Source: Anaerolinea sp.
GTDB lineage: Bacteria > Chloroflexota > Anaerolineae > Anaerolineales > Anaerolineaceae
Length of the DNA: 64,000 nucleotides
Assembly (NCBI GenBank): GCA_013824865.1
Contig: PNON01000006.1
Coordinates: forward strand, 1-64,000
Reading direction: 5' to 3'
Shown piece by piece: positions 1-64,000 of this stretch. Position numbers and translations under genes: made by a program. The notes under the pieces are model-generated. The model was not told the origin of the DNA. It ran no database searches and saw nothing but the letters and a program-made list of their open reading frames with translations. Each line of letters begins with the position of its first letter. Within the stretch, counting starts at the first letter, position 1.

Positions 1-740
1 GCGCCGCCATCCACCACGATGGCCTGCCCAGTCATGTAGGATGATTGGGTGTTATCCGCCAGGAAAAAGATGGCATGTGCAATCTCCACTGGCTGACCCA
101 CCCGTCCGATGACTGTACGGCTTGCCAGGTTTTCCAGCCGATCGAGGATTGTGCCCCCCCCGGAATGGCTGCGATTCAAGCCTGCGCGTAGCATGGGGGT
201 ATCCACGGCTCCTGGCAGGATGGCATTCACCCGGATGTTCTGCGGCGCAAATTCAATGGCCATGGCACGGGTAAGCGCCAATAAGCCGCCTTTACTGGCA
301 GCATAGGCGGCAATATCCTTGGATGTGGCAATGGCATGCACTGATGAAACATTGACAATGGCACCTCCGCCAGCGTTCACTAATAGCGGATGTGCCAGCT
401 TGGTGCCTAAAAACACAGAGCGTAAGTTGGAGGCCATCACAGCATCCCATTCCTCAACGCTCGTCTCCAATATCGGTTTCGCAATCTGTAGCGCGGCGTT
501 ATTCACAACCGCGTTCAGATGCCCGCCAAACTGGCTGGTCTGTTCATACACCCGGGCAATATCATCCGGGTTGGAGATGTCCGCCTGGATGAACAATCCT
601 CCTGATGGAAAATCGTCCGTCTTGACCGATCTGTCGACCCCGATGACACTCCAGCCCTTTTCTGCGAACAGGGAAACTGTCGCCCGGCCCACCCCGCCAG
701 AGGCTCCAGTGATTAAAACAATGGATACTTTATTTTTCAT
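1..740 (-). CDS. SDR-family NAD(P)-dependent oxidoreductase (C-terminus cut by window edge)
   Basis: A short-chain dehydrogenase read from an ATG at 738-740 to the window edge, about 246 residues. The stop and a few final residues lie outside. Visible SDR hallmarks are the N-terminal glycine-rich nucleotide-binding turn TGASGGVG, the NNAA motif, the catalytic Ser region (VNVSS), the YAASK active-site Tyr/Lys, and the closing TGQAIVVDGG. This is a classical, full-length-type SDR. It starts one base after the stop of the upstream dehydrogenase and is the last visible gene of the directon. SDRs of this kind occur beside nonulosonic-acid genes (for example PtmA in Campylobacter), so a role in sugar oxidation or reduction is likely but the substrate is unknown. 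Confidence 0.9.
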   Translation of the reverse strand, partial: MKNKVSIVLITGASGGVGRATVSLFAEKGWSVIGVDRSVKTDDFPSGGLFIQADISNPDDIARVYEQTSQFGGHLNAVVNNAALQIAKPILETSVEEWDAVMASNLRSVFLGTKLAHPLLVNAGGGAIVNVSSVHAIATSKDIAAYAASKGGLLALTRAMAIEFAPQNIRVNAILPGAVDTPMLRAGLNRSHSGGGTILDRLENLASRTVIGRVGQPVEIAHAIFFLADNTQSSYMTGQAIVVDGG

Positions 741-741
741 G

Positions 742-1719
742 CTAACTTCCTTTGAAATCATGGAATATCTGCAAATCCTGCGCCTTGATCCCCAGACCTT
801 CCACCAGGTTTTTTAAGGTATTCAGGTGCACATACTCCCAGGCAGCCGGGCTGGAATTGGAATTGTGTGGCGCCAGTAGCACGTTCTCCATGAGTAACAG
901 CGGGCTGGAAAGAGGCAGCGGTTCCACCTCAAACACATCCAGGGCTGCCCCGCCCAACCGACCGGATTGGAGAGCCTGAATCAGGGCATCTTCCTGAACA
1001 ATCGGTCCACGCGCGGTGTTGATTAATATTGCCCCGTGTTTCACATTGCCTAACTGCAACTGGTTGATCAAATGGTAGCTTGTCGGGTTCAAGTCGCAGT
1101 TGATGCTGATGAAATCAGAGCGCTCCATCAATTCCGGCAGGCTGGTCATCTCTACACCCACCTCTGCAACGAACTTCTCGTCAATTTCAATGATATCGTT
1201 ACCCAGCAATGTCATGTCAAAACCGCGGGCTTTGCGCAGCACCGCCTTGCCAATATTGCCTACCCCCACCACGCCTAAGGTACATTCGTGCAGCGCCCGG
1301 CCGGGGGTTTTTTCCCAGTCACCGCGCTTCATATATGTATCCATCCAGGGCAGGCGGCGCGCAAAGGTCAAGATATAACCCAACACGCTATCCGACACCG
1401 GCCTGGTAAAGGCATTGGGGGTGCGGTAAATTTTAATGCCGTATTTTTCCGCAGCTTTCTGGTCAATTGAATCGATCCCCGTTCCCCACTTGGAGATCAC
1501 TTTCAAGCGTGGAGCGCAGGCTGCCATCACTTTTTGCGTATAACGGTCATCACCGCAGATCGCACCATCAAACTGGCCGGCATACTTCAGCAATTCTGCT
1601 TCAGAGAGACGCTCGTGCACCTCCGGCAGGATCAGGTCCAATTCCAGTTTATCAAAGATGGGCTTGAACCGTTCCATATAGGGCAGCATGTACGGCGCGC
1701 TCACCAGTACTGTTGTCAT
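742..1719 (-). CDS. D-isomer-specific 2-hydroxyacid dehydrogenase (phosphoglycerate dehydrogenase-like)
   Basis: NAD-dependent 2-hydroxyacid dehydrogenase of the SerA/CtBP fold, about 325 residues. The Rossmann fingerprint GVVGVGNIGKAV sits mid-protein. The substrate-binding Arg is in NTARGPIV, and the catalytic His is in LAPHNSNSS near the C-terminus, preceded by the acidic DVFEVEPLP segment. There is no C-terminal ACT domain. An upstream TTG is possible, but the ATG at 1717-1719 has AAGGAGAA just before it and is preferred. The gene sits between a CMP-sugar synthetase and an SDR, so it probably acts on a carbohydrate or hydroxyacid precursor of the glycan rather than in serine synthesis. 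The substrate is not readable from the sequence. Confidence 0.88.
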   Translation of the reverse strand: MTTVLVSAPYMLPYMERFKPIFDKLELDLILPEVHERLSEAELLKYAGQFDGAICGDDRYTQKVMAACAPRLKVISKWGTGIDSIDQKAAEKYGIKIYRTPNAFTRPVSDSVLGYILTFARRLPWMDTYMKRGDWEKTPGRALHECTLGVVGVGNIGKAVLRKARGFDMTLLGNDIIEIDEKFVAEVGVEMTSLPELMERSDFISINCDLNPTSYHLINQLQLGNVKHGAILINTARGPIVQEDALIQALQSGRLGGAALDVFEVEPLPLSSPLLLMENVLLAPHNSNSSPAAWEYVHLNTLKNLVEGLGIKAQDLQIFHDFKGS

Positions 1720-1779
1720 AAGTTCTCCTTCTTTCAATAACCGCCTAAGGTTGTCGGACTAACAAAAAATTGGTACAAA

Positions 1780-2472
1780 TCAGTTGCCTTTTTTTTGAAC
1801 TTCCAGCCGCGCTTTAATCATCATCTCCGCGATGCTGAAATCCACTTCATTGTCCACATCCCAGGCTTCCTGGGGATCGATTTCAAACATCATTGGCCGC
1901 TCTCCCAACCGATTCCGCCTGGCTTCCAATATCTGCCGGGTAAAGAGATACAGACAGGAGTTTTCTTCAAATACCGGTGGCAGGTCCTGTGTTTGCATTA
2001 GAATGGCCGGGTTGTGATTGATCGGCCGCCCCAACTCGTCATAATAACGCACCTGTCTCCGTGTCACGCCGAAGAGCGAATCATAGGCGGGATAATGTTC
2101 CAACAACGCCAGGATGCCGCGCGAAATGGTTTCCGCTTTCAGCAGCGGATTGGTGCTGTGGGTCTGCAAGTAAAGATCTGCTTCCACCTGGACAGTATCG
2201 TGTATTAGGATTTCATTCATGGAGATATCGTCCGCCCGCAATGCTTCCGGCCGGCGGTGGCAAATTACATCCGGATAATCCTTAGCCAGCCCATCCAAAA
2301 TCACATCACTATCGGTATCCACTAGGATGGCGGATACCTCCGGCACCAGCAACAAGGTTTCGATGATATGGGCATATAGTGGTTTGCCGGCAATCAGGCG
2401 GTAATTCTTACCCGGCACCCGCTGGGAATGGTGGCGCATCGGCACCAGTGCTACGATCTTTTTTGAAGGCAT
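1780..2472 (-). CDS. neuA: Acylneuraminate cytidylyltransferase family protein (CMP-sugar synthetase)
   Basis: NeuA-like nucleotidyltransferase of 230 residues. It would activate a nonulosonic acid with CTP in the cytoplasm to give a CMP-sugar. The N-terminus carries the family's divergent nucleotide-binding loop, PMRHHSQRVPGKN, at about residues 11-23. THSTNPLL and a C-terminal WDVDNEVDF metal/substrate segment follow. A GAGGTGAAGG Shine-Dalgarno stretch precedes the ATG. It lies 13 bases after the GT2 gene in the same directon as a NeuB-type synthase (12,107-12,982), so the pair may make and activate one sugar. It is one of three cytidylyltransferase-like genes in the window. The exact sugar (Neu, Leg, Pse or KDN type) cannot be told. 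Confidence 0.85.
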   Translation of the reverse strand: MPSKKIVALVPMRHHSQRVPGKNYRLIAGKPLYAHIIETLLLVPEVSAILVDTDSDVILDGLAKDYPDVICHRRPEALRADDISMNEILIHDTVQVEADLYLQTHSTNPLLKAETISRGILALLEHYPAYDSLFGVTRRQVRYYDELGRPINHNPAILMQTQDLPPVFEENSCLYLFTRQILEARRNRLGERPMMFEIDPQEAWDVDNEVDFSIAEMMIKARLEVQKKGN

Positions 2473-2485
2473 CCTTCACCTCTTT

Positions 2486-3442
2486 TTATTTATTATACGC
2501 AATCGGCTCCACTTTGCGGGTAGAATTCTGTGTTTCAGTCTGATTAGCAAGTTTGGGGTAATAGAACCGCTGCTTCAATTGCCAGGTAAGCGGCCCGGAG
2601 CGTCTGTAGCCCCTGAAAGTGCCCCAGAACTGCATTAACCTGAACCAGATGATGTCCTTCCAATGCGCTTTTAGCTTCTTTTCCCCGGCTGCCGCTTGCC
2701 AATCCGTGATGATGTTCGCGGCAGACAATCGTAAAAAATCCCATAACCGAAACTGCTCATGCGGAAAGATACGCTTGAAAGCCATCCCCTCGCGCAGGTA
2801 GCGGCGGTAAATGCCTTTCGGGTTTTCCTGGTGCACATGGATGATCTCGGCGTTGGGTACATACTGAATACTGTATCCGAGCTTCATCACCCTGTGCGCC
2901 CAGTCCAGGTCTTCCAACCCGGGCAGAATCTCGTCATATCGCAGCTCCTGCCATAACGCTTTCCGGATGGCGGCGTTCGCATTGTTACAGAACGGATGCT
3001 CCTGTGTGGACGGCTGTCCATCCGGGAACCATTGATGGAAGAGTTGCTCTTCGGAATACTGGCTGGATTCGTTGCCGCGCTGCTTGCCATACGTCAGCGC
3101 CACCTTCGGGTTCACAAATGGTTCTAGCAGCACTTCCAGCCAATCCGGGTAGATCGGGTAAACATGCGCGCTGGCAATCGCCACCAATTCATGGCTGCAT
3201 GCTAGAATTCCCTGGTTAAGCGAATAACCGAAGGAGAATTCCTGCGGGTTGATTTGCACAATCTTCACCGGGTATCTGCTGGCAATTTCCACCGTCCGGT
3301 CGGTGGAGCCCGAATCCACCAGCACGATTTCCACATCTTTCACCGTCTGCAGCAGGATGCCCTCAAGCAGTTTGCCAATGTGCTTTTCTTCGTTATAGGC
3401 ACGGATTACGATGGAGGCGCTCAATTTGCTCCCAGTCATCAT
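2486..3442 (-). CDS. Glycosyltransferase family 2
   Basis: A GT-A fold family 2 glycosyltransferase of 318 residues, soluble or peripheral, with no clear membrane segment. It opens with SIVIRAYNEEKHIGKLL (nucleotide-sugar site), then VDSGSTDRT, then a conserved central region (NNANAAIRKALW, GLEDLDWAHRVMKLG) in which LEDLDW supplies the likely acceptor-side acidic residues. The pattern resembles rhamnosyltransferase-type GT2 enzymes. The ATG pair at the start follows GGAG about nine bases upstream, inside the stop region of the preceding GT-C gene. Donor and acceptor are unknown. It presumably adds one residue to the lipid-linked glycan. Confidence 0.9.
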   Translation of the reverse strand: MMTGSKLSASIVIRAYNEEKHIGKLLEGILLQTVKDVEIVLVDSGSTDRTVEIASRYPVKIVQINPQEFSFGYSLNQGILACSHELVAIASAHVYPIYPDWLEVLLEPFVNPKVALTYGKQRGNESSQYSEEQLFHQWFPDGQPSTQEHPFCNNANAAIRKALWQELRYDEILPGLEDLDWAHRVMKLGYSIQYVPNAEIIHVHQENPKGIYRRYLREGMAFKRIFPHEQFRLWDFLRLSAANIITDWQAAAGEKKLKAHWKDIIWFRLMQFWGTFRGYRRSGPLTWQLKQRFYYPKLANQTETQNSTRKVEPIAYNK

Positions 3443-3448
3443 GATAAA

Positions 3449-5527
3449 TTACTCCAGCCCGGGTAGATATTGGAACAGCGGGATTCCGCCCACGCGAGCG
3501 ATGCGTTTAAGATGCTGTGGCAGGAAGGCGCGATACGGATCACTCTCTTCGGCCACATACTTTTTTTCATATACATAATCCAGTCCAATCCGGTTTAAGT
3601 ATTCATCCGCAGTACCCGTTTGCATCATCTCGAAGTATTCTACGCTGTTCATCAGCCCATCCAGGTTGACGATGGTTCGCTCCTGGATGAAGTATGCCAG
3701 GCCTCCGCCACCGGTGGTGCCAATGAGTGCTCCGGGTTCGGTCAGCCCTTCCAATTCACGTGCCTGCAAGATGAACGGGTTTTCTGAACGGTTGCTGACA
3801 TCATATGGATATAATCTTCCAAGCTGGGTGCCCAATGACGCCACAACAGCAACAACTACTGCTGTCTGCAGCAACCGGCCGGAACGTTCCCCGGTGGTAC
3901 TGGCGATGTTGATATACAATGCATCTACGATCACGGCCAGTACCAACACGCCCAGCACCAGGCTCGGTATCCAGTACCATACGCGGGTGTGCAGGTAGCC
4001 GCTGATACCATAATACAGGGCTTGTACCAGGCAGGCGGCAAATAACGGAACAACACCCAGCTCATTTATTTTTTCAATCCAATAATTAAAATTCTGACGC
4101 AGCACAAGATAGACCACCAAGACCAGTATTGCAATCCCCAGCAGATCAACCATCAGCCTGCTGTTTTTTGTAGCAACACCCAGCCATTCTGCCAGCGGGT
4201 TCGATACCAACCTTACTGCTGAAAAAAACAGCGGCCATGAAGTATCTCCCTCTACTGTAAAGCCAAGCACTCCGCCAAAAGTGGAAGGCACCCGCCCATA
4301 GATGGGGTTCACCAGGGTGGACCACCAGTGCTTGATCTGCCCGCTAACTGGCAGGAAAGTACCAAACATCCAGCGGTTGAATCCCATATACAGAACAAGG
4401 AAGAATGCATTCGGAAGTGCATACGAAATCGCCAACTGTAATTTCCCGATATTCGTTTTCAATTTAGGCCAGGTAACACATACATTTGCCATGGTGGGAA
4501 CGCTTTTCAGCCATGCTGGCAGCCGGGTGAGAAACAGCCACCCCAGACTGAGACCCGCGTCCACCAGCACCACTATGCGCGGAAAGGAACTGATTATCCC
4601 GTCAGCGCTCAGCAGCGCGAGAATCCCAAAGCTGATGACCGCTGGCCCGGCTAGCGCCAGCAGCAATTTTTGCATTGTCACCCGCCATGCCCAACGATCC
4701 GGAGAGTAAAGACCGGTAATAAAATAGAAAATCACCTTAAGCAGCAAGAGGGCGCCAATAAACCAGTAGGCAGATTGCGCGTAGAAAAAGAAACCTTCCG
4801 CGCCCCCAAGCCGCAGGAAGTAACTGCCCGTCAAGATCACCGGGATGAATGCAATATCCAGAACCAGCAAACTGCGTCCTTTTTCACCATCCAGCAGCAG
4901 CCATATACCGGCAATCGCAGCCAGGTAGATGTTATCCAGCCGGCTAAGAATGGCCAGTGTAGCAATTAAACCAGTGACCATCGCATGGCCGCGCAGCCAG
5001 CCACCGCTATTTCGATGGTCCATACAACTGACACGGTAGATTAGCCAGGTAATAAATAACGCGGATATTCCCGATTCCATCCCCCCCGTCGTCACCACCG
5101 CATGGATGCTGTTATACGCCACCCAGAAGACGGCTATAACCATACCGGTCGTTTTTGATAACCGGTGCGAGATCAGGCGGAAAAGGATTACAGCGGTAAG
5201 ACTGGATGCAAGGGCGGATGTCATCACTATCACACGCAGGGGCAGCACTAGGTCACTGCGCGAGAGTAGGAATACCGGTATGCTGATCAGCATCCACAGC
5301 GGGTGATACCCGTTAGTCAAACTGATACCATCGAAGGTGGATCCCATCCCGGCACCAATATTCTGCGCCACCTTGAAGTAGTAATAGGCGTCATCATTGT
5401 TGTACCAGTTCAGCAGGCTGCGGGAAGGTGACAACGCCACGTACAGGTGCGCCAGCAAGCTCGTCGCCACCAGGAGCAACTCAAACCAGTGCTTTCTAAT
5501 CCAGAGCTTCAATTTACCCAGTCCCAT
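3449..5527 (-). CDS. Polytopic GT-C type membrane glycosyltransferase
   Basis: A 692-residue integral membrane protein with roughly a dozen hydrophobic segments. It has the GT-C signature after the first transmembrane helix: the acidic pair in NNDDAYYYFKVAQN at about residues 43-56, followed by TNGYHPLW at 71-78. Enzymes of this type use polyprenyl-phosphate sugars on the outer face of the membrane. The C-terminal 130 residues are more hydrophilic and probably external. A strong AGGAGA lies six bases before the ATG. It is embedded between a sulfotransferase and a GT2 in the same directon. The family is recognised by architecture only; the donor is unknown. Confidence 0.85.
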   Translation of the reverse strand: MGLGKLKLWIRKHWFELLLVATSLLAHLYVALSPSRSLLNWYNNDDAYYYFKVAQNIGAGMGSTFDGISLTNGYHPLWMLISIPVFLLSRSDLVLPLRVIVMTSALASSLTAVILFRLISHRLSKTTGMVIAVFWVAYNSIHAVVTTGGMESGISALFITWLIYRVSCMDHRNSGGWLRGHAMVTGLIATLAILSRLDNIYLAAIAGIWLLLDGEKGRSLLVLDIAFIPVILTGSYFLRLGGAEGFFFYAQSAYWFIGALLLLKVIFYFITGLYSPDRWAWRVTMQKLLLALAGPAVISFGILALLSADGIISSFPRIVVLVDAGLSLGWLFLTRLPAWLKSVPTMANVCVTWPKLKTNIGKLQLAISYALPNAFFLVLYMGFNRWMFGTFLPVSGQIKHWWSTLVNPIYGRVPSTFGGVLGFTVEGDTSWPLFFSAVRLVSNPLAEWLGVATKNSRLMVDLLGIAILVLVVYLVLRQNFNYWIEKINELGVVPLFAACLVQALYYGISGYLHTRVWYWIPSLVLGVLVLAVIVDALYINIASTTGERSGRLLQTAVVVAVVASLGTQLGRLYPYDVSNRSENPFILQARELEGLTEPGALIGTTGGGGLAYFIQERTIVNLDGLMNSVEYFEMMQTGTADEYLNRIGLDYVYEKKYVAEESDPYRAFLPQHLKRIARVGGIPLFQYLPGLE

Positions 5528-5544
5528 CCTGATCTCCTGGTTGT

Positions 5545-6438
5545 CTACCAGTCCAGGTCCTTTTCATATCCTAATTTTATGAGCATCTCTCCGGCAACCA
5601 ACTTGAATAAAGCTTTATTCTCCGGTGAAAATTGTGTTTTCCACCCGCCGGACTTCCCCTGCCTGAAGGTGGGCGAGCGTTGCGGGTCGATCATTCCTTC
5701 CAGCTTCTCCACTGTCTGCTCCTCGGGTATGTTTGGTTTGAAACCTCGGGCAACAGCATGGTTAAGCACTTTGCGCACGGTGGCAGTGCGCTCCTCCATG
5801 AAATCCTCATACTTGATGATTAATACTTCCGGGTGTAGCAACCAGTTTAAAAAAGGAGCGAACCGTCCGGCAATATCCAGAAAGGGGGTATCCGCTTCAG
5901 GTCTGCCCAGGATGCTGGTTTGCAGGCGTTCGTCGAAATTCGTGAGGGTATTTGCATAATAGGCATGGTGGACGTGGTTGGGTTCGATCTTGGTGACATA
6001 ATGAACATGCGAAATCACCACATCCCGTGGGTCGCGCAGGATAAAATAAGCGCAAAATCCATCGCGAGTGAAATGCTCCACGATCTCCGGTCTGGCATGC
6101 AGGTGCCCATAACCGATATCCCCATGAGACAGGCGCCCCAGCTCCCTGAAGATCTCTGCATTACTGCGTTCGCGCCCACTGGCGCCTTCATACATGACCA
6201 CCGCCGGCAGGCCGGTATCCACTGCCGGCCCCACCAGTGGAAAGCCCTCCAATACTTGGGTCAGCAGGTGGGTGCCGCTTTTAGGAAACGAATTGGCAAA
6301 AAATACCGGGGATACGGATAATCGGGGTTGATGATTTGCAGCCAGGGTCACATCCCGCCCGGCTCTTCGATAAAATCGACGTACCAGCTTGGCCTGGTAT
6401 TTCATCCTGGTCTTAAATTCGGGGATTAGGCCGCTCAT
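5545..6438 (-). CDS. PAPS-dependent sulfotransferase
   Basis: A 297-residue cytosolic-type sulfotransferase that moves sulfate from PAPS to a glycan hydroxyl or amine. The 5'-phosphosulfate loop is ANSFPKSGTHLL (about residues 48-59) and the 3'-phosphate-binding strand is ILRDPRDVVISH (about 133-144). Later segments (LIIKYEDFMEER; FRQGKSGGWKTQF) match the family's C-terminal PAPS-binding RKG-like loop. It ends in LGYEKDLDW, a tail shared with two other sulfotransferases here. Its ATG directly follows the stop of the next sulfotransferase gene (6439-7299), of which it is a close paralogue, so the two are probably translated together and may sulfate different positions. Confidence 0.93.
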   Translation of the reverse strand: MSGLIPEFKTRMKYQAKLVRRFYRRAGRDVTLAANHQPRLSVSPVFFANSFPKSGTHLLTQVLEGFPLVGPAVDTGLPAVVMYEGASGRERSNAEIFRELGRLSHGDIGYGHLHARPEIVEHFTRDGFCAYFILRDPRDVVISHVHYVTKIEPNHVHHAYYANTLTNFDERLQTSILGRPEADTPFLDIAGRFAPFLNWLLHPEVLIIKYEDFMEERTATVRKVLNHAVARGFKPNIPEEQTVEKLEGMIDPQRSPTFRQGKSGGWKTQFSPENKALFKLVAGEMLIKLGYEKDLDW

Positions 6439-7299
6439 TTACCAGTCCTGATCTTTCTCATATCCCAGCCGCTGTAGCAGGTCGCCCGTCTGTTCCTTAA
6501 AAAAGGCGATATTGGCTGCGGTAAAATGCTCCCGCCAGTCACCTGGCTGCCCCTTGCGGAATGTGCCGGATCGCCTGGGTTGCACTGACGCTTTCAATGC
6601 CTCCACGGCTTCAGCCCGCGAGACGCTTGGGAAAAATCCATGCCCGGCAAGGTGATCTAAAATGCGTTGGATGGCTGCATCCCGTTTCAGGATCAACTCC
6701 TCGAAGCGCAGGCTCAATACCTGCGGCTGTTTCAACCATTCCAGGTAGCGGCTGTATTTCAACGCGACGCCAGACAGGGGAGAATCTTCTTCATCCACCC
6801 CGCAGATGGCAGCATGGATGCGCTCCTCCATCGTTTTAAGTTCTTCGGTGTAATGGCGGTGCATGTTGTGACCCGGGTGCATCTGCGTCGCGTAAAACAC
6901 GTGCGAGATAATCATATCCCGTGGATCGCGATACACAAAAATAGGCGCGATATGGGGTTGGGTGAGCGCGCTCAAGTATGGTTCCACCGCTTTCAAGTAG
7001 CAGTAAGTAAAGTCTCCCGGTTTCAGGCGCTGGATGTTGCGCAGGATGGCTTGCTGGGATTGGATGACATTCTCTTCATCCCGGTTCAACGGCGGCATGC
7101 CCGGATTCACGAATGGCCCAATCTTCGGCAATCCCTCGAGAATCTGGATGATCAGGTGCGAGCCGGATTTTGGCATGGAATTGCCAATTACCACTGGCAT
7201 ACGGTCCAGTTCACCAGCCCCCCACCTTGCAGCCGTGGAGAGCCGTCGCGCCCGCCAGCGCAATCTTTTAACCGGGGCTTTCAGGTTCGCACCCTTCAT
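6439..7299 (-). CDS. PAPS-dependent sulfotransferase
   Basis: A 286-residue sulfotransferase paralogous to its downstream neighbour. The PAPS-binding loop is GNSMPKSGSHLI (about residues 39-50). The 3'-phosphate motif is YRDPRDMIISHV (about 123-134). The C-terminal loop FRKGQPGDWREHF and the ending LGYEKDQDW are also typical. The start codon overlaps the stop of the preceding GT-B gene (ATGA), indicating translational coupling. PAPS would come from the Sat-CysC fusion at 18,892-20,637. The acceptor is unknown, but position inside a glycan operon makes a surface polysaccharide the likely target. Confidence 0.93.
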   Translation of the reverse strand: MKGANLKAPVKRLRWRARRLSTAARWGAGELDRMPVVIGNSMPKSGSHLIIQILEGLPKIGPFVNPGMPPLNRDEENVIQSQQAILRNIQRLKPGDFTYCYLKAVEPYLSALTQPHIAPIFVYRDPRDMIISHVFYATQMHPGHNMHRHYTEELKTMEERIHAAICGVDEEDSPLSGVALKYSRYLEWLKQPQVLSLRFEELILKRDAAIQRILDHLAGHGFFPSVSRAEAVEALKASVQPRRSGTFRKGQPGDWREHFTAANIAFFKEQTGDLLQRLGYEKDQDW

Positions 7300-8909
7300 T
7301 TATCACCCAACAGAAAAGGCTGATCAGCGGTCAAGCCACCTAAAATGACCTTCATCGTTTCGGACTGATCCGGCGATAGCTTATCAAGGGAAAATTTCTT
7401 CATCAACACCAAGCCTGGACGTTGGCTTTCTTCCAGGAATTCATCAAAGGACAGCGCTGTTTTATATAATTGATAATACAGGAATTTCCGGGCATTCACA
7501 ACGAATTCAGGTGGAACCTCAATGCTTTCAGTACACAGGAGTTCTTCAGCTTTTTCCATGCACGTCGGGATGCTCTGCGGGAAGAAAACCGTTGGGTAGC
7601 GTGTATACCGCGATCTGCCGGCGGAAAGCACCGGCGCCCCCATGATGGCCGCTTCCAACCCGATGCTTGAGTTATACACCATTACAAACTTGGATTTCTG
7701 AATAAGCTCATACGAGCTGACATATTCCAGCGCGTCAATGTAAAGGATGTTCGGCAGCAAGAGCGCCCCGCTGTGCTTCACCCAATCGCGCACTGTTTCG
7801 CGGCTCTGCTTGGCGGTTCCCGGTCGCAGTTCATCCGGGTGGGCGCGGATCACAAAAAGCGTCTCCGGGTGCCTTTTCGCAAGCTGCGACACATGATCCA
7901 GCCAGGTGAACATATCCGGAAAGACTACGTTGGAGTGCGGCTGACTGGTATCAAAAATAACGTTGGTAAATACCGGCACGGTTTGTGTGAAACCAGCCAT
8001 CTTTTCCAGCAGTTCCGCATCCAGTGGTTTCATCCCCTGCCAGAACTGGATGCCCGCCATTTTAAAGTTGCCTTGGAACCGTTTTTCCAGGTAGTCATCC
8101 AGCCGCTGATTCTGCGCATCTGTCAGCGTTGCCCCTTCAGGGATATCGATGGGATATGCAGTAGCTTCCCCTTCTGTAAAGAAGGCAGTGAAAGGCAGCA
8201 TACCCACCTCATGTGCCACAGTGCGGATTCCGCGCTGCCGGGCAATGTACCTGGCTGTGGCTTCCGGGAAGAACTGCCCATTGAACACCACCACTGCCTG
8301 CGGTTTGACCTGGTCCAGCAGCCGGGTGAAGTTCTGAGCCACATTCCAGGCAGAGAGGATGAACTCCCGATACAGGGAGCGGGTGGCTTTATCATCTTTC
8401 AGATGATGACGGCGCAGTTCCCAGCGTAAAGCAGGCATAACCAGCTTACCTAAAGGCAAGTCAGCGAAACTCAATTCTTCCAGCTTTTCAATCGAGAGGT
8501 CAGCCATCGCCTGGCGTAATTTCTCGTCTAACAGGTAGCTGAACCACACCGCCTGCGCCCCGTTATATTCTGCTTTTGAGTGTTCAATGCATTTCGCGCA
8601 CGGCGGCTGTTGGCTCAGGTCATCCCGATTGGTTCCCAGGACGCAGCGGCTCATACCTGCATTGCACACAAAATGCACTACGGGAATACCTTGCAGCCGC
8701 AACCCCCAGGCAGTCAGCAATGAAAAGCCAGCATTCAGGCTGAGACCACCCAGCCGGGTGGAGGCATTAAAAAATATCACCGGCTGTTGTTGCGGATCAA
8801 TCACCGAGTTCGCACCTATTGCCCGCCCAATTGCGCGGATGCGCGCGTCATTTTCCCTGCGCCTGAAACTGGAACGAATCCTTTGGATGGCTCTCAATAG
8901 TCTCGACAT
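7296..8909 (-). CDS. Capsule-type GT-B glycosyltransferase-like protein with a four-cysteine motif
   Basis: A 537-residue soluble protein with two halves like those of GT-B capsule biosynthesis proteins. The C-terminal half has LFVIRAHPDELRPG and the donor-side motif YNSSIGLEAAIMGAPVLSAG, typical of capsule-polysaccharide (KpsC/KpsS-like) and related glycosyltransferases. The N-terminal half holds four cysteines, at about residues 82, 89, 104 and 107 (spacing CX6C and CX2C). A second, more distant copy of this architecture lies at 34,957-36,543 but lacks the cysteines. The start has no strong Shine-Dalgarno. Function is inferred as a glycan-building transferase; the cysteine cluster could bind zinc or form disulfides. 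Confidence 0.75.
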   Translation of the reverse strand: MSRLLRAIQRIRSSFRRRENDARIRAIGRAIGANSVIDPQQQPVIFFNASTRLGGLSLNAGFSLLTAWGLRLQGIPVVHFVCNAGMSRCVLGTNRDDLSQQPPCAKCIEHSKAEYNGAQAVWFSYLLDEKLRQAMADLSIEKLEELSFADLPLGKLVMPALRWELRRHHLKDDKATRSLYREFILSAWNVAQNFTRLLDQVKPQAVVVFNGQFFPEATARYIARQRGIRTVAHEVGMLPFTAFFTEGEATAYPIDIPEGATLTDAQNQRLDDYLEKRFQGNFKMAGIQFWQGMKPLDAELLEKMAGFTQTVPVFTNVIFDTSQPHSNVVFPDMFTWLDHVSQLAKRHPETLFVIRAHPDELRPGTAKQSRETVRDWVKHSGALLLPNILYIDALEYVSSYELIQKSKFVMVYNSSIGLEAAIMGAPVLSAGRSRYTRYPTVFFPQSIPTCMEKAEELLCTESIEVPPEFVVNARKFLYYQLYKTALSFDEFLEESQRPGLVLMKKFSLDKLSPDQSETMKVILGGLTADQPFLLGDK

Positions 8910-8917
8910 TTATTTGC

Positions 8918-10492
8918 TCACGGGTTGCACACCCGGTTATTCTCCACGCTGCGGTAATCATAGGGGGCTTTATCTTTAGACGCATAATTGATATCCGGTA
9001 ATATCTCAAATTTTCCATTGAAATAGGTATTAAAAACCACCCGGAAGGTATTGACCGGGGATATCTCCTGCCATACGGGATTATTCTCCTGCCCGGGGAG
9101 AAAATAAGCGTTTAGTATCAAAGAACGCTTCGGGTCCACGCCGTGATCACCCTGCAGGATGATGACCGGCGGTGTCTTGGAATCGCGGACGATCTGCTGC
9201 AGGATTGGGATCAACCGCATATTAATATAATCCAACTGGTGACGGTAACCCACGCTGTAATCCTTGGCGCTTGGACCTTTCCCATCCTCTCCATAGCTGG
9301 AAGGCAATTCCAGGTTCACACCATCTTTGGTGAACACAAATGGCGGATGTGGGATAAGGATATGCGCATACACGAACTTGGGTGATTCTTCAGTTGCCAG
9401 GATGGGCAGCTTATCCAGCAGATACAATTCGCGGACGACATGCACCCGACGGGTATCCAGCGCATCTGCCACCGGGGTCAGCCACTTCGTTTGCACGTCC
9501 GAGAGAATAACGAATGCTGTAGTTTTAATCAGCAGCGATTCAAAGGCATTGACCCGGATCGGGTTCTTCTGGTTCTCAAGCTCCACATAGGAGGGTACCA
9601 GGAACTCATCCGCGTCCCGTATTTCAGTGAAGGTGAAGCCGGTTTCAAAGTTGATGAACCGATAGCCCATTTGCTCAAAGATGCTTCGCACCGCGCTTTG
9701 ATGGATAAGTGAAGGTAAGCCGCTGCGGTCTTTGCTGCCCCCTGTGTATTGGCTGCCCAGTGTTTCCAGGTAGTTCATATTGAAACTGGAAGCCAGCGAG
9801 AGTTCAGTCATGTTGTAATTGGTAACACTGCAATGTGCCACCACGAACCCCAGGTCTTCCAGCTGAGCCAGGAACTCCGAGTTATCATAGCGGAAGCGCT
9901 CCAGCAGCACGTCATCCCGGCCGTACATGTCCAGGATGATGTAATAAACATCCGGTTTCTCAGTTACCGATTCGTGTCCATTCACTGTTATCCCGGAAAC
10001 AGATATGGCATTCCGGCTTTCGTTTTGAGCGGTCATCACAGTATTGGCAGCCAGTTGGTATAGGGGAAAGATCACCAGCGCCAGGGATAAGATATTGGCT
10101 GCATTTGATATGGTCTTAAGATGCTTACCCAGCCGCGAAACACCCCAGAAGGCTAGCCCTCCGATCGCCAGGAAAGCCGGGATGAGATACCTGTGTCGGC
10201 CTACAATCTCGCCCAGCAATGTGACTGTCTTCAGAACTGTGAGCACCTGCCCATAACTGATGAACAGCAGCAAGCTGACTGAACTGTACATGGCTGCCCG
10301 CTGCCAATCTTTTACCCGCCAACGCAGCAATAGATAAACTGCTGCGCCCATCAGCCCAAATACCCCAATCGACCGGAGGGCATCCCCCGGTCGGATCTGT
10401 AGAATATTGCCCGCCAGCAGCGCCAGCGGCGCGTAAAGAGCGAGAAGAAAGGGATGGAACGGAATCTTCTCCCTGTATTTCACAGGTTGCAT
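8918..10492 (-). CDS. Membrane-anchored alkaline-phosphatase-superfamily (sulfatase/LTA synthase-like) protein, copy 1
   Basis: A 524-residue protein with about five N-terminal membrane helices (residues 15-150) and a large external domain of the alkaline phosphatase/sulfatase fold. Likely metal ligands are Asp188 in YIILDMYGR and the DH of LQGDHGVD near residue 448. NYNMTELSLASSFNMNYL (about 225-242) carries a conserved Thr that is the best nucleophile candidate. YAHILIPHPPF precedes the last motif. The layout is that of phosphoglycerol or phosphoethanolamine transferases, so it may add or remove a phospho- or sulfo-substituent on the glycan outside the cell. Two paralogues are in the window (46,415-47,968 and 61,725-63,293). 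Confidence 0.8.
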   Translation of the reverse strand: MQPVKYREKIPFHPFLLALYAPLALLAGNILQIRPGDALRSIGVFGLMGAAVYLLLRWRVKDWQRAAMYSSVSLLLFISYGQVLTVLKTVTLLGEIVGRHRYLIPAFLAIGGLAFWGVSRLGKHLKTISNAANILSLALVIFPLYQLAANTVMTAQNESRNAISVSGITVNGHESVTEKPDVYYIILDMYGRDDVLLERFRYDNSEFLAQLEDLGFVVAHCSVTNYNMTELSLASSFNMNYLETLGSQYTGGSKDRSGLPSLIHQSAVRSIFEQMGYRFINFETGFTFTEIRDADEFLVPSYVELENQKNPIRVNAFESLLIKTTAFVILSDVQTKWLTPVADALDTRRVHVVRELYLLDKLPILATEESPKFVYAHILIPHPPFVFTKDGVNLELPSSYGEDGKGPSAKDYSVGYRHQLDYINMRLIPILQQIVRDSKTPPVIILQGDHGVDPKRSLILNAYFLPGQENNPVWQEISPVNTFRVVFNTYFNGKFEILPDINYASKDKAPYDYRSVENNRVCNP

Positions 10493-10498
10493 GCTTTG

Positions 10499-11881
10499 TT
10501 ACTTTCTTTCCAGTAAATAGAGTATCCTCTTGGAGCCAGCAATGGTCTGCCCCTCCAGGATCTTATAATAATGCTTGAAAGCCTCTTCAAACCCCTCCGG
10601 CGTGTAGGCTGGGAAGATATCCTCACGGGTGGTCAGCAATCGATCCACCTGAGAATCACCTTTAGGGACAAATTCGATGATCAGGTACCGCCCAGCATCG
10701 GCAAAGAATTTAGCCAGGGTGACCAACGGCACATTGTTGGAGATTGCCATGTGATGGATAAGCGCAAGCGCCATGACACATTCCGCAGGCCCGCGTTGCA
10801 GGAAGGAATCACGCTCCGCGTTGTGCCAGCCAAGGGAAGGCGACGGGTTGGTCAGATCCAGTACCAGCGGCAGGATATGCTTTTCGTTCTTTTGCTTCAT
10901 CACCTGGTAGGCTTGCTCCACTGCCAGGGGGTCAATATCAAAAGCGGTAGTGAATATGCCTTTATCACTGGCAATGCGGCTGAAGTAGCCGGTATTCGCC
11001 CCCAGGTCCCATACGGAAGCTGGCTTCACCCTGTCCAGGTAGGCAGACACGAGTTTGCCCTTCTCACCCAGCGAACTGTCTGAGTAGTTGGTGGCGTCAT
11101 AATATTCCGCCCACTCTGTCTTGACACCTTTGAGCGCCAACGCTTTGATGGTGGATTCTAGCGAATCCATTAATCCCAGGAAGGCATTGCGCCCCATCTG
11201 ACCTTTTATGTCCTTCTTGGCCAGCGGATTATCCGCATATTTCATTTGCGCGGCAGCATGTGCATGGATATGAGCGCCCAGCCCCAGGTTTAGCTTTGTG
11301 CTGCCTGGCAGTAGCTTGCTCGCCAGGTCCAGCGGGATGCCATCAATATACACCCGCATCAATTGGGACAGGCGGATATCCACCAGTGCCATCAGCGCAA
11401 GCGGCGCCAGAAAATGCTGACAGAACTGCCGGTAAGCCACCCAGGGCTCGCCTTCTTTGTAGGTCTCAAATGAGAGAGTATCGATGAAGATAGGCTTGCC
11501 TGCATAAAACTGCATATTATAGGCGCTGGCATCTTTCAAGGCAAAGCCTCTTGCGTATGCCTGTTTCTGGATCTCCAATGTTGCCAGCGCGGCATCCTTA
11601 TATTGCGAGAAGGACCACTCGTATGGATACGATATTAGTGGTAGCTCTAATGGCTTAATTACCTTGTAAACCAGCTCTTTGTCTGCTGGTTTTTCATCCA
11701 CCTCTTCAGTAGGGACTAGCAGCCCCTGCTTTGTCAGTTCTGCCAACAGACCGGACTGCACCAGCCGTTCATACTCAACCTGGTAATGTTTGTTCACCTG
11801 GCGAAAGAGCGTGCCATCCCGCCGGAACATGAATCCGCTTGGATCGCGAAAGGATGATGCCAGGCTATTTGAGCTGCTCAT
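10499..11881 (-). CDS. Class I SAM-dependent methyltransferase
   Basis: A 460-residue protein with an N-terminal accessory region (SSFRDPSGFMFRRDG near the start, then SAYNMQFYAGKPIFIDTLSF) and a C-terminal Rossmann methyltransferase domain whose motif I is VWDLGANTGYFSRIA. This architecture is known from large methyltransferases of glycan and nodulation loci (NoeA-like). The reading frame extends further upstream, but that stretch overlaps the small membrane protein gene. The ATG at 11,879-11,881 has GGAAG upstream and begins the conserved part, so it is chosen. It overlaps the stop of the preceding gene by 17 bases. The methyl acceptor is presumably a sugar. Confidence 0.87.
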   Translation of the reverse strand: MSSSNSLASSFRDPSGFMFRRDGTLFRQVNKHYQVEYERLVQSGLLAELTKQGLLVPTEEVDEKPADKELVYKVIKPLELPLISYPYEWSFSQYKDAALATLEIQKQAYARGFALKDASAYNMQFYAGKPIFIDTLSFETYKEGEPWVAYRQFCQHFLAPLALMALVDIRLSQLMRVYIDGIPLDLASKLLPGSTKLNLGLGAHIHAHAAAQMKYADNPLAKKDIKGQMGRNAFLGLMDSLESTIKALALKGVKTEWAEYYDATNYSDSSLGEKGKLVSAYLDRVKPASVWDLGANTGYFSRIASDKGIFTTAFDIDPLAVEQAYQVMKQKNEKHILPLVLDLTNPSPSLGWHNAERDSFLQRGPAECVMALALIHHMAISNNVPLVTLAKFFADAGRYLIIEFVPKGDSQVDRLLTTREDIFPAYTPEGFEEAFKHYYKILEGQTIAGSKRILYLLERK

Positions 11882-12086
11882 CCTTTGATTCTTCCTTTTT
11901 TCCGCCAAAAAGACCAGTAAAGAAATTCTTGATCTGGTTCCAGAAGGATTTGACGACAAATGCGCTACCCAGTAAGGCGGCAATCAGGATCTGGATCAGG
12001 TAGCTGCCGGATCCCGGATCCAGGTATGCCAGCTTGGCGCTGACCGCGCCCGCAATAATTCCAGTAGTAATCAAATTCATTAACAT
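11865..12086 (-). CDS. Small membrane protein with YLDPGSGS motif
   Basis: A 73-residue protein. A short hydrophobic N-terminus is followed by AYLDPGSGSYLIQ at about residues 20-32, one membrane helix to about residue 47, and a charged lysine/glutamate-rich tail. GGAGGAGAAACA places a strong ribosome site seven bases before the ATG. Similar short proteins with a (Y/F)(L/I)DPGxGS motif are often seen in polysaccharide loci next to alkaline-phosphatase-fold membrane proteins; this is recalled, not searched. Its position between neuB and a methyltransferase, two genes from such a protein, fits a small partner or scaffold subunit. No enzymatic role is apparent. Confidence 0.8.
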   Translation of the reverse strand: MLMNLITTGIIAGAVSAKLAYLDPGSGSYLIQILIAALLGSAFVVKSFWNQIKNFFTGLFGGKKEESKDEQLK

Positions 12087-12106
12087 TGTTTCTCCTCCAA
12101 TATCAC

Positions 12107-12982
12107 TTAATCCTGCACCCTGCGCAATCTACGCAGGGATGGCAGTTCACTATCATAAACGTGTTTCACGCCATCGCCAAGTGATTTTTCTGTCACCCGG
12201 ATATACTTCACCAGCTTCTCCACCCCGCCCGGTTCCACCGAAGCAGCCTGGTCGGAGCCCCACAGGGCACGGTCCATGGTGATGTGACGCTCGATCAGGC
12301 ATGCGCCCAGCGCCACCGCCACCGCTGAAGGGATCAGACCCACTTCGTGCCCCGAATATCCCACCGGTACCGGGAAAGTTTCTTTTAGCATCTGGATCGC
12401 TTTTAAGTTCAGCTCTTCCGGTTCGCATGGATAGGTGCTGGTGGTATGGGTCAGCATCAGGTTGTTAAAACCCGTGACCTGGGTGGCTGCCTTGATCTGC
12501 TCCACCGTGGACATGCCAGTGGAGAGGATGATCGGTCGGCCAGTGGCGCGTACCCGCTTCAACAGCTCATGGTCAGTCAGTGACGCAGAAGGGATCTTGT
12601 AGCATACCGGTTGATATTGCTCCATGAAATCCACCGCTGGCACGTCCCAAACGGATGAGAACCAGGTGATTCCCATCTCCCGGCAATATCGGTCGATCTC
12701 CCTGTATTCCGGCTCGCCAAATTCCACCTTATAGCGGTAATCCAGGTAGGTGATGTAACCCCAGGGCGTCTCGCGCATCTGTCTGCGCTGCTCTGGTGGT
12801 ACGCAAAGTTCCGGCGTGCGTTTTTGGAACTTTACCGCATCCACGCCATAGCGGGCAGCCACCGCGATCATCTCTTTAGCCATGTCTAGGTTGCCATTAT
12901 GGTTGATGCCAATCTCAGCCACAATGTAGGTGGGGTAACCGTCCCCTACTGTTTTTGATCCTATTTGGATTGTATTAGGCAT
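12107..12982 (-). CDS. neuB: NeuB-type nonulosonic acid synthase lacking the C-terminal SAF domain
   Basis: A 291-residue TIM-barrel synthase that would condense phosphoenolpyruvate with a hexosamine-type sugar to give a nine-carbon acid. Family motifs include VAEIGINHNGNLDMAKEM, VKFQKRTPE, YKIPSASLTDHELL, LSTGMST and GYSGHEVGL. The usual antifreeze-like SAF domain (about 60 residues) is absent. The family's GPDH segment reads GSDQAASVEP, with Gln in place of His. The second NeuB at 30,306-31,373 is full length. It leads a directon that later includes a NeuA, and the NeuA-KdsC fusion lies 3.8 kb upstream. A phosphorylated substrate (9-phosphate route) is possible given that fusion's phosphatase. 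Confidence 0.88.
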   Translation of the reverse strand: MPNTIQIGSKTVGDGYPTYIVAEIGINHNGNLDMAKEMIAVAARYGVDAVKFQKRTPELCVPPEQRRQMRETPWGYITYLDYRYKVEFGEPEYREIDRYCREMGITWFSSVWDVPAVDFMEQYQPVCYKIPSASLTDHELLKRVRATGRPIILSTGMSTVEQIKAATQVTGFNNLMLTHTTSTYPCEPEELNLKAIQMLKETFPVPVGYSGHEVGLIPSAVAVALGACLIERHITMDRALWGSDQAASVEPGGVEKLVKYIRVTEKSLGDGVKHVYDSELPSLRRLRRVQD

Positions 12983-13464
12983 TTTATCTCATCTTCCTGC
13001 ATTCATCCTTTACGCAGGGTGATCCTTCCATAACTTAAGTATTAATAATTTTACTATGAGTCCGTTGATTCAGAGAACCGGGTATGCGGCAAAAAGAAAA
13101 GGAAAGATATTTACAAGCTTTATTTTTTGAATCATTTCGTAATATCTCCATGGCCTTATCGGATTCATATTACCTGGCCACTCAAATCACAGGGAAATCA
13201 TGTGTTTATTAACTAAAGTAGCATTTTGTCGCAACTGCCATTTCCAATCAATGATTTTACCCGGGTCATTCCATTCATACCACCAAGCTACATTACTCAA
13301 TTCGTAACGCTCATTATGAAAACACTTTTTAAGGTATGTTAGTTTTGACTGATTGTAGCGTTCATCAGAGATCAATTTTCGCGTAGAACAGCCCAGCCGG
13401 GACTATAGTACAGTTGCAAAATGATAGTGGATTATAATCGAATGAGCAGAATAAGGTCAGAATA
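12983..13464. other. 482-base divergent intergenic region
   Basis: This gap separates the minus-strand neuB directon from the plus-strand GT-C gene. It is AT-rich and should hold promoters for both sides. An imperfect CCTGC/GCAGG inverted repeat sits at 12,996-13,018, just upstream of neuB. A minus-strand reading frame of 62 codons (13,187-13,375) has no recognisable similarity, no clear ribosome site and no partner, so it is not called as a gene. A TATAAT precedes the plus-strand start. Nothing else was recognised. Confidence 0.5.
13433..13438 (+). promoter_or_regulatory. Candidate -10 element for the GT-C gene
   Basis: A perfect TATAAT 26 bases before the ATG at 13,465. No -35 box at standard spacing is visible; TTGCAA at 13,414-13,419 is only 13 bases away. 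AAGG lies about ten bases upstream of the start codon. Confidence 0.35.
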
Positions 13465-15042
13465 ATGCAAAAAACCATGGGTTGGCTGCGTTCCATTGCA
13501 AAAAACGGGTATCTCCCATCCATCATCCTGTGGGGGGGTATACTTTTTCTTGTTTTTTCCTCGCTGCAAACTTTCTTTTCCGCGATAACACCCAAAGGCA
13601 TAGGCCTGACGACTGATTCAGTGGCATATATTTGGTCAGCTGAAAACCTGCAAAACGGATTGGGGTTAGGCAGATTGACAGGCAGCGGAGCCTTCAAACC
13701 GATGACCCACTGGCCTCCGCTCTACTCCATTTTGATCGCTCTCATCGGCAAACCCGGGATTGATAATTATGAGGTTGCCAAATACATCGGTGCTGTCTTA
13801 CTGGCGCTTTATATTTTATTGCTCGTCATCGTTACCGGTAAGGTCTCCTCCAGCCCAATCGCTGTGATCGGCGGAGCCATCCTGCTTGCATCCCCCATCA
13901 CCTGGATTGTCTTCCTTTATGCCCTGTCTGAACCACTTTATCTGGTTCTCATGCTGGGCGGGTTGCTTGCATTCCTGCGTTTCCTTTCATTGAAGCGCAA
14001 GATTTGGCTGATCCTTTCCGCCTTTATTGTTTCGCTTTCCATCGTCACCCGCTATGTCGGAGTGGCTATGCTGGCCGCATTTATTCTAGCATTCTGGTTG
14101 TACGACCTCAAAGCCTGGAAATGCAAACTAAAGGACTCCATCCTTTTCCTGGCTATTTCCATCCTGCCTCTCGCGCTCTGGTTGGCTTACAACCAGTTTG
14201 CCTTCCACAACGCCACCAATCGCTCGCTGCTTTACAACCCCATTCCCCCCGCTGATTATTCTCAATTATTGGAAACGATCAAATTAATGGTTAAACCAAT
14301 TACAGGTTTCTTTGATGTCGGAATGAGGAAAGTTATACTGAGTGTCGCCTTCCTCGCCTGGGGCGGCTACCTTTACCTGGATGCAAAACGGGGCAAACCA
14401 GTTGCTGAGACTCCGTACGAATCGAGTCCAGTCAGGTTTCTCATCATCTTCAATATCATCCATGTGTGCTTGTATTCCGTCATGGTGGTCATTTCGCGCC
14501 TCTATTTTGACCCCATGATCGATATCTTCCGAGAGCGAATCATCTACCCGGCCTACCTCTCCCTCTTTATCCTGCTGGTCTGGTGTGCCGGTTATCTTTG
14601 GCGGGTAACAATCCGCAAAGGCTGGTTCACCACTGCTTTGTCCGCCATTTTATTCGCTTTTCTATGTGTCTCGTTTTACCAGGGTTTCAACCAGGATACT
14701 TCTTACCTGGTCAAGAAAAGCATCAAGGACGGGATTGGGATTGCCGCCATGCGCACGGACACGCACCCGATTGTCAAGGTATTCCAGGGGTTACCCCCCT
14801 CTGACCTGGTCTATTCGGATAATATCGAGGTGCTCTACCTGTTGACAGGATATCCCTCCTACCAGTTGACTGATACATCGCTGGATAATTTCAGCCTGCT
14901 CGTCAAGCAGAACGCGCACAAGCGCACATACTACGTGATCTTTCGCACCCGCGCGTTCACCAAAAATGTCCTCGAATTGTTTCCAAATATCAGGCTGCTC
15001 TATTCCGCGGAGGATGGAAAAATACTCGAGCAATTTGAGTAG
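13465..15042 (+). CDS. GT-C (family 39-like) membrane glycosyltransferase
   Basis: A 525-residue polytopic membrane protein with about ten helices. The first external loop has TTDSVAYIWSAENL (about residues 49-62), with an Asp where GT39/ArnT-type enzymes keep their catalytic acid, followed by HWPPLYSILIALIG (82-95). This THWPPLY motif is common in Chloroflexota-like family 39 proteins. The C-terminal 100 residues form a hydrophilic external domain. It stands alone on the plus strand and converges on the next GT-C gene with only nine bases between stops. Likely donor: a polyprenyl-phosphate sugar. The acceptor is unknown. Confidence 0.85.
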   Translation: MQKTMGWLRSIAKNGYLPSIILWGGILFLVFSSLQTFFSAITPKGIGLTTDSVAYIWSAENLQNGLGLGRLTGSGAFKPMTHWPPLYSILIALIGKPGIDNYEVAKYIGAVLLALYILLLVIVTGKVSSSPIAVIGGAILLASPITWIVFLYALSEPLYLVLMLGGLLAFLRFLSLKRKIWLILSAFIVSLSIVTRYVGVAMLAAFILAFWLYDLKAWKCKLKDSILFLAISILPLALWLAYNQFAFHNATNRSLLYNPIPPADYSQLLETIKLMVKPITGFFDVGMRKVILSVAFLAWGGYLYLDAKRGKPVAETPYESSPVRFLIIFNIIHVCLYSVMVVISRLYFDPMIDIFRERIIYPAYLSLFILLVWCAGYLWRVTIRKGWFTTALSAILFAFLCVSFYQGFNQDTSYLVKKSIKDGIGIAAMRTDTHPIVKVFQGLPPSDLVYSDNIEVLYLLTGYPSYQLTDTSLDNFSLLVKQNAHKRTYYVIFRTRAFTKNVLELFPNIRLLYSAEDGKILEQFE

Positions 15043-15051
15043 CAATATTTC

Positions 15052-16644
15052 TTATTTTAATTTAAACACCACCATGATTTCCGTGCCACGCACCATGATG
15101 CTGTAGTACTTTTCTGGAAACGGGTAATCTTGTGGATGCCCCCGGTAATTGCTCACATAATAGTTTGCCCGCTCAGGGGAATCAACGATCTTGAACCGGC
15201 TTGCAATTTCAGATGGCAGCATCAGCCGGATGTAAGATTTACCGGGTGAATTTTCCAGAAATACCTTGATCTCAGGTGACGCGTCATTTGCCAGAATGTA
15301 GTCCAGTGCCTGCTTATAAGATAATCCCCAGTAATCCAGTTCATATTTTTGTCGTAGCGTGGCGGGGTTTCCAGCCAGGAAGTTGAAATATATATTTTCG
15401 TAGGGGTGGTTTTTCACCATAAAAACCACAGGTTCCAATATCCCGACCAGCATGATCAAACCCGCCACCCCAACCGCCACCTTGCCAGGGAACCGCGCGG
15501 ACATGAATTGCCAGATTCGCCTCATCCCCCAGACTGCGATCAACACCCCGGCCGGGTAAATGAAAAACGCATGCCGCCAGCCGTCATAGAGGGTGGTGCG
15601 CATGGCAATGACCGCCAGCACAGGCAGGTATAACCAACCAAAAATCACCAGCCAGTCGTTTAACTGCGCTGAGTTTGCCTTGATCAGACATCCAAATTGC
15701 CTGCGGGCGATATTCGCAGCCCCGGTGATCCCTGCCCACAAGTGGGTAATAACAAATCCACAGACCACAAGTATGGGCGTGGTAATCCCAATCCAAACCG
15801 GCAGGTAATGCCAGGGCAGGTTCTGCCCAGGAATAAGCTGCCCCATATAGAGGTTGATGGATTTATAGGGTCTGGCGTTCATTTCAATCAGCGCGTTGCT
15901 GATCTGCCTCAACGGGTCGTGCCACAAAATCGGCCAGAACATCATGGTGAACCCCAGTGTTCCGATGATATATACCCCGAAAACCAGTAGCAGCCTTTTC
16001 CATTCAGCCCGGTTTTGTAGCAGCAGGAGAAAAAATCCTATTCCCGTCAGCAATACGATGACCAGCCCGGAAATGCGGGTGGAAAGCGCTATGGCTGTTG
16101 TTACTGCATGCGCGCCTGCCATAATAAAGGTCACCCCTGGTCTGCGCTTGTTTTTAAGCGCATCCGTGAATACAAACAGAGTCGCTACGGCAAAGATGTA
16201 TGCGTCCATCAATGGGATGTCTTTAGCGTTATACAGCGAATCAGCGAAGATCCGTGGGCTGACAATCAACAAAACGCACGCCAGCAGTGCCCACCCCCTT
16301 CTTTTAAACAAGCGGAATGCCAGGAAATAAAACGACAGCAGTCCGATCAGGTTGATGGAATAGATGGCAAGGTGCCGCGCGTAATAATAATCAGAAGGTG
16401 AAAGGTCTTTCATAAAATAATAGATTCCGACTTCAAAGAACGGACCGTAATACCTATCTGTGAAAGTGAGCAGCTCGGGATTACCTTTGACGATATAATC
16501 GTAGTTGACCCTGGCAATATCGATCTGCGCCTTTTCATCCCAGGGAATCCCATAATCCCGATAAATCTCCCTGCCCAATAGAAAGAGGGCAATGATCAGG
16601 ATCACCGCCAGGTAATGCGTCTTGATGAACCGGAGTATTTTCAT
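15052..16644 (-). CDS. GT-C type membrane glycosyltransferase
   Basis: A 530-residue integral membrane protein. The first loop carries YGIPWDEKAQIDIARVNYDY (about residues 31-50), with the WDE acidic pair expected in GT-C enzymes. FTDRYYGPFFEVGIYY follows. About ten hydrophobic segments come next, then a short external C-terminal region (YWGLSYKQALDYIL). The ATG follows AGGGG immediately, so the ribosome site is poor. It lies downstream of the NeuA-KdsC gene on the same strand, with a 147-base gap that contains a hairpin. It is probably another polyprenyl-phosphate-sugar-dependent transferase; the donor cannot be assigned. Confidence 0.85.
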   Translation of the reverse strand: MKILRFIKTHYLAVILIIALFLLGREIYRDYGIPWDEKAQIDIARVNYDYIVKGNPELLTFTDRYYGPFFEVGIYYFMKDLSPSDYYYARHLAIYSINLIGLLSFYFLAFRLFKRRGWALLACVLLIVSPRIFADSLYNAKDIPLMDAYIFAVATLFVFTDALKNKRRPGVTFIMAGAHAVTTAIALSTRISGLVIVLLTGIGFFLLLLQNRAEWKRLLLVFGVYIIGTLGFTMMFWPILWHDPLRQISNALIEMNARPYKSINLYMGQLIPGQNLPWHYLPVWIGITTPILVVCGFVITHLWAGITGAANIARRQFGCLIKANSAQLNDWLVIFGWLYLPVLAVIAMRTTLYDGWRHAFFIYPAGVLIAVWGMRRIWQFMSARFPGKVAVGVAGLIMLVGILEPVVFMVKNHPYENIYFNFLAGNPATLRQKYELDYWGLSYKQALDYILANDASPEIKVFLENSPGKSYIRLMLPSEIASRFKIVDSPERANYYVSNYRGHPQDYPFPEKYYSIMVRGTEIMVVFKLK

Positions 16645-16685
16645 CCCCTGTGATTATCCTATCAAAGCCATAGTGGGTCAAGAAA

Positions 16686-16711
16686 CCCCTGCGTTTCTAA
16701 ATACGCAGGGG
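16686..16711 (-). terminator. Hairpin after the NeuA-KdsC gene (weak terminator or attenuator)
   Basis: A perfect 9-bp inverted repeat (CCCCTGCGT / ACGCAGGGG) around an 8-base loop lies in the gap between the NeuA-KdsC stop and the GT-C start. On the minus strand it is followed by TTTCTTG, only a partial U-tract, so termination would be weak. Confidence 0.4.
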
Positions 16712-16791
16712 AGTGGATATTCAAAGATGCCTGCTTTGAGTAAGTTATCCGGCATACGGTGGGAATAATCAGCCAGTAGCGAACCCGACGG

Positions 16792-18015
16792 TTATCCTCT
16801 TTCCATCAGCATGTCGCACAGTTCGCGTACCGCACCGTGACCACCGCGGCGGGTTAGAGAGATATCTGCCATCTTCAGCACTTCCGGTTCAGCATCCACC
16901 GGCACTACAGCGCAGCCCACCAACGGAAAACACACCAGGTCGTTCACATCGTTCCCAATATAGACCACCTCTTCGGGTTTCAGATTGCGCTCCCTCATCA
17001 ATTGTATTAATGCTTCATCCTTGTGTTCAATACCCTGGATTACTGGCAAGTTCATTTTCTTACAGCGCGCCGCCACCACCGGGTTTTTCTCCATGGATAG
17101 GACCATCGATTCGATGCCAGTTTTCTGGCGTAAAAGGGCCAGTCCCAGGCTGTCGCTGCGATAAGCAGCAACTGTTTCTTTGCCAGTCTCATCTACCCAC
17201 ACCCGGTTGTCTGTCAATACACCGTCGAAATCCATGACTAGTAATTTCACTGTTTCGGGTAACGGACGTGTGACCTTGCCGGGGTAAACCATGTTCAACC
17301 CGGAATGCCATACCAGCCACTCTGCCCGCTGCCAATCGCGCGGACTGTCAATATCCACAGCGAAAGCCGGGTCCACAACATACGGCAGGATTACTTGTCC
17401 ACTCATTGATTTTAATTTTAATATCGTCGTGGCACGGATCACATCAATGTGCCCGGTTTGCCAATAGGTAGGGGGCAGATTCTGTCGGGGTGAGTTGAAG
17501 GGCTCAGCCACGCCTTCAACAGTCAGCAGCGGATGCATATAGAGATTCTCGTCAATGCGCCACATTTTATAAGGGTTTTGTCCCGACGGAATAACTCCGC
17601 GCACCGAATGGGCTGCGGAGTGGTCCAGGATCAGCTGAACACCATTGTCCACCATGTCCGTCGGGCGGATGGGTGAAGTTGGCCGTAATTGGAGCAGGAT
17701 ATCCGGCTGGTATTTTTCATTCTCCATCAGCCAGTTGAGTGCATGCTCAAACAACGGAAAATCCATTGAGCTGTCCTGCGCCAGTTCAGCCGGTCGCAGG
17801 AAAGGAACATCCGCCCCCAAGCGGCGGGCGAGATCGGCAATCTCTTCGTCGTCCGTGGAGACGATCACCCTGGTCACCAGGTGAGATTGCTTTGCGGCGG
17901 CAATGCTCCAGGCAAGAAGTGGATGCCCGGCAAAGCTGCGGATATTCTTGCGCGGGATGCCCTTGGAACCACCACGGGCTGGTATGATCGCCAGGATCTC
18001 AGTGCGTTCTACCAT
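16792..18015 (-). CDS. neuA: Bifunctional CMP-nonulosonate cytidylyltransferase / KdsC-type HAD phosphatase
   Basis: A fusion of about 407 residues. The N-terminal domain (to about 235) is a NeuA synthetase with AIIPARGGSKGIPRKNI (CTP loop), LLQLRPTSPIR and FAVDIDSPRDW. The C-terminal domain (from about 245) is a HAD phosphatase of the KDO-8-phosphate phosphatase type, with LVMDFDGVLTDNRVW (nucleophile Asp), a Lys in the EHKDEALIQL segment and IGNDVNDL (motif IV). The phosphatase may release a nonulosonate 9-phosphate before activation, as in eukaryotic-type and KDN pathways. Of two in-frame ATGs, the second (18,013-18,015) has GGAGG nine bases upstream. The start overlaps the SDR stop by seven bases. 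Confidence 0.9.
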   Translation of the reverse strand: MVERTEILAIIPARGGSKGIPRKNIRSFAGHPLLAWSIAAAKQSHLVTRVIVSTDDEEIADLARRLGADVPFLRPAELAQDSSMDFPLFEHALNWLMENEKYQPDILLQLRPTSPIRPTDMVDNGVQLILDHSAAHSVRGVIPSGQNPYKMWRIDENLYMHPLLTVEGVAEPFNSPRQNLPPTYWQTGHIDVIRATTILKLKSMSGQVILPYVVDPAFAVDIDSPRDWQRAEWLVWHSGLNMVYPGKVTRPLPETVKLLVMDFDGVLTDNRVWVDETGKETVAAYRSDSLGLALLRQKTGIESMVLSMEKNPVVAARCKKMNLPVIQGIEHKDEALIQLMRERNLKPEEVVYIGNDVNDLVCFPLVGCAVVPVDAEPEVLKMADISLTRRGGHGAVRELCDMLMERG

Positions 18016-18830
18016 GCTGTCCATCCTCCGTCCACTATCACATTGGACCCAGTCATATACGAAGACGCATCAGAAGCCAAAAAGAGCAGGGCGCCATTCA
18101 TCTCATCCCGGCGGGCCATGCGGCCCAGCACCGTGCGCGCGGAGTAATTTTGCGTGAAAGTTTCATCATGCTCATTATAAACGCCGCCCGGAGTCAGCGC
18201 ATTGGAGCGGATCTTCGTCCCGGCGTAATATGTTGCCAGGTAACGCGTGAGCCCCAGCACCCCCGCCTTGGTGACGGAGTAATATACCGGCTTCACCCGC
18301 CGCGGCTGCCCGGGTTTAATGTAAATGCGCTGATCTGGTCCCACAAGCCCGTAGGTGGAGCAGATATTGATAATGCTGCCTTCGCCCTGGGTGGCCATCT
18401 GGCTGGCTGCTGCCTGGCAGCACAGGAACATCCCCGTCAGGTTCACATCCAATGCAGAGCGCCACATCTCCAACGGAAAGTTCTCAAAGTCCGTGCAACT
18501 CTGGTTGGATTGCGAAGCATCAAATTTTGGATCCATCGCGGCGCTGTTTACCAGTACATCCAGGCGGCTGGTTTCGCTCACTGCTTTAGCCACCATGGCT
18601 TTTACCGAAACCGGGCTGGTCACATCCACGCCGCAGAAACCGGCAGTGTATCCCTGGTTGGTAAGTTCCCGGGCATAAGCTTCCGCTTTCGCGGCATCAA
18701 TATCGGCTACATACACGCAAGCACCAGCTTCCGCCAGCGTGCGGCTAAACTCCTTGCCCAGCAAGCCGATGCCGCCGGTGACGATGGCGGTCTTGCCTGT
18801 CAGGTTAAATTTATCCTGTATCTTTGGCAT
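18009..18830 (-). CDS. SDR-family oxidoreductase
   Basis: A short-chain dehydrogenase of about 273 residues. It has the glycine-rich VTGGIGLLGKEF loop, LVNSAAMDPKFD, Ser in NICSTYGLVG, catalytic YYSVTKAG, and the C-terminal TGSNVIVDGGWTAW. The 17-residue insertion (IYIKPGQPRRVKPV) before the active-site Tyr is a feature of SDRs found in sialic and legionaminic acid clusters. The ATG at 18,828-18,830 is preferred to an upstream TTG. It overlaps the NeuA-KdsC gene and begins just after the terminator of the big operon. Likely role: redox step on a nonulosonic acid or its precursor. Confidence 0.9.
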   Translation of the reverse strand: MPKIQDKFNLTGKTAIVTGGIGLLGKEFSRTLAEAGACVYVADIDAAKAEAYARELTNQGYTAGFCGVDVTSPVSVKAMVAKAVSETSRLDVLVNSAAMDPKFDASQSNQSCTDFENFPLEMWRSALDVNLTGMFLCCQAAASQMATQGEGSIINICSTYGLVGPDQRIYIKPGQPRRVKPVYYSVTKAGVLGLTRYLATYYAGTKIRSNALTPGGVYNEHDETFTQNYSARTVLGRMARRDEMNGALLFLASDASSYMTGSNVIVDGGWTAW

Positions 18831-18851
18831 ATTTACCAAACCTATTCAAAA

Positions 18852-18887
18852 GCCACGGGCAGTCCAAATGAATGGACTGCCCGTGGC
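18852..18887 (-). terminator. Strong rho-independent terminator of the 23-gene operon
   Basis: A perfect 15-bp stem (18,852-18,866 with 18,873-18,887; arm GCCACGGGCAGTCCA) with a 6-base loop. On the minus strand it is followed by TTTTG. It lies four bases beyond the Sat-CysC stop and 22 bases before the SDR start, so it marks a transcript end in an otherwise tight gene string. Confidence 0.8.
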
Positions 18888-18891
18888 ATTA

Positions 18892-21617
<2,726 letters not shown>

Positions 21618-21618
21618 A

Positions 21619-22611
21619 TTACCTTCTTAAGTTGATCTTTCTATTTTCCCTGGCAGAGTCGAGCACCGCCAGGGTAATATCCAGCGCTTTAATACCATCC
21701 TCCAGGCTGCATGGGGATACTATTTCTCCGTGTAGTAACTCCAGGAAGGTGGTCATTTCTGAGATAAAAAGTGAGTTGCGCTCAAAGCCCTGTGGGGGGT
21801 AAAAGGTGGTCCATTCGTGAGACCCAGCCTTGTACATGCGTAAGTCTCCGGAGGTGTTATCCCAGCGCAGCGTTCCTTCGGTGCCAATCACTTCCAGAGT
21901 GTGCACGCCGGGACGCTGGATGTAATCCAAATGGACTGTGCCAGTCATCCCACTGGCAAAAGTCAGTCCTACTTCTGCAACACTCTCTGCACCGATCGGT
22001 ATTTCTTCTGATTCAGCGGTAATCCCCCATAGGGAATCAACTTCGCCAAATATCCAGCGCAGGTAATCGAATGGATGGCACAGTGTCAGCACCACGCCGC
22101 CGCCCAGATCGGACCTGGCTGCATAGCTTTTACGGTAATCCTCCCAGGGGTGCCAGTCGGGAAGATAGTCTCCCCAGTGCACCCGGCAGGATACCGTCGT
22201 TCCTATTTCACTCGCGAGCAATAGCTCTTTCAGCTTACCCAGCGTGGGATGGAACCTGTACTGGAACCCAACCAGCACCTTGACCCCATTCTTTGCCACA
22301 ACCTGCTCCAACTCGGTCACCCTTTCCCGGTTGTGTGAGATGGGCTTTTCCAGCAGCAGATGGACGCCACGCTTCGCAGCCGGAATGGCCACTTCCAGGT
22401 GCAGCGCGGTTGGGTTGGAAACGATCATCGCATCCGGTTTTTCGTCCAGCGCCTGTTGCAAATCTGTCACGACCGGATACCCTGCCAGGTCAATTTCCGA
22501 CATAGTACTCTTATGCGTCCGGTAGAGCACAATATCCTTTTCTCCCAGACTTGCCAGGTTGCGCAGATGCCTGCGTCCGATAGAACCCAATCCTGCAATC
22601 AAAAATTTCAT
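21619..22611 (-). CDS. Gfo/Idh/MocA-family oxidoreductase
   Basis: A 330-residue NAD(P)-dependent sugar oxidoreductase. The N-terminal Rossmann domain begins FLIAGLGSIGRRHLRNL. The family signature EKPISHNRE (Lys-Pro pair) lies near residue 93. The C-terminal alpha/beta domain includes LGGGVVLTLCHPFDYLRW with the His/Asp of the active site. Such enzymes oxidise or reduce C3 or C2 of nucleotide sugars or sialic-acid-like compounds. GGTGAG sits just before the ATG, in the stop region of the upstream sulfotransferase. Nonulosonic-acid clusters often carry one of these next to an SpsF-type gene, but the substrate is not determined. Confidence 0.9.
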   Translation of the reverse strand: MKFLIAGLGSIGRRHLRNLASLGEKDIVLYRTHKSTMSEIDLAGYPVVTDLQQALDEKPDAMIVSNPTALHLEVAIPAAKRGVHLLLEKPISHNRERVTELEQVVAKNGVKVLVGFQYRFHPTLGKLKELLLASEIGTTVSCRVHWGDYLPDWHPWEDYRKSYAARSDLGGGVVLTLCHPFDYLRWIFGEVDSLWGITAESEEIPIGAESVAEVGLTFASGMTGTVHLDYIQRPGVHTLEVIGTEGTLRWDNTSGDLRMYKAGSHEWTTFYPPQGFERNSLFISEMTTFLELLHGEIVSPCSLEDGIKALDITLAVLDSARENRKINLRR

Positions 22612-22615
22612 AGTC

Positions 22616-23656
22616 TCACCAGTTCAGATCCTTTTCGTAGCCCCATTGTATGAGTAAATCACCGGCGACTTGCTTAAATATTGCCCTGTCAGCGTCAGTG
22701 AACATATTTTGCCAGTTGCCCTGCTGTCCCTTGGGGATATACTGTGCCAGGTCGCCGCTCTTCTCCTGCTGCCATTCTTTATCCGGGTTCGCGGTCAGCT
22801 CTGCCTGCAGTGCTGCGTGCAAGACTTCATCTGGCTCAGCCGCACCCAGGAAACGCCATACTTTACTCATCTCTTCCCACGGCTTCGCCACCAGGTCTTC
22901 ATAACGCAGCTGATAATAATACTCTCCGTATAACCGCTTTCCTTCCGCCTCTGTCTCGATCACATTCTTCACCCAACTGCCAGCAATGTCGAGCATCTCT
23001 TTTCCGGTAAAGAGGGAACGCTGCCCATTTAAGAAAGATTGCGGATCGCGGATGAAATCCGTGCGGATCTTGCGATCTTCGCGGCTCAACTTATCCTGCC
23101 TGTCCACGAAGCCTTGAAAGCGGTGAGAGAGGGCAGCATCGCGCCCATCCCGCACAATATTGATCAACCGTCCATCCGGGTAAACGGCAGCCATATTCCG
23201 CACCGCCAGCCCGTGGAAAATGCTGGATGGGCTTTTATCCCCCACAATGCGCTTGCCAGCTTTGTGAGCGTCACGCTCCAAAATATAATCCGCGGCGGCG
23301 CGCAGTACCACCGGTGATAAGTCGCGCCCCCGGTTCCAGCGGTTGCTGTGGTGGCTCAGCCAGGTCTCCACTTCCGGATCCACCACCAGGCTTTTCAGGA
23401 AAGGTTTTCGGGTAAAGAAGTGCGCCTGCCAGTTGCAATGGACTTCTGGATGCAGTCGCACCAGTCGAGCCAGCAGCGTGGTGCCAGAGCGGGCATGTCC
23501 GAAGATAAAGAATTTCTCGCGCTGGAAGAAGACACGCACCTCAGCCACCTCTTCGGGTGTAATGGCTGGCACATCTTTCCGCAACTGCCTGGCCGGGGTA
23601 GACCCGCTAATGATGATCCGGGCTGCTTTCTTGATCCGTGTGGTCAGGTTTTCCAC
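22616..23656 (-). CDS. PAPS-dependent sulfotransferase
   Basis: A 346-residue sulfotransferase of the Sulfotransfer_3 type. The PAPS loop is IFGHARSGTTLLARL (about residues 51-65). The 3'-phosphate motif is INIVRDGRDAALSHRF. LRYEDLVAKPWEEM follows, and the C-terminus ends WGYEKDLNW, nearly the same tail as the pair at 5,545-7,299 although the N-terminal half differs. The start is GTG, with GGGAGA about nine bases upstream; no better ATG exists. It lies between a GT2 and a sugar oxidoreductase in the large operon. The acceptor is unknown. Confidence 0.92.
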   Translation of the reverse strand: MENLTTRIKKAARIIISGSTPARQLRKDVPAITPEEVAEVRVFFQREKFFIFGHARSGTTLLARLVRLHPEVHCNWQAHFFTRKPFLKSLVVDPEVETWLSHHSNRWNRGRDLSPVVLRAAADYILERDAHKAGKRIVGDKSPSSIFHGLAVRNMAAVYPDGRLINIVRDGRDAALSHRFQGFVDRQDKLSREDRKIRTDFIRDPQSFLNGQRSLFTGKEMLDIAGSWVKNVIETEAEGKRLYGEYYYQLRYEDLVAKPWEEMSKVWRFLGAAEPDEVLHAALQAELTANPDKEWQQEKSGDLAQYIPKGQQGNWQNMFTDADRAIFKQVAGDLLIQWGYEKDLNW

Positions 23657-23671
23657 TCTTTTCTTCTCCCG

Positions 23672-24655
23672 TTATGAATTAATGACTTTGTATAGCCAGC
23701 GGTAGGCTTTGCGAGCCAACCCGTTGATCAATGGGATTCGTCCCAGCTTTTGCACCATTCCTGTGGAACGCTCCGGCATAACCGATTTTGCTTGAAGTCC
23801 TAGCTTACGGGCTTCAGCTGCGTTCTCTTCGCTGAGCACATTGCCCAGCAGGCGAGTTACCGGCTGCGGCGTGTTCAGCCGCAGGTAGCCCAGTTTATCC
23901 ACCGTGTCATCCAGTTCGCGCATCTTTCCCATTAACCGTCCCGACCAACCCACTGGCAGCGCTTTAAGCAGCACCTCTTTGTAAGCTACAAACTGGTGGT
24001 GTCCGGCGGAAGCCAGCGCACTCACACCGCGATATGTCATGCGCAGGTCTTCCATATTTTTCGTCTCTTCCCAATATCGCTCCCAGGTACGGCCCATATT
24101 ATCCAGGTAGTGCTGTTCCCATCGGCGCTCAATAAACTGTCCGTGTTCTGTTTGCACATCCTCCCTGCTTGAAAATGCCAGCGTTGCATCCATGCTCATG
24201 GACATCTGCGAGCGGATGTAGAAACCGGTCACCAGTCCAACTTGTGGGAAGGTTTCCAGGATACGCAGATGCGCGTCCAGCCAGCCGGGCAGGAATAGCA
24301 CGTCATCATCTGTATAGGCGATGATCTCGCCTGGCGCGGAGTGGAACATCATTTGCAAAGCGTCCATCTTGCCAATATTGCGGCTTGAAAGCGTCAAATA
24401 CTGGATACGATTCTCTAATTTTAATCGGTTTAGATATTCCACCACCTGGGGACTGCTGGCATTATCGAATACCATCACATCCGCAGTTTCACCAGCAGTA
24501 GCGATCAGGCTCTCGATGCACAACCGCAACACTTCAAAACGGTGCTTAAAATAACCCTCACCGTGCGGTACGTGTGTCAACACCGTGGCTGTCACCCCTT
24601 TGGGAGTCAACCCGCTGTCACGGTTCCTGGCTGGATTCATCCCGATCCTTGGCAT
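23672..24655 (-). CDS. Glycosyltransferase family 2 (GT-A)
   Basis: A 327-residue GT-A glycosyltransferase. The nucleotide-binding part reads TATVLTHVPHGEGYFKHR, then VMVFDNASSPQVVEYL, then the metal-binding AYTDDDVLFLPGWLDAHL (DDD triad). The C-terminal half lacks membrane helices and ends in a basic amphipathic segment (GRIPLINGLARKAYRWLYK) that may sit on the membrane. AGGAGA precedes the ATG at ideal spacing. It presumably adds one sugar to the glycan on the cytoplasmic face. Donor unknown. Confidence 0.9.
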   Translation of the reverse strand: MPRIGMNPARNRDSGLTPKGVTATVLTHVPHGEGYFKHRFEVLRLCIESLIATAGETADVMVFDNASSPQVVEYLNRLKLENRIQYLTLSSRNIGKMDALQMMFHSAPGEIIAYTDDDVLFLPGWLDAHLRILETFPQVGLVTGFYIRSQMSMSMDATLAFSSREDVQTEHGQFIERRWEQHYLDNMGRTWERYWEETKNMEDLRMTYRGVSALASAGHHQFVAYKEVLLKALPVGWSGRLMGKMRELDDTVDKLGYLRLNTPQPVTRLLGNVLSEENAAEARKLGLQAKSVMPERSTGMVQKLGRIPLINGLARKAYRWLYKVINS

Positions 24656-24692
24656 TTACTCTCCTGCTTCCTGATTGACTGCCAAACTTTCA

Positions 24693-25646
24693 TTAATCCT
24701 GAATATCATCCGCTTTTCCTTTTATACCCAGTGCTTTTGCCAGGCGGGGAAACTTGTGGCGGATCAACTTACGTGGATTCATCAGGTAAAAACCGAGATC
24801 ATTCAGAAACGGCTTGTCCCATTTCATAATTGGGAAGATCTCAATCTCCCGCTTCATTTTACCCGGGTTAAGGGTCATCCGGCGGATATTCCCATTCGCG
24901 TCCAATTTGAAATTCGCATCCGCAAGGGTAAAGATATGGCGTTTACCACCGGCAATGCGCAAGTTTTCATCCGATTCGGGCAGGGTGTAGTGGATCTTTC
25001 CGCCCGGCAGGTGGTGATAGTCGTGCTGCTGGTGGACAACCGTGATGGCCGCTGTAGCGTCGATCACCTGCCAGCCCTGTTTGCGGGCGTGGTAGATGGT
25101 CCAATTATCCCAACCCGCCCGCCCGATGGCGAATTTGGGAAATACGGGGAATGCTGCTCGTGGGAAGATGAAGTAATCGCTACCTTTGGATTTATGCAGC
25201 CGCCCTTCCCTATGAATCAGGGTGCGTAAATCTGCCTGCCAGTCACCCGCAAATGGCATGGACTCTTTCACATCCAGATCCCAGCGGTGTCCCAACATCA
25301 GGAATTGTCCGCCATGCTGCTTAACCTTCCTGGCGATATCCACAAAATTCTGCATCAGTAGAATATCCGTGTTGATGATGGCCATTAGCTCACCGGTGCC
25401 ATGTCTTTGCGCTTGCCCAAACATGGTGCTGATTAATGGGGTGCCATCTGCGTTCCGCTCCAAATCGCGAATCCATTTCACATTCAGCTCCCGAGCAGCT
25501 TCTTCAAGCCCCGTTTCTTCACCCAGCAGCAGCACTTCCACGTCATCGCCCAGCGCTATCCAGGAGCGGATGGCATTGCGCTGGATCATGGCAATTTGCG
25601 GGTTGACAAATGGCTTGGGAGCGGTAAATAACGTGATCAGCGGCAT
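24693..25646 (-). CDS. Putative GT-A glycosyltransferase, family not recognised
   Basis: A protein of about 317 residues with a GT-A-like N-terminus: LITLFTAPKPFVNPQIAMIQ, then the conserved pair of GDDVEVLLLG and AIINTDILLMQNF, whose TD..L resembles a DxD metal site. SKGSDYFIFPRAAF and GRAGWDNW occur later and are typical of unclassified nucleotide-diphospho-sugar transferases. The ATG at 25,644-25,646 follows AGGAAA and lies one base after the stop of the cytidylyltransferase gene, so the longer upstream start is rejected. Adjacency to the SpsF-like gene suggests it may use that enzyme's product. The assignment to a transferase is moderately sure; substrate unknown. Confidence 0.7.
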   Translation of the reverse strand: MPLITLFTAPKPFVNPQIAMIQRNAIRSWIALGDDVEVLLLGEETGLEEAARELNVKWIRDLERNADGTPLISTMFGQAQRHGTGELMAIINTDILLMQNFVDIARKVKQHGGQFLMLGHRWDLDVKESMPFAGDWQADLRTLIHREGRLHKSKGSDYFIFPRAAFPVFPKFAIGRAGWDNWTIYHARKQGWQVIDATAAITVVHQQHDYHHLPGGKIHYTLPESDENLRIAGGKRHIFTLADANFKLDANGNIRRMTLNPGKMKREIEIFPIMKWDKPFLNDLGFYLMNPRKLIRHKFPRLAKALGIKGKADDIQD

Positions 25647-25647
25647 G

Positions 25648-26475
25648 CTATTTCCTGTTATCCACATCACGATAAGTCTTATGGTGCACATCTGCGTTGA
25701 TGGCGCTCAAATCTGGGTGATCCTGCACCAGCTTTAATACATCCAGCCAGCTAAAATCCTCCATCTCCATCCGGGAATAGATTGCGCGTGCCAAATCCAG
25801 ATCCTCCGGTGTATCCACCGTCCAGCGGTATTGGCCATAATCTGGCTCGTGCGCCCCCACGATGCACCGGAAGCGATTTTCCACTTCATACAGGTAAGGC
25901 AGCACATGCTCGCGTTCGTGCGACACCTTCGCTTCTCGCCAGGCAATTTTCAACGAATTGAAAGTGAACGCTTCTACATCCAATCCGATGGGGTAAGAGC
26001 GCTTCCAGGGTGGCGGCAGACGGGTGGCGGCGTAATCCCATGGGAGGTCAGGGTGGGTACAGCGGCCATATTTCTCCGGATTGCCCTGTGGATGCCACAG
26101 CCCGATGCCCTGTGTCGTCCCGGTCAACACTCCAATGGTTTCATCGATCAATCCAGGATCGATCAACGGGCAGTCAGCGGTGATGCGCACCACCACATCA
26201 GGTGTGTAGTTTAATGCGCAGCGGTAATAGCGGTCCAGCACATCCTGCAGGCTGCCGCGAAAACAGGAGACCCCCAACTGGCTACACAACTCCGCAATCG
26301 GATCCTCGTCCGCACCAGTGGTGGTAGCCACCACAACATCATCCACAAGTCGAGCCATGGCCGTGCGCTCAATCACCCGCTGCAGCATCGGCTTACCAGC
26401 AATATCCAGCATCACCTTGTCTGGCAGGCGGCTGGATTTCATGCGTGCCTGGATGATGGCAATCGTCTTCAACAT
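25648..26475 (-). CDS. spsF: SpsF-like cytidylyltransferase
   Basis: A 275-residue nucleotidyltransferase of the SpsF/acylneuraminate cytidylyltransferase family. The CTP-binding start is IAIIQARMKSSRLPDKVML. VVVATTTGADEDPI, FRGSLQDVLDRYY and VRITADCPLIDPGLID follow, all diagnostic of this group. The C-terminal YRWTVDTPEDLDLARAIY completes the fold. In Bacillus sps and many sialic-acid-like loci this gene accompanies a NeuB-type SpsE. Here the full-length NeuB is five genes upstream. It probably activates that sugar with CTP. AGGAGA precedes the ATG, within the upstream gene's stop region. Confidence 0.88.
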   Translation of the reverse strand: MLKTIAIIQARMKSSRLPDKVMLDIAGKPMLQRVIERTAMARLVDDVVVATTTGADEDPIAELCSQLGVSCFRGSLQDVLDRYYRCALNYTPDVVVRITADCPLIDPGLIDETIGVLTGTTQGIGLWHPQGNPEKYGRCTHPDLPWDYAATRLPPPWKRSYPIGLDVEAFTFNSLKIAWREAKVSHEREHVLPYLYEVENRFRCIVGAHEPDYGQYRWTVDTPEDLDLARAIYSRMEMEDFSWLDVLKLVQDHPDLSAINADVHHKTYRDVDNRK

Positions 26476-26481
26476 CGTCTC

Positions 26482-27813
26482 CTACTCCGCCTCGGCTATG
26501 ACTGGCAGTGGCAATTTATCCACCAGCCCTTTGGCGTGGAATTGATTGACGTAATCGCATACCTCTTCAAATGTCAGCCCGGTCAGTTCCGCGATATCAA
26601 AAATAGTATCCTGTCCTTCAAAGTGCATCATGATCTTTTCTATGGCGCGATTCAATGCCCAATTTACCCGCCAATCCACCCACAATCCGTACCCCGAAAG
26701 GAAAACCGGCCCGCGGAACTTGCGCCGGGGGATATAGTTGGAAGCATAAATGCGGATGGTTTGCTCCACTACATCTGCTGCTTCCTGCAGCTTCTCTTCA
26801 CAAATGATGGCTGGATTGTCATCCGAAGTGTGATATTCATCATATGGCCAGCGGCTGATGGAGATGCAAGGTACATTCAACCCCGGACCGTTGATAACGC
26901 GCTCATCATTGGCCACCACCGTGCCAAACTCGCCTTCGCGGAACTCCCCGCCTGTCCGGTTCAGCGCTGTCCGCGCCACCCGGTCAATAAGGGCATTATC
27001 CTGCCGGCTGCGCTGCAAGATAAGTGAGTTGTCATTGCCGGTCATTTCGATGAAGATGCCTGCCCGCAATTCAGGCAACAGGTCTTCGTGGTGCGCCAGG
27101 TAGGCGATGCTGCCAATAGTCTCCGGGCAGAATAAAAAGCGTACGCTCATAGAACCAGACGGCAGCGGTTTGGCAGCCAACCGCCGCGCCACCTCGATGG
27201 CTGTCACCACTCCTGCTGCGTCGTCATTGCTCTGGTTGGGATGGCAAACGTGTGTGCAAATGAGCATTTCACCAACCCCATCAGCCTTGCCGCCTTCAGG
27301 GTAGACAACGCCCGCCCCAATCCGGAATCCCGCTGCTGGGTCCGTGCCAAACTCCACGTCGATCACCGCATGATAATTGACACCGCGGTCCAGCGTGTCA
27401 TACTGGTCCTTGCTCAGGCAGAAACCCCAGTTGCGCTCGTAATACTTGAATTGCCAGGGAATGGCTGATGGGCGCTTTTCACTGTAGTACAGGTGCGGCT
27501 GCAGCTCCTCCCAGGTAACCACCCGGTCAATGGGCAGCGAGTAAGAGAGCAAATGCAGCGGGTTGTCACAAAAATCGACCACCTTCTGGCCGGTTTCAGT
27601 TTCCAGGTACGCCCGCTTTACAATATAACGTTCGGGAACCACCCAGGTCCACACCTTTTTACCGGGTGCGTAAGTTTCCAGTTGGTATCCGGCGGAATCA
27701 GGCAGATAGCTGCCTACGATGCGCAGGGCTTCATCCAACCCGTCTGACGCCAACGTGCGGTGCAGCGGATGTATTTCTTCCAGTACGGATTTAATTGCTG
27801 AGTAATCCTTCAT
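26482..27813 (-). CDS. DUF4910-type aminopeptidase-like protein
   Basis: A 443-residue protein of the DUF4910/DUF2172 group. It has a zinc aminopeptidase-like (M28-related) core plus a C-terminal winged-helix segment (about 375-435). Visible metal-site candidates are ICTHVCHPNQSNDDAAG (His and Asp), FCPETIGS (Glu), FIEMTGND and EYHTSDDNP (His/Asp). No signal peptide is seen, so it is cytoplasmic. Members are found in surface-glycan loci with cytidylyltransferases, where a role in deacylating or hydrolysing an amino-sugar intermediate has been guessed rather than shown. It lies between the AAC(3)-like and SpsF-like genes, with gaps of seven and six bases. Confidence 0.85.
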   Translation of the reverse strand: MKDYSAIKSVLEEIHPLHRTLASDGLDEALRIVGSYLPDSAGYQLETYAPGKKVWTWVVPERYIVKRAYLETETGQKVVDFCDNPLHLLSYSLPIDRVVTWEELQPHLYYSEKRPSAIPWQFKYYERNWGFCLSKDQYDTLDRGVNYHAVIDVEFGTDPAAGFRIGAGVVYPEGGKADGVGEMLICTHVCHPNQSNDDAAGVVTAIEVARRLAAKPLPSGSMSVRFLFCPETIGSIAYLAHHEDLLPELRAGIFIEMTGNDNSLILQRSRQDNALIDRVARTALNRTGGEFREGEFGTVVANDERVINGPGLNVPCISISRWPYDEYHTSDDNPAIICEEKLQEAADVVEQTIRIYASNYIPRRKFRGPVFLSGYGLWVDWRVNWALNRAIEKIMMHFEGQDTIFDIAELTGLTFEEVCDYVNQFHAKGLVDKLPLPVIAEAE

Positions 27814-27820
27814 GATTCGC

Positions 27821-28573
27821 CTATTTTTCGATCCTGTACATCAAACCGGGGGTCTTCTTCATTTCCTCGGCTGTCACCCGGTAAACTTCACTGGCTTTCA
27901 TAAATTTGACTTTCGCATCTCCAATCCGGGTAACTTTCACGACACCGCGTTTCTCCAGCACTTCGCCCATCGGGTCGACTTCCGTCTGGACTCCCCGGTC
28001 AACATCCCTAACCAGCATGGTGAAGGTGTCCTCATAGGTTATCCCATTCTCGTCAGTGATCATGCCAGTGAAGGCTTTGATAAATCGATAATCCACGCCT
28101 TCCATCTGTTCAATATGATGCATAAAGGTCAACGAGTGAGTGTAGCTAAGTCCGATGATCATAATCTTGGCGTCCAGTTCGCGCAGGCTCATGAATAGCG
28201 ATTCTTTGCCATAACTGTCTTTATAACGCACTTTCGTCAATTCATCTTTTAACTTGCCAAGCAGGGCGAAAGAATAAAAGGGGTGGAACACCCGCCGGCT
28301 TTCCGGGTTGGTGCGCACGATTTCAGTTAATACACCCATGTGTGAAGGTGTGTTGCGTACATCCCAGGGTTCGCCTTTGTTGAAATTAAAGTTGAAGGTT
28401 GGCATAATCAGGGTGCCTGCGGGAGTGAGCACTTCCAACAAGGCGTCCACTACGGTTTGCGGTCCGCCATCCACCGGCCCCAGTGATTTATAGGAGCTGT
28501 GCACCAGCACCACATCGCCGGCTGCAAGTCCCAGTCCCTTGAAACCTTTAACCAGGTCATCTTTGGTCAGCAT
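27821..28573 (-). CDS. AAC(3)-family N-acetyltransferase (probably an amino-sugar acetyltransferase)
   Basis: A protein of about 250 residues with the aminoglycoside 3-N-acetyltransferase fold. It shows VLVHSSYKSLGPVDGG, TLIMPTFNF and FHPFYSFALLG, then LGLSYTHSLTFMHHIEQ. These match the acetyl-CoA and active-site regions of the family. In a glycan operon such enzymes usually acetylate a 4-amino or similar sugar rather than an antibiotic, so resistance should not be inferred. Of two ATGs, the second (28,571-28,573) stands six bases after GGAGG and is preferred. It sits next to the aminopeptidase-like gene, suggesting an acyl-group exchange step. Confidence 0.85.
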   Translation of the reverse strand: MLTKDDLVKGFKGLGLAAGDVVLVHSSYKSLGPVDGGPQTVVDALLEVLTPAGTLIMPTFNFNFNKGEPWDVRNTPSHMGVLTEIVRTNPESRRVFHPFYSFALLGKLKDELTKVRYKDSYGKESLFMSLRELDAKIMIIGLSYTHSLTFMHHIEQMEGVDYRFIKAFTGMITDENGITYEDTFTMLVRDVDRGVQTEVDPMGEVLEKRGVVKVTRIGDAKVKFMKASEVYRVTAEEMKKTPGLMYRIEK

Positions 28574-28585
28574 CCGCATCCTCCA

Positions 28586-29200
28586 TCAATCCATTGGTTT
28601 GTAATAGATCACTGTATCCTTGACTCCATTGGTCGTCCAAACAAATTCCCAGTCCATCGTTTCTGCCATGAATTGCTCCCAATCTTCATCCGCTGGGCCA
28701 TCGTCAGGCTTTCTTGCCAGCGGAGCCCGGCTTTTGCCAGGAAGGTAACGGTGCGAATCATCAATCACCAGTATGCCGCCCGGTTTTACTTTTGGCAGGC
28801 TGGTAAGCGCGCATTTGCCGCGTTCAATACCATCCACCAACACAAAATCCAGGCTGCCATCTTTAAATTTAAACGCTGCGCTTACATACTCCCCCGGATC
28901 CGCGCGAAGAATATAATCTATATTTTCCAATCCACCACTTGCCAGTTGGCGGATTACATTGGTAAACCAATCCAATGAATGCTCCACGCTGGTAAGCTTG
29001 CCAAGCCGTCGGGCGAACCAGACTGTGCTGTTGCCGCTGCCGAATTCCAGCCCGCACATTTCTATTGAGAGTGCGTCGTCCAGTAGCTTTACCGCGTCCG
29101 GTGTCAACCAGGGATCCTGCTGATGTATCTTGATATGGATTTTATCCTTTAGCCGGCTCCACAGGTATTGCATATTCCAGTGTTTAAAACTGCGCGTCAT
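28586..29200 (-). CDS. Class I SAM-dependent methyltransferase
   Basis: A 204-residue Rossmann methyltransferase. Motif I is GLEFGSGNSTVWFARRLG. The acidic end of strand 2 is TSVEHSLDW. DFVLVDGIERGKCA and PGGILVIDDSHRY form the later core. The pattern is close to small O-methyltransferases of glycan loci. Its ATG overlaps the GT4 stop (ATGA). The substrate is probably a sugar hydroxyl; no direct evidence. Confidence 0.85.
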   Translation of the reverse strand: MTRSFKHWNMQYLWSRLKDKIHIKIHQQDPWLTPDAVKLLDDALSIEMCGLEFGSGNSTVWFARRLGKLTSVEHSLDWFTNVIRQLASGGLENIDYILRADPGEYVSAAFKFKDGSLDFVLVDGIERGKCALTSLPKVKPGGILVIDDSHRYLPGKSRAPLARKPDDGPADEDWEQFMAETMDWEFVWTTNGVKDTVIYYKPMD

Positions 29201-30306
29201 TTCTTCACCGCCTTCTGGTACCCCGCCATCATTCGGCGCTGATTATCATCCCAGTCCGCTTTTTCTTCTGCCTTGCGTCGGGCTTTTATGCGCATCACCG
29301 CCAGATCCACTTTGGCGCTGGATGCGTTTTTCATTAACCCTGCCAGCTCATCCACTGATCCATCTCTGAACAGCCAGCCTTCTTCGCCTGGTGTCACCCA
29401 TTCTTTGTTGGAGGGAATATCAGAAACCGCAGCTGGCAGACCGCAGGCTAGCGCTTCCATCAGCGAGACCGACGAACCATCGGTATGTGACGCGCTGATG
29501 TAGAGGTCTGCCGCCCGGTACCAGCCTGGCAGATCGTTATTCTGGATCTGCCCGGCAAAATGGACCCGGTCATTTACCCCCCCATCCCGCAGAATTTTCT
29601 CAATCTTTTCACGCAGTGATCCGCCTCCCAGTAGCAGCAGGCGCAGGTTCGGACTGTCGTGGGCGGCGCGAACAAAAGCGTGCGCGACCATATCCACGCC
29701 GTACTGCGGTTCCCAGGAGCGGTTGCAAAATAACACATCCGCATCCGTCCAGCCCAACTGTTTGCGAATGCCTTCCCCGCCACCGCTCGGTGTAAAATGC
29801 TGTAAATCCACGCCCCACGGGAAGTAGGTGCTGCGCTCCAGTGGGTGTCCATAGGCTGCGGCTTTGTTCAATACAGCCTGGCAGTCGCCAAATAGCCAGT
29901 CCGAACGGGAAAGGACGTTACGCGTCACCCACCTTGAAATCAGGTTTCGGTCAGCATGCTGCATCAGGTCGAAGCCCCACGACATGCTTACCAATGGGTG
30001 AAAGCCGCTCAATGCCGCAACAAACCCAACACTCTGAAGTGGACCGGCATGCAGCAGGTCAGGCCGCACATCCACCAACACCTCTTTCAGACTCAATACG
30101 CGTACAGGGATGTCATACCAGTGGAATTTCGCCTTCCCGCCACACCAGTCCACCATTTTCACTTTGTCCGGAATCGGACGCCCTTCCAGTTGACGACCGC
30201 TATCCTCCAGGCGCAGGTAATATGCTTCGTGCCCGCCAGTCAGGATGGCAGTCAACATGCGGTGGTCGTGCGGGCAGTAATCCCGTGAGAAATAAAGCAC
30301 GCGCAT
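29197..30306 (-). CDS. Glycosyltransferase family 4 (GT-B)
   Basis: A 369-residue retaining GT-B glycosyltransferase. The N-terminal acceptor domain contains RPDLLHAGPLQSVGFV and MSWGFDLMQHADR. The C-terminal donor domain has FCNRSWEPQYGVDMV, LLLGGGSLREKIEKIL, HFAGQIQNNDLPGWYRAADL and the family EX7E-like region SSVSLMEALACGLPAAVSD. The gene starts within the TAA stop of the neuB gene (TAATG) and its stop overlaps the next methyltransferase. It acts in the cytoplasm on a nucleotide sugar. Donor unknown. Confidence 0.92.
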   Translation of the reverse strand: MRVLYFSRDYCPHDHRMLTAILTGGHEAYYLRLEDSGRQLEGRPIPDKVKMVDWCGGKAKFHWYDIPVRVLSLKEVLVDVRPDLLHAGPLQSVGFVAALSGFHPLVSMSWGFDLMQHADRNLISRWVTRNVLSRSDWLFGDCQAVLNKAAAYGHPLERSTYFPWGVDLQHFTPSGGGEGIRKQLGWTDADVLFCNRSWEPQYGVDMVAHAFVRAAHDSPNLRLLLLGGGSLREKIEKILRDGGVNDRVHFAGQIQNNDLPGWYRAADLYISASHTDGSSVSLMEALACGLPAAVSDIPSNKEWVTPGEEGWLFRDGSVDELAGLMKNASSAKVDLAVMRIKARRKAEEKADWDDNQRRMMAGYQKAVKK

Positions 30307-31373
30307 TATTGACCCAGCTCTTCCCAGCGCAGCTCTTTACCTGCCGGTAGATCCACCAGTGCTTTTAACCCGATAACAGCATCAACCTCATTCGGTAAGA
30401 TGGCTCCCGGAGTGGCAGGCCGTAGCACATCAATCATGCTGCGGTTGAATACCTCACCTGCTTTCACATCCCGGGCTGTCCGCAGGCAGCGCCGCTGAAC
30501 CACCACGGTGTGTTGTTCGTTCTCGCACACCATTTTCTCCATAGACCCCAACGCGCATTCCAGTTCGCGGGTGCGGTCCACCATTTCTTTCCATGTAGCA
30601 GGAGTCATGGAGAAGGGATGATCCGGCCCTTCCCGTGTGTTGTCGTCTGTAAAATGTTTTTCGATTACCCTCGCTCCCAGCGTCACTGCGCCCAGCACGG
30701 TGGAGTGGCCGGCAGTGTGATCGGAAAGCCCCATCACCAGGTCAGGGAACAAAGTTCGGTAAGCCTTGAGCACATTGAGGTGAATGTGCTTGAAATTTTC
30801 CAGGCTGGCAGTGTAGTTGGTATTACACTGCATCAACACCAGCTGTGGGTTGATGGCGCGGATAACCTGCACGGCATGCTGCACCTCGCTGATGTTTGAA
30901 GCGCCTGTGGCCAGCAGTACCGGTTTGCCTGTCTGCGCCATGCGCACTAGCGTCTCATCCCAGGTGATATCGCCTGAGCCGATCTTGTATGCCGGTACAT
31001 ACGGATTGAGCATGTCAATGGTATCAAAATCATAGGGGGAGGAGAAGTAATCAATGCCCGCCCGGTCGCACTCTTCTTTCAAAACCGGTGTCCAGTCAAA
31101 GGGGATGGATGCTCCCTGGTACACTTCAAACACGGTTTTCTTCCACTTGGCCTGGTGAGAAACCTGTCCGTCCATGTGTTTGAACCCATAATCCGAGACG
31201 ATCTGCGCCGCACGAAAGTTCTGGAATTTGGCGGCATCCGCGCCAGCTTCCTTGGCCAGGCGGATCAAAAGTTTGGCCCGTTCGAGGTCTCCGTCATGAT
31301 TGGCTGAGATATCCGCGATGAAATATGTGGGATGGTTCTCGCCAATGATGTTCTTGCCTATCTTAATTTCCAT
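30306..31373 (-). CDS. neuB: Full-length NeuB-type nonulosonic acid synthase
   Basis: A protein of about 355 residues. The TIM-barrel NeuB domain carries FIADISANHDGDLERAKLL, AAKFQNFRA, YKIGSGDITWDETL, MGLSDHTAGHSTVLGAVTLG and VIEKHFTDDN; the family GPDH segment is intact. From about residue 290 a SAF/antifreeze-like domain follows (RRCLRTARDVKAGEVFNR and GLKALVDLPAGKEL). It makes a nine-carbon acid from phosphoenolpyruvate and a 6-deoxyhexosamine-type sugar. Immediately upstream are an RmlD-like reductase and a PseB-like dehydratase, so a legionaminic/pseudaminic-type product is plausible. GGAGG lies five bases before the chosen ATG; the upstream gene overlaps the start by 11 bases. Confidence 0.94.
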   Translation of the reverse strand: MEIKIGKNIIGENHPTYFIADISANHDGDLERAKLLIRLAKEAGADAAKFQNFRAAQIVSDYGFKHMDGQVSHQAKWKKTVFEVYQGASIPFDWTPVLKEECDRAGIDYFSSPYDFDTIDMLNPYVPAYKIGSGDITWDETLVRMAQTGKPVLLATGASNISEVQHAVQVIRAINPQLVLMQCNTNYTASLENFKHIHLNVLKAYRTLFPDLVMGLSDHTAGHSTVLGAVTLGARVIEKHFTDDNTREGPDHPFSMTPATWKEMVDRTRELECALGSMEKMVCENEQHTVVVQRRCLRTARDVKAGEVFNRSMIDVLRPATPGAILPNEVDAVIGLKALVDLPAGKELRWEELGQ

Positions 31374-32325
31374 CATTTCCTCCATGCATGTACGGGTTCA
31401 GGTTTTTCGGGGAGTTATCCACCATGCTGCGGAGAAGATGTGGATAACCCTGTGCATATTGTTCAAAGAATCGGTCTAACCCAGTGGATAACTGGTTGAC
31501 AGGTCTGTGTAAAACCCGCTGCAATTTGCCGGTATCCAGGCATAAGTTATTGCTCCTGGCGGCCTTTAATCCAAATTCTTGTACCTTCATCGGGCTGACA
31601 AGGCTTTCTGGCGCTCCTAACCGGCGGGCGATCTCCAGTGCGAAGTCATATTTGCTCACACAATCAGCGCCAACAACATGATACAGCCCCGAAAGTTTCT
31701 GCTCTAGCATGTTCAGGAGCATGTCAGCCAGATCCGAAGCTAATTGGGTGCGGAAGTAAACATCGGTGAAGCCTTTAACCGGCAATCCCGCCTGTAAATT
31801 GTAAAAGAACCACTCTGCCAGGCTGCGTTTGCCATACAGGCTCCAGCCAAAGATGTTGATGCGTGCCACGGCTGCATCAGGGTTATTTTTCAGTACAACC
31901 CGTTCACCTTCAAGCTTGCTACGAGCATACACACCTAGCGGGTTGGGGATGTCTTCCTCGGTGCAATTCGGCTTGGTACCATCAAACACAGCGTCGGTGG
32001 AAATGTGCACTAGCCCGGCTTTCCCTTTGCATGCCTGGGCAATCCTTCCTGGCAAGCGGGTATTCAGTTGTTCTGCCAGTTCTGGCTGCTTTTCGCAGGC
32101 ATCCACATCCGCCAGCGCGGCACAGTGGATCACCCATTCGGGTTGTGCAGTTTCCATCATGCGCTCTACCGCGCCATCTTCCATCAAATCACCAGAAAGC
32201 TGGGTAAACGGGGCGCCTTTCAAGGGCAGGGCTTTGATCTGCCCGTACACTGTGTGCACCTTCGCTGCTTCCAGCGCCAGGTTCACGCCCAATAACCCGC
32301 TTGCCCCGGTGATCAGAACGCGCAT
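31363..32325 (-). CDS. RmlD-like NAD(P)-dependent nucleotide-sugar reductase
   Basis: A 320-residue extended SDR of the dTDP-4-dehydrorhamnose reductase type. It has VLITGASGLLGVNLALEA, HCAALADVDACEKQPELA, STDAVFDGTKPN, and the catalytic YARSKLEGE. It has the usual RmlD length and no cupin domain. It is sandwiched between a UDP-GlcNAc dehydratase homologue and NeuB, so the likely substrate is a UDP-4-keto-6-deoxy-hexosamine rather than dTDP-rhamnose. No RmlC is present nearby. A Fnl/Wbj-type role (reduction toward a 6-deoxy-HexNAc) is one alternative. Confidence 0.87.
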   Translation of the reverse strand: MRVLITGASGLLGVNLALEAAKVHTVYGQIKALPLKGAPFTQLSGDLMEDGAVERMMETAQPEWVIHCAALADVDACEKQPELAEQLNTRLPGRIAQACKGKAGLVHISTDAVFDGTKPNCTEEDIPNPLGVYARSKLEGERVVLKNNPDAAVARINIFGWSLYGKRSLAEWFFYNLQAGLPVKGFTDVYFRTQLASDLADMLLNMLEQKLSGLYHVVGADCVSKYDFALEIARRLGAPESLVSPMKVQEFGLKAARSNNLCLDTGKLQRVLHRPVNQLSTGLDRFFEQYAQGYPHLLRSMVDNSPKNLNPYMHGGNDGN

Positions 32326-32329
32326 CGTA

Positions 32330-33316
32330 CTACTCTACCTCCACGGACTCCACTATCTTCTGGATTTCTGGAATGCCCAACCATTCGGTATTGGTATTAC
32401 TGGCATAGCGGAAACCATCTGCCACCTTTTTCCCCTTACCTTGCCATGCCCGGCCAAACCACATCTCCTCTGCTGGCAGCACGATGTATTTATCTTTCAG
32501 CTCAATGGTGGTGCGTGCCTCGTCCTCCGAGATCAATACTTCGTGAAGCTTTTCACCAGGGCGGATGCCAATTACCTCGATTTGCGCACCGGGGGCAATC
32601 GCCCGTGCCAGGTCCGGCATGTTCATGCTGGGAATCTTGGGAACGAAGACCTCCCCGCCCTGCATCTCCTCGATGCACTCGATTACGAAATGCACTCCCT
32701 GCTCTAAAGAAAGCCAGAAACGTGTCATGCGCTCATCCGTCAGGGTTACCCGGCCGGTTCCACGCTGCTTCAGGAATACCGGCACCACGCTGCCGCGGCT
32801 GCCCACCACGTTGCCGTAGCGAGTGCACGCAAAGCGGGTGCGCTTGTTTCCAGCATACGCATTGGATTGGATCACCAGCTTTTCCGCAGCCAGCTTGGTG
32901 GCGCCATACAGATTGGCCGGGCTGACCGCTTTATCGGTGCTGAGCGCCATCACCTTCTCAACCCCGGTATCCAACGCCGCATCGATCACATTGCCGGTGC
33001 CCAGAATATTCGTTTTCACCGCTTCCATCGGGTTATACTCGCAAGCAGGCACCTGTTTAAGCGCTGCTGCGTGCACTACGATATCCACGCCTTCCATGGC
33101 GCGTTTCATGCGTTCCAGGTCACGGATGTCGCCGATGAAATAACGCAGAGATGGATGGTCGAAGCCTTTAACCCGCATTTCGTGCTGCTTGAGTTCATCC
33201 CGGCTATAGATGATGATCTTGGCAGGATGATACTCCTTCAACATCACATCAATAAATTTCTTGCCAAAGGAACCGGTGCCACCGGTCACTAAGATTACTT
33301 TCTTCTTCCAATCCAT
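32330..33316 (-). CDS. pseB: UDP-N-acetylglucosamine 4,6-dehydratase (PseB/CapD-type)
   Basis: A 328-residue soluble dehydratase of the PseB/FlaA1 family. It starts ILVTGGTGSFGKKFIDVML. HAAALKQVPACEYNPMEAVK and STDKAVSPANLYGATKL follow, carrying the catalytic Asp-Lys and Tyr-Lys. VGSRGSVVPVF and MTRFWLSLEQGVHFV then complete the family set. The short form without membrane helices matches PseB, which makes UDP-4-keto-6-deoxy-AltNAc or GlcNAc. AAGGAG is well placed before the ATG. No PseC aminotransferase lies nearby, so the next steps are either encoded elsewhere or replaced by the adjoining reductase. Confidence 0.93.
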   Translation of the reverse strand: MDWKKKVILVTGGTGSFGKKFIDVMLKEYHPAKIIIYSRDELKQHEMRVKGFDHPSLRYFIGDIRDLERMKRAMEGVDIVVHAAALKQVPACEYNPMEAVKTNILGTGNVIDAALDTGVEKVMALSTDKAVSPANLYGATKLAAEKLVIQSNAYAGNKRTRFACTRYGNVVGSRGSVVPVFLKQRGTGRVTLTDERMTRFWLSLEQGVHFVIECIEEMQGGEVFVPKIPSMNMPDLARAIAPGAQIEVIGIRPGEKLHEVLISEDEARTTIELKDKYIVLPAEEMWFGRAWQGKGKKVADGFRYASNTNTEWLGIPEIQKIVESVEVE

Positions 33317-33331
33317 ATTTACTCCTTCCAG

Positions 33332-34093
33332 TTAGAACAATGCCAATACCAGCGTACGAATACTTATGAAAACAATCATCAATCCCACGGCAAGCATCAT
33401 CCAGCGTAATGGCAGCCTACGTGTCAGCATGGCGCCAAGTGGCGCAGCTGCCACTCCCCCCAGCATTAGGCCGGCAACGTTAACCCAGTTCTTCATCAAG
33501 CCCAGGGTGAGCAGAAACGTAAATGATACGATAGCAGTCACAAAGAATTCTGCCAGGTTAACCGAGCCGATTGATTTTCGTGGTGGATGCCCTGTCGATA
33601 TCAGGGTGGTTGTTACTATCGGACCCCAACCACCGCCGCCAATCGAATCCATGAATCCGCCCGTGAAACCTAATGGTAGAACTAAACGTTTACGGAAGCG
33701 TCTGTGGTGTTCCTGGTTATTAAATGACTTGAAAATGATCACCACACCCATAATCAGCAAATAGGCAGCAATGTACGGTACGACCTTTTCACCATCCAAC
33801 ACCTTAGCGAGCAGATATGCTCCAGTCGCACCACCAATCATACCTGGAACCATCAGTTTTAATACCAATCGTTTGTCCACATTTCCAAATTTTAAATGCG
33901 ATAACCCGGATACCAGCGATGTGAATATACTTGCAATATGGACACTCGCGCTGGCCATTCCCGGGGGAATACCCATGCTAAGCAGGAACGTATTAGAGCT
34001 TACTTTGTATGCCATACCTAACGCGCCATCGATCAATTGCGCCAGGAAGCCAACTAACACATAAAGCACAAAGGTGGAAAAATCAGCTTCCAA
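33332..34093 (-). CDS. TauE/SafE-family membrane transporter
   Basis: A 253-residue protein with about eight membrane helices and the TauE/SafE repeat pattern: LVGFLAQLIDGALGMAYKV in the first half and LGFTGGFMDSIGGGGWGPIV in the second. The family exports sulfite, sulfoacetate or related sulfur anions, or takes up sulfate-like anions. Being inside an operon that ends in a PAPS synthetase, it probably supplies or removes a sulfur oxyanion for glycan sulfation. The start is TTG, with AAGGAA eight bases upstream; no ATG fits. It lies three bases after a methyltransferase on one side and 15 bases before pseB on the other. Confidence 0.92.
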   Translation of the reverse strand: MEADFSTFVLYVLVGFLAQLIDGALGMAYKVSSNTFLLSMGIPPGMASASVHIASIFTSLVSGLSHLKFGNVDKRLVLKLMVPGMIGGATGAYLLAKVLDGEKVVPYIAAYLLIMGVVIIFKSFNNQEHHRRFRKRLVLPLGFTGGFMDSIGGGGWGPIVTTTLISTGHPPRKSIGSVNLAEFFVTAIVSFTFLLTLGLMKNWVNVAGLMLGGVAAAPLGAMLTRRLPLRWMMLAVGLMIVFISIRTLVLALF

Positions 34094-34096
34094 GAA

Positions 34097-34963
34097 TTAT
34101 TCCTTTTCCTTGCATTTATTGATCACAATCAGCGGATACTGCCCGTTCTCGCCAAAAAAGCGTGGGTATTTCTCTTCAAGTAAATACAACCAGTGCAGCA
34201 ATTGCATGCCGCCCAGTTTCTCATGGATGAATGTGCGCAGCGAACGCACGCTGGCGCTGCGCCAGACCAGGATATGTATGGGAACCACCCCCTCTAATTC
34301 TTTTTTCAGCCAGGCTGCGTTATATTTTTGCACATAAGTGCCTTTCTCTTTTGCCTGGGTGCCCTTGCCAACTTTCTTCAGCCCTTTGCCGCCAGCCAGC
34401 CAGCGCCGGGTGCGGTTGAATCTTTTGACCAGGTGGTCTATTGCGCCTACCAACCCAGAGTCTGACCAGCCGTTAACCACCACAGCGGTTGAATCCAGCG
34501 CCAGCACCCGGTAGAGTTCCTGATATGCCTGCTTATGGTCGTCCCATGGTAAATGGTGGATGGTGTGCATGGACATGACACCTTCAAAAACATCTGATTT
34601 AAAAGGAAGATTGGCGACATCAGAAACAACATACAGTCCTTGATCCCCCAGCTTCTTGCGGGCTTCCTGAAGCGCCACGATGGAGATGTCCGCGCATACC
34701 CTGAACTGGTACCCGCGCAGGTATTCCATGTATTCTTCGTACTGCACCGGCCCGGAACCGGCATCCAGCAGGTACTTTCCTGATGCTTTCAGGTGCCTTC
34801 CCACCCGGCCATGGCAACGGTGAATATATTCCGCGGATACCGGGCGCAGGTCTTCATAGTGCGCATTCTGGTAGAGGCCGTCAGCTTCCAGCTGCCAGCC
34901 TACCTGGTCGTAAAATCTCCTCACTTGCTGTTTTACATCCTGATCAGTCATGTTTTTTACCAT
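34097..34963 (-). CDS. Class I SAM-dependent methyltransferase
   Basis: A 288-residue UbiE/Methyltransf_11-type enzyme. Motif I is YLLDAGSGPVQYEEY near residue 65. DVANLPFKSDVFEGVMSMHTIHH-like segments continue the core, which is followed by a C-terminal region of about 100 residues not assigned to a domain. It overlaps the end of the capsule-type GT-B gene by seven bases, with GGAG about ten bases before the ATG. It probably methylates a glycan sugar or terminates chain growth, as methyltransferases coupled to Wzt do; that coupling is an inference from position. Confidence 0.87.
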   Translation of the reverse strand: MVKNMTDQDVKQQVRRFYDQVGWQLEADGLYQNAHYEDLRPVSAEYIHRCHGRVGRHLKASGKYLLDAGSGPVQYEEYMEYLRGYQFRVCADISIVALQEARKKLGDQGLYVVSDVANLPFKSDVFEGVMSMHTIHHLPWDDHKQAYQELYRVLALDSTAVVVNGWSDSGLVGAIDHLVKRFNRTRRWLAGGKGLKKVGKGTQAKEKGTYVQKYNAAWLKKELEGVVPIHILVWRSASVRSLRTFIHEKLGGMQLLHWLYLLEEKYPRFFGENGQYPLIVINKCKEKE

Positions 34964-36543
34964 TCAATAATATCTCCGGCCAGATACCGGAAGGTGTTTT
35001 TATACTTCCTAAAGCCTTCCCCCAGAGTGTATGATACCGGGCGCTCCTGCACATCCTCCCACAACTTGAAAAGCCGCCAGGGGAAAGGCAATGAAAATTC
35101 AAAGAAAAAGGTGTAAGCGTACCGCCAAGCCAGGTCAATCTGGTCATTTACCAGGCGGTGCTGTTGCGGCTGTAAAAGTATTTTATCCAATAACTGGAAA
35201 TATTCCGGGTAGGTTTGCGGGTCAAAAGTAAATCCATTTCCCTTGTAATGCGTCTCCCCGGCCACGATGACCGGTACACCTGCCAGCGCCATTTCCATGC
35301 CGGTAGTGGTGGTGTAGACCAGCCCTAGGTCGGCCATTTCGATTAAATCGTAGGTATTCACCTTGTCCCGTGGGCCGATCAGGTGGATGTGCTCAGGCAG
35401 AGTCGCCAGCTTCTGGTTGACCACATCCACCATGGAGGGGCCATGAGTTAGCACCTCTCCGGGGTGAACACGGATGACCAACTGTACATCATTGCGCCGG
35501 GCAAAGTATTCCACGCTGCGCTCGATCCACTCAGCCATGGTCTGGCTGAATACCTGCCGGCCGAGGGTCAGGCTGTCGCCAAGCACATTGGTAGCCAGCA
35601 ACACGATCGGTCGGGAATCCAGCCCAAGCACCTTTCGTACTTCATCAGACCCTGTGCGCCGGGAAGATTGCCAGTGGCGCACGAAGTTTTCAAACAAATC
35701 CCCCTGCACCTTGGCCTGGTAATAATCCTCGATCCGTTTGCGTTGTTCAGGCATTAGCGGTTTTCCCTTGCGGGCAGCCCACAGCGCGCTTGTATCCTGA
35801 CGCATAATCTCCGAATTCTGCGCCATCCAGATACAATCCTTCTGGTCACTAAATTCATAGGTCGAGACTGGGATGCCAGCAAACTTCGCCACCCGGTAGG
35901 CTGCTCCCAACTCCTGAATGGTGCCATTGGGAACAATGACTGCGTCTGGTTTAATCTCTTCCACCAACGCTAAAAAGCGTTCAGCTGCAAAGATATTGCG
36001 CTGCAGCCGCAACCGGTAGATGTCGCTTGCCAGGTCCACCGTTTCCACCTGCAGCGTGTACTGGGCATCATAGTAACTGACCCGTTTGATCTCTTTCAAC
36101 AGTGCTGGCGGTAATCCTTTTGATTTCGAATAATCCAGCAGGGACGTGACTTCCAAGTATGGCTTTGCTTTCGCCAGTACGTCTTTGGCGTACAGGTTGT
36201 TACGCCGCAGGTCGAACTTGCTCACCGATTTTTGCCAGTCAAAATAAGGCAGGTATGCAAGGTGCGGGCGGTAACCCGCGCCAGCCATGGTCAAGCCCAG
36301 CAGTGCGGTCTGCTCGATCCAATAATGCAGCGAGGCAAAAAACATCACCCGCTTTCCATCCTGCGCTCCCCGGGCATTCGCGTTCACCTGCGCCAACACT
36401 TCCGGTAGATGATGCTGAAATTTTTTCAGCGAGAACCGGGTGTTGAGCGGTTTGATTTTTTGCTGCAACTGCCAGACCAATTCAGCGGTGTATGGCAATT
36501 CACCTAGAAAATCTTTTACAAATTTGCCCGTTGTCTTTGCCAT
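34957..36543 (-). CDS. Capsule-type GT-B glycosyltransferase-like protein
   Basis: A protein of about 528 residues resembling the gene at 7,296-8,909. The N-terminal half contains FFASLHYWIEQTALLGLTMA, and AVIVPNGTIQELGAAYRVAK lies mid-way. The C-terminal half contains LVIRVHPGEVLTHGPS and VYTTTTGMEMALAGVPVIVAG, the donor-binding pattern of capsule polysaccharide proteins. It lacks the CX2C cysteines of its relative. The ATG at 36,541-36,543 overlaps the TGA of wzt, so coupling to the exporter gene is likely. It is probably a glycosyltransferase adding a residue to the exported polymer. Confidence 0.78.
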   Translation of the reverse strand: MAKTTGKFVKDFLGELPYTAELVWQLQQKIKPLNTRFSLKKFQHHLPEVLAQVNANARGAQDGKRVMFFASLHYWIEQTALLGLTMAGAGYRPHLAYLPYFDWQKSVSKFDLRRNNLYAKDVLAKAKPYLEVTSLLDYSKSKGLPPALLKEIKRVSYYDAQYTLQVETVDLASDIYRLRLQRNIFAAERFLALVEEIKPDAVIVPNGTIQELGAAYRVAKFAGIPVSTYEFSDQKDCIWMAQNSEIMRQDTSALWAARKGKPLMPEQRKRIEDYYQAKVQGDLFENFVRHWQSSRRTGSDEVRKVLGLDSRPIVLLATNVLGDSLTLGRQVFSQTMAEWIERSVEYFARRNDVQLVIRVHPGEVLTHGPSMVDVVNQKLATLPEHIHLIGPRDKVNTYDLIEMADLGLVYTTTTGMEMALAGVPVIVAGETHYKGNGFTFDPQTYPEYFQLLDKILLQPQQHRLVNDQIDLAWRYAYTFFFEFSLPFPWRLFKLWEDVQERPVSYTLGEGFRKYKNTFRYLAGDIIEW

Positions 36544-37829
36544 CAACGGACCTCGATCTCCCAATCCAGCGCCAGGCGGATCGGACCCATGCGCACCTCG
36601 CTCCACTGGGTGCCCGGGGCGCCGGTGGCATCCACGCTGAAGACCAGCGCCTGCTCATCCTGGAAGTAGCGTTTAATACGGTATGAACTGGCATTCACGC
36701 CCAACACCACCCGGCCTTCATTGAAGGTGTTGGCCGGTACGGTGCAGCGGCTAAAATAGCGTCCGCTCCTGCGGGATGATTGCAACTCGAAACGCTGCGG
36801 GTCATCAGTATCGAAACTGGTGAAAATATGTTCACCGCGGGTGCTCATAAAATACAACCCCACCCGGAGGCCGGTGAGTGGTTGGTCCAGGATGTATTCA
36901 AATTCCACCTGGAAGGGTTCGGTCGAACGGATGGTATCCACCACCCGGCCTCTGGTATCCTTGATGCGCAATGCCACCGGTTTAAATGGGTCTGCAGTCG
37001 CTGGCACCTCGTCCGCAGCCCAGTTGCGTTCGCCCTGGCGGGATAAGCCGCTGGAAAGGTAATAATCCACCGCTTGCTGGGTTAGGGCGCGCATCACCAG
37101 CTTACCCTTCTCCAATATCATCGTTTCTTCGGTCAGGCGCAGGATAGCACTCATATTGTGACTCACAAAAAGCACCGTCCGTCCCTGCTGGGCAACATCA
37201 CTCATTTTGCCCATACACTTCCTTTGGAACTCGGCATCCCCCACCGCCAACACCTCATCCACCACCAGTATCTCCGGCTCCAGGTGTGCAGCCACAGCAA
37301 ACGCCAGACGCAGGTACATTCCGCTGGAGTAACGTTTGACCGGGGTGTCAATAAACTTTTCCACCTCGGAGAAAGCCACGATCTCATCGAACTTGCTGGT
37401 AATCTCAGTTCGTTTCATCCCCAAAATGGCGCCATTTAGAAAAATGTTCTCGCGCCCGGTCAGTTCCGGGTGGAAGCCAGTGCCCACTTCCAGCAGCGAA
37501 CCTACCCGTCCGTGAATTTCGGCATGCCCTTCTGTAGGTTCGGTCACCCGGGATAAGATCTTGAGCAGCGTGCTCTTACCGGCGCCATTGCGTCCTACCA
37601 CCCCCAGTACCTGACCCGTCTTTACTTCAAAATTGATATCTTTTAATGCCCAGAAACGATTTTCGTCCGCTTTCGGGCTGGCAGCCCGCTCGCCGGCGTG
37701 CAGCAAAGCCTGAGTTGTGGCAGAAAAGGTATCTACTATGGTATCCCGCAGGGTGCGGTAATTGGTGCCCAGCGCGCCAAGTTGATATTTTTTCCCAAGG
37801 TTAATGACTCTAATTGCGATATCGCTCAT
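36543..37829 (-). CDS. wzt: Polysaccharide ABC exporter, ATP-binding subunit (Wzt-like)
   Basis: A protein of about 428 residues. The nucleotide-binding domain has Walker A VGRNGAGKSTLLK at about 79-91, signature KRYSSGMYLRLAFA, Walker B ILVVDEVLAVGD and the His switch FVSHNM. From about residue 260 a beta-rich Wzt-type carbohydrate-binding C-terminal domain follows (FQVEFEYILDQPLTGLRVGL; FTSFDTDDPQ). Such domains recognise the finished chain end before export. The ATG is two bases after the permease stop, so a longer upstream start is rejected. With Wzm it exports the lipid-linked polymer. Confidence 0.95.
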   Translation of the reverse strand: MSDIAIRVINLGKKYQLGALGTNYRTLRDTIVDTFSATTQALLHAGERAASPKADENRFWALKDINFEVKTGQVLGVVGRNGAGKSTLLKILSRVTEPTEGHAEIHGRVGSLLEVGTGFHPELTGRENIFLNGAILGMKRTEITSKFDEIVAFSEVEKFIDTPVKRYSSGMYLRLAFAVAAHLEPEILVVDEVLAVGDAEFQRKCMGKMSDVAQQGRTVLFVSHNMSAILRLTEETMILEKGKLVMRALTQQAVDYYLSSGLSRQGERNWAADEVPATADPFKPVALRIKDTRGRVVDTIRSTEPFQVEFEYILDQPLTGLRVGLYFMSTRGEHIFTSFDTDDPQRFELQSSRRSGRYFSRCTVPANTFNEGRVVLGVNASSYRIKRYFQDEQALVFSVDATGAPGTQWSEVRMGPIRLALDWEIEVR

Positions 37830-37831
37830 GG

Positions 37832-38659
37832 TTACACCGTATCGGCGAAGGTTTTTTCCATCCGCCGGAAGTAATAAAGTCCACTGATGAAAAGGATTAC
37901 CATCACGGTGGAAGAGATCCACATCAACTCGCCAGGCGGCGTTCCACCCAGCAGCGACCAGCGGAAGCCCTGGATGATACCTGCCAGCGGATTAAGTCCA
38001 TAAATCAGCTGCCACGTTCGATCGGTGATCATCCTCGCTGAATAAGCCACAGGCGAAGCAAACATCCATGCCTGGATGAGGAAGGGAATCATCTGCTGAA
38101 CATCGCGGTAGCGTACGTTCATGGCAGAAAGCCACAGCCCCACAGCCAGGGCAGTGATCAAGGTCAGCAAGGTGAATGGAATGATCCACAGCATGTTCCA
38201 GGTGGGATACACCTTGAAGTAGAATATCATCCCGATCAGCACAACGAACGAAATGGCGAAATCCACCAGCCCACCCACCACGGCAGAGATGGGGATGATC
38301 AGCCGCGGGAAGTAGATCTTGGTGATCAGGTGAGCTGATCCCACCAGGCTGGTGCCGGAGCGCTGCAGCGCATTGGCAAATAACTGCCAGGGAAGCAGCG
38401 CCGCAAAGGTGAACAGCGGATAGGGAATGCTGTTGTCCGTAGGCAGTTTGCCAAACTTGCCGAACACCACACTGAATATCACCATCGTGAGAATTGGCTG
38501 GATGATGGCCCACGCGACTCCCAGGGCTGCCTGTTTGTAGCGCACTTTGATATCGCGCCAGATCAGGAAGTACACCAATTCGCGGTACTTCCACAGGTCC
38601 TTCAGGTTGAGCGCCACCCACCCCCGTGACGGCTTGATCATCGTAATTTCATCGCTCAT
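37832..38659 (-). CDS. wzm: Polysaccharide ABC exporter, permease subunit (Wzm-like, ABC-2 type)
   Basis: A 275-residue membrane protein with six helices and the ABC-2/Wzm pattern: LVYFLIWRDIKVRYKQAALG at the N-terminal amphipathic stretch, PLFTFAALLPWQLFANAL, and a PVAYSARMITD periplasmic segment. Together with Wzt it forms the polysaccharide exporter. GAGG lies eleven bases before the ATG. It directly follows the GxxExxY insert, which separates it from fcl. Confidence 0.95.
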   Translation of the reverse strand: MSDEITMIKPSRGWVALNLKDLWKYRELVYFLIWRDIKVRYKQAALGVAWAIIQPILTMVIFSVVFGKFGKLPTDNSIPYPLFTFAALLPWQLFANALQRSGTSLVGSAHLITKIYFPRLIIPISAVVGGLVDFAISFVVLIGMIFYFKVYPTWNMLWIIPFTLLTLITALAVGLWLSAMNVRYRDVQQMIPFLIQAWMFASPVAYSARMITDRTWQLIYGLNPLAGIIQGFRWSLLGGTPPGELMWISSTVMVILFISGLYYFRRMEKTFADTV

Positions 38660-38673
38660 ATTGCTGCTGCCTC

Positions 38674-39108
38674 TTAATTAGCATTCCCTTCGTTATTAAC
38701 CGCAGAGGGCGCGGAGATCGCTGAGTTATCAAGGAATTTATTCACGACTCGTTTTATCCCATGGGTTAATTGTCGCACATTGAAATTGATCAATAAACCA
38801 ACATTACATCCCGAAAGTTTTAGATATGTGATTAATTGAGCTTCGTGTATAGGGGTCAATCCATCTATTGCTTTTATCTCTACTATCACTTTACTCGCAA
38901 CGATTAGATCGAGACGATATCCGCACTCTATTAAGTTTCCTTTATAGACTAGTGGTAATGCTTTTTGTCTTTCAAAAGGAATACCTGCTTTGATTAATTC
39001 ATATGCCAGACAAGCTTCATAGGTAGACTCAAGCAACCCTGGACCCAGGTTTTTATGCACTTCAATCGCGCATCCCATTATTCTTTCAGTAATTTCATTA
39101 AGTTCCAT
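38674..39108 (-). CDS. GxxExxY family protein
   Basis: A 144-residue protein of the GxxExxY family (PD-(D/E)XK-like fold). [17 protein letters not shown] supplies the namesake Gly, Glu and Tyr, and [19 protein letters not shown] contains the D...ExK nuclease-like core. Its biochemical role is unknown. It is AT-richer than its neighbours, has a weak ribosome site, and lies between inverted repeats. It is not a plausible part of glycan synthesis and is best seen as a passenger inserted in the operon. Confidence 0.92.
38698..38725 (+). repeat. Left terminal repeat of the GxxExxY element
   Basis: A purine-rich CGCAGAG-type repeat within the last codons of the GxxExxY gene. It matches the right repeat in inverted orientation over its first ten bases with one mismatch. 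Confidence 0.55.
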
Positions 39109-39168
39109 TAACTTACTTTTCTTTTCTCTATGGTCTCAGCGTCTTCTGCAGTAAAATCTCCTTGGTAT

Positions 39169-40138
<970 letters not shown>

Positions 40139-40147
40139 TCATCTGAT

Positions 40148-41332
40148 CTACATATTAAATGAGCATCGAAGTTTGTCGGCCATAAATGCAAATCCATTTC
40201 CTGCAAATTCTCCGAATAGTATTTCGTCCAGCTTGCTCTCTTTGATAAATGTATTCTTTAGTTGTTCCAGCTTACCTGCTGCCAGGAATGGGGATATGGA
40301 GTCGTCAAGGATCTCCACCAATCCGCGCTCTTTTAATACGAACTGCGAATGTCCCATCTCTGGATCCTCCACAAAACTCGTGCGCACCAGAGCGGCTGGC
40401 TTCAAGTTGGACTGGCATTCCCAGATCGTCCCCCAACCGCCACGTGAGACCACACCCGCTAGGTTCGCATCCCCGAATATATCAGCGCGGACATACGTGA
40501 ATTTATCCGCCGGGAAATCCGGGTTGTTGCTGTTGCTTCCCAACACCAGTGGTTGAAATTCTGCTGGCAGGGTTTCAGCCACCCGGTGCAGCTTATAAAG
40601 GTCCGTACGAGTCCCAGAGGGGACGAACAGTATGCCCGGTCGCTCCAATTTTCTGGAGATGGGGCGGGTGAAGGTCAGTGGTGGCGTGAAAATGATTCTT
40701 TCATCAGCCGCATCTTCCCGATAGCTCAATGCGTTGATCCGCGGGATGAATTCAACGTCGAAGGTATCCTCCACCTCCACCCACAACTTTGCGTATGCAG
40801 CCAGCTCGTCGACTGTTTGATGCGCTTCCGGTTCTTCCTCTCCGGGTGGCACAGTCCCATAAAGCCTGGACATGCGCCCGGTGAAAAAGAAAATGCTATG
40901 CAGCAGGTCCACCCTCAGCGGCAAGGTTGAATTGATGACAGCGCAAAATTCCTCTGGCTGGAACCTTTTTTGAGTGGAGCCATCCAGAGATCTGGCTGGT
41001 ATACCATCTTTTAACATGGCAGCCAGCTTTCCCTCGATCTGCTTCGCATTCATGGGATTGTTCTCATCCACCAGCTTTGCACCAAACCTGGCGTAATTCA
41101 CCCCGGTACTTGAATCTAAAAGCAGCGGCTTGAAAAGATCGCCCAATTCTTTCGAGAGAAATACCCGCTTATTCATTTGGGGTATTTCTTCCTTTAAAAT
41201 TGCCGCCTGCATCTCCCCATAATAATCGGGGATCACCACAATATAGTCGCCCAGCGCCCTGGCGAAACGGGCAGCCATCAGGTATGGCGCGTTTCCGTGA
41301 CTGGTAAGCGCCAATAACGCGGGCACTTTCAC
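40148..41332 (-). CDS. GT-B glycosyltransferase of the MGT/GT28-like group
   Basis: A 394-residue protein that begins PALLALTSHGNAPYLMAARF (acceptor domain) and has ILFVPSGTRTDLYKLHRVAE, then VSRGGWGTIWECQSNL, the glycine-rich sugar-nucleotide site of GT1/GT28 enzymes. EDPEMGHSQFVLKERGL follows as the donor-side motif. It is therefore a probable glycosyltransferase, though divergent. The start is GTG, overlapping the TGA of the regulator gene (GTGA), which ties it to the regulator. Donor and acceptor unknown. Confidence 0.75.
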   Translation of the reverse strand: MKVPALLALTSHGNAPYLMAARFARALGDYIVVIPDYYGEMQAAILKEEIPQMNKRVFLSKELGDLFKPLLLDSSTGVNYARFGAKLVDENNPMNAKQIEGKLAAMLKDGIPARSLDGSTQKRFQPEEFCAVINSTLPLRVDLLHSIFFFTGRMSRLYGTVPPGEEEPEAHQTVDELAAYAKLWVEVEDTFDVEFIPRINALSYREDAADERIIFTPPLTFTRPISRKLERPGILFVPSGTRTDLYKLHRVAETLPAEFQPLVLGSNSNNPDFPADKFTYVRADIFGDANLAGVVSRGGWGTIWECQSNLKPAALVRTSFVEDPEMGHSQFVLKERGLVEILDDSISPFLAAGKLEQLKNTFIKESKLDEILFGEFAGNGFAFMADKLRCSFNM

Positions 41333-41811
41333 AGCTGCCCACTCTCTGGGAGCTCAAATACCACCCTCATGCCATCCATGCGCACCAATGGCAGGTTCGG
41401 GTCGTCTCCAATGCTCACCCCGTTTTCAAGGCAGGTCAGACGCACCACGTCCGCCATATCCCCGTCCAATTCCAGCTGGACCTGTGTGTAACCAGCTTGT
41501 TTAATTGCCGGGATGATTTCCGCCGCCCGTGAGCGGATCAGTCGGTAGAGCTGGAAGGATTGCTGCACGAAGTCCACAGTCAGACGCGCCCGCAACGCGA
41601 TCCCTTCCGGGGTAATGATATATTTCAGCTTACGGCGAGATGCGCGCATAACTTTGATAGCACCTTTTTCAATCAGGCGCTTCAAATGCCAGTTAACAGT
41701 ACCCACGGCTACGCCGAGTTGATCCGCCAGGGCAGCCTGGTTCACATCCGGATCTTTCTCAACGCCTTCCAACAGGCTTAAATCCCTTGTGTTTAATGTA
41801 GAATCTTCCAT
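41329..41811 (-). CDS. Winged helix-turn-helix transcriptional regulator (MarR-like)
   Basis: A 160-residue regulator. The winged helix spans about residues 10-75: DVNQAALADQLGVAVGTVNW (helices 2 and 3), LKRLIEKGAIKVMRASRRKL (recognition and wing), then KYIITPEGIALRARL. The C-terminal half has no recognised ligand domain. It resembles the MarR-like regulators that head exopolysaccharide operons. It is the first gene of the 23-gene run and is translationally coupled to the next gene. A palindrome overlaps its own promoter, so autoregulation and control of the whole run are likely. Confidence 0.85.
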   Translation of the reverse strand: MEDSTLNTRDLSLLEGVEKDPDVNQAALADQLGVAVGTVNWHLKRLIEKGAIKVMRASRRKLKYIITPEGIALRARLTVDFVQQSFQLYRLIRSRAAEIIPAIKQAGYTQVQLELDGDMADVVRLTCLENGVSIGDDPNLPLVRMDGMRVVFELPESGQL

Positions 41812-41814
41812 ATC

Positions 41815-41835
41815 ATTATTCAGTTATTGAATTAT
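41815..41835. promoter_or_regulatory. Candidate operator palindrome at the regulator promoter
   Basis: ATTATTCA / TGAATTAT, 7 of 8 positions paired around a 5-base centre. It overlaps the -10 box and predicted start of transcription of the minus-strand promoter. It is a good site for a dimeric winged-helix protein, most simply the regulator it precedes. Confidence 0.5.
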
Positions 41836-41858
41836 AACCCTGATAAGCGGATGGTCAA
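41831..41858 (-). promoter_or_regulatory. Sigma70-like promoter of the 23-gene operon
   Basis: On the minus strand TTGACC (41,853-41,858) and TATAAT (41,831-41,836) are separated by 16 bases. Transcription would start near 41,824 and give a leader of about 13 bases before the regulator ATG. Confidence 0.65.
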
Positions 41859-41967
41859 TACTCACACGTGCTTCCGCAAACCGCATGTCAGCCGCCAGTC
41901 AGTGGAGCATATGGAAAATAGAGAACTGATAATCCAAATCCCTGTATAATCGTCATATTCACACTGA

Positions 41968-44013
41968 ATGATCATGCGTAAATTATTTTGTATTGTCAAC
42001 AACATTGCTCTGGATTATCAAGCGCCCTTATGTTTGGCTGTGGTAAATATCCTGGCATATGGCCTGCTGATCCCCTGGCTAGGCTTCTATGGGGATGACT
42101 GGGGGTATATCTGGCTTCTCTTCAAAGGCCCTGGGCTGGAAACCTTCCTGGGTTCCAGCCGGGTGGGATTCATTCCCTTCTACAACGCCCTATCCCTGCT
42201 GATTGGTCCATACCCGGCTGCCTGGCTCGTCTATATGCTGCTGATACGCTGGTTGAATTCCCTTGCCTTCTGGCTCATATTGCATAAACTGTGGCCCAAG
42301 GATAAACGTCTCACGCTGATGACCGGCCTGCTTTTTGCGGTTTATCCGGGATTTTATCTGAACTCTGCAGCCGTCAATATCAGCATGTTTCTATTGTTGC
42401 TCACCTTCTTCTTCTTCTCTATCTATCTACATTTGTTATGGGAAGAATCACGCCACAAAAAATGGGGACTGCTGGTGGTTTCGCTTATCCTTGCCATAGC
42501 CAATATTGCCATGGCTGAATACTTCTTCTTCATGGAGATGATCCGGCCAGTTATTCTTTACCTCTTTTTCCTACCCAAGGAATTCTCCAAAAATAAAAGG
42601 TTTTTTGATACGATCAAATCATGGCTGCCTCACTTGGCTGGTTTCCTAGCTGTACTCATATGGCGTCTGCTATTTCAATCCAAAATCAATGCCCATTACA
42701 CCATCGCACTGCTGGATGATTTGCGCGCAGCACCTCTGCCGACCATCCTGGCGCAGCTCTGGCGCATGATCAACGACCTGCTCTTATCAGGACTCGTAGC
42801 CTGGTTCAGGGCTGTTTTCCCATCAGACTTGCTTCATCTACCCAACGCACCAGTAAAGATATTTATTGCGGTCCTGGTGGTGCTTACTGCTTCTTTCTTT
42901 GTAATTCAGTTGTTTATCCATACAAAATTTCGCCAAGAACCCATCAATCGCCAACAAGCCCTGCTATGGATCACCCTCGGATTGCTGTGGTTTATGGTCA
43001 GCGGCTGGTCAATCTGGCTGGCAAAACTGGAGATCACCCACATCTTCTCCACCACCCGTTTTACCATGCCTTTCATGCCCGGTGCCGCGCTGATGATCAC
43101 TGGTCTGATTATTTTGCTCCCCAATCAGCGTATTGTTCAGAATTTCATCTTCTCTTTGGTCTTCGGCAGCGCCATCGCCACCCAGCTGCTCATCGCCAAT
43201 TATTTCCGCATGGACTGGGTCAAGCAAGAATCTTTCTATCGCCAGCTCACCTGGCGTTTTCCGGGATTGCATTCTGGCAGCATGGTATTAATCTCGCGAA
43301 ATCCGTTAGAAAACGGCGAGGAGAATTCGATTTCCTCAGCTGTAAACTGGATCTACAGTCTAGGCAACGAGATTGGGGTGGATTACTACGCCTATTTCAA
43401 CCGGGATAAGTTCAGCTTTGACCTGGGTGAGTTTAAACCCGGGCAGCAATTGACCCGTCCTCACCTGATTGGCAGCTTTACAGCAGACCTGAACCGCAGT
43501 GTGGCTTTGTATCTGGATGCGCGCAACTGCATCCGCGTTCTATATCCAGGTCTGGATGACCGCAACAGCCGCTTGAGTGACTTCATGCGGGCCAATATTC
43601 CCTACACCCGGCCTGATGAAGTGCTTCAGCCAGCCAACGCTGAGACCCAGAGAGCGCTGCGGCAAGTATTCGGCAGCGAGCCTGAACATGACTGGTGCTG
43701 GTTGTATCAGGTTGCCGACCTTTCCAGCCGCAGCGGAGACTGGCCGGCAATCACCACCCTCGCGGATGAATATTTGCACCCGGATGAGTATCAAAATGAC
43801 TGGCAAAAACTGCTGGTGTTCATCGAAGCTTATGCCCGTCAGGGGGAATGGGAAAAAGCAGGCAAAGTATTTATGAATATTGGTGATCTAAAACCAGGCG
43901 AGAGAGCAGTTTTCTGCGCAGTTACGCGCAGGTGGATGGACGAGATCAATCTCGATCCCGGATTTGAACAGTTGATTACAGATAAACGCAGCAACTTGAA
44001 TTGCACAGAATGA
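41968..44013 (+). CDS. GT-C membrane glycosyltransferase-like protein, type A copy 1
   Basis: A 681-residue protein with about twelve membrane helices in the first 430 residues and a hydrophilic C-terminal domain of about 250. The acidic pair of GT-C enzymes is in GFYGDDWGYIWLL (about residues 39-51). The last 120 residues look helical and repetitive (WCWLYQVADLSSRSGDWPAI; FIEAYARQGEWEKAGKVFMN), like TPR or Sel1 units. It is paralogous to 55,831-57,873. TATAAT lies 18 bases before the ATG, and no Shine-Dalgarno is visible. It is probably a polyprenyl-phosphate-sugar-using transferase or a scaffold around one. Confidence 0.78.
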   Translation: MIMRKLFCIVNNIALDYQAPLCLAVVNILAYGLLIPWLGFYGDDWGYIWLLFKGPGLETFLGSSRVGFIPFYNALSLLIGPYPAAWLVYMLLIRWLNSLAFWLILHKLWPKDKRLTLMTGLLFAVYPGFYLNSAAVNISMFLLLLTFFFFSIYLHLLWEESRHKKWGLLVVSLILAIANIAMAEYFFFMEMIRPVILYLFFLPKEFSKNKRFFDTIKSWLPHLAGFLAVLIWRLLFQSKINAHYTIALLDDLRAAPLPTILAQLWRMINDLLLSGLVAWFRAVFPSDLLHLPNAPVKIFIAVLVVLTASFFVIQLFIHTKFRQEPINRQQALLWITLGLLWFMVSGWSIWLAKLEITHIFSTTRFTMPFMPGAALMITGLIILLPNQRIVQNFIFSLVFGSAIATQLLIANYFRMDWVKQESFYRQLTWRFPGLHSGSMVLISRNPLENGEENSISSAVNWIYSLGNEIGVDYYAYFNRDKFSFDLGEFKPGQQLTRPHLIGSFTADLNRSVALYLDARNCIRVLYPGLDDRNSRLSDFMRANIPYTRPDEVLQPANAETQRALRQVFGSEPEHDWCWLYQVADLSSRSGDWPAITTLADEYLHPDEYQNDWQKLLVFIEAYARQGEWEKAGKVFMNIGDLKPGERAVFCAVTRRWMDEINLDPGFEQLITDKRSNLNCTE

Positions 44014-44041
44014 TCTATTACGCATAAACAACGAAAAGCAC

Positions 44042-45931
44042 ATGAAAATAAAACTTTGGATTAACCAGTTGTCTGCCTCTCAAAACTCTGCTCTAATCAT
44101 CAGATTACTTGGCTTTGCAACGGTTATTTTTATTTACACGTACCAGGCATATCGTTTCGCGGATGCTATGCCTGTAAACACCGATGAGGGTAGTTATATT
44201 GCCAAAGGTTGGTTATTTGTTTCCGGCATCTATAAGCCTTTCCAAGATTACGGTCCCTGGACCAATAAAATGCCGCTCGCTTTTATTATTCCCGGGTTAG
44301 CGCAATACTTGTTTGGTCCGGGTCTGCTAACCGGCAGAGTATTTTCAATTGTGCTTGGCGTGATGATGCTTGCCGGATTTTATATTACTCTTAAGCGGTT
44401 TACCCATTATTGGCTTGCCCTGGCGCTACTTCTGATCATTGCACTCAATCCATTACTTGTCCAATACTATACACTGGCTACATCCCAGATCATTGTCGCT
44501 GCATTGCTCAGTTGGTTTTTTGTAGCAGTACTCGGCAAGAACAGGAAATTATGGCAACTCATTGCGGGGACTGTTTTATGCGTCCTTATTGTGTTTACCC
44601 GTCAGAATATGTTCCCCCTTTTTCCTCTATTTCTAGCCTACATTTTTTGGGCTCATGGGAAAAAGGCGGGGTGGATATCCGCAGGCGTAGGGTTAATGAT
44701 AATTATTTTTTTTCATACGCTCTACTGGCCAAACATATTGGATATCTGGTCTTCGTTATTGATTGGCCCGCTGGAATTCATCGCGCGGGCACTGCGCATT
44801 GACCTAAGTGCCACGCTGGCAGGTTCCAGCCCAGTCTTGCAGGCAAACTACTCAGGTTTAAGTAAACTAATAAGTTTCTGGGAAGGCGCCCGCAATCATA
44901 TCATTCCAATCATCGCAATCGTCGTCTCCTGGATTCTCTGGCCAGCCAGAAAGAAATGGAAGTGTGATGCGGATTTCAAGGATTCGGTGTTTTTATCGGT
45001 GACGCTCTTCATCCTTTGGGGCATTCATTTTTCCGCAGCTTTTTTTGGAAATTACTGTCTCAATTGTTATTCGGGGTATCTGGCTTTCTTCATCAATACT
45101 GGAATCATCCTGATTGTCATTGCCTACCCAAGCCTGGTGAAGAAACCGGGGCTGATTAGATCCATGTTGCTGGCTGTACTTGTACTGGTTTTAGCCTCGG
45201 GTGTGTTATTTAGCGCAAACATACCTCTTGAGAATTATATAAAGACTTTACCGGCTATCGTCATTAAGAATAACCATATTCAGTATGGAAAAATCAAGCT
45301 ATGGGTTTATTTGATGAAGGAGTACGAAATTTCCTTCCGGATTTCGCGCATAATTATTGCTGCCGGACTAGGTTTAATATCCGGCTTGATATTGCTATTA
45401 ATTGCCTCCATTGTGAGCTTCCTTGGTAAAAAGAAAAAGGTCGGTTTTGGCCTGGTAGCAGTTGGATTACTGGTTTTTAGCGCCCTGTTCATGATACATA
45501 CACCTCTCATGGGATACAACGAGCAAACTCTGTATTCATGCACTGGGGTATTAGAGGCAGACAGAGATGCGGGAAAGATCATCACTGAAAATTCTCCACC
45601 AGGCTCAAGGGTATACTGGTCTAATTCAGTGTCCCCCCTGCCGTTGACCTACATACTATCAAAAAACCAAATATATCCTCCCCAGCTCAGCGGTGGTGCT
45701 GCTTTCCGCATAAGTGGCGATGCCAATTTGCTGCTGAAAAAGGGATTTTGGAACGAGGAATTAGCCAGCCAATGGAAAGATGAAGCAGACCTGGTAATGA
45801 TGGATGGTGACCAGCAATGGTGGAAATCTGATCCAATGTCAAAATACTTTAAGGAAATAGCGGTAACCAATCCCTTACTTCCCTGTGATCCATTCACAAG
45901 TATTCATATCTATCAACGGAAAAGCGATTAA
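44042..45931 (+). CDS. GT-C (family 39-like) membrane glycosyltransferase
   Basis: A 629-residue membrane protein with about twelve helices. The first external loop has MPVNTDEGSYIAKGWLFVSG (acidic pair at about 48-49), followed by FQDYGPWTNKMPLAF, a pattern common in ArnT/PMT-like family 39 proteins. The C-terminal external domain begins near residue 500 (NSVSPLPLTYIL). The ribosome site is weak (GAAAAGC). It follows the type A gene by 28 bases and is probably in one transcript with it. Likely function: transfer of a sugar from polyprenyl phosphate to a glycan or protein outside the cell. Confidence 0.85.
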   Translation: MKIKLWINQLSASQNSALIIRLLGFATVIFIYTYQAYRFADAMPVNTDEGSYIAKGWLFVSGIYKPFQDYGPWTNKMPLAFIIPGLAQYLFGPGLLTGRVFSIVLGVMMLAGFYITLKRFTHYWLALALLLIIALNPLLVQYYTLATSQIIVAALLSWFFVAVLGKNRKLWQLIAGTVLCVLIVFTRQNMFPLFPLFLAYIFWAHGKKAGWISAGVGLMIIIFFHTLYWPNILDIWSSLLIGPLEFIARALRIDLSATLAGSSPVLQANYSGLSKLISFWEGARNHIIPIIAIVVSWILWPARKKWKCDADFKDSVFLSVTLFILWGIHFSAAFFGNYCLNCYSGYLAFFINTGIILIVIAYPSLVKKPGLIRSMLLAVLVLVLASGVLFSANIPLENYIKTLPAIVIKNNHIQYGKIKLWVYLMKEYEISFRISRIIIAAGLGLISGLILLLIASIVSFLGKKKKVGFGLVAVGLLVFSALFMIHTPLMGYNEQTLYSCTGVLEADRDAGKIITENSPPGSRVYWSNSVSPLPLTYILSKNQIYPPQLSGGAAFRISGDANLLLKKGFWNEELASQWKDEADLVMMDGDQQWWKSDPMSKYFKEIAVTNPLLPCDPFTSIHIYQRKSD

Positions 45932-46003
45932 TGCCTTGTGATCCATTGGGGTGTGGATATGCGAGTTCTCCTTCAATTCTGCAAATCGGTTTAGAATAGA
46001 GCC

Positions 46004-46357
46004 ATGAACCATTCCAGCCAGGCACCCTCATCCGAGTTTTCAGCTTACACCCGCAGGCGGGTCCAGCACTGGGACGAACAGGCTGCCAGGCAAACCCACT
46101 GGAAGTCTGCCGGGGGAGCGTATCATCATCGCCTGACAGAGTTGTACCGACAGTTCATTCCCCCGGGATCCAGGATTCTGGAGCTGGGCAGCGGCACCGG
46201 CGACCTGATTGGCGCGCTTTCCCCCGCCCACGGCGTGGGCATTGACTTCTCTCCAGCCATGGTCTCCCTGGCTCAAAGCCGCCATCCCGAAATTACCTTC
46301 CAACTGGCAGATGCCCATTCTCTCGAGCAATTGGACGGGGAGTTTGATTACAGATGA
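46004..46357 (+). pseudogene. Truncated class I methyltransferase
   Basis: Codes for 117 residues with a normal methyltransferase N-terminus: YTRRRVQHWDEQA, the SAM loop RILELGSGTGDLIGAL, GIDFSPAMVSLAQSRHPE and LADAHSLEQLDGEFDY. It then stops where the family continues with strand 4 and the remaining 80 or more residues. The sequence after the break is AT-rich and belongs to the next gene's promoter, so the C-terminal half was lost, probably in a recombination event. It is unlikely to be active. A TAGAAT lies just before the ATG. Confidence 0.75.
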
Positions 46358-46402
46358 TTTTATCTTAAAAACCTCCTCAACCTGGAATAATGGGATTTGG
46401 CT

Positions 46403-46408
46403 TATAAT
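46403..46408 (+). promoter_or_regulatory. -10 element placed for leaderless transcription of the alkaline-phosphatase-fold gene
   Basis: A perfect TATAAT ending seven bases before the A of the ATG at 46,415. Transcription would begin at or within a base of the start codon, and no Shine-Dalgarno is present. No standard -35 box is seen. Confidence 0.4.
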
Positions 46409-46414
46409 TGCCAA

Positions 46415-47968
46415 ATGCTGAAAAAACCATTCGTATCTACTTTATTCATATCTATTTCCCCCTTGTTGACATTATTTTCCTATAATATAGCGCAAATTGA
46501 GTTTATGGCAGTGGTGCGCTCTCTTGTATTATCGTTAGTTTTCGGAATTATTATTTACTTATTATTTTGGTTAGTATTGAGAAAGACTAACCTCCACGCT
46601 TCTATCTCGTCTATTTCCATCTTCCTTTTTTTATCCTACGGGCATCTACAGAAAGGGATGTTATCAATCCCAAATATTGGAAATTTTATTGGAAGAACAA
46701 TAATACTAGTACCAACGTTGGTAATTCTATTTTCTTTGGCCATATGTTTACTTTGGCAGAAACGTAATAATATTGAAAAGATTAATAATTCCATCTTCAT
46801 TTTTTCTTTGATTTTATTTCTTGCTCCATTATTACAACTCTTTTTTTATTATATTAGTAGGACCGTAGAGCAAAACGTAACACACATACAACAAAAAAAC
46901 ACCATATCTTTGACTGACAAACGACCAGATATATATTTTATTATTCTTGATACCTATAGCCGGCAAGATGAGTTACTGAATCGTTACAATATCGATAATA
47001 GTAAATTCATCGATGAACTTAGATCTTTTGGCTTTTATATAGCAGATTGCAGTTTAAGTAATTATTCCTATACGCCCGGTTCCATTGGTTCCACCTTGAA
47101 CATGAATTATTTATTTAATGTGGTCAGTGAGCCTGAAAATTCAAGAAATACTGGATTGTTGTATGATCTGGTCACCAATAATAGTGTCCGGCAAACATTG
47201 GAAGGCGGTGGTTACCAGGTAGTTGCTTTCGATACTGGATATAACTGGGTCAATTGGAAGGATGCAGATATCTATTATGGTAATCCATTAATCTATCTGA
47301 CTGACCCATTTCTTTATCCATTTGAGACTATGGTAATTGATACAACTGCACTACGAATATTGGAAAAGCACAATCTTATTACCATAAAGAATGTAAACAC
47401 AGCGATTCCAATTGATTATGTGCGTTCACATATAAAAAAAACATATAATGCAATTGCCAACTTAAAGGACACAACGCATATAGAAGGTCCAAAATTTGTT
47501 TATGCCCATATTATGGTTCCGCATTCTCCTTATGTATTCAATCCGGACGGTAGTGCTAACTGGGAAAATTACTTTGACGAACATACAGGCTCTATAAGTC
47601 CTGAAGTAAATAAGCTGGAAGGTTATTCAAACAACCTCCAATTTATAAATAATCAGATATTCAATGTGATTCAAACATTAATTAACGCTCCAGGCCCTGA
47701 CCCAGTTATCATTATCCAAGGTGACCATTCCTGGTATTACAATAATAGGTACCCTATCTTAAATGCATATTACTTCCCGGAAAAGGATTATTCCGCGCTT
47801 TACCCGGATATTTCTCCCGTGAATTCATTCCGGGTTGTTTTCAACAAGTACTTTAATTCAGGATTACCACTATTGGAAGATATTAGTATAGCGGAGGATA
47901 TTAACAGACCTTTTTCTCGAAAAATAGTTGATCCACAAACTCTCAACTGCCAGGGACGCATAGATTAA
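46415..47968 (+). CDS. Membrane-anchored alkaline-phosphatase-superfamily protein, copy 2
   Basis: A 517-residue paralogue of 8,918-10,492, with about five N-terminal helices and an external catalytic domain. Conserved points are IYFIILDTYSRQDE (metal Asp), NYSYTPGSIGSTLNMNYL with the conserved Thr, FVYAHIMVPHSPYVF, VIIIQGDHSWYY (Asp-His) and SPVNSFRVVFNKYFN near the end. The gene is markedly AT-rich, unlike most of the window. The ATG at 46,415 is chosen over an upstream TTG. Probable role: transfer or removal of a phospho- or sulfo-group on surface glycan; substrate unknown. Confidence 0.78.
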   Translation: MLKKPFVSTLFISISPLLTLFSYNIAQIEFMAVVRSLVLSLVFGIIIYLLFWLVLRKTNLHASISSISIFLFLSYGHLQKGMLSIPNIGNFIGRTIILVPTLVILFSLAICLLWQKRNNIEKINNSIFIFSLILFLAPLLQLFFYYISRTVEQNVTHIQQKNTISLTDKRPDIYFIILDTYSRQDELLNRYNIDNSKFIDELRSFGFYIADCSLSNYSYTPGSIGSTLNMNYLFNVVSEPENSRNTGLLYDLVTNNSVRQTLEGGGYQVVAFDTGYNWVNWKDADIYYGNPLIYLTDPFLYPFETMVIDTTALRILEKHNLITIKNVNTAIPIDYVRSHIKKTYNAIANLKDTTHIEGPKFVYAHIMVPHSPYVFNPDGSANWENYFDEHTGSISPEVNKLEGYSNNLQFINNQIFNVIQTLINAPGPDPVIIIQGDHSWYYNNRYPILNAYYFPEKDYSALYPDISPVNSFRVVFNKYFNSGLPLLEDISIAEDINRPFSRKIVDPQTLNCQGRID

Positions 47969-48076
47969 TGTATATTCTCCAGTGGGGCTTTCGTAGAACG
48001 ATCGTTGAAATCATCAATCTTTAATCATGTTATTAGATGTGTGTCAGGAAAATGACGCGTGTAACTTGACCCATTA

Positions 48077-50068
48077 TTATTGTTGACAGTATCGCAAATC
48101 TACCAACCTTCTCAAAAAATAGCCGTTTTCCGACTTTTGTTTTGAAACCACTCTGACACAGGGGTCTCTATAAAACGGTGTTTCACCCCGTGGTAATTTA
48201 CCCATCCATTCTTCGTCCAAGTAAACGAATTGATAGCCCTGGTCAATAAATTTCTTTATAGAAGGTGCATCTTTCAGGTCTTGCCAGGTTGATAAAACCG
48301 TATATGTGTTTCGGAAAGTCATTTCAGTAGAACATCCTGTAATTATGACCGCCCTAAATCCTTTCGGGTCAAAGACCTTACAACCTATAGGCAAATTACC
48401 CCATACAATCTTGGTTACTGCTGCATCTTGGTCATTGACATAATAAGAATCAATCGGCACTAAAATTGCAGGTAACTGCCTTTGTAGATTTGCCAATCCA
48501 CCTATACTCATCACAAGAATTGCTGCCGCTTCCACACACCTATATATATTCCATTTTTTCAAGGAAAGTACCTGGATTGTCATTATCATGATCCAAATTC
48601 CAAGTGAATAAGCTGTAACCCGTGTTATATCTCTTTCAGAACTTATTCCAATAAACAAAGGCACAATAAATCCTATAATAGAACTTGCGATCATAATACC
48701 TGCAAACCACTCATTTTTTTTGAAACTGGAATACAAGTATTTGATGATAAATGGCACAAAAAATACTACAATGCCTAACTCAGCAATCGCTGTCAGAATT
48801 AACAATGGATCATCCAATGAAAGGCTTCCTAGGTGCGCTGATTCTACTGTGAGTGGCGACTTCACCCAAAACTCAAGCCCCATTGGAATAGATTTTGAGC
48901 CAGATACATTATCAAGGCTGACCATTAATGCCAGTCGGTCTGTAATCACTCCCCCTTGAAAACATGCAATGAACAAAGAGATCAACCCCGGGATCAATAG
49001 ATTGGTAAAATAAAGCTTGATCTTTTGGCGGTCAAACAACAGGTAATATGCCCCTGTTATACCCATTCCTACGCCAAAAAGGCCAAAACTTGATTCCCAT
49101 GTCAATGCCAAAAAAGCCAATAAGATCGAGTATACAGCTATTGACCATCTGGAAATCTCTCGTTGTAACAACAGCCAAAAGAGCAGAATAATTGTAATGG
49201 ATAATGTGCCTGTACCTGTATGCGCCATGACGTAGTTGGGGTTGATGCCATTTAATAAACCAAAAATGTAGGAACCTGGTGGGCCTCCATCTACTACCCA
49301 TGGCATACGCAATGCTTGCGATAGTGGTCCTTCCATCATTGAACTTGTTCCTTTTAAGTTAATCAGCGTGTCAAGTCGAGTCATCCACATCGAAGGAAAC
49401 AAGAATAGTAGGTAGCGCGTTCCACCGGCAAACACAAACAAAACTCCTGCTAGCGCACTCTTCCACCAGGAGGACATGTACCGATTTGCTATCATTACAA
49501 AAAGGATAATGGTGTACCCCCAAACAATTGCTTTTCCCATATCAAAGGCACTCCATGGGAAGAAACCTCCAATGGCCATAAGACTTGCGCTGAGAAGTTG
49601 AAAACCATAATGATAACCAAACGGTTCTGTTGATTCAAATGTTGGCGGAATTATCCCCCTTCCCATCTGAGATATGATGGATAAATTCTTGGGTTCATCG
49701 AAAAGAGATATTCCTCGACTAATCAGAAAGAAAATTCCGCCTAATATCAATCCTGTGGCAATTAATACCCACTGCATCCTCATTGTCTTGATGAACGGAT
49801 TAGGAAGATTACGGCGGGATGCCAGAAATCCAGTTGTAAATATGAGAACACTGGGTAATGTAAAAGCCACCGTTGGAACCAGATATCTTCCGCTAATATT
49901 GCATAGAAAAAGGTAACTTATTAACCCCACTCCAAAGCCAGTAATCAATTCTTCTTTTGAATCTAAGCAGAATATTCGATGAACAATAAAGAATCCGCCT
50001 GCTGTCCATAACAGACAAGTGACTGACCATATGATGATAAGCAGAAGATTATCCCGTAGAATGTCCAT
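48077..50068 (-). CDS. GT-C membrane protein, type B copy 1
   Basis: A 663-residue polytopic protein with about thirteen helices. The catalytic-type acidic pair is in GISLFDEPKNLSIISQ (about 119-134), followed by GYHYGFQLLSASLMAIGG and AGGTRYLLFLFP. The C-terminal external domain ends DLRYCQQ after a conserved DPCVRVV. It is paralogous to 59,727-61,721 and, like the preceding plus-strand gene, AT-rich. It converges with that gene. The upstream gap of 192 bases has no convincing promoter. Function as a lipid-sugar-dependent transferase is inferred from topology and motif. Confidence 0.78.
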   Translation of the reverse strand: MDILRDNLLLIIIWSVTCLLWTAGGFFIVHRIFCLDSKEELITGFGVGLISYLFLCNISGRYLVPTVAFTLPSVLIFTTGFLASRRNLPNPFIKTMRMQWVLIATGLILGGIFFLISRGISLFDEPKNLSIISQMGRGIIPPTFESTEPFGYHYGFQLLSASLMAIGGFFPWSAFDMGKAIVWGYTIILFVMIANRYMSSWWKSALAGVLFVFAGGTRYLLFLFPSMWMTRLDTLINLKGTSSMMEGPLSQALRMPWVVDGGPPGSYIFGLLNGINPNYVMAHTGTGTLSITIILLFWLLLQREISRWSIAVYSILLAFLALTWESSFGLFGVGMGITGAYYLLFDRQKIKLYFTNLLIPGLISLFIACFQGGVITDRLALMVSLDNVSGSKSIPMGLEFWVKSPLTVESAHLGSLSLDDPLLILTAIAELGIVVFFVPFIIKYLYSSFKKNEWFAGIMIASSIIGFIVPLFIGISSERDITRVTAYSLGIWIMIMTIQVLSLKKWNIYRCVEAAAILVMSIGGLANLQRQLPAILVPIDSYYVNDQDAAVTKIVWGNLPIGCKVFDPKGFRAVIITGCSTEMTFRNTYTVLSTWQDLKDAPSIKKFIDQGYQFVYLDEEWMGKLPRGETPFYRDPCVRVVSKQKSENGYFLRRLVDLRYCQQ

Positions 50069-50260
50069 AGTCGTCTCGCTAACCTAAAAATAGAGTACTG
50101 TTTGTTTATACTTCTGGCCTTTTTGCATAAAACTATTCTTATCAACAAGCATTTTGACTGATTGCACAATTGGTTTACTGATTTTTTCCATACTCACAGG
50201 ACCATAGCTGAGCTTAGCAGGTTTCCTTCCGCCGCATAGAAATATCATCAATCGGACAAG

Positions 50261-51094
50261 TCATTCTCCTCGGCGAAGCGGCTTCGTGGACATGACCGCC
50301 ATCAATGTGACCGCATCCTCGTTGTCATCCCCGCTCTTAAACTCAGCCCGAACGCGGCGCTTTACTTTCTGAAAGTTTTCTGGGTCGCTCTCCAGGATGC
50401 TGATTTGATTCTTGCCAAAATACCTTTCAAACACCCGGCGGTAATCCCTGACGCGGAAGCGGTTCAGGTTGCTGGTGGGGTTCAACCAGTTTTTCCACAC
50501 CTGATCGCTGTAGCATAACATCTCAAACGGGTATGTGAAGTAGTGGTCGCGCAGGTCAATGAATGCCAGGGCGTGCCCGGTGGGTTTCAGTAAGCTGGCC
50601 AACGCTTTCGTGATACCATCCACATCTCCCAAGTGTTCATATACCGATGAGCTGACCACCAGGTCAAACGGTCCAAGCAAAACTGAATCGGGAAGTTTTC
50701 GGATATCGCCATGATAGGTGGTGATCCACTCCGGTCTGGCAGTTACAGCATCCCCCTCCACTTGCAAATACTGCTCATACTCTGACATCAGCCCATCATT
50801 GATGTGCCGATTTACTGGCGGATACAGGTCACACACGGTCACATGCTTGCAGCCAGCTCGCAGCAATTCCACCGCCACCGCCAGGCTGCCACCATAACCA
50901 AAGACAAGCACATGCTGTCCTTTGAAAGTCAGACCCTGCTCCCCAAAATACGCTGAATAACGCGCAACGGCCTGGGCAGGCTCGCGCGTCTCCAACCCTG
51001 GGCGAATAATGATGCCTTTACGCAACAGGGTGCGCGCCAAGTCTTCCGGTAATCGGTGGCGGATGGCGCGTAAAAGCAGATATTTTACATTCAT
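50261..51094 (-). CDS. Class I SAM-dependent methyltransferase
   Basis: A 277-residue methyltransferase. The SAM loop is divergent: VLVFGYGGSLAVAVELLRAG. VTVCDLYPPVNRH, LVVSSSVYEHLGDVDGITKA and ALAFIDLRDHYFTYPF follow, the last typical of glycan methyltransferases with a HxxxF region. It is the last gene of the dTDP-sugar operon, five bases after the aminotransferase. It may methylate the amino sugar or a neighbouring hydroxyl. The ribosome site is weak. Confidence 0.82.
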   Translation of the reverse strand: MNVKYLLLRAIRHRLPEDLARTLLRKGIIIRPGLETREPAQAVARYSAYFGEQGLTFKGQHVLVFGYGGSLAVAVELLRAGCKHVTVCDLYPPVNRHINDGLMSEYEQYLQVEGDAVTARPEWITTYHGDIRKLPDSVLLGPFDLVVSSSVYEHLGDVDGITKALASLLKPTGHALAFIDLRDHYFTYPFEMLCYSDQVWKNWLNPTSNLNRFRVRDYRRVFERYFGKNQISILESDPENFQKVKRRVRAEFKSGDDNEDAVTLMAVMSTKPLRRGE

Positions 51095-51099
51095 ATCGC

Positions 51100-52233
51100 T
51101 TATACCCTGAAAGTAGTGATGGCAGCCACTACCCGTTCCATTTCACTCGCGGTCATGCCGCTGTAAAATGGCAGTCGCGCCAGTTGGTCACTGACCCGCT
51201 CCGTCACCGGGCAGTCACCGGCTTTACCACCAAAACTCAGCCCCATGGGGGATAGATGTAGCGGTAGATAGTGGAATACGCTCATCATCCCCTGGTCCTT
51301 TAGGTGTTTAATAAATGCTGTCCTGGCATCAAGATCCGGAAGTAGCATGTAATACATATGATAAGCCTGCTCAGTATGCGCTGGAATCAGCGGGCGACTC
51401 ACTCCGTTCTCCTCCGCCCACCCGGCCAGGTTCGCATCATAATATTCCCAAATCTTTTTGCGCCGCTCTTGGATTTCGTCGCGCGCTTCCAATTGGGCCA
51501 GCAGCAACGCTGCCAGCACTTCGGAAGGCAGGTAGCTGGAACCCACATCCACCCAGGTATATTTATCCACCTGGCCGCGGAAGAACCGGCTGCGGTTGGT
51601 GCCTTTTTCACGAATAATCTCCGCCCTGTCAATTAATTCTGGGTCGTTGATCAGCAGCGCGCCACCTTCTCCGCTGGTGAAGTTCTTGGTCTCATGAAAG
51701 CTCTGCGTTGCCATGTCGCCGAATGTACCCAGGTATTTTCCCTTGTATTTTCCAAATAAGCCGTGGGCGTTATCTTCCACCACCTTCAGGTGATATCTGC
51801 CCGCAGTGGATAGGATCTCTTCCATTTCACAACCCACCCCGGCATAATGCACCGGCACCAGCGCCCGTGTCTTTTCAGTGATCAAACCTTCCAGCAGGCT
51901 TTCATCCATATTCAATGTGTCCGGGCGGATATCCACAAACACTGGCTTCGCCCCGCGCAAGACAAATGCATTCACGGTCGAAACAAAAGTGAAGGATGGG
52001 ATGATCACTTCATCCCCCGGCTGGATATCCAGCAGGATGGCGGCCATTTCCAGCGCATGGGTGCAGGATGTGGTTAATAAGGTCTTTTTTACACCCAGGC
52101 TCTCTTCAAGGATGGTGTTGCAGGCCTTCGTGAATGCCCCATCGCCAGAAAGGTGCGCCTTTTCCAGCGCTTGTTGAATGTAAATACTTTCTTGACCGGT
52201 GTAAAACGGGCGGTTGAAAGGGATTGGATCCAT
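51100..52233 (-). CDS. rffA: dTDP-4-amino-4,6-dideoxygalactose transaminase (WecE/RffA type)
   Basis: A 377-residue PLP-dependent sugar aminotransferase of the DegT/DnrJ/EryC1 group. The close match to WecE is seen in IPFNRPFYTGQESIYIQQAL, LTTSCTHALEMAAILLDI, DEVIIPSFTFVSTVNAFVLR, VEDNAHGLFGKYKGKYLG and SFHETKNFTSGEGGAL, where Lys is the cofactor-binding residue. It converts dTDP-4-keto-6-deoxyglucose, made by the adjacent RmlA and RmlB, to dTDP-4-amino-4,6-dideoxy-galactose using glutamate. It lies three bases after a methyltransferase gene. Confidence 0.95.
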   Translation of the reverse strand: MDPIPFNRPFYTGQESIYIQQALEKAHLSGDGAFTKACNTILEESLGVKKTLLTTSCTHALEMAAILLDIQPGDEVIIPSFTFVSTVNAFVLRGAKPVFVDIRPDTLNMDESLLEGLITEKTRALVPVHYAGVGCEMEEILSTAGRYHLKVVEDNAHGLFGKYKGKYLGTFGDMATQSFHETKNFTSGEGGALLINDPELIDRAEIIREKGTNRSRFFRGQVDKYTWVDVGSSYLPSEVLAALLLAQLEARDEIQERRKKIWEYYDANLAGWAEENGVSRPLIPAHTEQAYHMYYMLLPDLDARTAFIKHLKDQGMMSVFHYLPLHLSPMGLSFGGKAGDCPVTERVSDQLARLPFYSGMTASEMERVVAAITTFRV

Positions 52234-52235
52234 GG

Positions 52236-53039
52236 TTAGTTTTGGATTTTCTTCTTGAAAATGAATAACTTCTGTGTGCCATAATCACCCGCGGCAGGCA
52301 GCTGCGAGAACCAGCGGTTCCATTCCATATCGGGGGCAGCCACATTGACTTTGTCATCCAGTGCCTGGCTGAGCAATGGTTTAAGCACCCGGGTGCCAAC
52401 ATAATAGCTGGAAGCAAAGTTATCCAGCTTCAGTAGCTCCATCTCCGGCTTCATGGTGTCGATGACCAGATCCTCATCCAGGTAGTGGTTAAAGGGTGGC
52501 ATGGGGATGTCCGCCAGCCCCCATTCATTGCGAAACTGGTTCATCTTGCGCCATCCTTGCAAAGTTGCCTCGGAAAGAAGCAGCAACCCGCCAGGTTTGA
52601 CCATGCGGACCAATTCGCGCAGACCCTTCTTCTGCATCTCCCAGTCATGCAGGTTAATTACCACGCGGATGACCACTACCTTGTCGTAATGATTCTCAGG
52701 TTCTGTCAGCCGGGTGATATCGCCCACCGCGAAGCTGGCATTCCCCTTCAGCTTACCCTGCACGTCTTTCAAATTGTTATGCGCCTCTGCGATCATCTCC
52801 GGAATGTAATCCAGCCCCTTGATCTCGATCTTCTTCTGCGACGCAAATGATAGGGAGGAATACCCATTGGCACAGCCTACATCCAGAACTTTATCGCCAT
52901 CTTCAAACCAGTGGATCAGTGTGCGGATCTCCAGGTCAATGGCGTACTGATCCGACCAGGAGGCGGCAAAGGATTTGCCATGCAGCTTCGCCTGTTCTGT
53001 CCAGAAATTCTTTATTTCATCATATGTATAGCTTGCCAT
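52236..53039 (-). CDS. Class I SAM-dependent methyltransferase
   Basis: A 267-residue methyltransferase. Motif I is VLDVGCANGYSSLSFA. IKGLDYIPEMIAEAHNNL (motif II), FAVGDITRLTE and VIRVVINLHDWEMQKKGL follow, then PGGLLLLSEATLQGW. The C-terminal region is of the type found in glycan-modifying enzymes. AAGGAG is five bases before the ATG. Placed between rmlA and the WecE aminotransferase, it probably methylates the same dTDP-sugar or its product, though order in the operon is the only evidence. Confidence 0.87.
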   Translation of the reverse strand: MASYTYDEIKNFWTEQAKLHGKSFAASWSDQYAIDLEIRTLIHWFEDGDKVLDVGCANGYSSLSFASQKKIEIKGLDYIPEMIAEAHNNLKDVQGKLKGNASFAVGDITRLTEPENHYDKVVVIRVVINLHDWEMQKKGLRELVRMVKPGGLLLLSEATLQGWRKMNQFRNEWGLADIPMPPFNHYLDEDLVIDTMKPEMELLKLDNFASSYYVGTRVLKPLLSQALDDKVNVAAPDMEWNRWFSQLPAAGDYGTQKLFIFKKKIQN

Positions 53040-53050
53040 GCAGCTCCTTG

Positions 53051-53764
53051 TCAGCCTTCATCAAAGAATATTCGGTTAGCCTCAAACAACGATTCCGGCG
53101 TTCCAGCATCCATCCATTTACCTTCAAAAATCTCATATTCCATCTGGTGCAACTGGATGTATTCGTTATTTAGTGAGGTAATTTCCAACTCACCCCGCGC
53201 GGAATACTCCAGTGTTTGAATGATATCAAAAACCTTTTCATCATAGCAATACAAACCAACCACCGCGTAATCCGATGGTGGCTGTTTGGGTTTTTCTTCA
53301 ATGTACATCACCTGCTTCTCATCCAGCGCGGCTACCCCATAGCGGGTCGGGTCGCTTACTTTCTTCAATACCACCCGCGCGCCTTCTTTCTGTCTGGCGA
53401 AGTTTTCCACCACATGGGTAATGCTGCCACCAAATATATTATCCGCCAGCATGACCACCACCCGGTCACCACGCGCGAAGTTACTGGCCAGTGAAAGCCC
53501 ATGGGCAATACCCATCGGTTTTTCCTGCACCCGGTAGCTGAAGGAGCAGCTAAACTCTTCCCCGCTCCCCAAACAACGCACCATGTCGCCCATGTGCTCG
53601 GTGCTTGTCACCACCATGATCTCTTTGATCCCGGCGCTTACAAGTTGCTGCACCGCGTGGAAGATCATCGGCACCCGCCCCACTGGCAGCAGGTGTTTGT
53701 TGGTGGCTTTGGTAAGCGGGTAGAGGCGGGTTCCCTGCCCACCTGCCAGAATAACACCTTTCAT
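53051..53764 (-). CDS. rfbA: Glucose-1-phosphate thymidylyltransferase (short RmlA-type)
   Basis: A 237-residue nucleotidyltransferase. The signature [20 protein letters not shown] opens it. [48 protein letters not shown] and [17 protein letters not shown] follow. It makes dTDP-glucose from dTTP and glucose-1-phosphate. It is about 50 residues shorter than E. coli RmlA, lacking the C-terminal extension that forms the allosteric interface. The ATG overlaps the rmlB stop (ATGA). The neighbouring rmlB and WecE genes support the substrate assignment. Confidence 0.9.
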
Positions 53765-54873
53765 TTCTTTTCCTCCAGTCGCCAGGCATAATTTTTATGG
53801 ATCCAGTCTTGATAAGCGCCACTGCGAACATGCTCCACCCATTCCGTGTGGGCGATATACCAGTCCACTGTCCGTCGCAATCCATCCCGAAATTTGACAG
53901 CAGGCGTCCAACCCACCTCCGCCTTTATTTTGGATGAATCAATGGCGTAACGGCGGTCATGCCCCGGGCGGTCGGGTACGAAAGTGATCAGATCAGTGTA
54001 ATGTTTCAATCCGCGCTCAGCCAGTTTTTCGTTGCCTGCAGCCGGACGCACTTCTTCCAGCACAGCACATATCTGGCGCACCACGTCAATGTTTTTTTGC
54101 TCGTCATCCGCGCCAATGTTGTAAACCTCACCGGGAGTATTGTTCTGCAGGATCATTTGCAGCGCCGCGCAATGGTCTTCCACATAGATCCAGTCGCGAA
54201 TATTCCCTCCATCACCATACACCGGCAACGGTTTGCCATCCAATGCGTTGCTGATGATAAGCGGGATAAGTTTTTCGGGAAACTGATAAGGGCCATAATT
54301 ATTGGAGCAGTTAGTGGTCACCGTGGGCAGCCCGTAGGTATGGAAGAAGGCGCGCACAAAATGGTCACTGGAAGCCTTGGATGCGGAATAAGGGGAATTG
54401 GGTAATGTGCGGGAAGTCTCACTGAATTTACCGCTCTCGCCTAACGAGCCATATACTTCGTCAGTGGAAATATGCACAAATCGGAAAGATTGCTTCCTAT
54501 CAGCTGGCAGGATTTCCCAGTAGGTTCGTGCTTCCTCCAGCAGGTTGTAGGTGCCCACAACGTTGGTTTGCAGAAAGGCAGCTGCATCCACGATCGAGCG
54601 GTCCACGTGCGATTCTGCTGCCAGATTCATGATAGCTACCGGTTGGTATTGATTCAACAGGTGGCGTACGAACTCCCGGTTGCCAATATCCCCCTTTGCA
54701 AAAACATACCGTGAATCTGATGATATGTCCGCCAGGGATTCCAGGTTACCGGCATAGGTCAAATTGTCCAGGTTGATTACACCGAAGCCTGTGGTGCGGA
54801 TCAACCGGTGCACCAGGTTGGCACCGATAAATCCAGCTCCGCCTGTTACCAGCAGAAATTCCGCTGCCATCAT
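53761..54873 (-). CDS. rfbB: dTDP-glucose 4,6-dehydratase
   Basis: A 370-residue extended SDR of the RmlB family. It has [73 protein letters not shown] (catalytic Tyr and Lys), [20 protein letters not shown] and [17 protein letters not shown]. It converts dTDP-glucose to dTDP-4-keto-6-deoxyglucose, the branch point feeding the aminotransferase. The start overlaps the stop of the ArnC-like gene. No rmlC or rmlD is adjacent, which argues for an amino sugar rather than rhamnose. Confidence 0.97.
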
Positions 54874-55826
54874 TCCACCTTTGTTTTACATCCACTGTTG
54901 ATCTCATTGTCGATCACATACGGCAAGCGATCCGTGGAACGGTTAAAAATGCTGGCAATATATTCGCCAATGATGCCCAGGGTTAACAACTGCGCCCCGC
55001 TGAATATGGTGATAATGGAAGCCAGGAAGGGGAAACCAGGCAAACTCCCTTCCGCAAAGTAGCGGATGATCACATAAAGGAATACAGCCACGCCAAAAAG
55101 AAATACGGTAAAACCTAGCATGCTGGCAAAACGCAGGGGGATGGTGCTATAACCGGTCAGGACCAGAAATGCAGCAGAAGCCAGTTTCCAGAAGTTGTAA
55201 TTGGATTTACCATACGGTCGCGGTTGCTCATCCACGCGTACCACTGCAAATTTTGTTGTAGCCCAGGAGAGCAGAACATCCACAATGACTCTGGGGTTAT
55301 GGTACTCCGCGAAAGCTTTGCGCAGGTCGGTGCGAAATACCCGAAATGGCCCGATGTTAATTACTCTCGGGACGCCCATTACCAGTGCCATCGCTTTTTT
55401 AGTGAAGCGTGAAGAGAAGTTCCGCCATAATTCATGCGGCATCTTGTTTGGGGAGCCATAGACAACGTCATACCCTTCCTGGTATTTTGCCATCAGCCTG
55501 TAGATCTCTTCTGGTGGCTGTTGCAAATCGTCATCCAGTGTAATGGTTACTTCATACTGCGCGGCACGGATGCCGCACAGCAGGGCATTGTGCTGCCCTG
55601 AGTTGCGCATCAAATTGATGGCGTGTATCCAGAGGTGCTCCCTGGCTAGTTCCCGGATGACTTGCCAGCTATTATCGTGGCTACCATCATTAACTAATAT
55701 CAATTCAAAGCGATCCGCCACTGCTGGCAGGACTGCCTCAAGGCGGCTGATCAAAATTGGCAGTGATTCTTCCGAGTTGTAAACTGGAATCACAACGGAG
55801 CAGTTTGGTTTAGGGTTGGTTGTCAT
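54870..55826 (-). CDS. Polyprenyl-phosphate glycosyltransferase (ArnC/GtrB-like, family 2)
   Basis: A 318-residue GT2 enzyme with a cytoplasmic catalytic domain and two C-terminal membrane helices. [17 protein letters not shown] opens it. [25 protein letters not shown] and [17 protein letters not shown] (metal site at about 98-106) follow, then membrane helices at about 230-260 and 265-290. This is the ArnC/GtrB pattern: a sugar is moved from its nucleotide to undecaprenyl phosphate for use outside. The genes that follow it in the operon make a dTDP-amino sugar, and the gene before it is GT-C, so it may load that sugar for the GT-C enzyme. Confidence 0.93.
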
Positions 55827-55830
55827 CAGG

Positions 55831-57873
55831 CTATTGAACGCAGTTAAACTCTTTGATGATTTCTGCTAATAAAAATTGATCGGATTCCGTTAAACTTCCG
55901 CTGTCTCCTATTCTACCCCAAATCTGACATAACCCTTTGCGATGGGATTTCTTCTCAGCCACCATCTCGCGGGCAATCTGGATCGCTTCTGCTAAGCGAC
56001 CATGCAATCCCAGGCCTTCCACAAACGGTTGGTATTCTGTGATGTCACCAGGGGTTAAGCCAGCTTGTTCCGCCTGGTCCCACAAGGCTGCTACTTGCTC
56101 ATAATCTCCAGTCTGTCGCACAAGGTCTGCTTTCTCAAAGAAGTAACACCAGTTTTGTTCTGTGGTTTCCGGGAAAAACTGTGGGATGGGTATTGCCGGT
56201 TCTCCCGGGTCTGTGATGATTCGTTCCAGATTGGATAATGCAATGACATCCGCCATGCTAACGTTCAATCTCGGAAACGAAACAATGTTGGCATATTCAT
56301 CATCCAGAACCCGCACACAACCTCCTTCCGGGACATGGATCGCTAGAATATCCGATGTGTTGCCATGGAACTCCAGCGCTCTATATTTCTGGATCACCGG
56401 CGTATCCGGCTCAAGAACCTTGAGTGCGCTATTCTTACGAACTGTCAGGTAATCTAATACATAGGGTAAATCTCCACCATGAAAATCCGGTGCATATGTC
56501 CAGTTGATGGCCGCGGTCAGGGAATTATCGCTGTAATAGTTGAAAGGCAATTCATACGCCACCAGCATCGTGCCCGGCTGCAGCCCGGGAACCCGCCAGG
56601 TGAGCTGTTGTAGAAAACTATTCAGCTTATTCCATTCCAGACGAAAGCTGTTGGCTGTCTGAAAATGCCAACCAGCGGAAAGCGCCACCAGCAGGCTGAG
56701 CAAGGCAACCCGCAGCCATCGACTCCTTAGTAAATATATCCCCGCCGCCAGGATCAACGCCGAGCCAAACATCATGGGCAACGTGAAGCGGTTATATGGG
56801 AATCTAAGGTCGAATGTCAGCCGCGCTGCCCAGGATGGCAGGCTGCCAGCCATTAGCATCGCCACCCCAATCATCATTGCCTGCGTCTGCCAACTTTGCC
56901 AGATAACTCCTTTTTCATCTTCGGATTCATCCCTCGTTGAAAACTTCCAGGCAAACCAGGCACTCAACGCCAGTGCCCCACCTGCAGCCAGTCCCATCAC
57001 CAGATTCAGCCGCGATGTCCACTGCACGTTCTCTGGGGGAGTGAAGATTTGCGTCCAGGCCAACACCCCGCCCTTGAACGCATTCCCTGCCATATTCTTG
57101 AGCAGATCCCAGAGCATTAGCAATATCCCGCTCTCGCCTGACACCCGGATCCGGTAGAGTGAGGACTCGACGATCATACCGCGCCAGATGGTAAATACTA
57201 TCAGCACAAGCAGATATGGCAGCCATTGAAGCAGCGTTCTTTTTATGCTTACGCCAATTTTTTCTCCTCGCTGTGTTAGCACGATCCACAAAATAGCTGG
57301 CCGGGAAAATTCCAACCCATAATAATATTCCGACCCCAGCAGTGACACTGTTCCGCAGATGAGCGCCAGGGCGGTGAATAACATGTGCCGGCCGGGTGTT
57401 CGCTCCGCCTTGAGCATCAAAGCCAGTGATAGCATAAAAAGCAGCAGCAGAATGAACACCCGGCTATATATGGTTGATATCCACTGCTGACCAAAGCCCG
57501 GGTACACCAGGAAAAGCAGCGACACCACAAATGCCAGCTCTTTCTTTCCCGGCCAAATGAGGCGTACTATCCAGCCGACGCATAAAGCGGACACCCAGCG
57601 CATGAAAATGGCAAAAACCTGCCACAGGGTGATGTTTTCGCCAAAAATCGGTGCGGTCAGATTGTACAAAATGGGCAGGAAGGGGCGCTCGTCATAAAAC
57701 ACGAGATGGTACTGAGTGGGGCCAAGCACATGCCCAAAAAAGACATATGGCATATCATCCCAGTACAAACCGACTGAGCGGATAAATACCCCGTATGCCA
57801 ACCAGGCAATGATCAGCAACACCCAGGGGGTAAGTGTTTCCAAACGCAAATATTTCTTCAAGACTGTCCTCAA
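55831..57873 (-). CDS. GT-C membrane glycosyltransferase-like protein, type A copy 2
   Basis: A 680-residue polytopic protein paralogous to 41,968-44,013. The acidic pair is in GLYWDDMPYVFFGHVLG (about residues 35-51). About twelve helices follow to about 420. An external C-terminal domain ends with WCYFFEKADLVRQTGDYEQV and other helical repeat-like segments. The only fitting start is TTG at 57,871-57,873, since a stop lies two codons further upstream. It is the first gene of the dTDP-sugar operon, directly upstream of the ArnC-like gene, and is the natural acceptor-side partner of the lipid-linked sugar. Confidence 0.8.
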   Translation of the reverse strand: MRTVLKKYLRLETLTPWVLLIIAWLAYGVFIRSVGLYWDDMPYVFFGHVLGPTQYHLVFYDERPFLPILYNLTAPIFGENITLWQVFAIFMRWVSALCVGWIVRLIWPGKKELAFVVSLLFLVYPGFGQQWISTIYSRVFILLLLFMLSLALMLKAERTPGRHMLFTALALICGTVSLLGSEYYYGLEFSRPAILWIVLTQRGEKIGVSIKRTLLQWLPYLLVLIVFTIWRGMIVESSLYRIRVSGESGILLMLWDLLKNMAGNAFKGGVLAWTQIFTPPENVQWTSRLNLVMGLAAGGALALSAWFAWKFSTRDESEDEKGVIWQSWQTQAMMIGVAMLMAGSLPSWAARLTFDLRFPYNRFTLPMMFGSALILAAGIYLLRSRWLRVALLSLLVALSAGWHFQTANSFRLEWNKLNSFLQQLTWRVPGLQPGTMLVAYELPFNYYSDNSLTAAINWTYAPDFHGGDLPYVLDYLTVRKNSALKVLEPDTPVIQKYRALEFHGNTSDILAIHVPEGGCVRVLDDEYANIVSFPRLNVSMADVIALSNLERIITDPGEPAIPIPQFFPETTEQNWCYFFEKADLVRQTGDYEQVAALWDQAEQAGLTPGDITEYQPFVEGLGLHGRLAEAIQIAREMVAEKKSHRKGLCQIWGRIGDSGSLTESDQFLLAEIIKEFNCVQ

Positions 57874-57882
57874 TATGGTTTA

Positions 57883-57888
57883 ATTATA
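57883..57888 (-). promoter_or_regulatory. Candidate -10 element for the dTDP-sugar operon
   Basis: A perfect TATAAT on the minus strand, ending ten bases before the TTG start. The predicted transcript would have almost no leader. No -35 box is evident. Confidence 0.35.
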
Positions 57889-57952
57889 ACGAATCCAGTA
57901 GAATCTTGTGATCTATCCTTCGCCCGACTCTATAGTAATCCCTGTCAGCGTT

Positions 57953-57958
57953 TATAAT
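57953..57958 (+). promoter_or_regulatory. Candidate -10 element for the plus-strand methyltransferase
   Basis: A perfect TATAAT 16 bases before the ATG at 57,975, with no Shine-Dalgarno between. It is divergent from the minus-strand element at 57,883-57,888. Confidence 0.35.
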
Positions 57959-57974
57959 AAAGCCAGACAACATT

Positions 57975-58646
57975 ATGAACATTATCCAGCGATCTAAGAC
58001 TCAAAAGATCATTGACACCATCGCCTTCCCCCTGCGCGCATTCACCATCTTTGAGGAGGATAAATGGGGGCTTTCTTCACTGCGCACAGACCGCTGTGAT
58101 TACTGCGCTGGTGAAGTTCAAGGCTATACCCTGGATGTCGGTTGTGGTCCGGATAACTGGTTTATCCATCACAATCTGCAGGGAAACGGGATTGGTATCG
58201 ATGTGTTTAAATACCGCGGTTTGTCGGATGAGAATATCGTAGAGGATATTACCCATTTCCCGTTCCCGGATGCCGCTTTTGATACGGTTACTTTCATCGC
58301 GAATCTCAACCATGTACCCCGCTCGCAGCGCGATATCGAGCTTGCGGAAGCCTACCGGGTGCTTAAGCCCGGTGGCAACATCCTGGTGACCATGACCAAT
58401 GCCCTGGCTCTGTTGGTGGTGCACCGGGTGGTGGAATGGTATGACCGAATTTTTAAGACCCGGCATGACATGGACAATATCCGTGGCATGGGGCATGAAG
58501 AGGAGTATTATTTAAAAGACGAGGAAATCCGTTCCCGTCTACATAAAGCCGGCTTCACTAACCTGCAAAAGAAACGATTCCCCACCGTATGGGGACTCAA
58601 CTGGGTGACAATCGGATGGAAAAAAGATCAAAATCTCTCACAGTAG
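57975..58646 (+). CDS. Class I SAM-dependent methyltransferase
   Basis: A 223-residue Methyltransf_11-type enzyme. The SAM loop is TLDVGCGPDNWFIHHNL, with GIGIDVFKYRGLSDENIV as the acidic strand, HFPFPDAAFDTVTFIANLNH as the core, then AYRVLKPGGNILVTM. A C-terminal RSRLHKAGFTNL segment is typical of the family. No clear ribosome site precedes the ATG. The gene overlaps the start of the next GT2 gene by 31 bases, so they are probably co-translated. The substrate may be the lipid-linked sugar made by that enzyme. Confidence 0.86.
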   Translation: MNIIQRSKTQKIIDTIAFPLRAFTIFEEDKWGLSSLRTDRCDYCAGEVQGYTLDVGCGPDNWFIHHNLQGNGIGIDVFKYRGLSDENIVEDITHFPFPDAAFDTVTFIANLNHVPRSQRDIELAEAYRVLKPGGNILVTMTNALALLVVHRVVEWYDRIFKTRHDMDNIRGMGHEEEYYLKDEEIRSRLHKAGFTNLQKKRFPTVWGLNWVTIGWKKDQNLSQ

Positions 58647-59515
58647 TCATTCCCGCTTATAACGAAGCAGCCGCCCTGCCCATCACACTTCCAGCTGTGT
58701 TGGAATATTGCAAAGCCCGCCACTGGAAACTGATCGTGGTCAATGATGGCTCTTCTGATAATTCAGCTGAAATCCTGGCGGAGTTCGAGGATCAACCCCG
58801 CTTGAAGGTCATCCACCACAAGGTCAACCGCGGCTATGGCGGGGCATTGAAAACCGGTTTAATGGCCGTGGAGACCGACTTTGCTATTTCCTTCGACGCT
58901 GATGGCCAGCATAATTTATCTGATATTGACCGATTGTTTAATGAGATCCTGGGGCAGGATGCCGATATGGTCGTTGGCAGCCGGATAAGGTCAAAATACT
59001 CCCACTGGTATCGTGAGTTTGGCAAGTGGATTATCCGCCGGGTGGCAGGCATGATGATGCCCATGCCCCTGCGTGACTTGAATTCCGGTTTCAAACTCTA
59101 TCGCACCAGTTTGGTGCAGCAATACATACCCCTCTGCCCGGATTCAATGGCTTTTAGCGATGTCATCACCCTAATCTTCCTCAACCAGCGTTGCAAGGTC
59201 ATCGAGTTGCCCATTGAGGTGCATCCACGCGGATCAGGCAGTAGCAAGATCAGCACTCGTACCGCCTTTGAAACCATCTTGGAGATTCTGAACATTGTGA
59301 TGTTGCTGGCGCCACTGCGCATCTTTCTTCCGGCTTCGGTGATGTGCTTCCTGGTGGGTGTTGGATGGGGTATACCGTTTGTTATTTCCGGTCGCGGAAT
59401 CAGTGTGGGTTCCATGCTGGCCATTGTCACGGCCCTTATTTTGTTCACCCTCGGGTTGGTATCCGAGCAGCTTTCCCACCTGCGTAAAGAAATTTATATC
59501 AAACCCCGAAAATAA
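58616..59515 (+). CDS. Family 2 polyprenyl-phosphate glycosyltransferase (DPM1-like)
   Basis: A protein of about 299 residues. The catalytic domain begins LTVVIPAYNEAAALPITLPA, with VVNDGSSDNSAEIL, NRGYGGALKTGLMAVETDFA and ISFDADGQHNLSDIDRLF (metal site). GFKLYRTSLVQQYI and GSGSSKISTRTAFETI follow, and two C-terminal helices end the protein. It is of the dolichyl/undecaprenyl-phosphate mannose or glucose synthase type, loading a lipid carrier for GT-C enzymes. The ATG at 58,616 has GGTGA seven bases upstream and overlaps the methyltransferase. The sugar is not known. Confidence 0.92.
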   Translation: MEKRSKSLTVVIPAYNEAAALPITLPAVLEYCKARHWKLIVVNDGSSDNSAEILAEFEDQPRLKVIHHKVNRGYGGALKTGLMAVETDFAISFDADGQHNLSDIDRLFNEILGQDADMVVGSRIRSKYSHWYREFGKWIIRRVAGMMMPMPLRDLNSGFKLYRTSLVQQYIPLCPDSMAFSDVITLIFLNQRCKVIELPIEVHPRGSGSSKISTRTAFETILEILNIVMLLAPLRIFLPASVMCFLVGVGWGIPFVISGRGISVGSMLAIVTALILFTLGLVSEQLSHLRKEIYIKPRK

Positions 59516-59726
59516 CGCTGATATAAACTCCGTCTCCCCGTCCTGTCAGTAATCTAACCACTCTTGGCTTACCTGTTGCCGATGATTCGCATCCCGGCAT
59601 TTCTTTATGCCATCAGTTGTTAAATGGTGAGCAAGATTTCAAATCAGATATCGTTTCGAAAAGGAGAGAGCCACCTGGCCCAATATAATGACCACTATTC
59701 AAGTTTGTAATTGTAGGCGCTCACAA

Positions 59727-61721
59727 TCACTTGCAGTTTTGAACATCCAGTAGTTTGCGGAAATCATTGGGGTCATTTTGATAGGAAGTGGCAACTTCAA
59801 TAACACATGGGTCGGAGAATTCCACCCGCCGTTCAGGACCCATTGCCTTCCACCAATTCTTATCCATATATACATAATTAAAACCTGCATGAGCGAAATC
59901 AGCTGGAACACCGTCATTATATAATTCCGTCCACTCTTCAGTCCTGGCATGCAAACCTCCAGGCGAAGCGATCGTTAATCGTCCTGTTAATGCTGTGGCT
60001 CTCCAGCCTTCTGGGTCAAACACAAGAGCATCCTTAGGTAGATCATTCCAGGTGGATTTGGCAATACTGGCATCCATCCCGTTCATAAAGTCAGAAAGGA
60101 TTTCAGTTCTCGCGGATGCGAGTGTAATTCCGGTATTCACAATGCCGCCAAAGACCATCAGTACAAGCGAAATTGCAGCAAATCCGGATGCAAAAGAAGA
60201 GAATTTCCCTCGATTTTCCCAAATCCAGAACATCACCATCAGCGTCCAAATCATCAGCGCATGTTCGGAAAATTTGACGATATTCGATCCAACCCAGAGT
60301 GAAAAAAACATGGGAATGAGAAATCCAATCCAACAACTGATGATCAGTACACCGCTAAACAATTCGCCAGCCCGATATCTTTTCCACGCTAATTTTGTGA
60401 TGTAAATGGATAGGAAAATAATGGGTCCAAGCTCTAACAATCCTACTATAAGCTGAACGGGGGAAGTAACCGCCAAATTCCCCAGCCGGGAATTAGTAAT
60501 TACTGGCGGCCAGATCAAACCAATAGACACGGGATATTCTGAATAGCCTTGTGCAGAAGTCGCACCCGCCGAGTACAACAGCTTCTGGAGAACCTCAGAA
60601 AGCGCTCCTCCTTGAAATATAGCGATAACACCTGATATGATCGCGCCAGGAATAAATGGGTTGTTAAGGTCGAGCTTCTTTGTTTTGATCCATTCGGCCA
60701 GTATTATTATTCCGGTTCCAGCTATGATCAACAGGTAACTCGATTCCCAAACGAGTGCCCAACTGGCAAGTATGATGGCATAAAACAAGGTTGTCCATTT
60801 GGTGCAAGAGCGCCCAACAATCAACCAGAGCAGAAAAAGTATCGTCATATGGACAGCATACGATCCAGACTGCATATAGATCATATAAGACAACGCCCAG
60901 TTTCCATTCATAAACCCGGAAATATAAGGCACAGCCATATTGGTTGAGGATACATATTTTTGACTTAGATATTCCGAAAATTGAAAGGAACTATGAAATG
61001 GAAATACTTGAGTGTCTGCTACCTTAAAGAAAGCGTCTGGAAATAAGAAAAGTAAATACCGGGTTCCAGTCGCAAAAAGCAAGACGACGGCAGCCAACAT
61101 GCTTTTAACGAAGGTTATTAAATATCGGGAAGCTAATAAATAAACCAATATTACAGAATATGCACCAAAGATAGCTTTGCTGAAATCGAATGCGCTCCAG
61201 GGGAATAAACCACCCAGCGTCATGAGACTGGCGGCAAGGATGTGGAAACCATAATGATAAAGCATTAAGAATTCAGCATTCATATAAAAATGCGGGGGTA
61301 TATCTCCTGTCGCAATCAGGGAGATTAATGACAGGTTTTTAGGTTCATCATATAAGGTAATCCCTTTGCCAAAAATCGCAAAAACATAGAGCAACAGGAG
61401 AAATGCAATCAGCTGAGGCCAGGCTTTTAGATCGGTAATTAATTCTGAATAGTTTTTTGCCTTGATCACCAGCCAGCATCCAACTGCAAGGATCAAGCCG
61501 GCCGACAAAAACATGGCTACCTCTACTGGCAATACCCTGCCAATAAGATTTACTTCCCAGATAAATATCAGTGCGCCTGTCGCAAAACCGGTAATTAAAT
61601 TTTCTCCCCGCTCCAATTTAAATATATTGCGGATGATAAACCATCCCCCAATTGACCAGGCGGAAGCTGCGATCAACCAGGGGAAGAGTGCACTAATTGA
61701 GCTGTCTCTTAGCCAATACAT
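59727..61721 (-). CDS. GT-C membrane protein, type B copy 2
   Basis: A 664-residue polytopic protein paralogous to 48,077-50,068. It keeps KGITLYDEPKNLSLISLIAT (acidic pair at about 125-126), LYHYGFHILAASLMTLGGLF and ATGTRYLLFLFP. The C-terminal domain keeps DPCVIEVATSY and ends LLDVQNCK. It lies three bases after the stop of the alkaline-phosphatase-fold gene, so the two are one unit; in copy 1 the matching pair converge instead. Likely a lipid-sugar-dependent transferase. The 211-base gap downstream (59,516-59,726) shows no recognisable element. Confidence 0.8.
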   Translation of the reverse strand: MYWLRDSSISALFPWLIAASAWSIGGWFIIRNIFKLERGENLITGFATGALIFIWEVNLIGRVLPVEVAMFLSAGLILAVGCWLVIKAKNYSELITDLKAWPQLIAFLLLLYVFAIFGKGITLYDEPKNLSLISLIATGDIPPHFYMNAEFLMLYHYGFHILAASLMTLGGLFPWSAFDFSKAIFGAYSVILVYLLASRYLITFVKSMLAAVVLLFATGTRYLLFLFPDAFFKVADTQVFPFHSSFQFSEYLSQKYVSSTNMAVPYISGFMNGNWALSYMIYMQSGSYAVHMTILFLLWLIVGRSCTKWTTLFYAIILASWALVWESSYLLIIAGTGIIILAEWIKTKKLDLNNPFIPGAIISGVIAIFQGGALSEVLQKLLYSAGATSAQGYSEYPVSIGLIWPPVITNSRLGNLAVTSPVQLIVGLLELGPIIFLSIYITKLAWKRYRAGELFSGVLIISCWIGFLIPMFFSLWVGSNIVKFSEHALMIWTLMVMFWIWENRGKFSSFASGFAAISLVLMVFGGIVNTGITLASARTEILSDFMNGMDASIAKSTWNDLPKDALVFDPEGWRATALTGRLTIASPGGLHARTEEWTELYNDGVPADFAHAGFNYVYMDKNWWKAMGPERRVEFSDPCVIEVATSYQNDPNDFRKLLDVQNCK

Positions 61722-61724
61722 GGA

Positions 61725-63293
61725 TTATTTTTCGCACTCCTTAGCATTTTCTGGAATTAATGTTAAATCATATGGAAGTTCGGAGGTGGATAGATAACTT
61801 AGGTTTTCTAGGTAAGTAAAATTGCCATGGAAATACTTATTGAAAATTATACGAAAACTATTAACTGGTGACATTGAACGATCCAACAAAACTGCATCTC
61901 CACCGAGATAAATGGCATTCAAAATCTCCAGCCGGTTTTCATTCATAAATCCGTGATCCCCCTGCAAAATAATCACAACTGGTCTTTCTGAAGACTGGAT
62001 GATGTTCTCAACTATTCCTGGTATCCTGTTGTTTACGAATTGTACTTGATTGATATACCCCTTCTGATAATACTCCTCGCTGACCGGATAATCCTGCTCG
62101 CCCCGGTAGAAATTCGAATCTTCCACCAGAGAGCCATCGGGTTCAAAAATGAACGGTACATGTGGTACGTTTATGTGGGCATAAACAAATTTTGGGCCAG
62201 CCATCGCTGGCAGATCCTTGTCCAACCATTCAAGCATGGTCATGGTGCGGGCGACATGCTGTTCATGATGCGGAACCAGTTGATCCACCAGGCCAGATCG
62301 TAACTTTTTGTTTGTATCTGCGATCAACCGGAAAGCGGTGCTGCGCAGGAACATTTCCTCAAACGGACGCAACGGCGCCACCAGCGACATATTCGTATTC
62401 GGCGTCACATACAGGTCAGCGTCCTTCCATTGATTCCAGGCATAACCGGTTTCAAATCCCACGATTTTATATCCCAATTCTTTCAACTGCTTCCGCACAT
62501 AATTATTCTGTATCAATGCCGTCGCTTGGGTTAGATCGCTATTGCCGGGAGTGAACTGGTCACTGAGCGCTGAAAGGTAATTAAGGTTTAGCGTGGAAGA
62601 TATGGAAAGCTCGGTGAAGCCATAGTTACTGCGGCTGCAATCGCCCACTTGAAATCCGATCTGCTCCAATTTGCTTATGAAACTTGAGTTATCGTAGTCA
62701 AAATCTCTCTGCAACGCGTCTGCACGGGTATAGGAATCCAGGATGATGTAGTATATATCCGGCATTTTCTGTGGGTCACCTGAATACGAAATGTCGCGGG
62801 TGATTCCAGCCTGGGCAGTGCGTTTCCCCTGTTCCAGCCTCATGTTATAACTCACAACCGGGATGATAGCCAGTATTACCAGTGCCGTAGCAATCATGTT
62901 TAGCGCGGATGTGGCTTCTTTGAAATCCTTCTTACTTCTGCTAAGCAGAAATACTCCGCCCAGCAGAAGTAAGATGAAAATTGAACCAAGGAACTTATGG
63001 TGGCTTAGGTTAACTAGGAATCCGCTTGACTCCAGGAGTAGTTGGTGAATATGGCCATACGAAAAAAATAGTAGTAAAACATAAGAGGTAATGATCGCAG
63101 CTTTTTGCAGGGATCTGAACACCCACCACGCCAGCCCAAGGAGAACACACCCAAATATCAGGCTCGCCAGCAGTGGACGACGCACCAGCCAAAGGTCGAT
63201 CTGGCTTACATTGGCAGACATGAGCGCTATTGCCGGGTAAATGGACAGAAGGAGGGTGTGTAATGGAAATTGTGCAATTCTTTTCATGGTCAT
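61725..63293 (-). CDS. Membrane-anchored alkaline-phosphatase-superfamily protein, copy 3
   Basis: A 522-residue member of the same family as 8,918-10,492 and 46,415-47,968. N-terminal helices span about residues 12-150. DIYYIILDSYTRADALQRDF (metal Asp), NYGFTELSISSTLNLNYL with the conserved Thr, FVYAHINVPHVPFIF and VIILQGDHGFMNENRLEIL follow. SPVNSFRIIFNKYFHGNFTYL ends the catalytic domain. No clear ribosome site was found before the ATG at 63,291-63,293; a second ATG lies two codons in. Its pairing with a type B GT-C gene suggests the two act on the same glycan. Confidence 0.8.
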   Translation of the reverse strand: MTMKRIAQFPLHTLLLSIYPAIALMSANVSQIDLWLVRRPLLASLIFGCVLLGLAWWVFRSLQKAAIITSYVLLLFFSYGHIHQLLLESSGFLVNLSHHKFLGSIFILLLLGGVFLLSRSKKDFKEATSALNMIATALVILAIIPVVSYNMRLEQGKRTAQAGITRDISYSGDPQKMPDIYYIILDSYTRADALQRDFDYDNSSFISKLEQIGFQVGDCSRSNYGFTELSISSTLNLNYLSALSDQFTPGNSDLTQATALIQNNYVRKQLKELGYKIVGFETGYAWNQWKDADLYVTPNTNMSLVAPLRPFEEMFLRSTAFRLIADTNKKLRSGLVDQLVPHHEQHVARTMTMLEWLDKDLPAMAGPKFVYAHINVPHVPFIFEPDGSLVEDSNFYRGEQDYPVSEEYYQKGYINQVQFVNNRIPGIVENIIQSSERPVVIILQGDHGFMNENRLEILNAIYLGGDAVLLDRSMSPVNSFRIIFNKYFHGNFTYLENLSYLSTSELPYDLTLIPENAKECEK

Positions 63294-63355
63294 ATTTTAA
63301 TCCGCTTTACCGTCCTTACACTATCCTCAGGTCATAAACCTCTATGATTACAATC

Positions 63356-64000
63356 TCACTTCAACCGTTTCGCCCGTTTCTTATCTAATATCATACCGCC
63401 CACGATCACCAGGGTTGAAAAGAACAGGATGGCAGCCACCATCCAGTAAAACGGTAGCTTAAGGAAAATCCGGTAGTAGCGGGCAGCATACCACTGTAAA
63501 AAGAATACCAGGAAAATTCCCTCCACCAGGACAATTCTCTTCAGCCAGATAAATCCGTGTTCCTTTGCCCGATGCCAGGCCCATGCAGCAAAGATGGCTA
63601 AAAAGACGAGGATAATCGTCCGGTAGCGCGGGTTATCCCACTGGTCGCCCCCGGCTCTTACTGAACACAGGATAATCCAGAACCAGATCACAGCTGCCAG
63701 CCACAACATCTTCTTTTGAGTAGCGTTGTCTTTTTCGTTAAAGGCGGCTAGTGTGCCATATATCAGCAGTGGCAGCATCAGATACCACCCCCCGGCCAGC
63801 CAGGAGGAAAGGAAACGCCAGATCCAGGCCGCGGTGTCCATCAAGGTCGCTGGCAGGACAGGCTGTAAAACGCCATAAATAACAATAAAAGGCAGCTTTG
63901 CCCATTCCGGCAGGGCTTTCAACTGGTATTCCAGCTGCCCCGAAGCTCCTTGCGTCAAAGAGAGGTCCCAAGCCGCAGCGTTACGCAGCCAGTTGAAGAT
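63356..64000 (-). CDS. Polytopic membrane protein, GT-C-like C-terminal part (start beyond window)
   Basis: A reading frame that stays open through base 64,000, so its N-terminus is outside. The visible 214 residues contain about five membrane helices, with LPFIVIYGVLQPVLPATLMD, LSSWLAGGWYLMLPLLIYGT and DQWDNPRYRTIILVFLAIFA, and a basic C-terminus (ILDKKRAKRLK). The pattern is like the C-terminal half of dolichyl-phosphate-mannose-type or family 39 membrane glycosyltransferases. A TTG at 63,956-63,958 could be read as a start, but in-frame codons run on upstream without a stop. Confidence 0.6.
   Translation of the reverse strand: MFNWLRNAAAWDLSLTQGASGQLEYQLKALPEWAKLPFIVIYGVLQPVLPATLMDTAAWIWRFLSSWLAGGWYLMLPLLIYGTLAAFNEKDNATQKKMLWLAAVIWFWIILCSVRAGGDQWDNPRYRTIILVFLAIFAAWAWHRAKEHGFIWLKRIVLVEGIFLVFFLQWYAARYYRIFLKLPFYWMVAAILFFSTLVIVGGMILDKKRAKRLK

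Follow-up and report, generated by a model that had tools for sequence, protein, structure and literature searches.

The analysed window, a 64,000-nucleotide stretch of Anaerolinea sp. DNA, contains a minus-strand polysaccharide gene row with a predicted operon headed by a winged-helix regulator gene (Table 1). The start codon of this gene lies at 41811, downstream of a palindrome on the minus strand. A GxxExxY/PDDEXK_3 protein (159 bits, cut-off 35) is encoded at 38674-39108 (minus), where its gene interrupts the export operon and separates the fcl-like from the ABC permease gene. Divergently from the regulator, two large membrane-type proteins are encoded at 41968-45931 (plus), for which no NCBIfam match (the first at E up to 0.1, the second at 1e-10) and, for the first, no Pfam match was obtained; the intergenic region may also hold the promoter of these plus-strand genes.

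Table 1. Promoter, operator and predicted operon features in the window
Feature	Position	Strand	Remarks
-35 box TTGACC	41853..41858	minus	read directly from sequence
-10 box TATAAT	41831..41836	minus	shares bases with left operator arm (TATAATTCA)
Palindrome	41815..41835	none	arms ATTATTCA (41815-41822) and TGAATTAT (41828-41835)
Conserved, putative operator core ATTCA-N5-TGAAT	41818..41832		minus-strand reading ATTCAATAACTGAAT; conserved across relatives
Winged-helix regulator, 160 aa, TIGR04176 (MarR_EPS)-like	41329..41811	minus	first gene of the operon; presumed operator binder
Glycosyltransferase-like gene (weak Glyco_tran_28_C)	40148..41332	minus	rare here in relatives (1/80 loci)
GDP-L-fucose-synthase-like (fcl-like) epimerase	39173..40129	minus	homologue downstream of regulator in 73/80 loci
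ABC-2 permease, Wzm-like	37832..38659	minus	homologue downstream in 71/80 loci
ABC ATPase, Wzt-like	36543..37922	minus	homologue downstream in 65/80 loci
Capsule_synth-type gene	34957..36606	minus	part of predicted operon

A sequence-only reading of this DNA had claimed a minus-strand TTGACC-16-TATAAT promoter with a near-perfect palindrome of 8-bp arms covering its -10 box and start site. Both elements are present. The promoter, with its 16-nt spacer, scores 11/12, the best of six in 40500-43000 (shuffled sequences: mean 2.8, sd 1.5), and the palindrome arms, which are complementary at 7/8 positions and separated by the 5-nt spacer GTTAT, overlap 5/6 bases of the -10 box and the predicted start at approximately 41824, a position inferred from spacing. 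In this one sequence alone the palindrome is unremarkable and not beyond chance; an equally good one occurs in 138/500 dinucleotide shuffles of the 156-bp intergenic region. The closeness of the inverted repeat to the start codon might point to an RNA leader hairpin or attenuator, but RNA folding does not stand out (z 0.05 and 0.35) and, with a start predicted to fall within the spacer, one arm would remain untranscribed, which makes a leader function highly improbable.

The family sample comprised 101 genomes, 84 of which encode homologues of the regulator (the sole G091 homologue is 30% identical). Eighty loci (L031-L110) were cut from genome contigs, and the 110 loci L001-L110 yielded 99 distinct upstream sequences; as these orthologues are related, the conservation counts are not independent. 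ATTCA-N5-TGAAT was found at most 170 nt upstream of the orthologous regulator gene in 94/99 distinct upstreams, nearly always as TATAATTCA. In the footprint alignment of 93 sequences, in which ATTCA and TGAAT were fixed by the search design and the flanks left free, the left flank TATA is near-invariant (T 92/93, A 93/93, T 91/93, A 93/93), the right flank reads W-T-T-G (W 93/93, T 88/93, T 92/93, G 85/93) and the spacer follows RYNRY, which is dyad-symmetric in its own right. The right flank of the window site is AATGA where the consensus has TTTTG, a point counted against the explanation favoured below. Within the 80 loci, 82 sites were found in 13,600 upstream bases versus 13 in 719,764 bases elsewhere; 11 of these 13 stray sites read TATAATTCA, the L107 operator lacks TATA (GAAATTCA) and the L053 site lies inside the regulator gene. 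Judged by sequence comparison across relatives, recurrence of the palindrome is far beyond chance. No match was obtained in five upstreams: L050 has one mismatch, L024 falls on an assembly gap, and the others are L081, L086 and L107. In the last three the proximal site is absent and a putative operator is located approximately 1 kb upstream, ahead of a GDP-mannose 4,6-dehydratase gene (gmd) that precedes the regulator gene, an arrangement that would fit the operator reading.

Furthermore, 12/99 upstreams contain two sites when one mismatch is allowed. The upstream member is usually AAAATTCA and lacks TATA, with the exception of L068, where TATA is retained. Centre-to-centre distances to the upstream copy are 24-28 bp in L050, L055, L067, L089, L099, L106 and L108, 36 bp in L068 and 49-50 bp in L042 and L100, whereas the second sites in L043 and L073 are probably due to chance. 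As the distal copies mostly read AAAATTCA rather than TATAATTCA, the operator appears distinct from the -10 box. A -35 box matching TTGACA at 5/6 or more positions with 16-18 nt spacing is present in 52/92 distinct upstreams with TATAATTCA. The poor -35 boxes (at most 4/6) of the other 40/92, together with the additional sites 24-28 or 49-50 bp further upstream in some loci, which could act differently, would be compatible with activation or dual control, in which the regulator aids polymerase at weak promoters and merely modulates its own gene. Activator sites usually lie upstream of the -35 box. At almost all loci the main site spans the -10 box and the inferred start, where a bound dimer would exclude polymerase (PMC5487221 contains a general statement on repressor position), and activation or dual control is accordingly judged unlikely.

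The strict pattern AATTCA-N5-TGAATWTT matched 118 times in the 101 family genomes versus twice for the reversed control. Of these matches, 63 are located less than 200 nt upstream of a same-strand regulator gene, 57 of them with an RYNRY spacer, which only 11 of the remaining 55 contain; several strict sites away from the regulator lie inside genes and were treated as chance. A strict site adjoins the regulator in 63/84 regulator-bearing family genomes, and the other 21 were inspected individually. Looser versions occur in G000 (the genome of the window), G038, G022 and G024 (L001, L002, L029 and L025), and among 15 further genomes fetched, 14 have TATAATTCA-N5-TGAA with no more than one mismatch across the ten core bases. 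The upstream is unreadable in 3/84 genomes (contig ends in G089 and G072, an assembly gap in G018), and a site with at most one mismatch is present in all 81 readable upstreams; the 3' half carries one mismatch in G040, G044, G046, G081 and G090, which was counted against the operator. A strong promoter only, with the palindrome as a by-product of its AT-rich -10 region, would account for the frequency of such palindromes in shuffles of the single sequence. Yet the 3' arm, although it plays no part in a promoter, is kept with TATAATTCA in these 81 genomes, and the TATA part is missing from the distal copies, leaving this explanation with next to no probability.

Sites with the RYNRY spacer occur in 59/84 family genomes with the regulator and in 0/17 without it. 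In a class sample of 150 genomes, in which genomes also listed in the family sample carry identical handles, the regulator was identified in 14, and the full pattern in 7/14 of these versus 0/136 without the regulator; the match counted for G000 is a copy on contig C11 and not the window site. The other seven class regulators (42-49% identical, tblastn) each have an exact ATTCA-N5-TGAAT just upstream.

The window contains a single exact core. The two other regions named for a palindrome search hold no site, the best candidates having 3/10 (12983-13100) and 4/10 (57874-57974) mismatches, and the genome-wide search proposed alongside them returned the exact core at nine places versus one for a reversed control pattern. 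With these nine cores the regulon of the own genome is thin. The cores on C5, C13, C17, C27 and C41 were rejected as regulon members, having non-consensus spacers and coding or unrelated positions. Contig C11 (L192, 4146-4162 and 4461-4477) contains two full operator-like sites 315 bp apart in a mobile-element-like region with a Toprim/primase-type protein, a DNA polymerase beta-like fragment and many TGTACTTGTGTGTACTT repeats, and may represent a mobile element carrying the site of a host regulator. On contig C46 (L193, 428-442), a site is located ahead of an Rrf2-family gene, followed by genes for a possible substrate-binding protein and two membrane proteins; its right arm TTGAAT could be the -35 box of a promoter on the plus strand, with TATACT 17 nt further along. 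The C11 and C46 sites are unexplained by a simple regulon picture and were counted against it.

A second clade of regulators, 34-37% identical to the first (L196, L197, L209-L211), is preceded at the same place by GAATTCA-N5-TGAAT, mostly with GAG/CTC-like outer flanks and an upstream TTGAC -35 box. The adjoining site reads GAGAATTCA-N5-TGAAT or a near form, with longer arms in L196 that match perfectly as CATGTGAGAATTCA-N5-TGAATTCTCACATG. Within the family sample, GAGAATTCAAAAAATGAAT is confined to the three paralogue-bearing genomes, where it always adjoins the paralogue; an additional copy exists in G025 (L245 at approximately 1048; G025:C25:89947), which is away from the paralogue and has no long ATG/GTG ORF starting within 200 nt on that strand. 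Four other family genomes contain the GAGAATTCA core with different spacers. A plasmid search for MarR_EPS homologues gave 20 matches, from which 12 loci were fetched. TTCA-N4/5-TGAA is present at most 200 nt upstream of the alphaproteobacterial MarR_EPS gene in 10 of the 12, with N4 spacing in nine and N5 in two copies in Chelatococcus, corresponding to 11 matches in 2,400 upstream bases versus one in the other 39,716 bases; none of five controls, which varied the pattern or the spacing, matched upstream at these loci, which are not independent as most are Rhodobacterales. The Aestuarium upstream holds a degenerate version, and no upstream motif was found for the Aliarcobacter gene, which was counted against the pattern.

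The sites near the Rrf2 gene and in the mobile-element-like region, both away from the regulator, would be expected if another DNA-binding protein recognised the element and the first gene were merely co-regulated. The consensus-spacer site is nonetheless restricted to regulator-bearing genomes in both samples, a distinct flank variant occupies the corresponding position in the paralogue clade, and related half-sites precede the alphaproteobacterial homologues, all of which make recognition by another protein quite improbable.

The best NCBIfam match of the regulator is TIGR04176 (MarR_EPS) with 69.1 bits, below the curated cut-off of 88 bits, which was reached in 0/201 genomes of a phylum-wide sample. 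Both share the winged helix and a location in EPS/polysaccharide clusters, and the TTCA/TGAA half-sites recur in a palindrome upstream of alphaproteobacterial TIGR04176 genes; three tested plasmid homologues score 144-149 bits and that of Chelatococcus 52 bits. The regulator differs by its score (69 of 88 bits), by an extra C-terminal alpha/beta part (160 versus approximately 120 aa) and by the N5 spacer of its operator, compared with mostly N4 in TIGR04176 members. Pfam HTH_24 is above its cut-off, whereas MarR scores 22.6 versus a cut-off of 24.6 bits and exceeds it in the relatives L031 and L042. The AlphaFold2 monomer model (mean pLDDT 90, 38 sequences) places the winged helix at residues 4-66, followed by a single long helix (68-105) and a small alpha/beta part at the C-terminus (110-153). 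The top Foldseek rows were mostly MarR proteins and the nearest solved structures MarR, Sso10a and PadR winged helices; the fold search with the whole model matched the C-terminal part to no named relative, a result that does not mark its fold as new, and FabT was the best match of a PDB sequence search (E 0.015). Alignment of the model with MarR-family rows (VIA-align) gave Z 10-12 over approximately the first 75-120 residues. Like the classical autorepressors MarR, MepR and FabT (PDB 5h3r, 4lln, 6jbx), the regulator combines a winged helix with a palindrome in its own promoter and presumed autorepression, but in its model no N-terminal dimerisation helix precedes the winged helix, and the C-terminal end consists of the single long helix and the small alpha/beta part; in addition, its predicted operator has its own sequence. 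In PadR/Sso10a-like proteins (PDB 4hw0, 3elk, 3hhh) the winged helix is likewise followed by a long helix (Z 11.4-11.8), but with sequence identities of 14-17% the relationship is evidenced by fold only. Relatives of the regulator share the C-terminal consensus GxGDVADICRLTCLEQG, and the longer Chelatococcus relative contains GAGELAEIAILAARDN in its C-terminal part with a sub-threshold CoA_binding_3 match; this part may have a nucleotide-binding origin.

The palindrome is located in the promoter of the regulator's own gene and is conserved together with it. The element is very probably the operator of an autoregulated polysaccharide operon, at which a dimer of the first-gene winged-helix protein would bind and repress its own operon. 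That protein is the presumed binder because the element is conserved at the head of the regulator's operon, co-occurs with the regulator, moves to the head of the gmd-regulator operon where the regulator lacks its own promoter, and is replaced by a matching variant ahead of paralogous regulators; to this extent the proposed layout for repression by the first gene product gains support in the form of a predicted operator. A dimer of the 160-aa protein would contact ATTCA-N5-TGAAT with one recognition helix per half-site, within an extended form resembling CAAAATTCA-N5-TGAATTTTG. The left half shares bases with the -10 hexamer (TATAATTCA) while its right counterpart lies over the inferred transcription start, a layout described as ordinary for MarR-type regulators in PMC5487221, and steric autorepression is accordingly the simplest reading: the bound dimer would exclude RNA polymerase and reduce transcription of the regulator, the GDP-fucose-synthase-like enzyme, the Wzm/Wzt exporter and later capsule genes, until the dimer might be released by a metabolite or some state that the C-terminal alpha/beta part would sense.

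This protein is likely to control gmd as well in sister lineages. A second promoter-operator precedes the Capsule_synth-type homologue of the same cluster in L039, L040, L045, L180 and L181, of which L045 and L181 represent one genome region. The 12 putative operators away from the regulator are located before gmd (eight), a capsule-synthesis-type gene (three) and a 673-aa ORF (one), and in a sister family a second full site lies ahead of gmd in five genomes. The identity of gmd was established by HMM for L196 only (444 bits, cut-off 415), while the L198 call was made solely from an ATGCC start after the site, the gene being absent from the ORF list. The gmd gene of the window's own genome has no site with fewer than two mismatches, which was counted against the favoured explanation.

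Literature searches, several of them broad, found no described operator and no experimental operator work for TIGR04176-type regulators; PMC10599003 and PMC8007912 contributed a transcript increased under salt and an entry in an acylation table. The element would be an ordinary kind of switch, with a well-defined predicted operator for a large uncharacterised regulator group. This widespread group (84/101 family genomes) thereby gains a precise candidate binding site and a set of predicted targets in the Anaerolineae, bacteria with little experimental gene regulation, and with a near-identical site ahead of the gene in nearly every relative examined, the switch is now testable in a poorly studied family. 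The operator core appears to be common to the alphaproteobacterial relatives, with a change of spacer, and one binding study could therefore inform many polysaccharide clusters. More speculatively, EPS-associated winged-helix regulators might share one old operator code, TTCA-N4/5-TGAA in the promoters of their own genes, from Chloroflexota to Alphaproteobacteria. In Anaerolineae this code would govern both GDP-fucose-type sugar steps (gmd and fcl-like) as well as the exporter, and the regulator could then serve as a master switch of surface polysaccharide that responds to nucleotide sugars through a C-terminal part derived from a reduced nucleotide-binding fold, a broader reading that we regard as possible but tentative.

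The same gene row also encodes, at 30306-33316 (minus), a UDP-GlcNAc 4,6-dehydratase (PseB; 492 bits, over the cut-off) and a NeuB/PseI-like synthase below its cut-off, which suggests a nonulosonic-acid sugar in the polysaccharide of the window.
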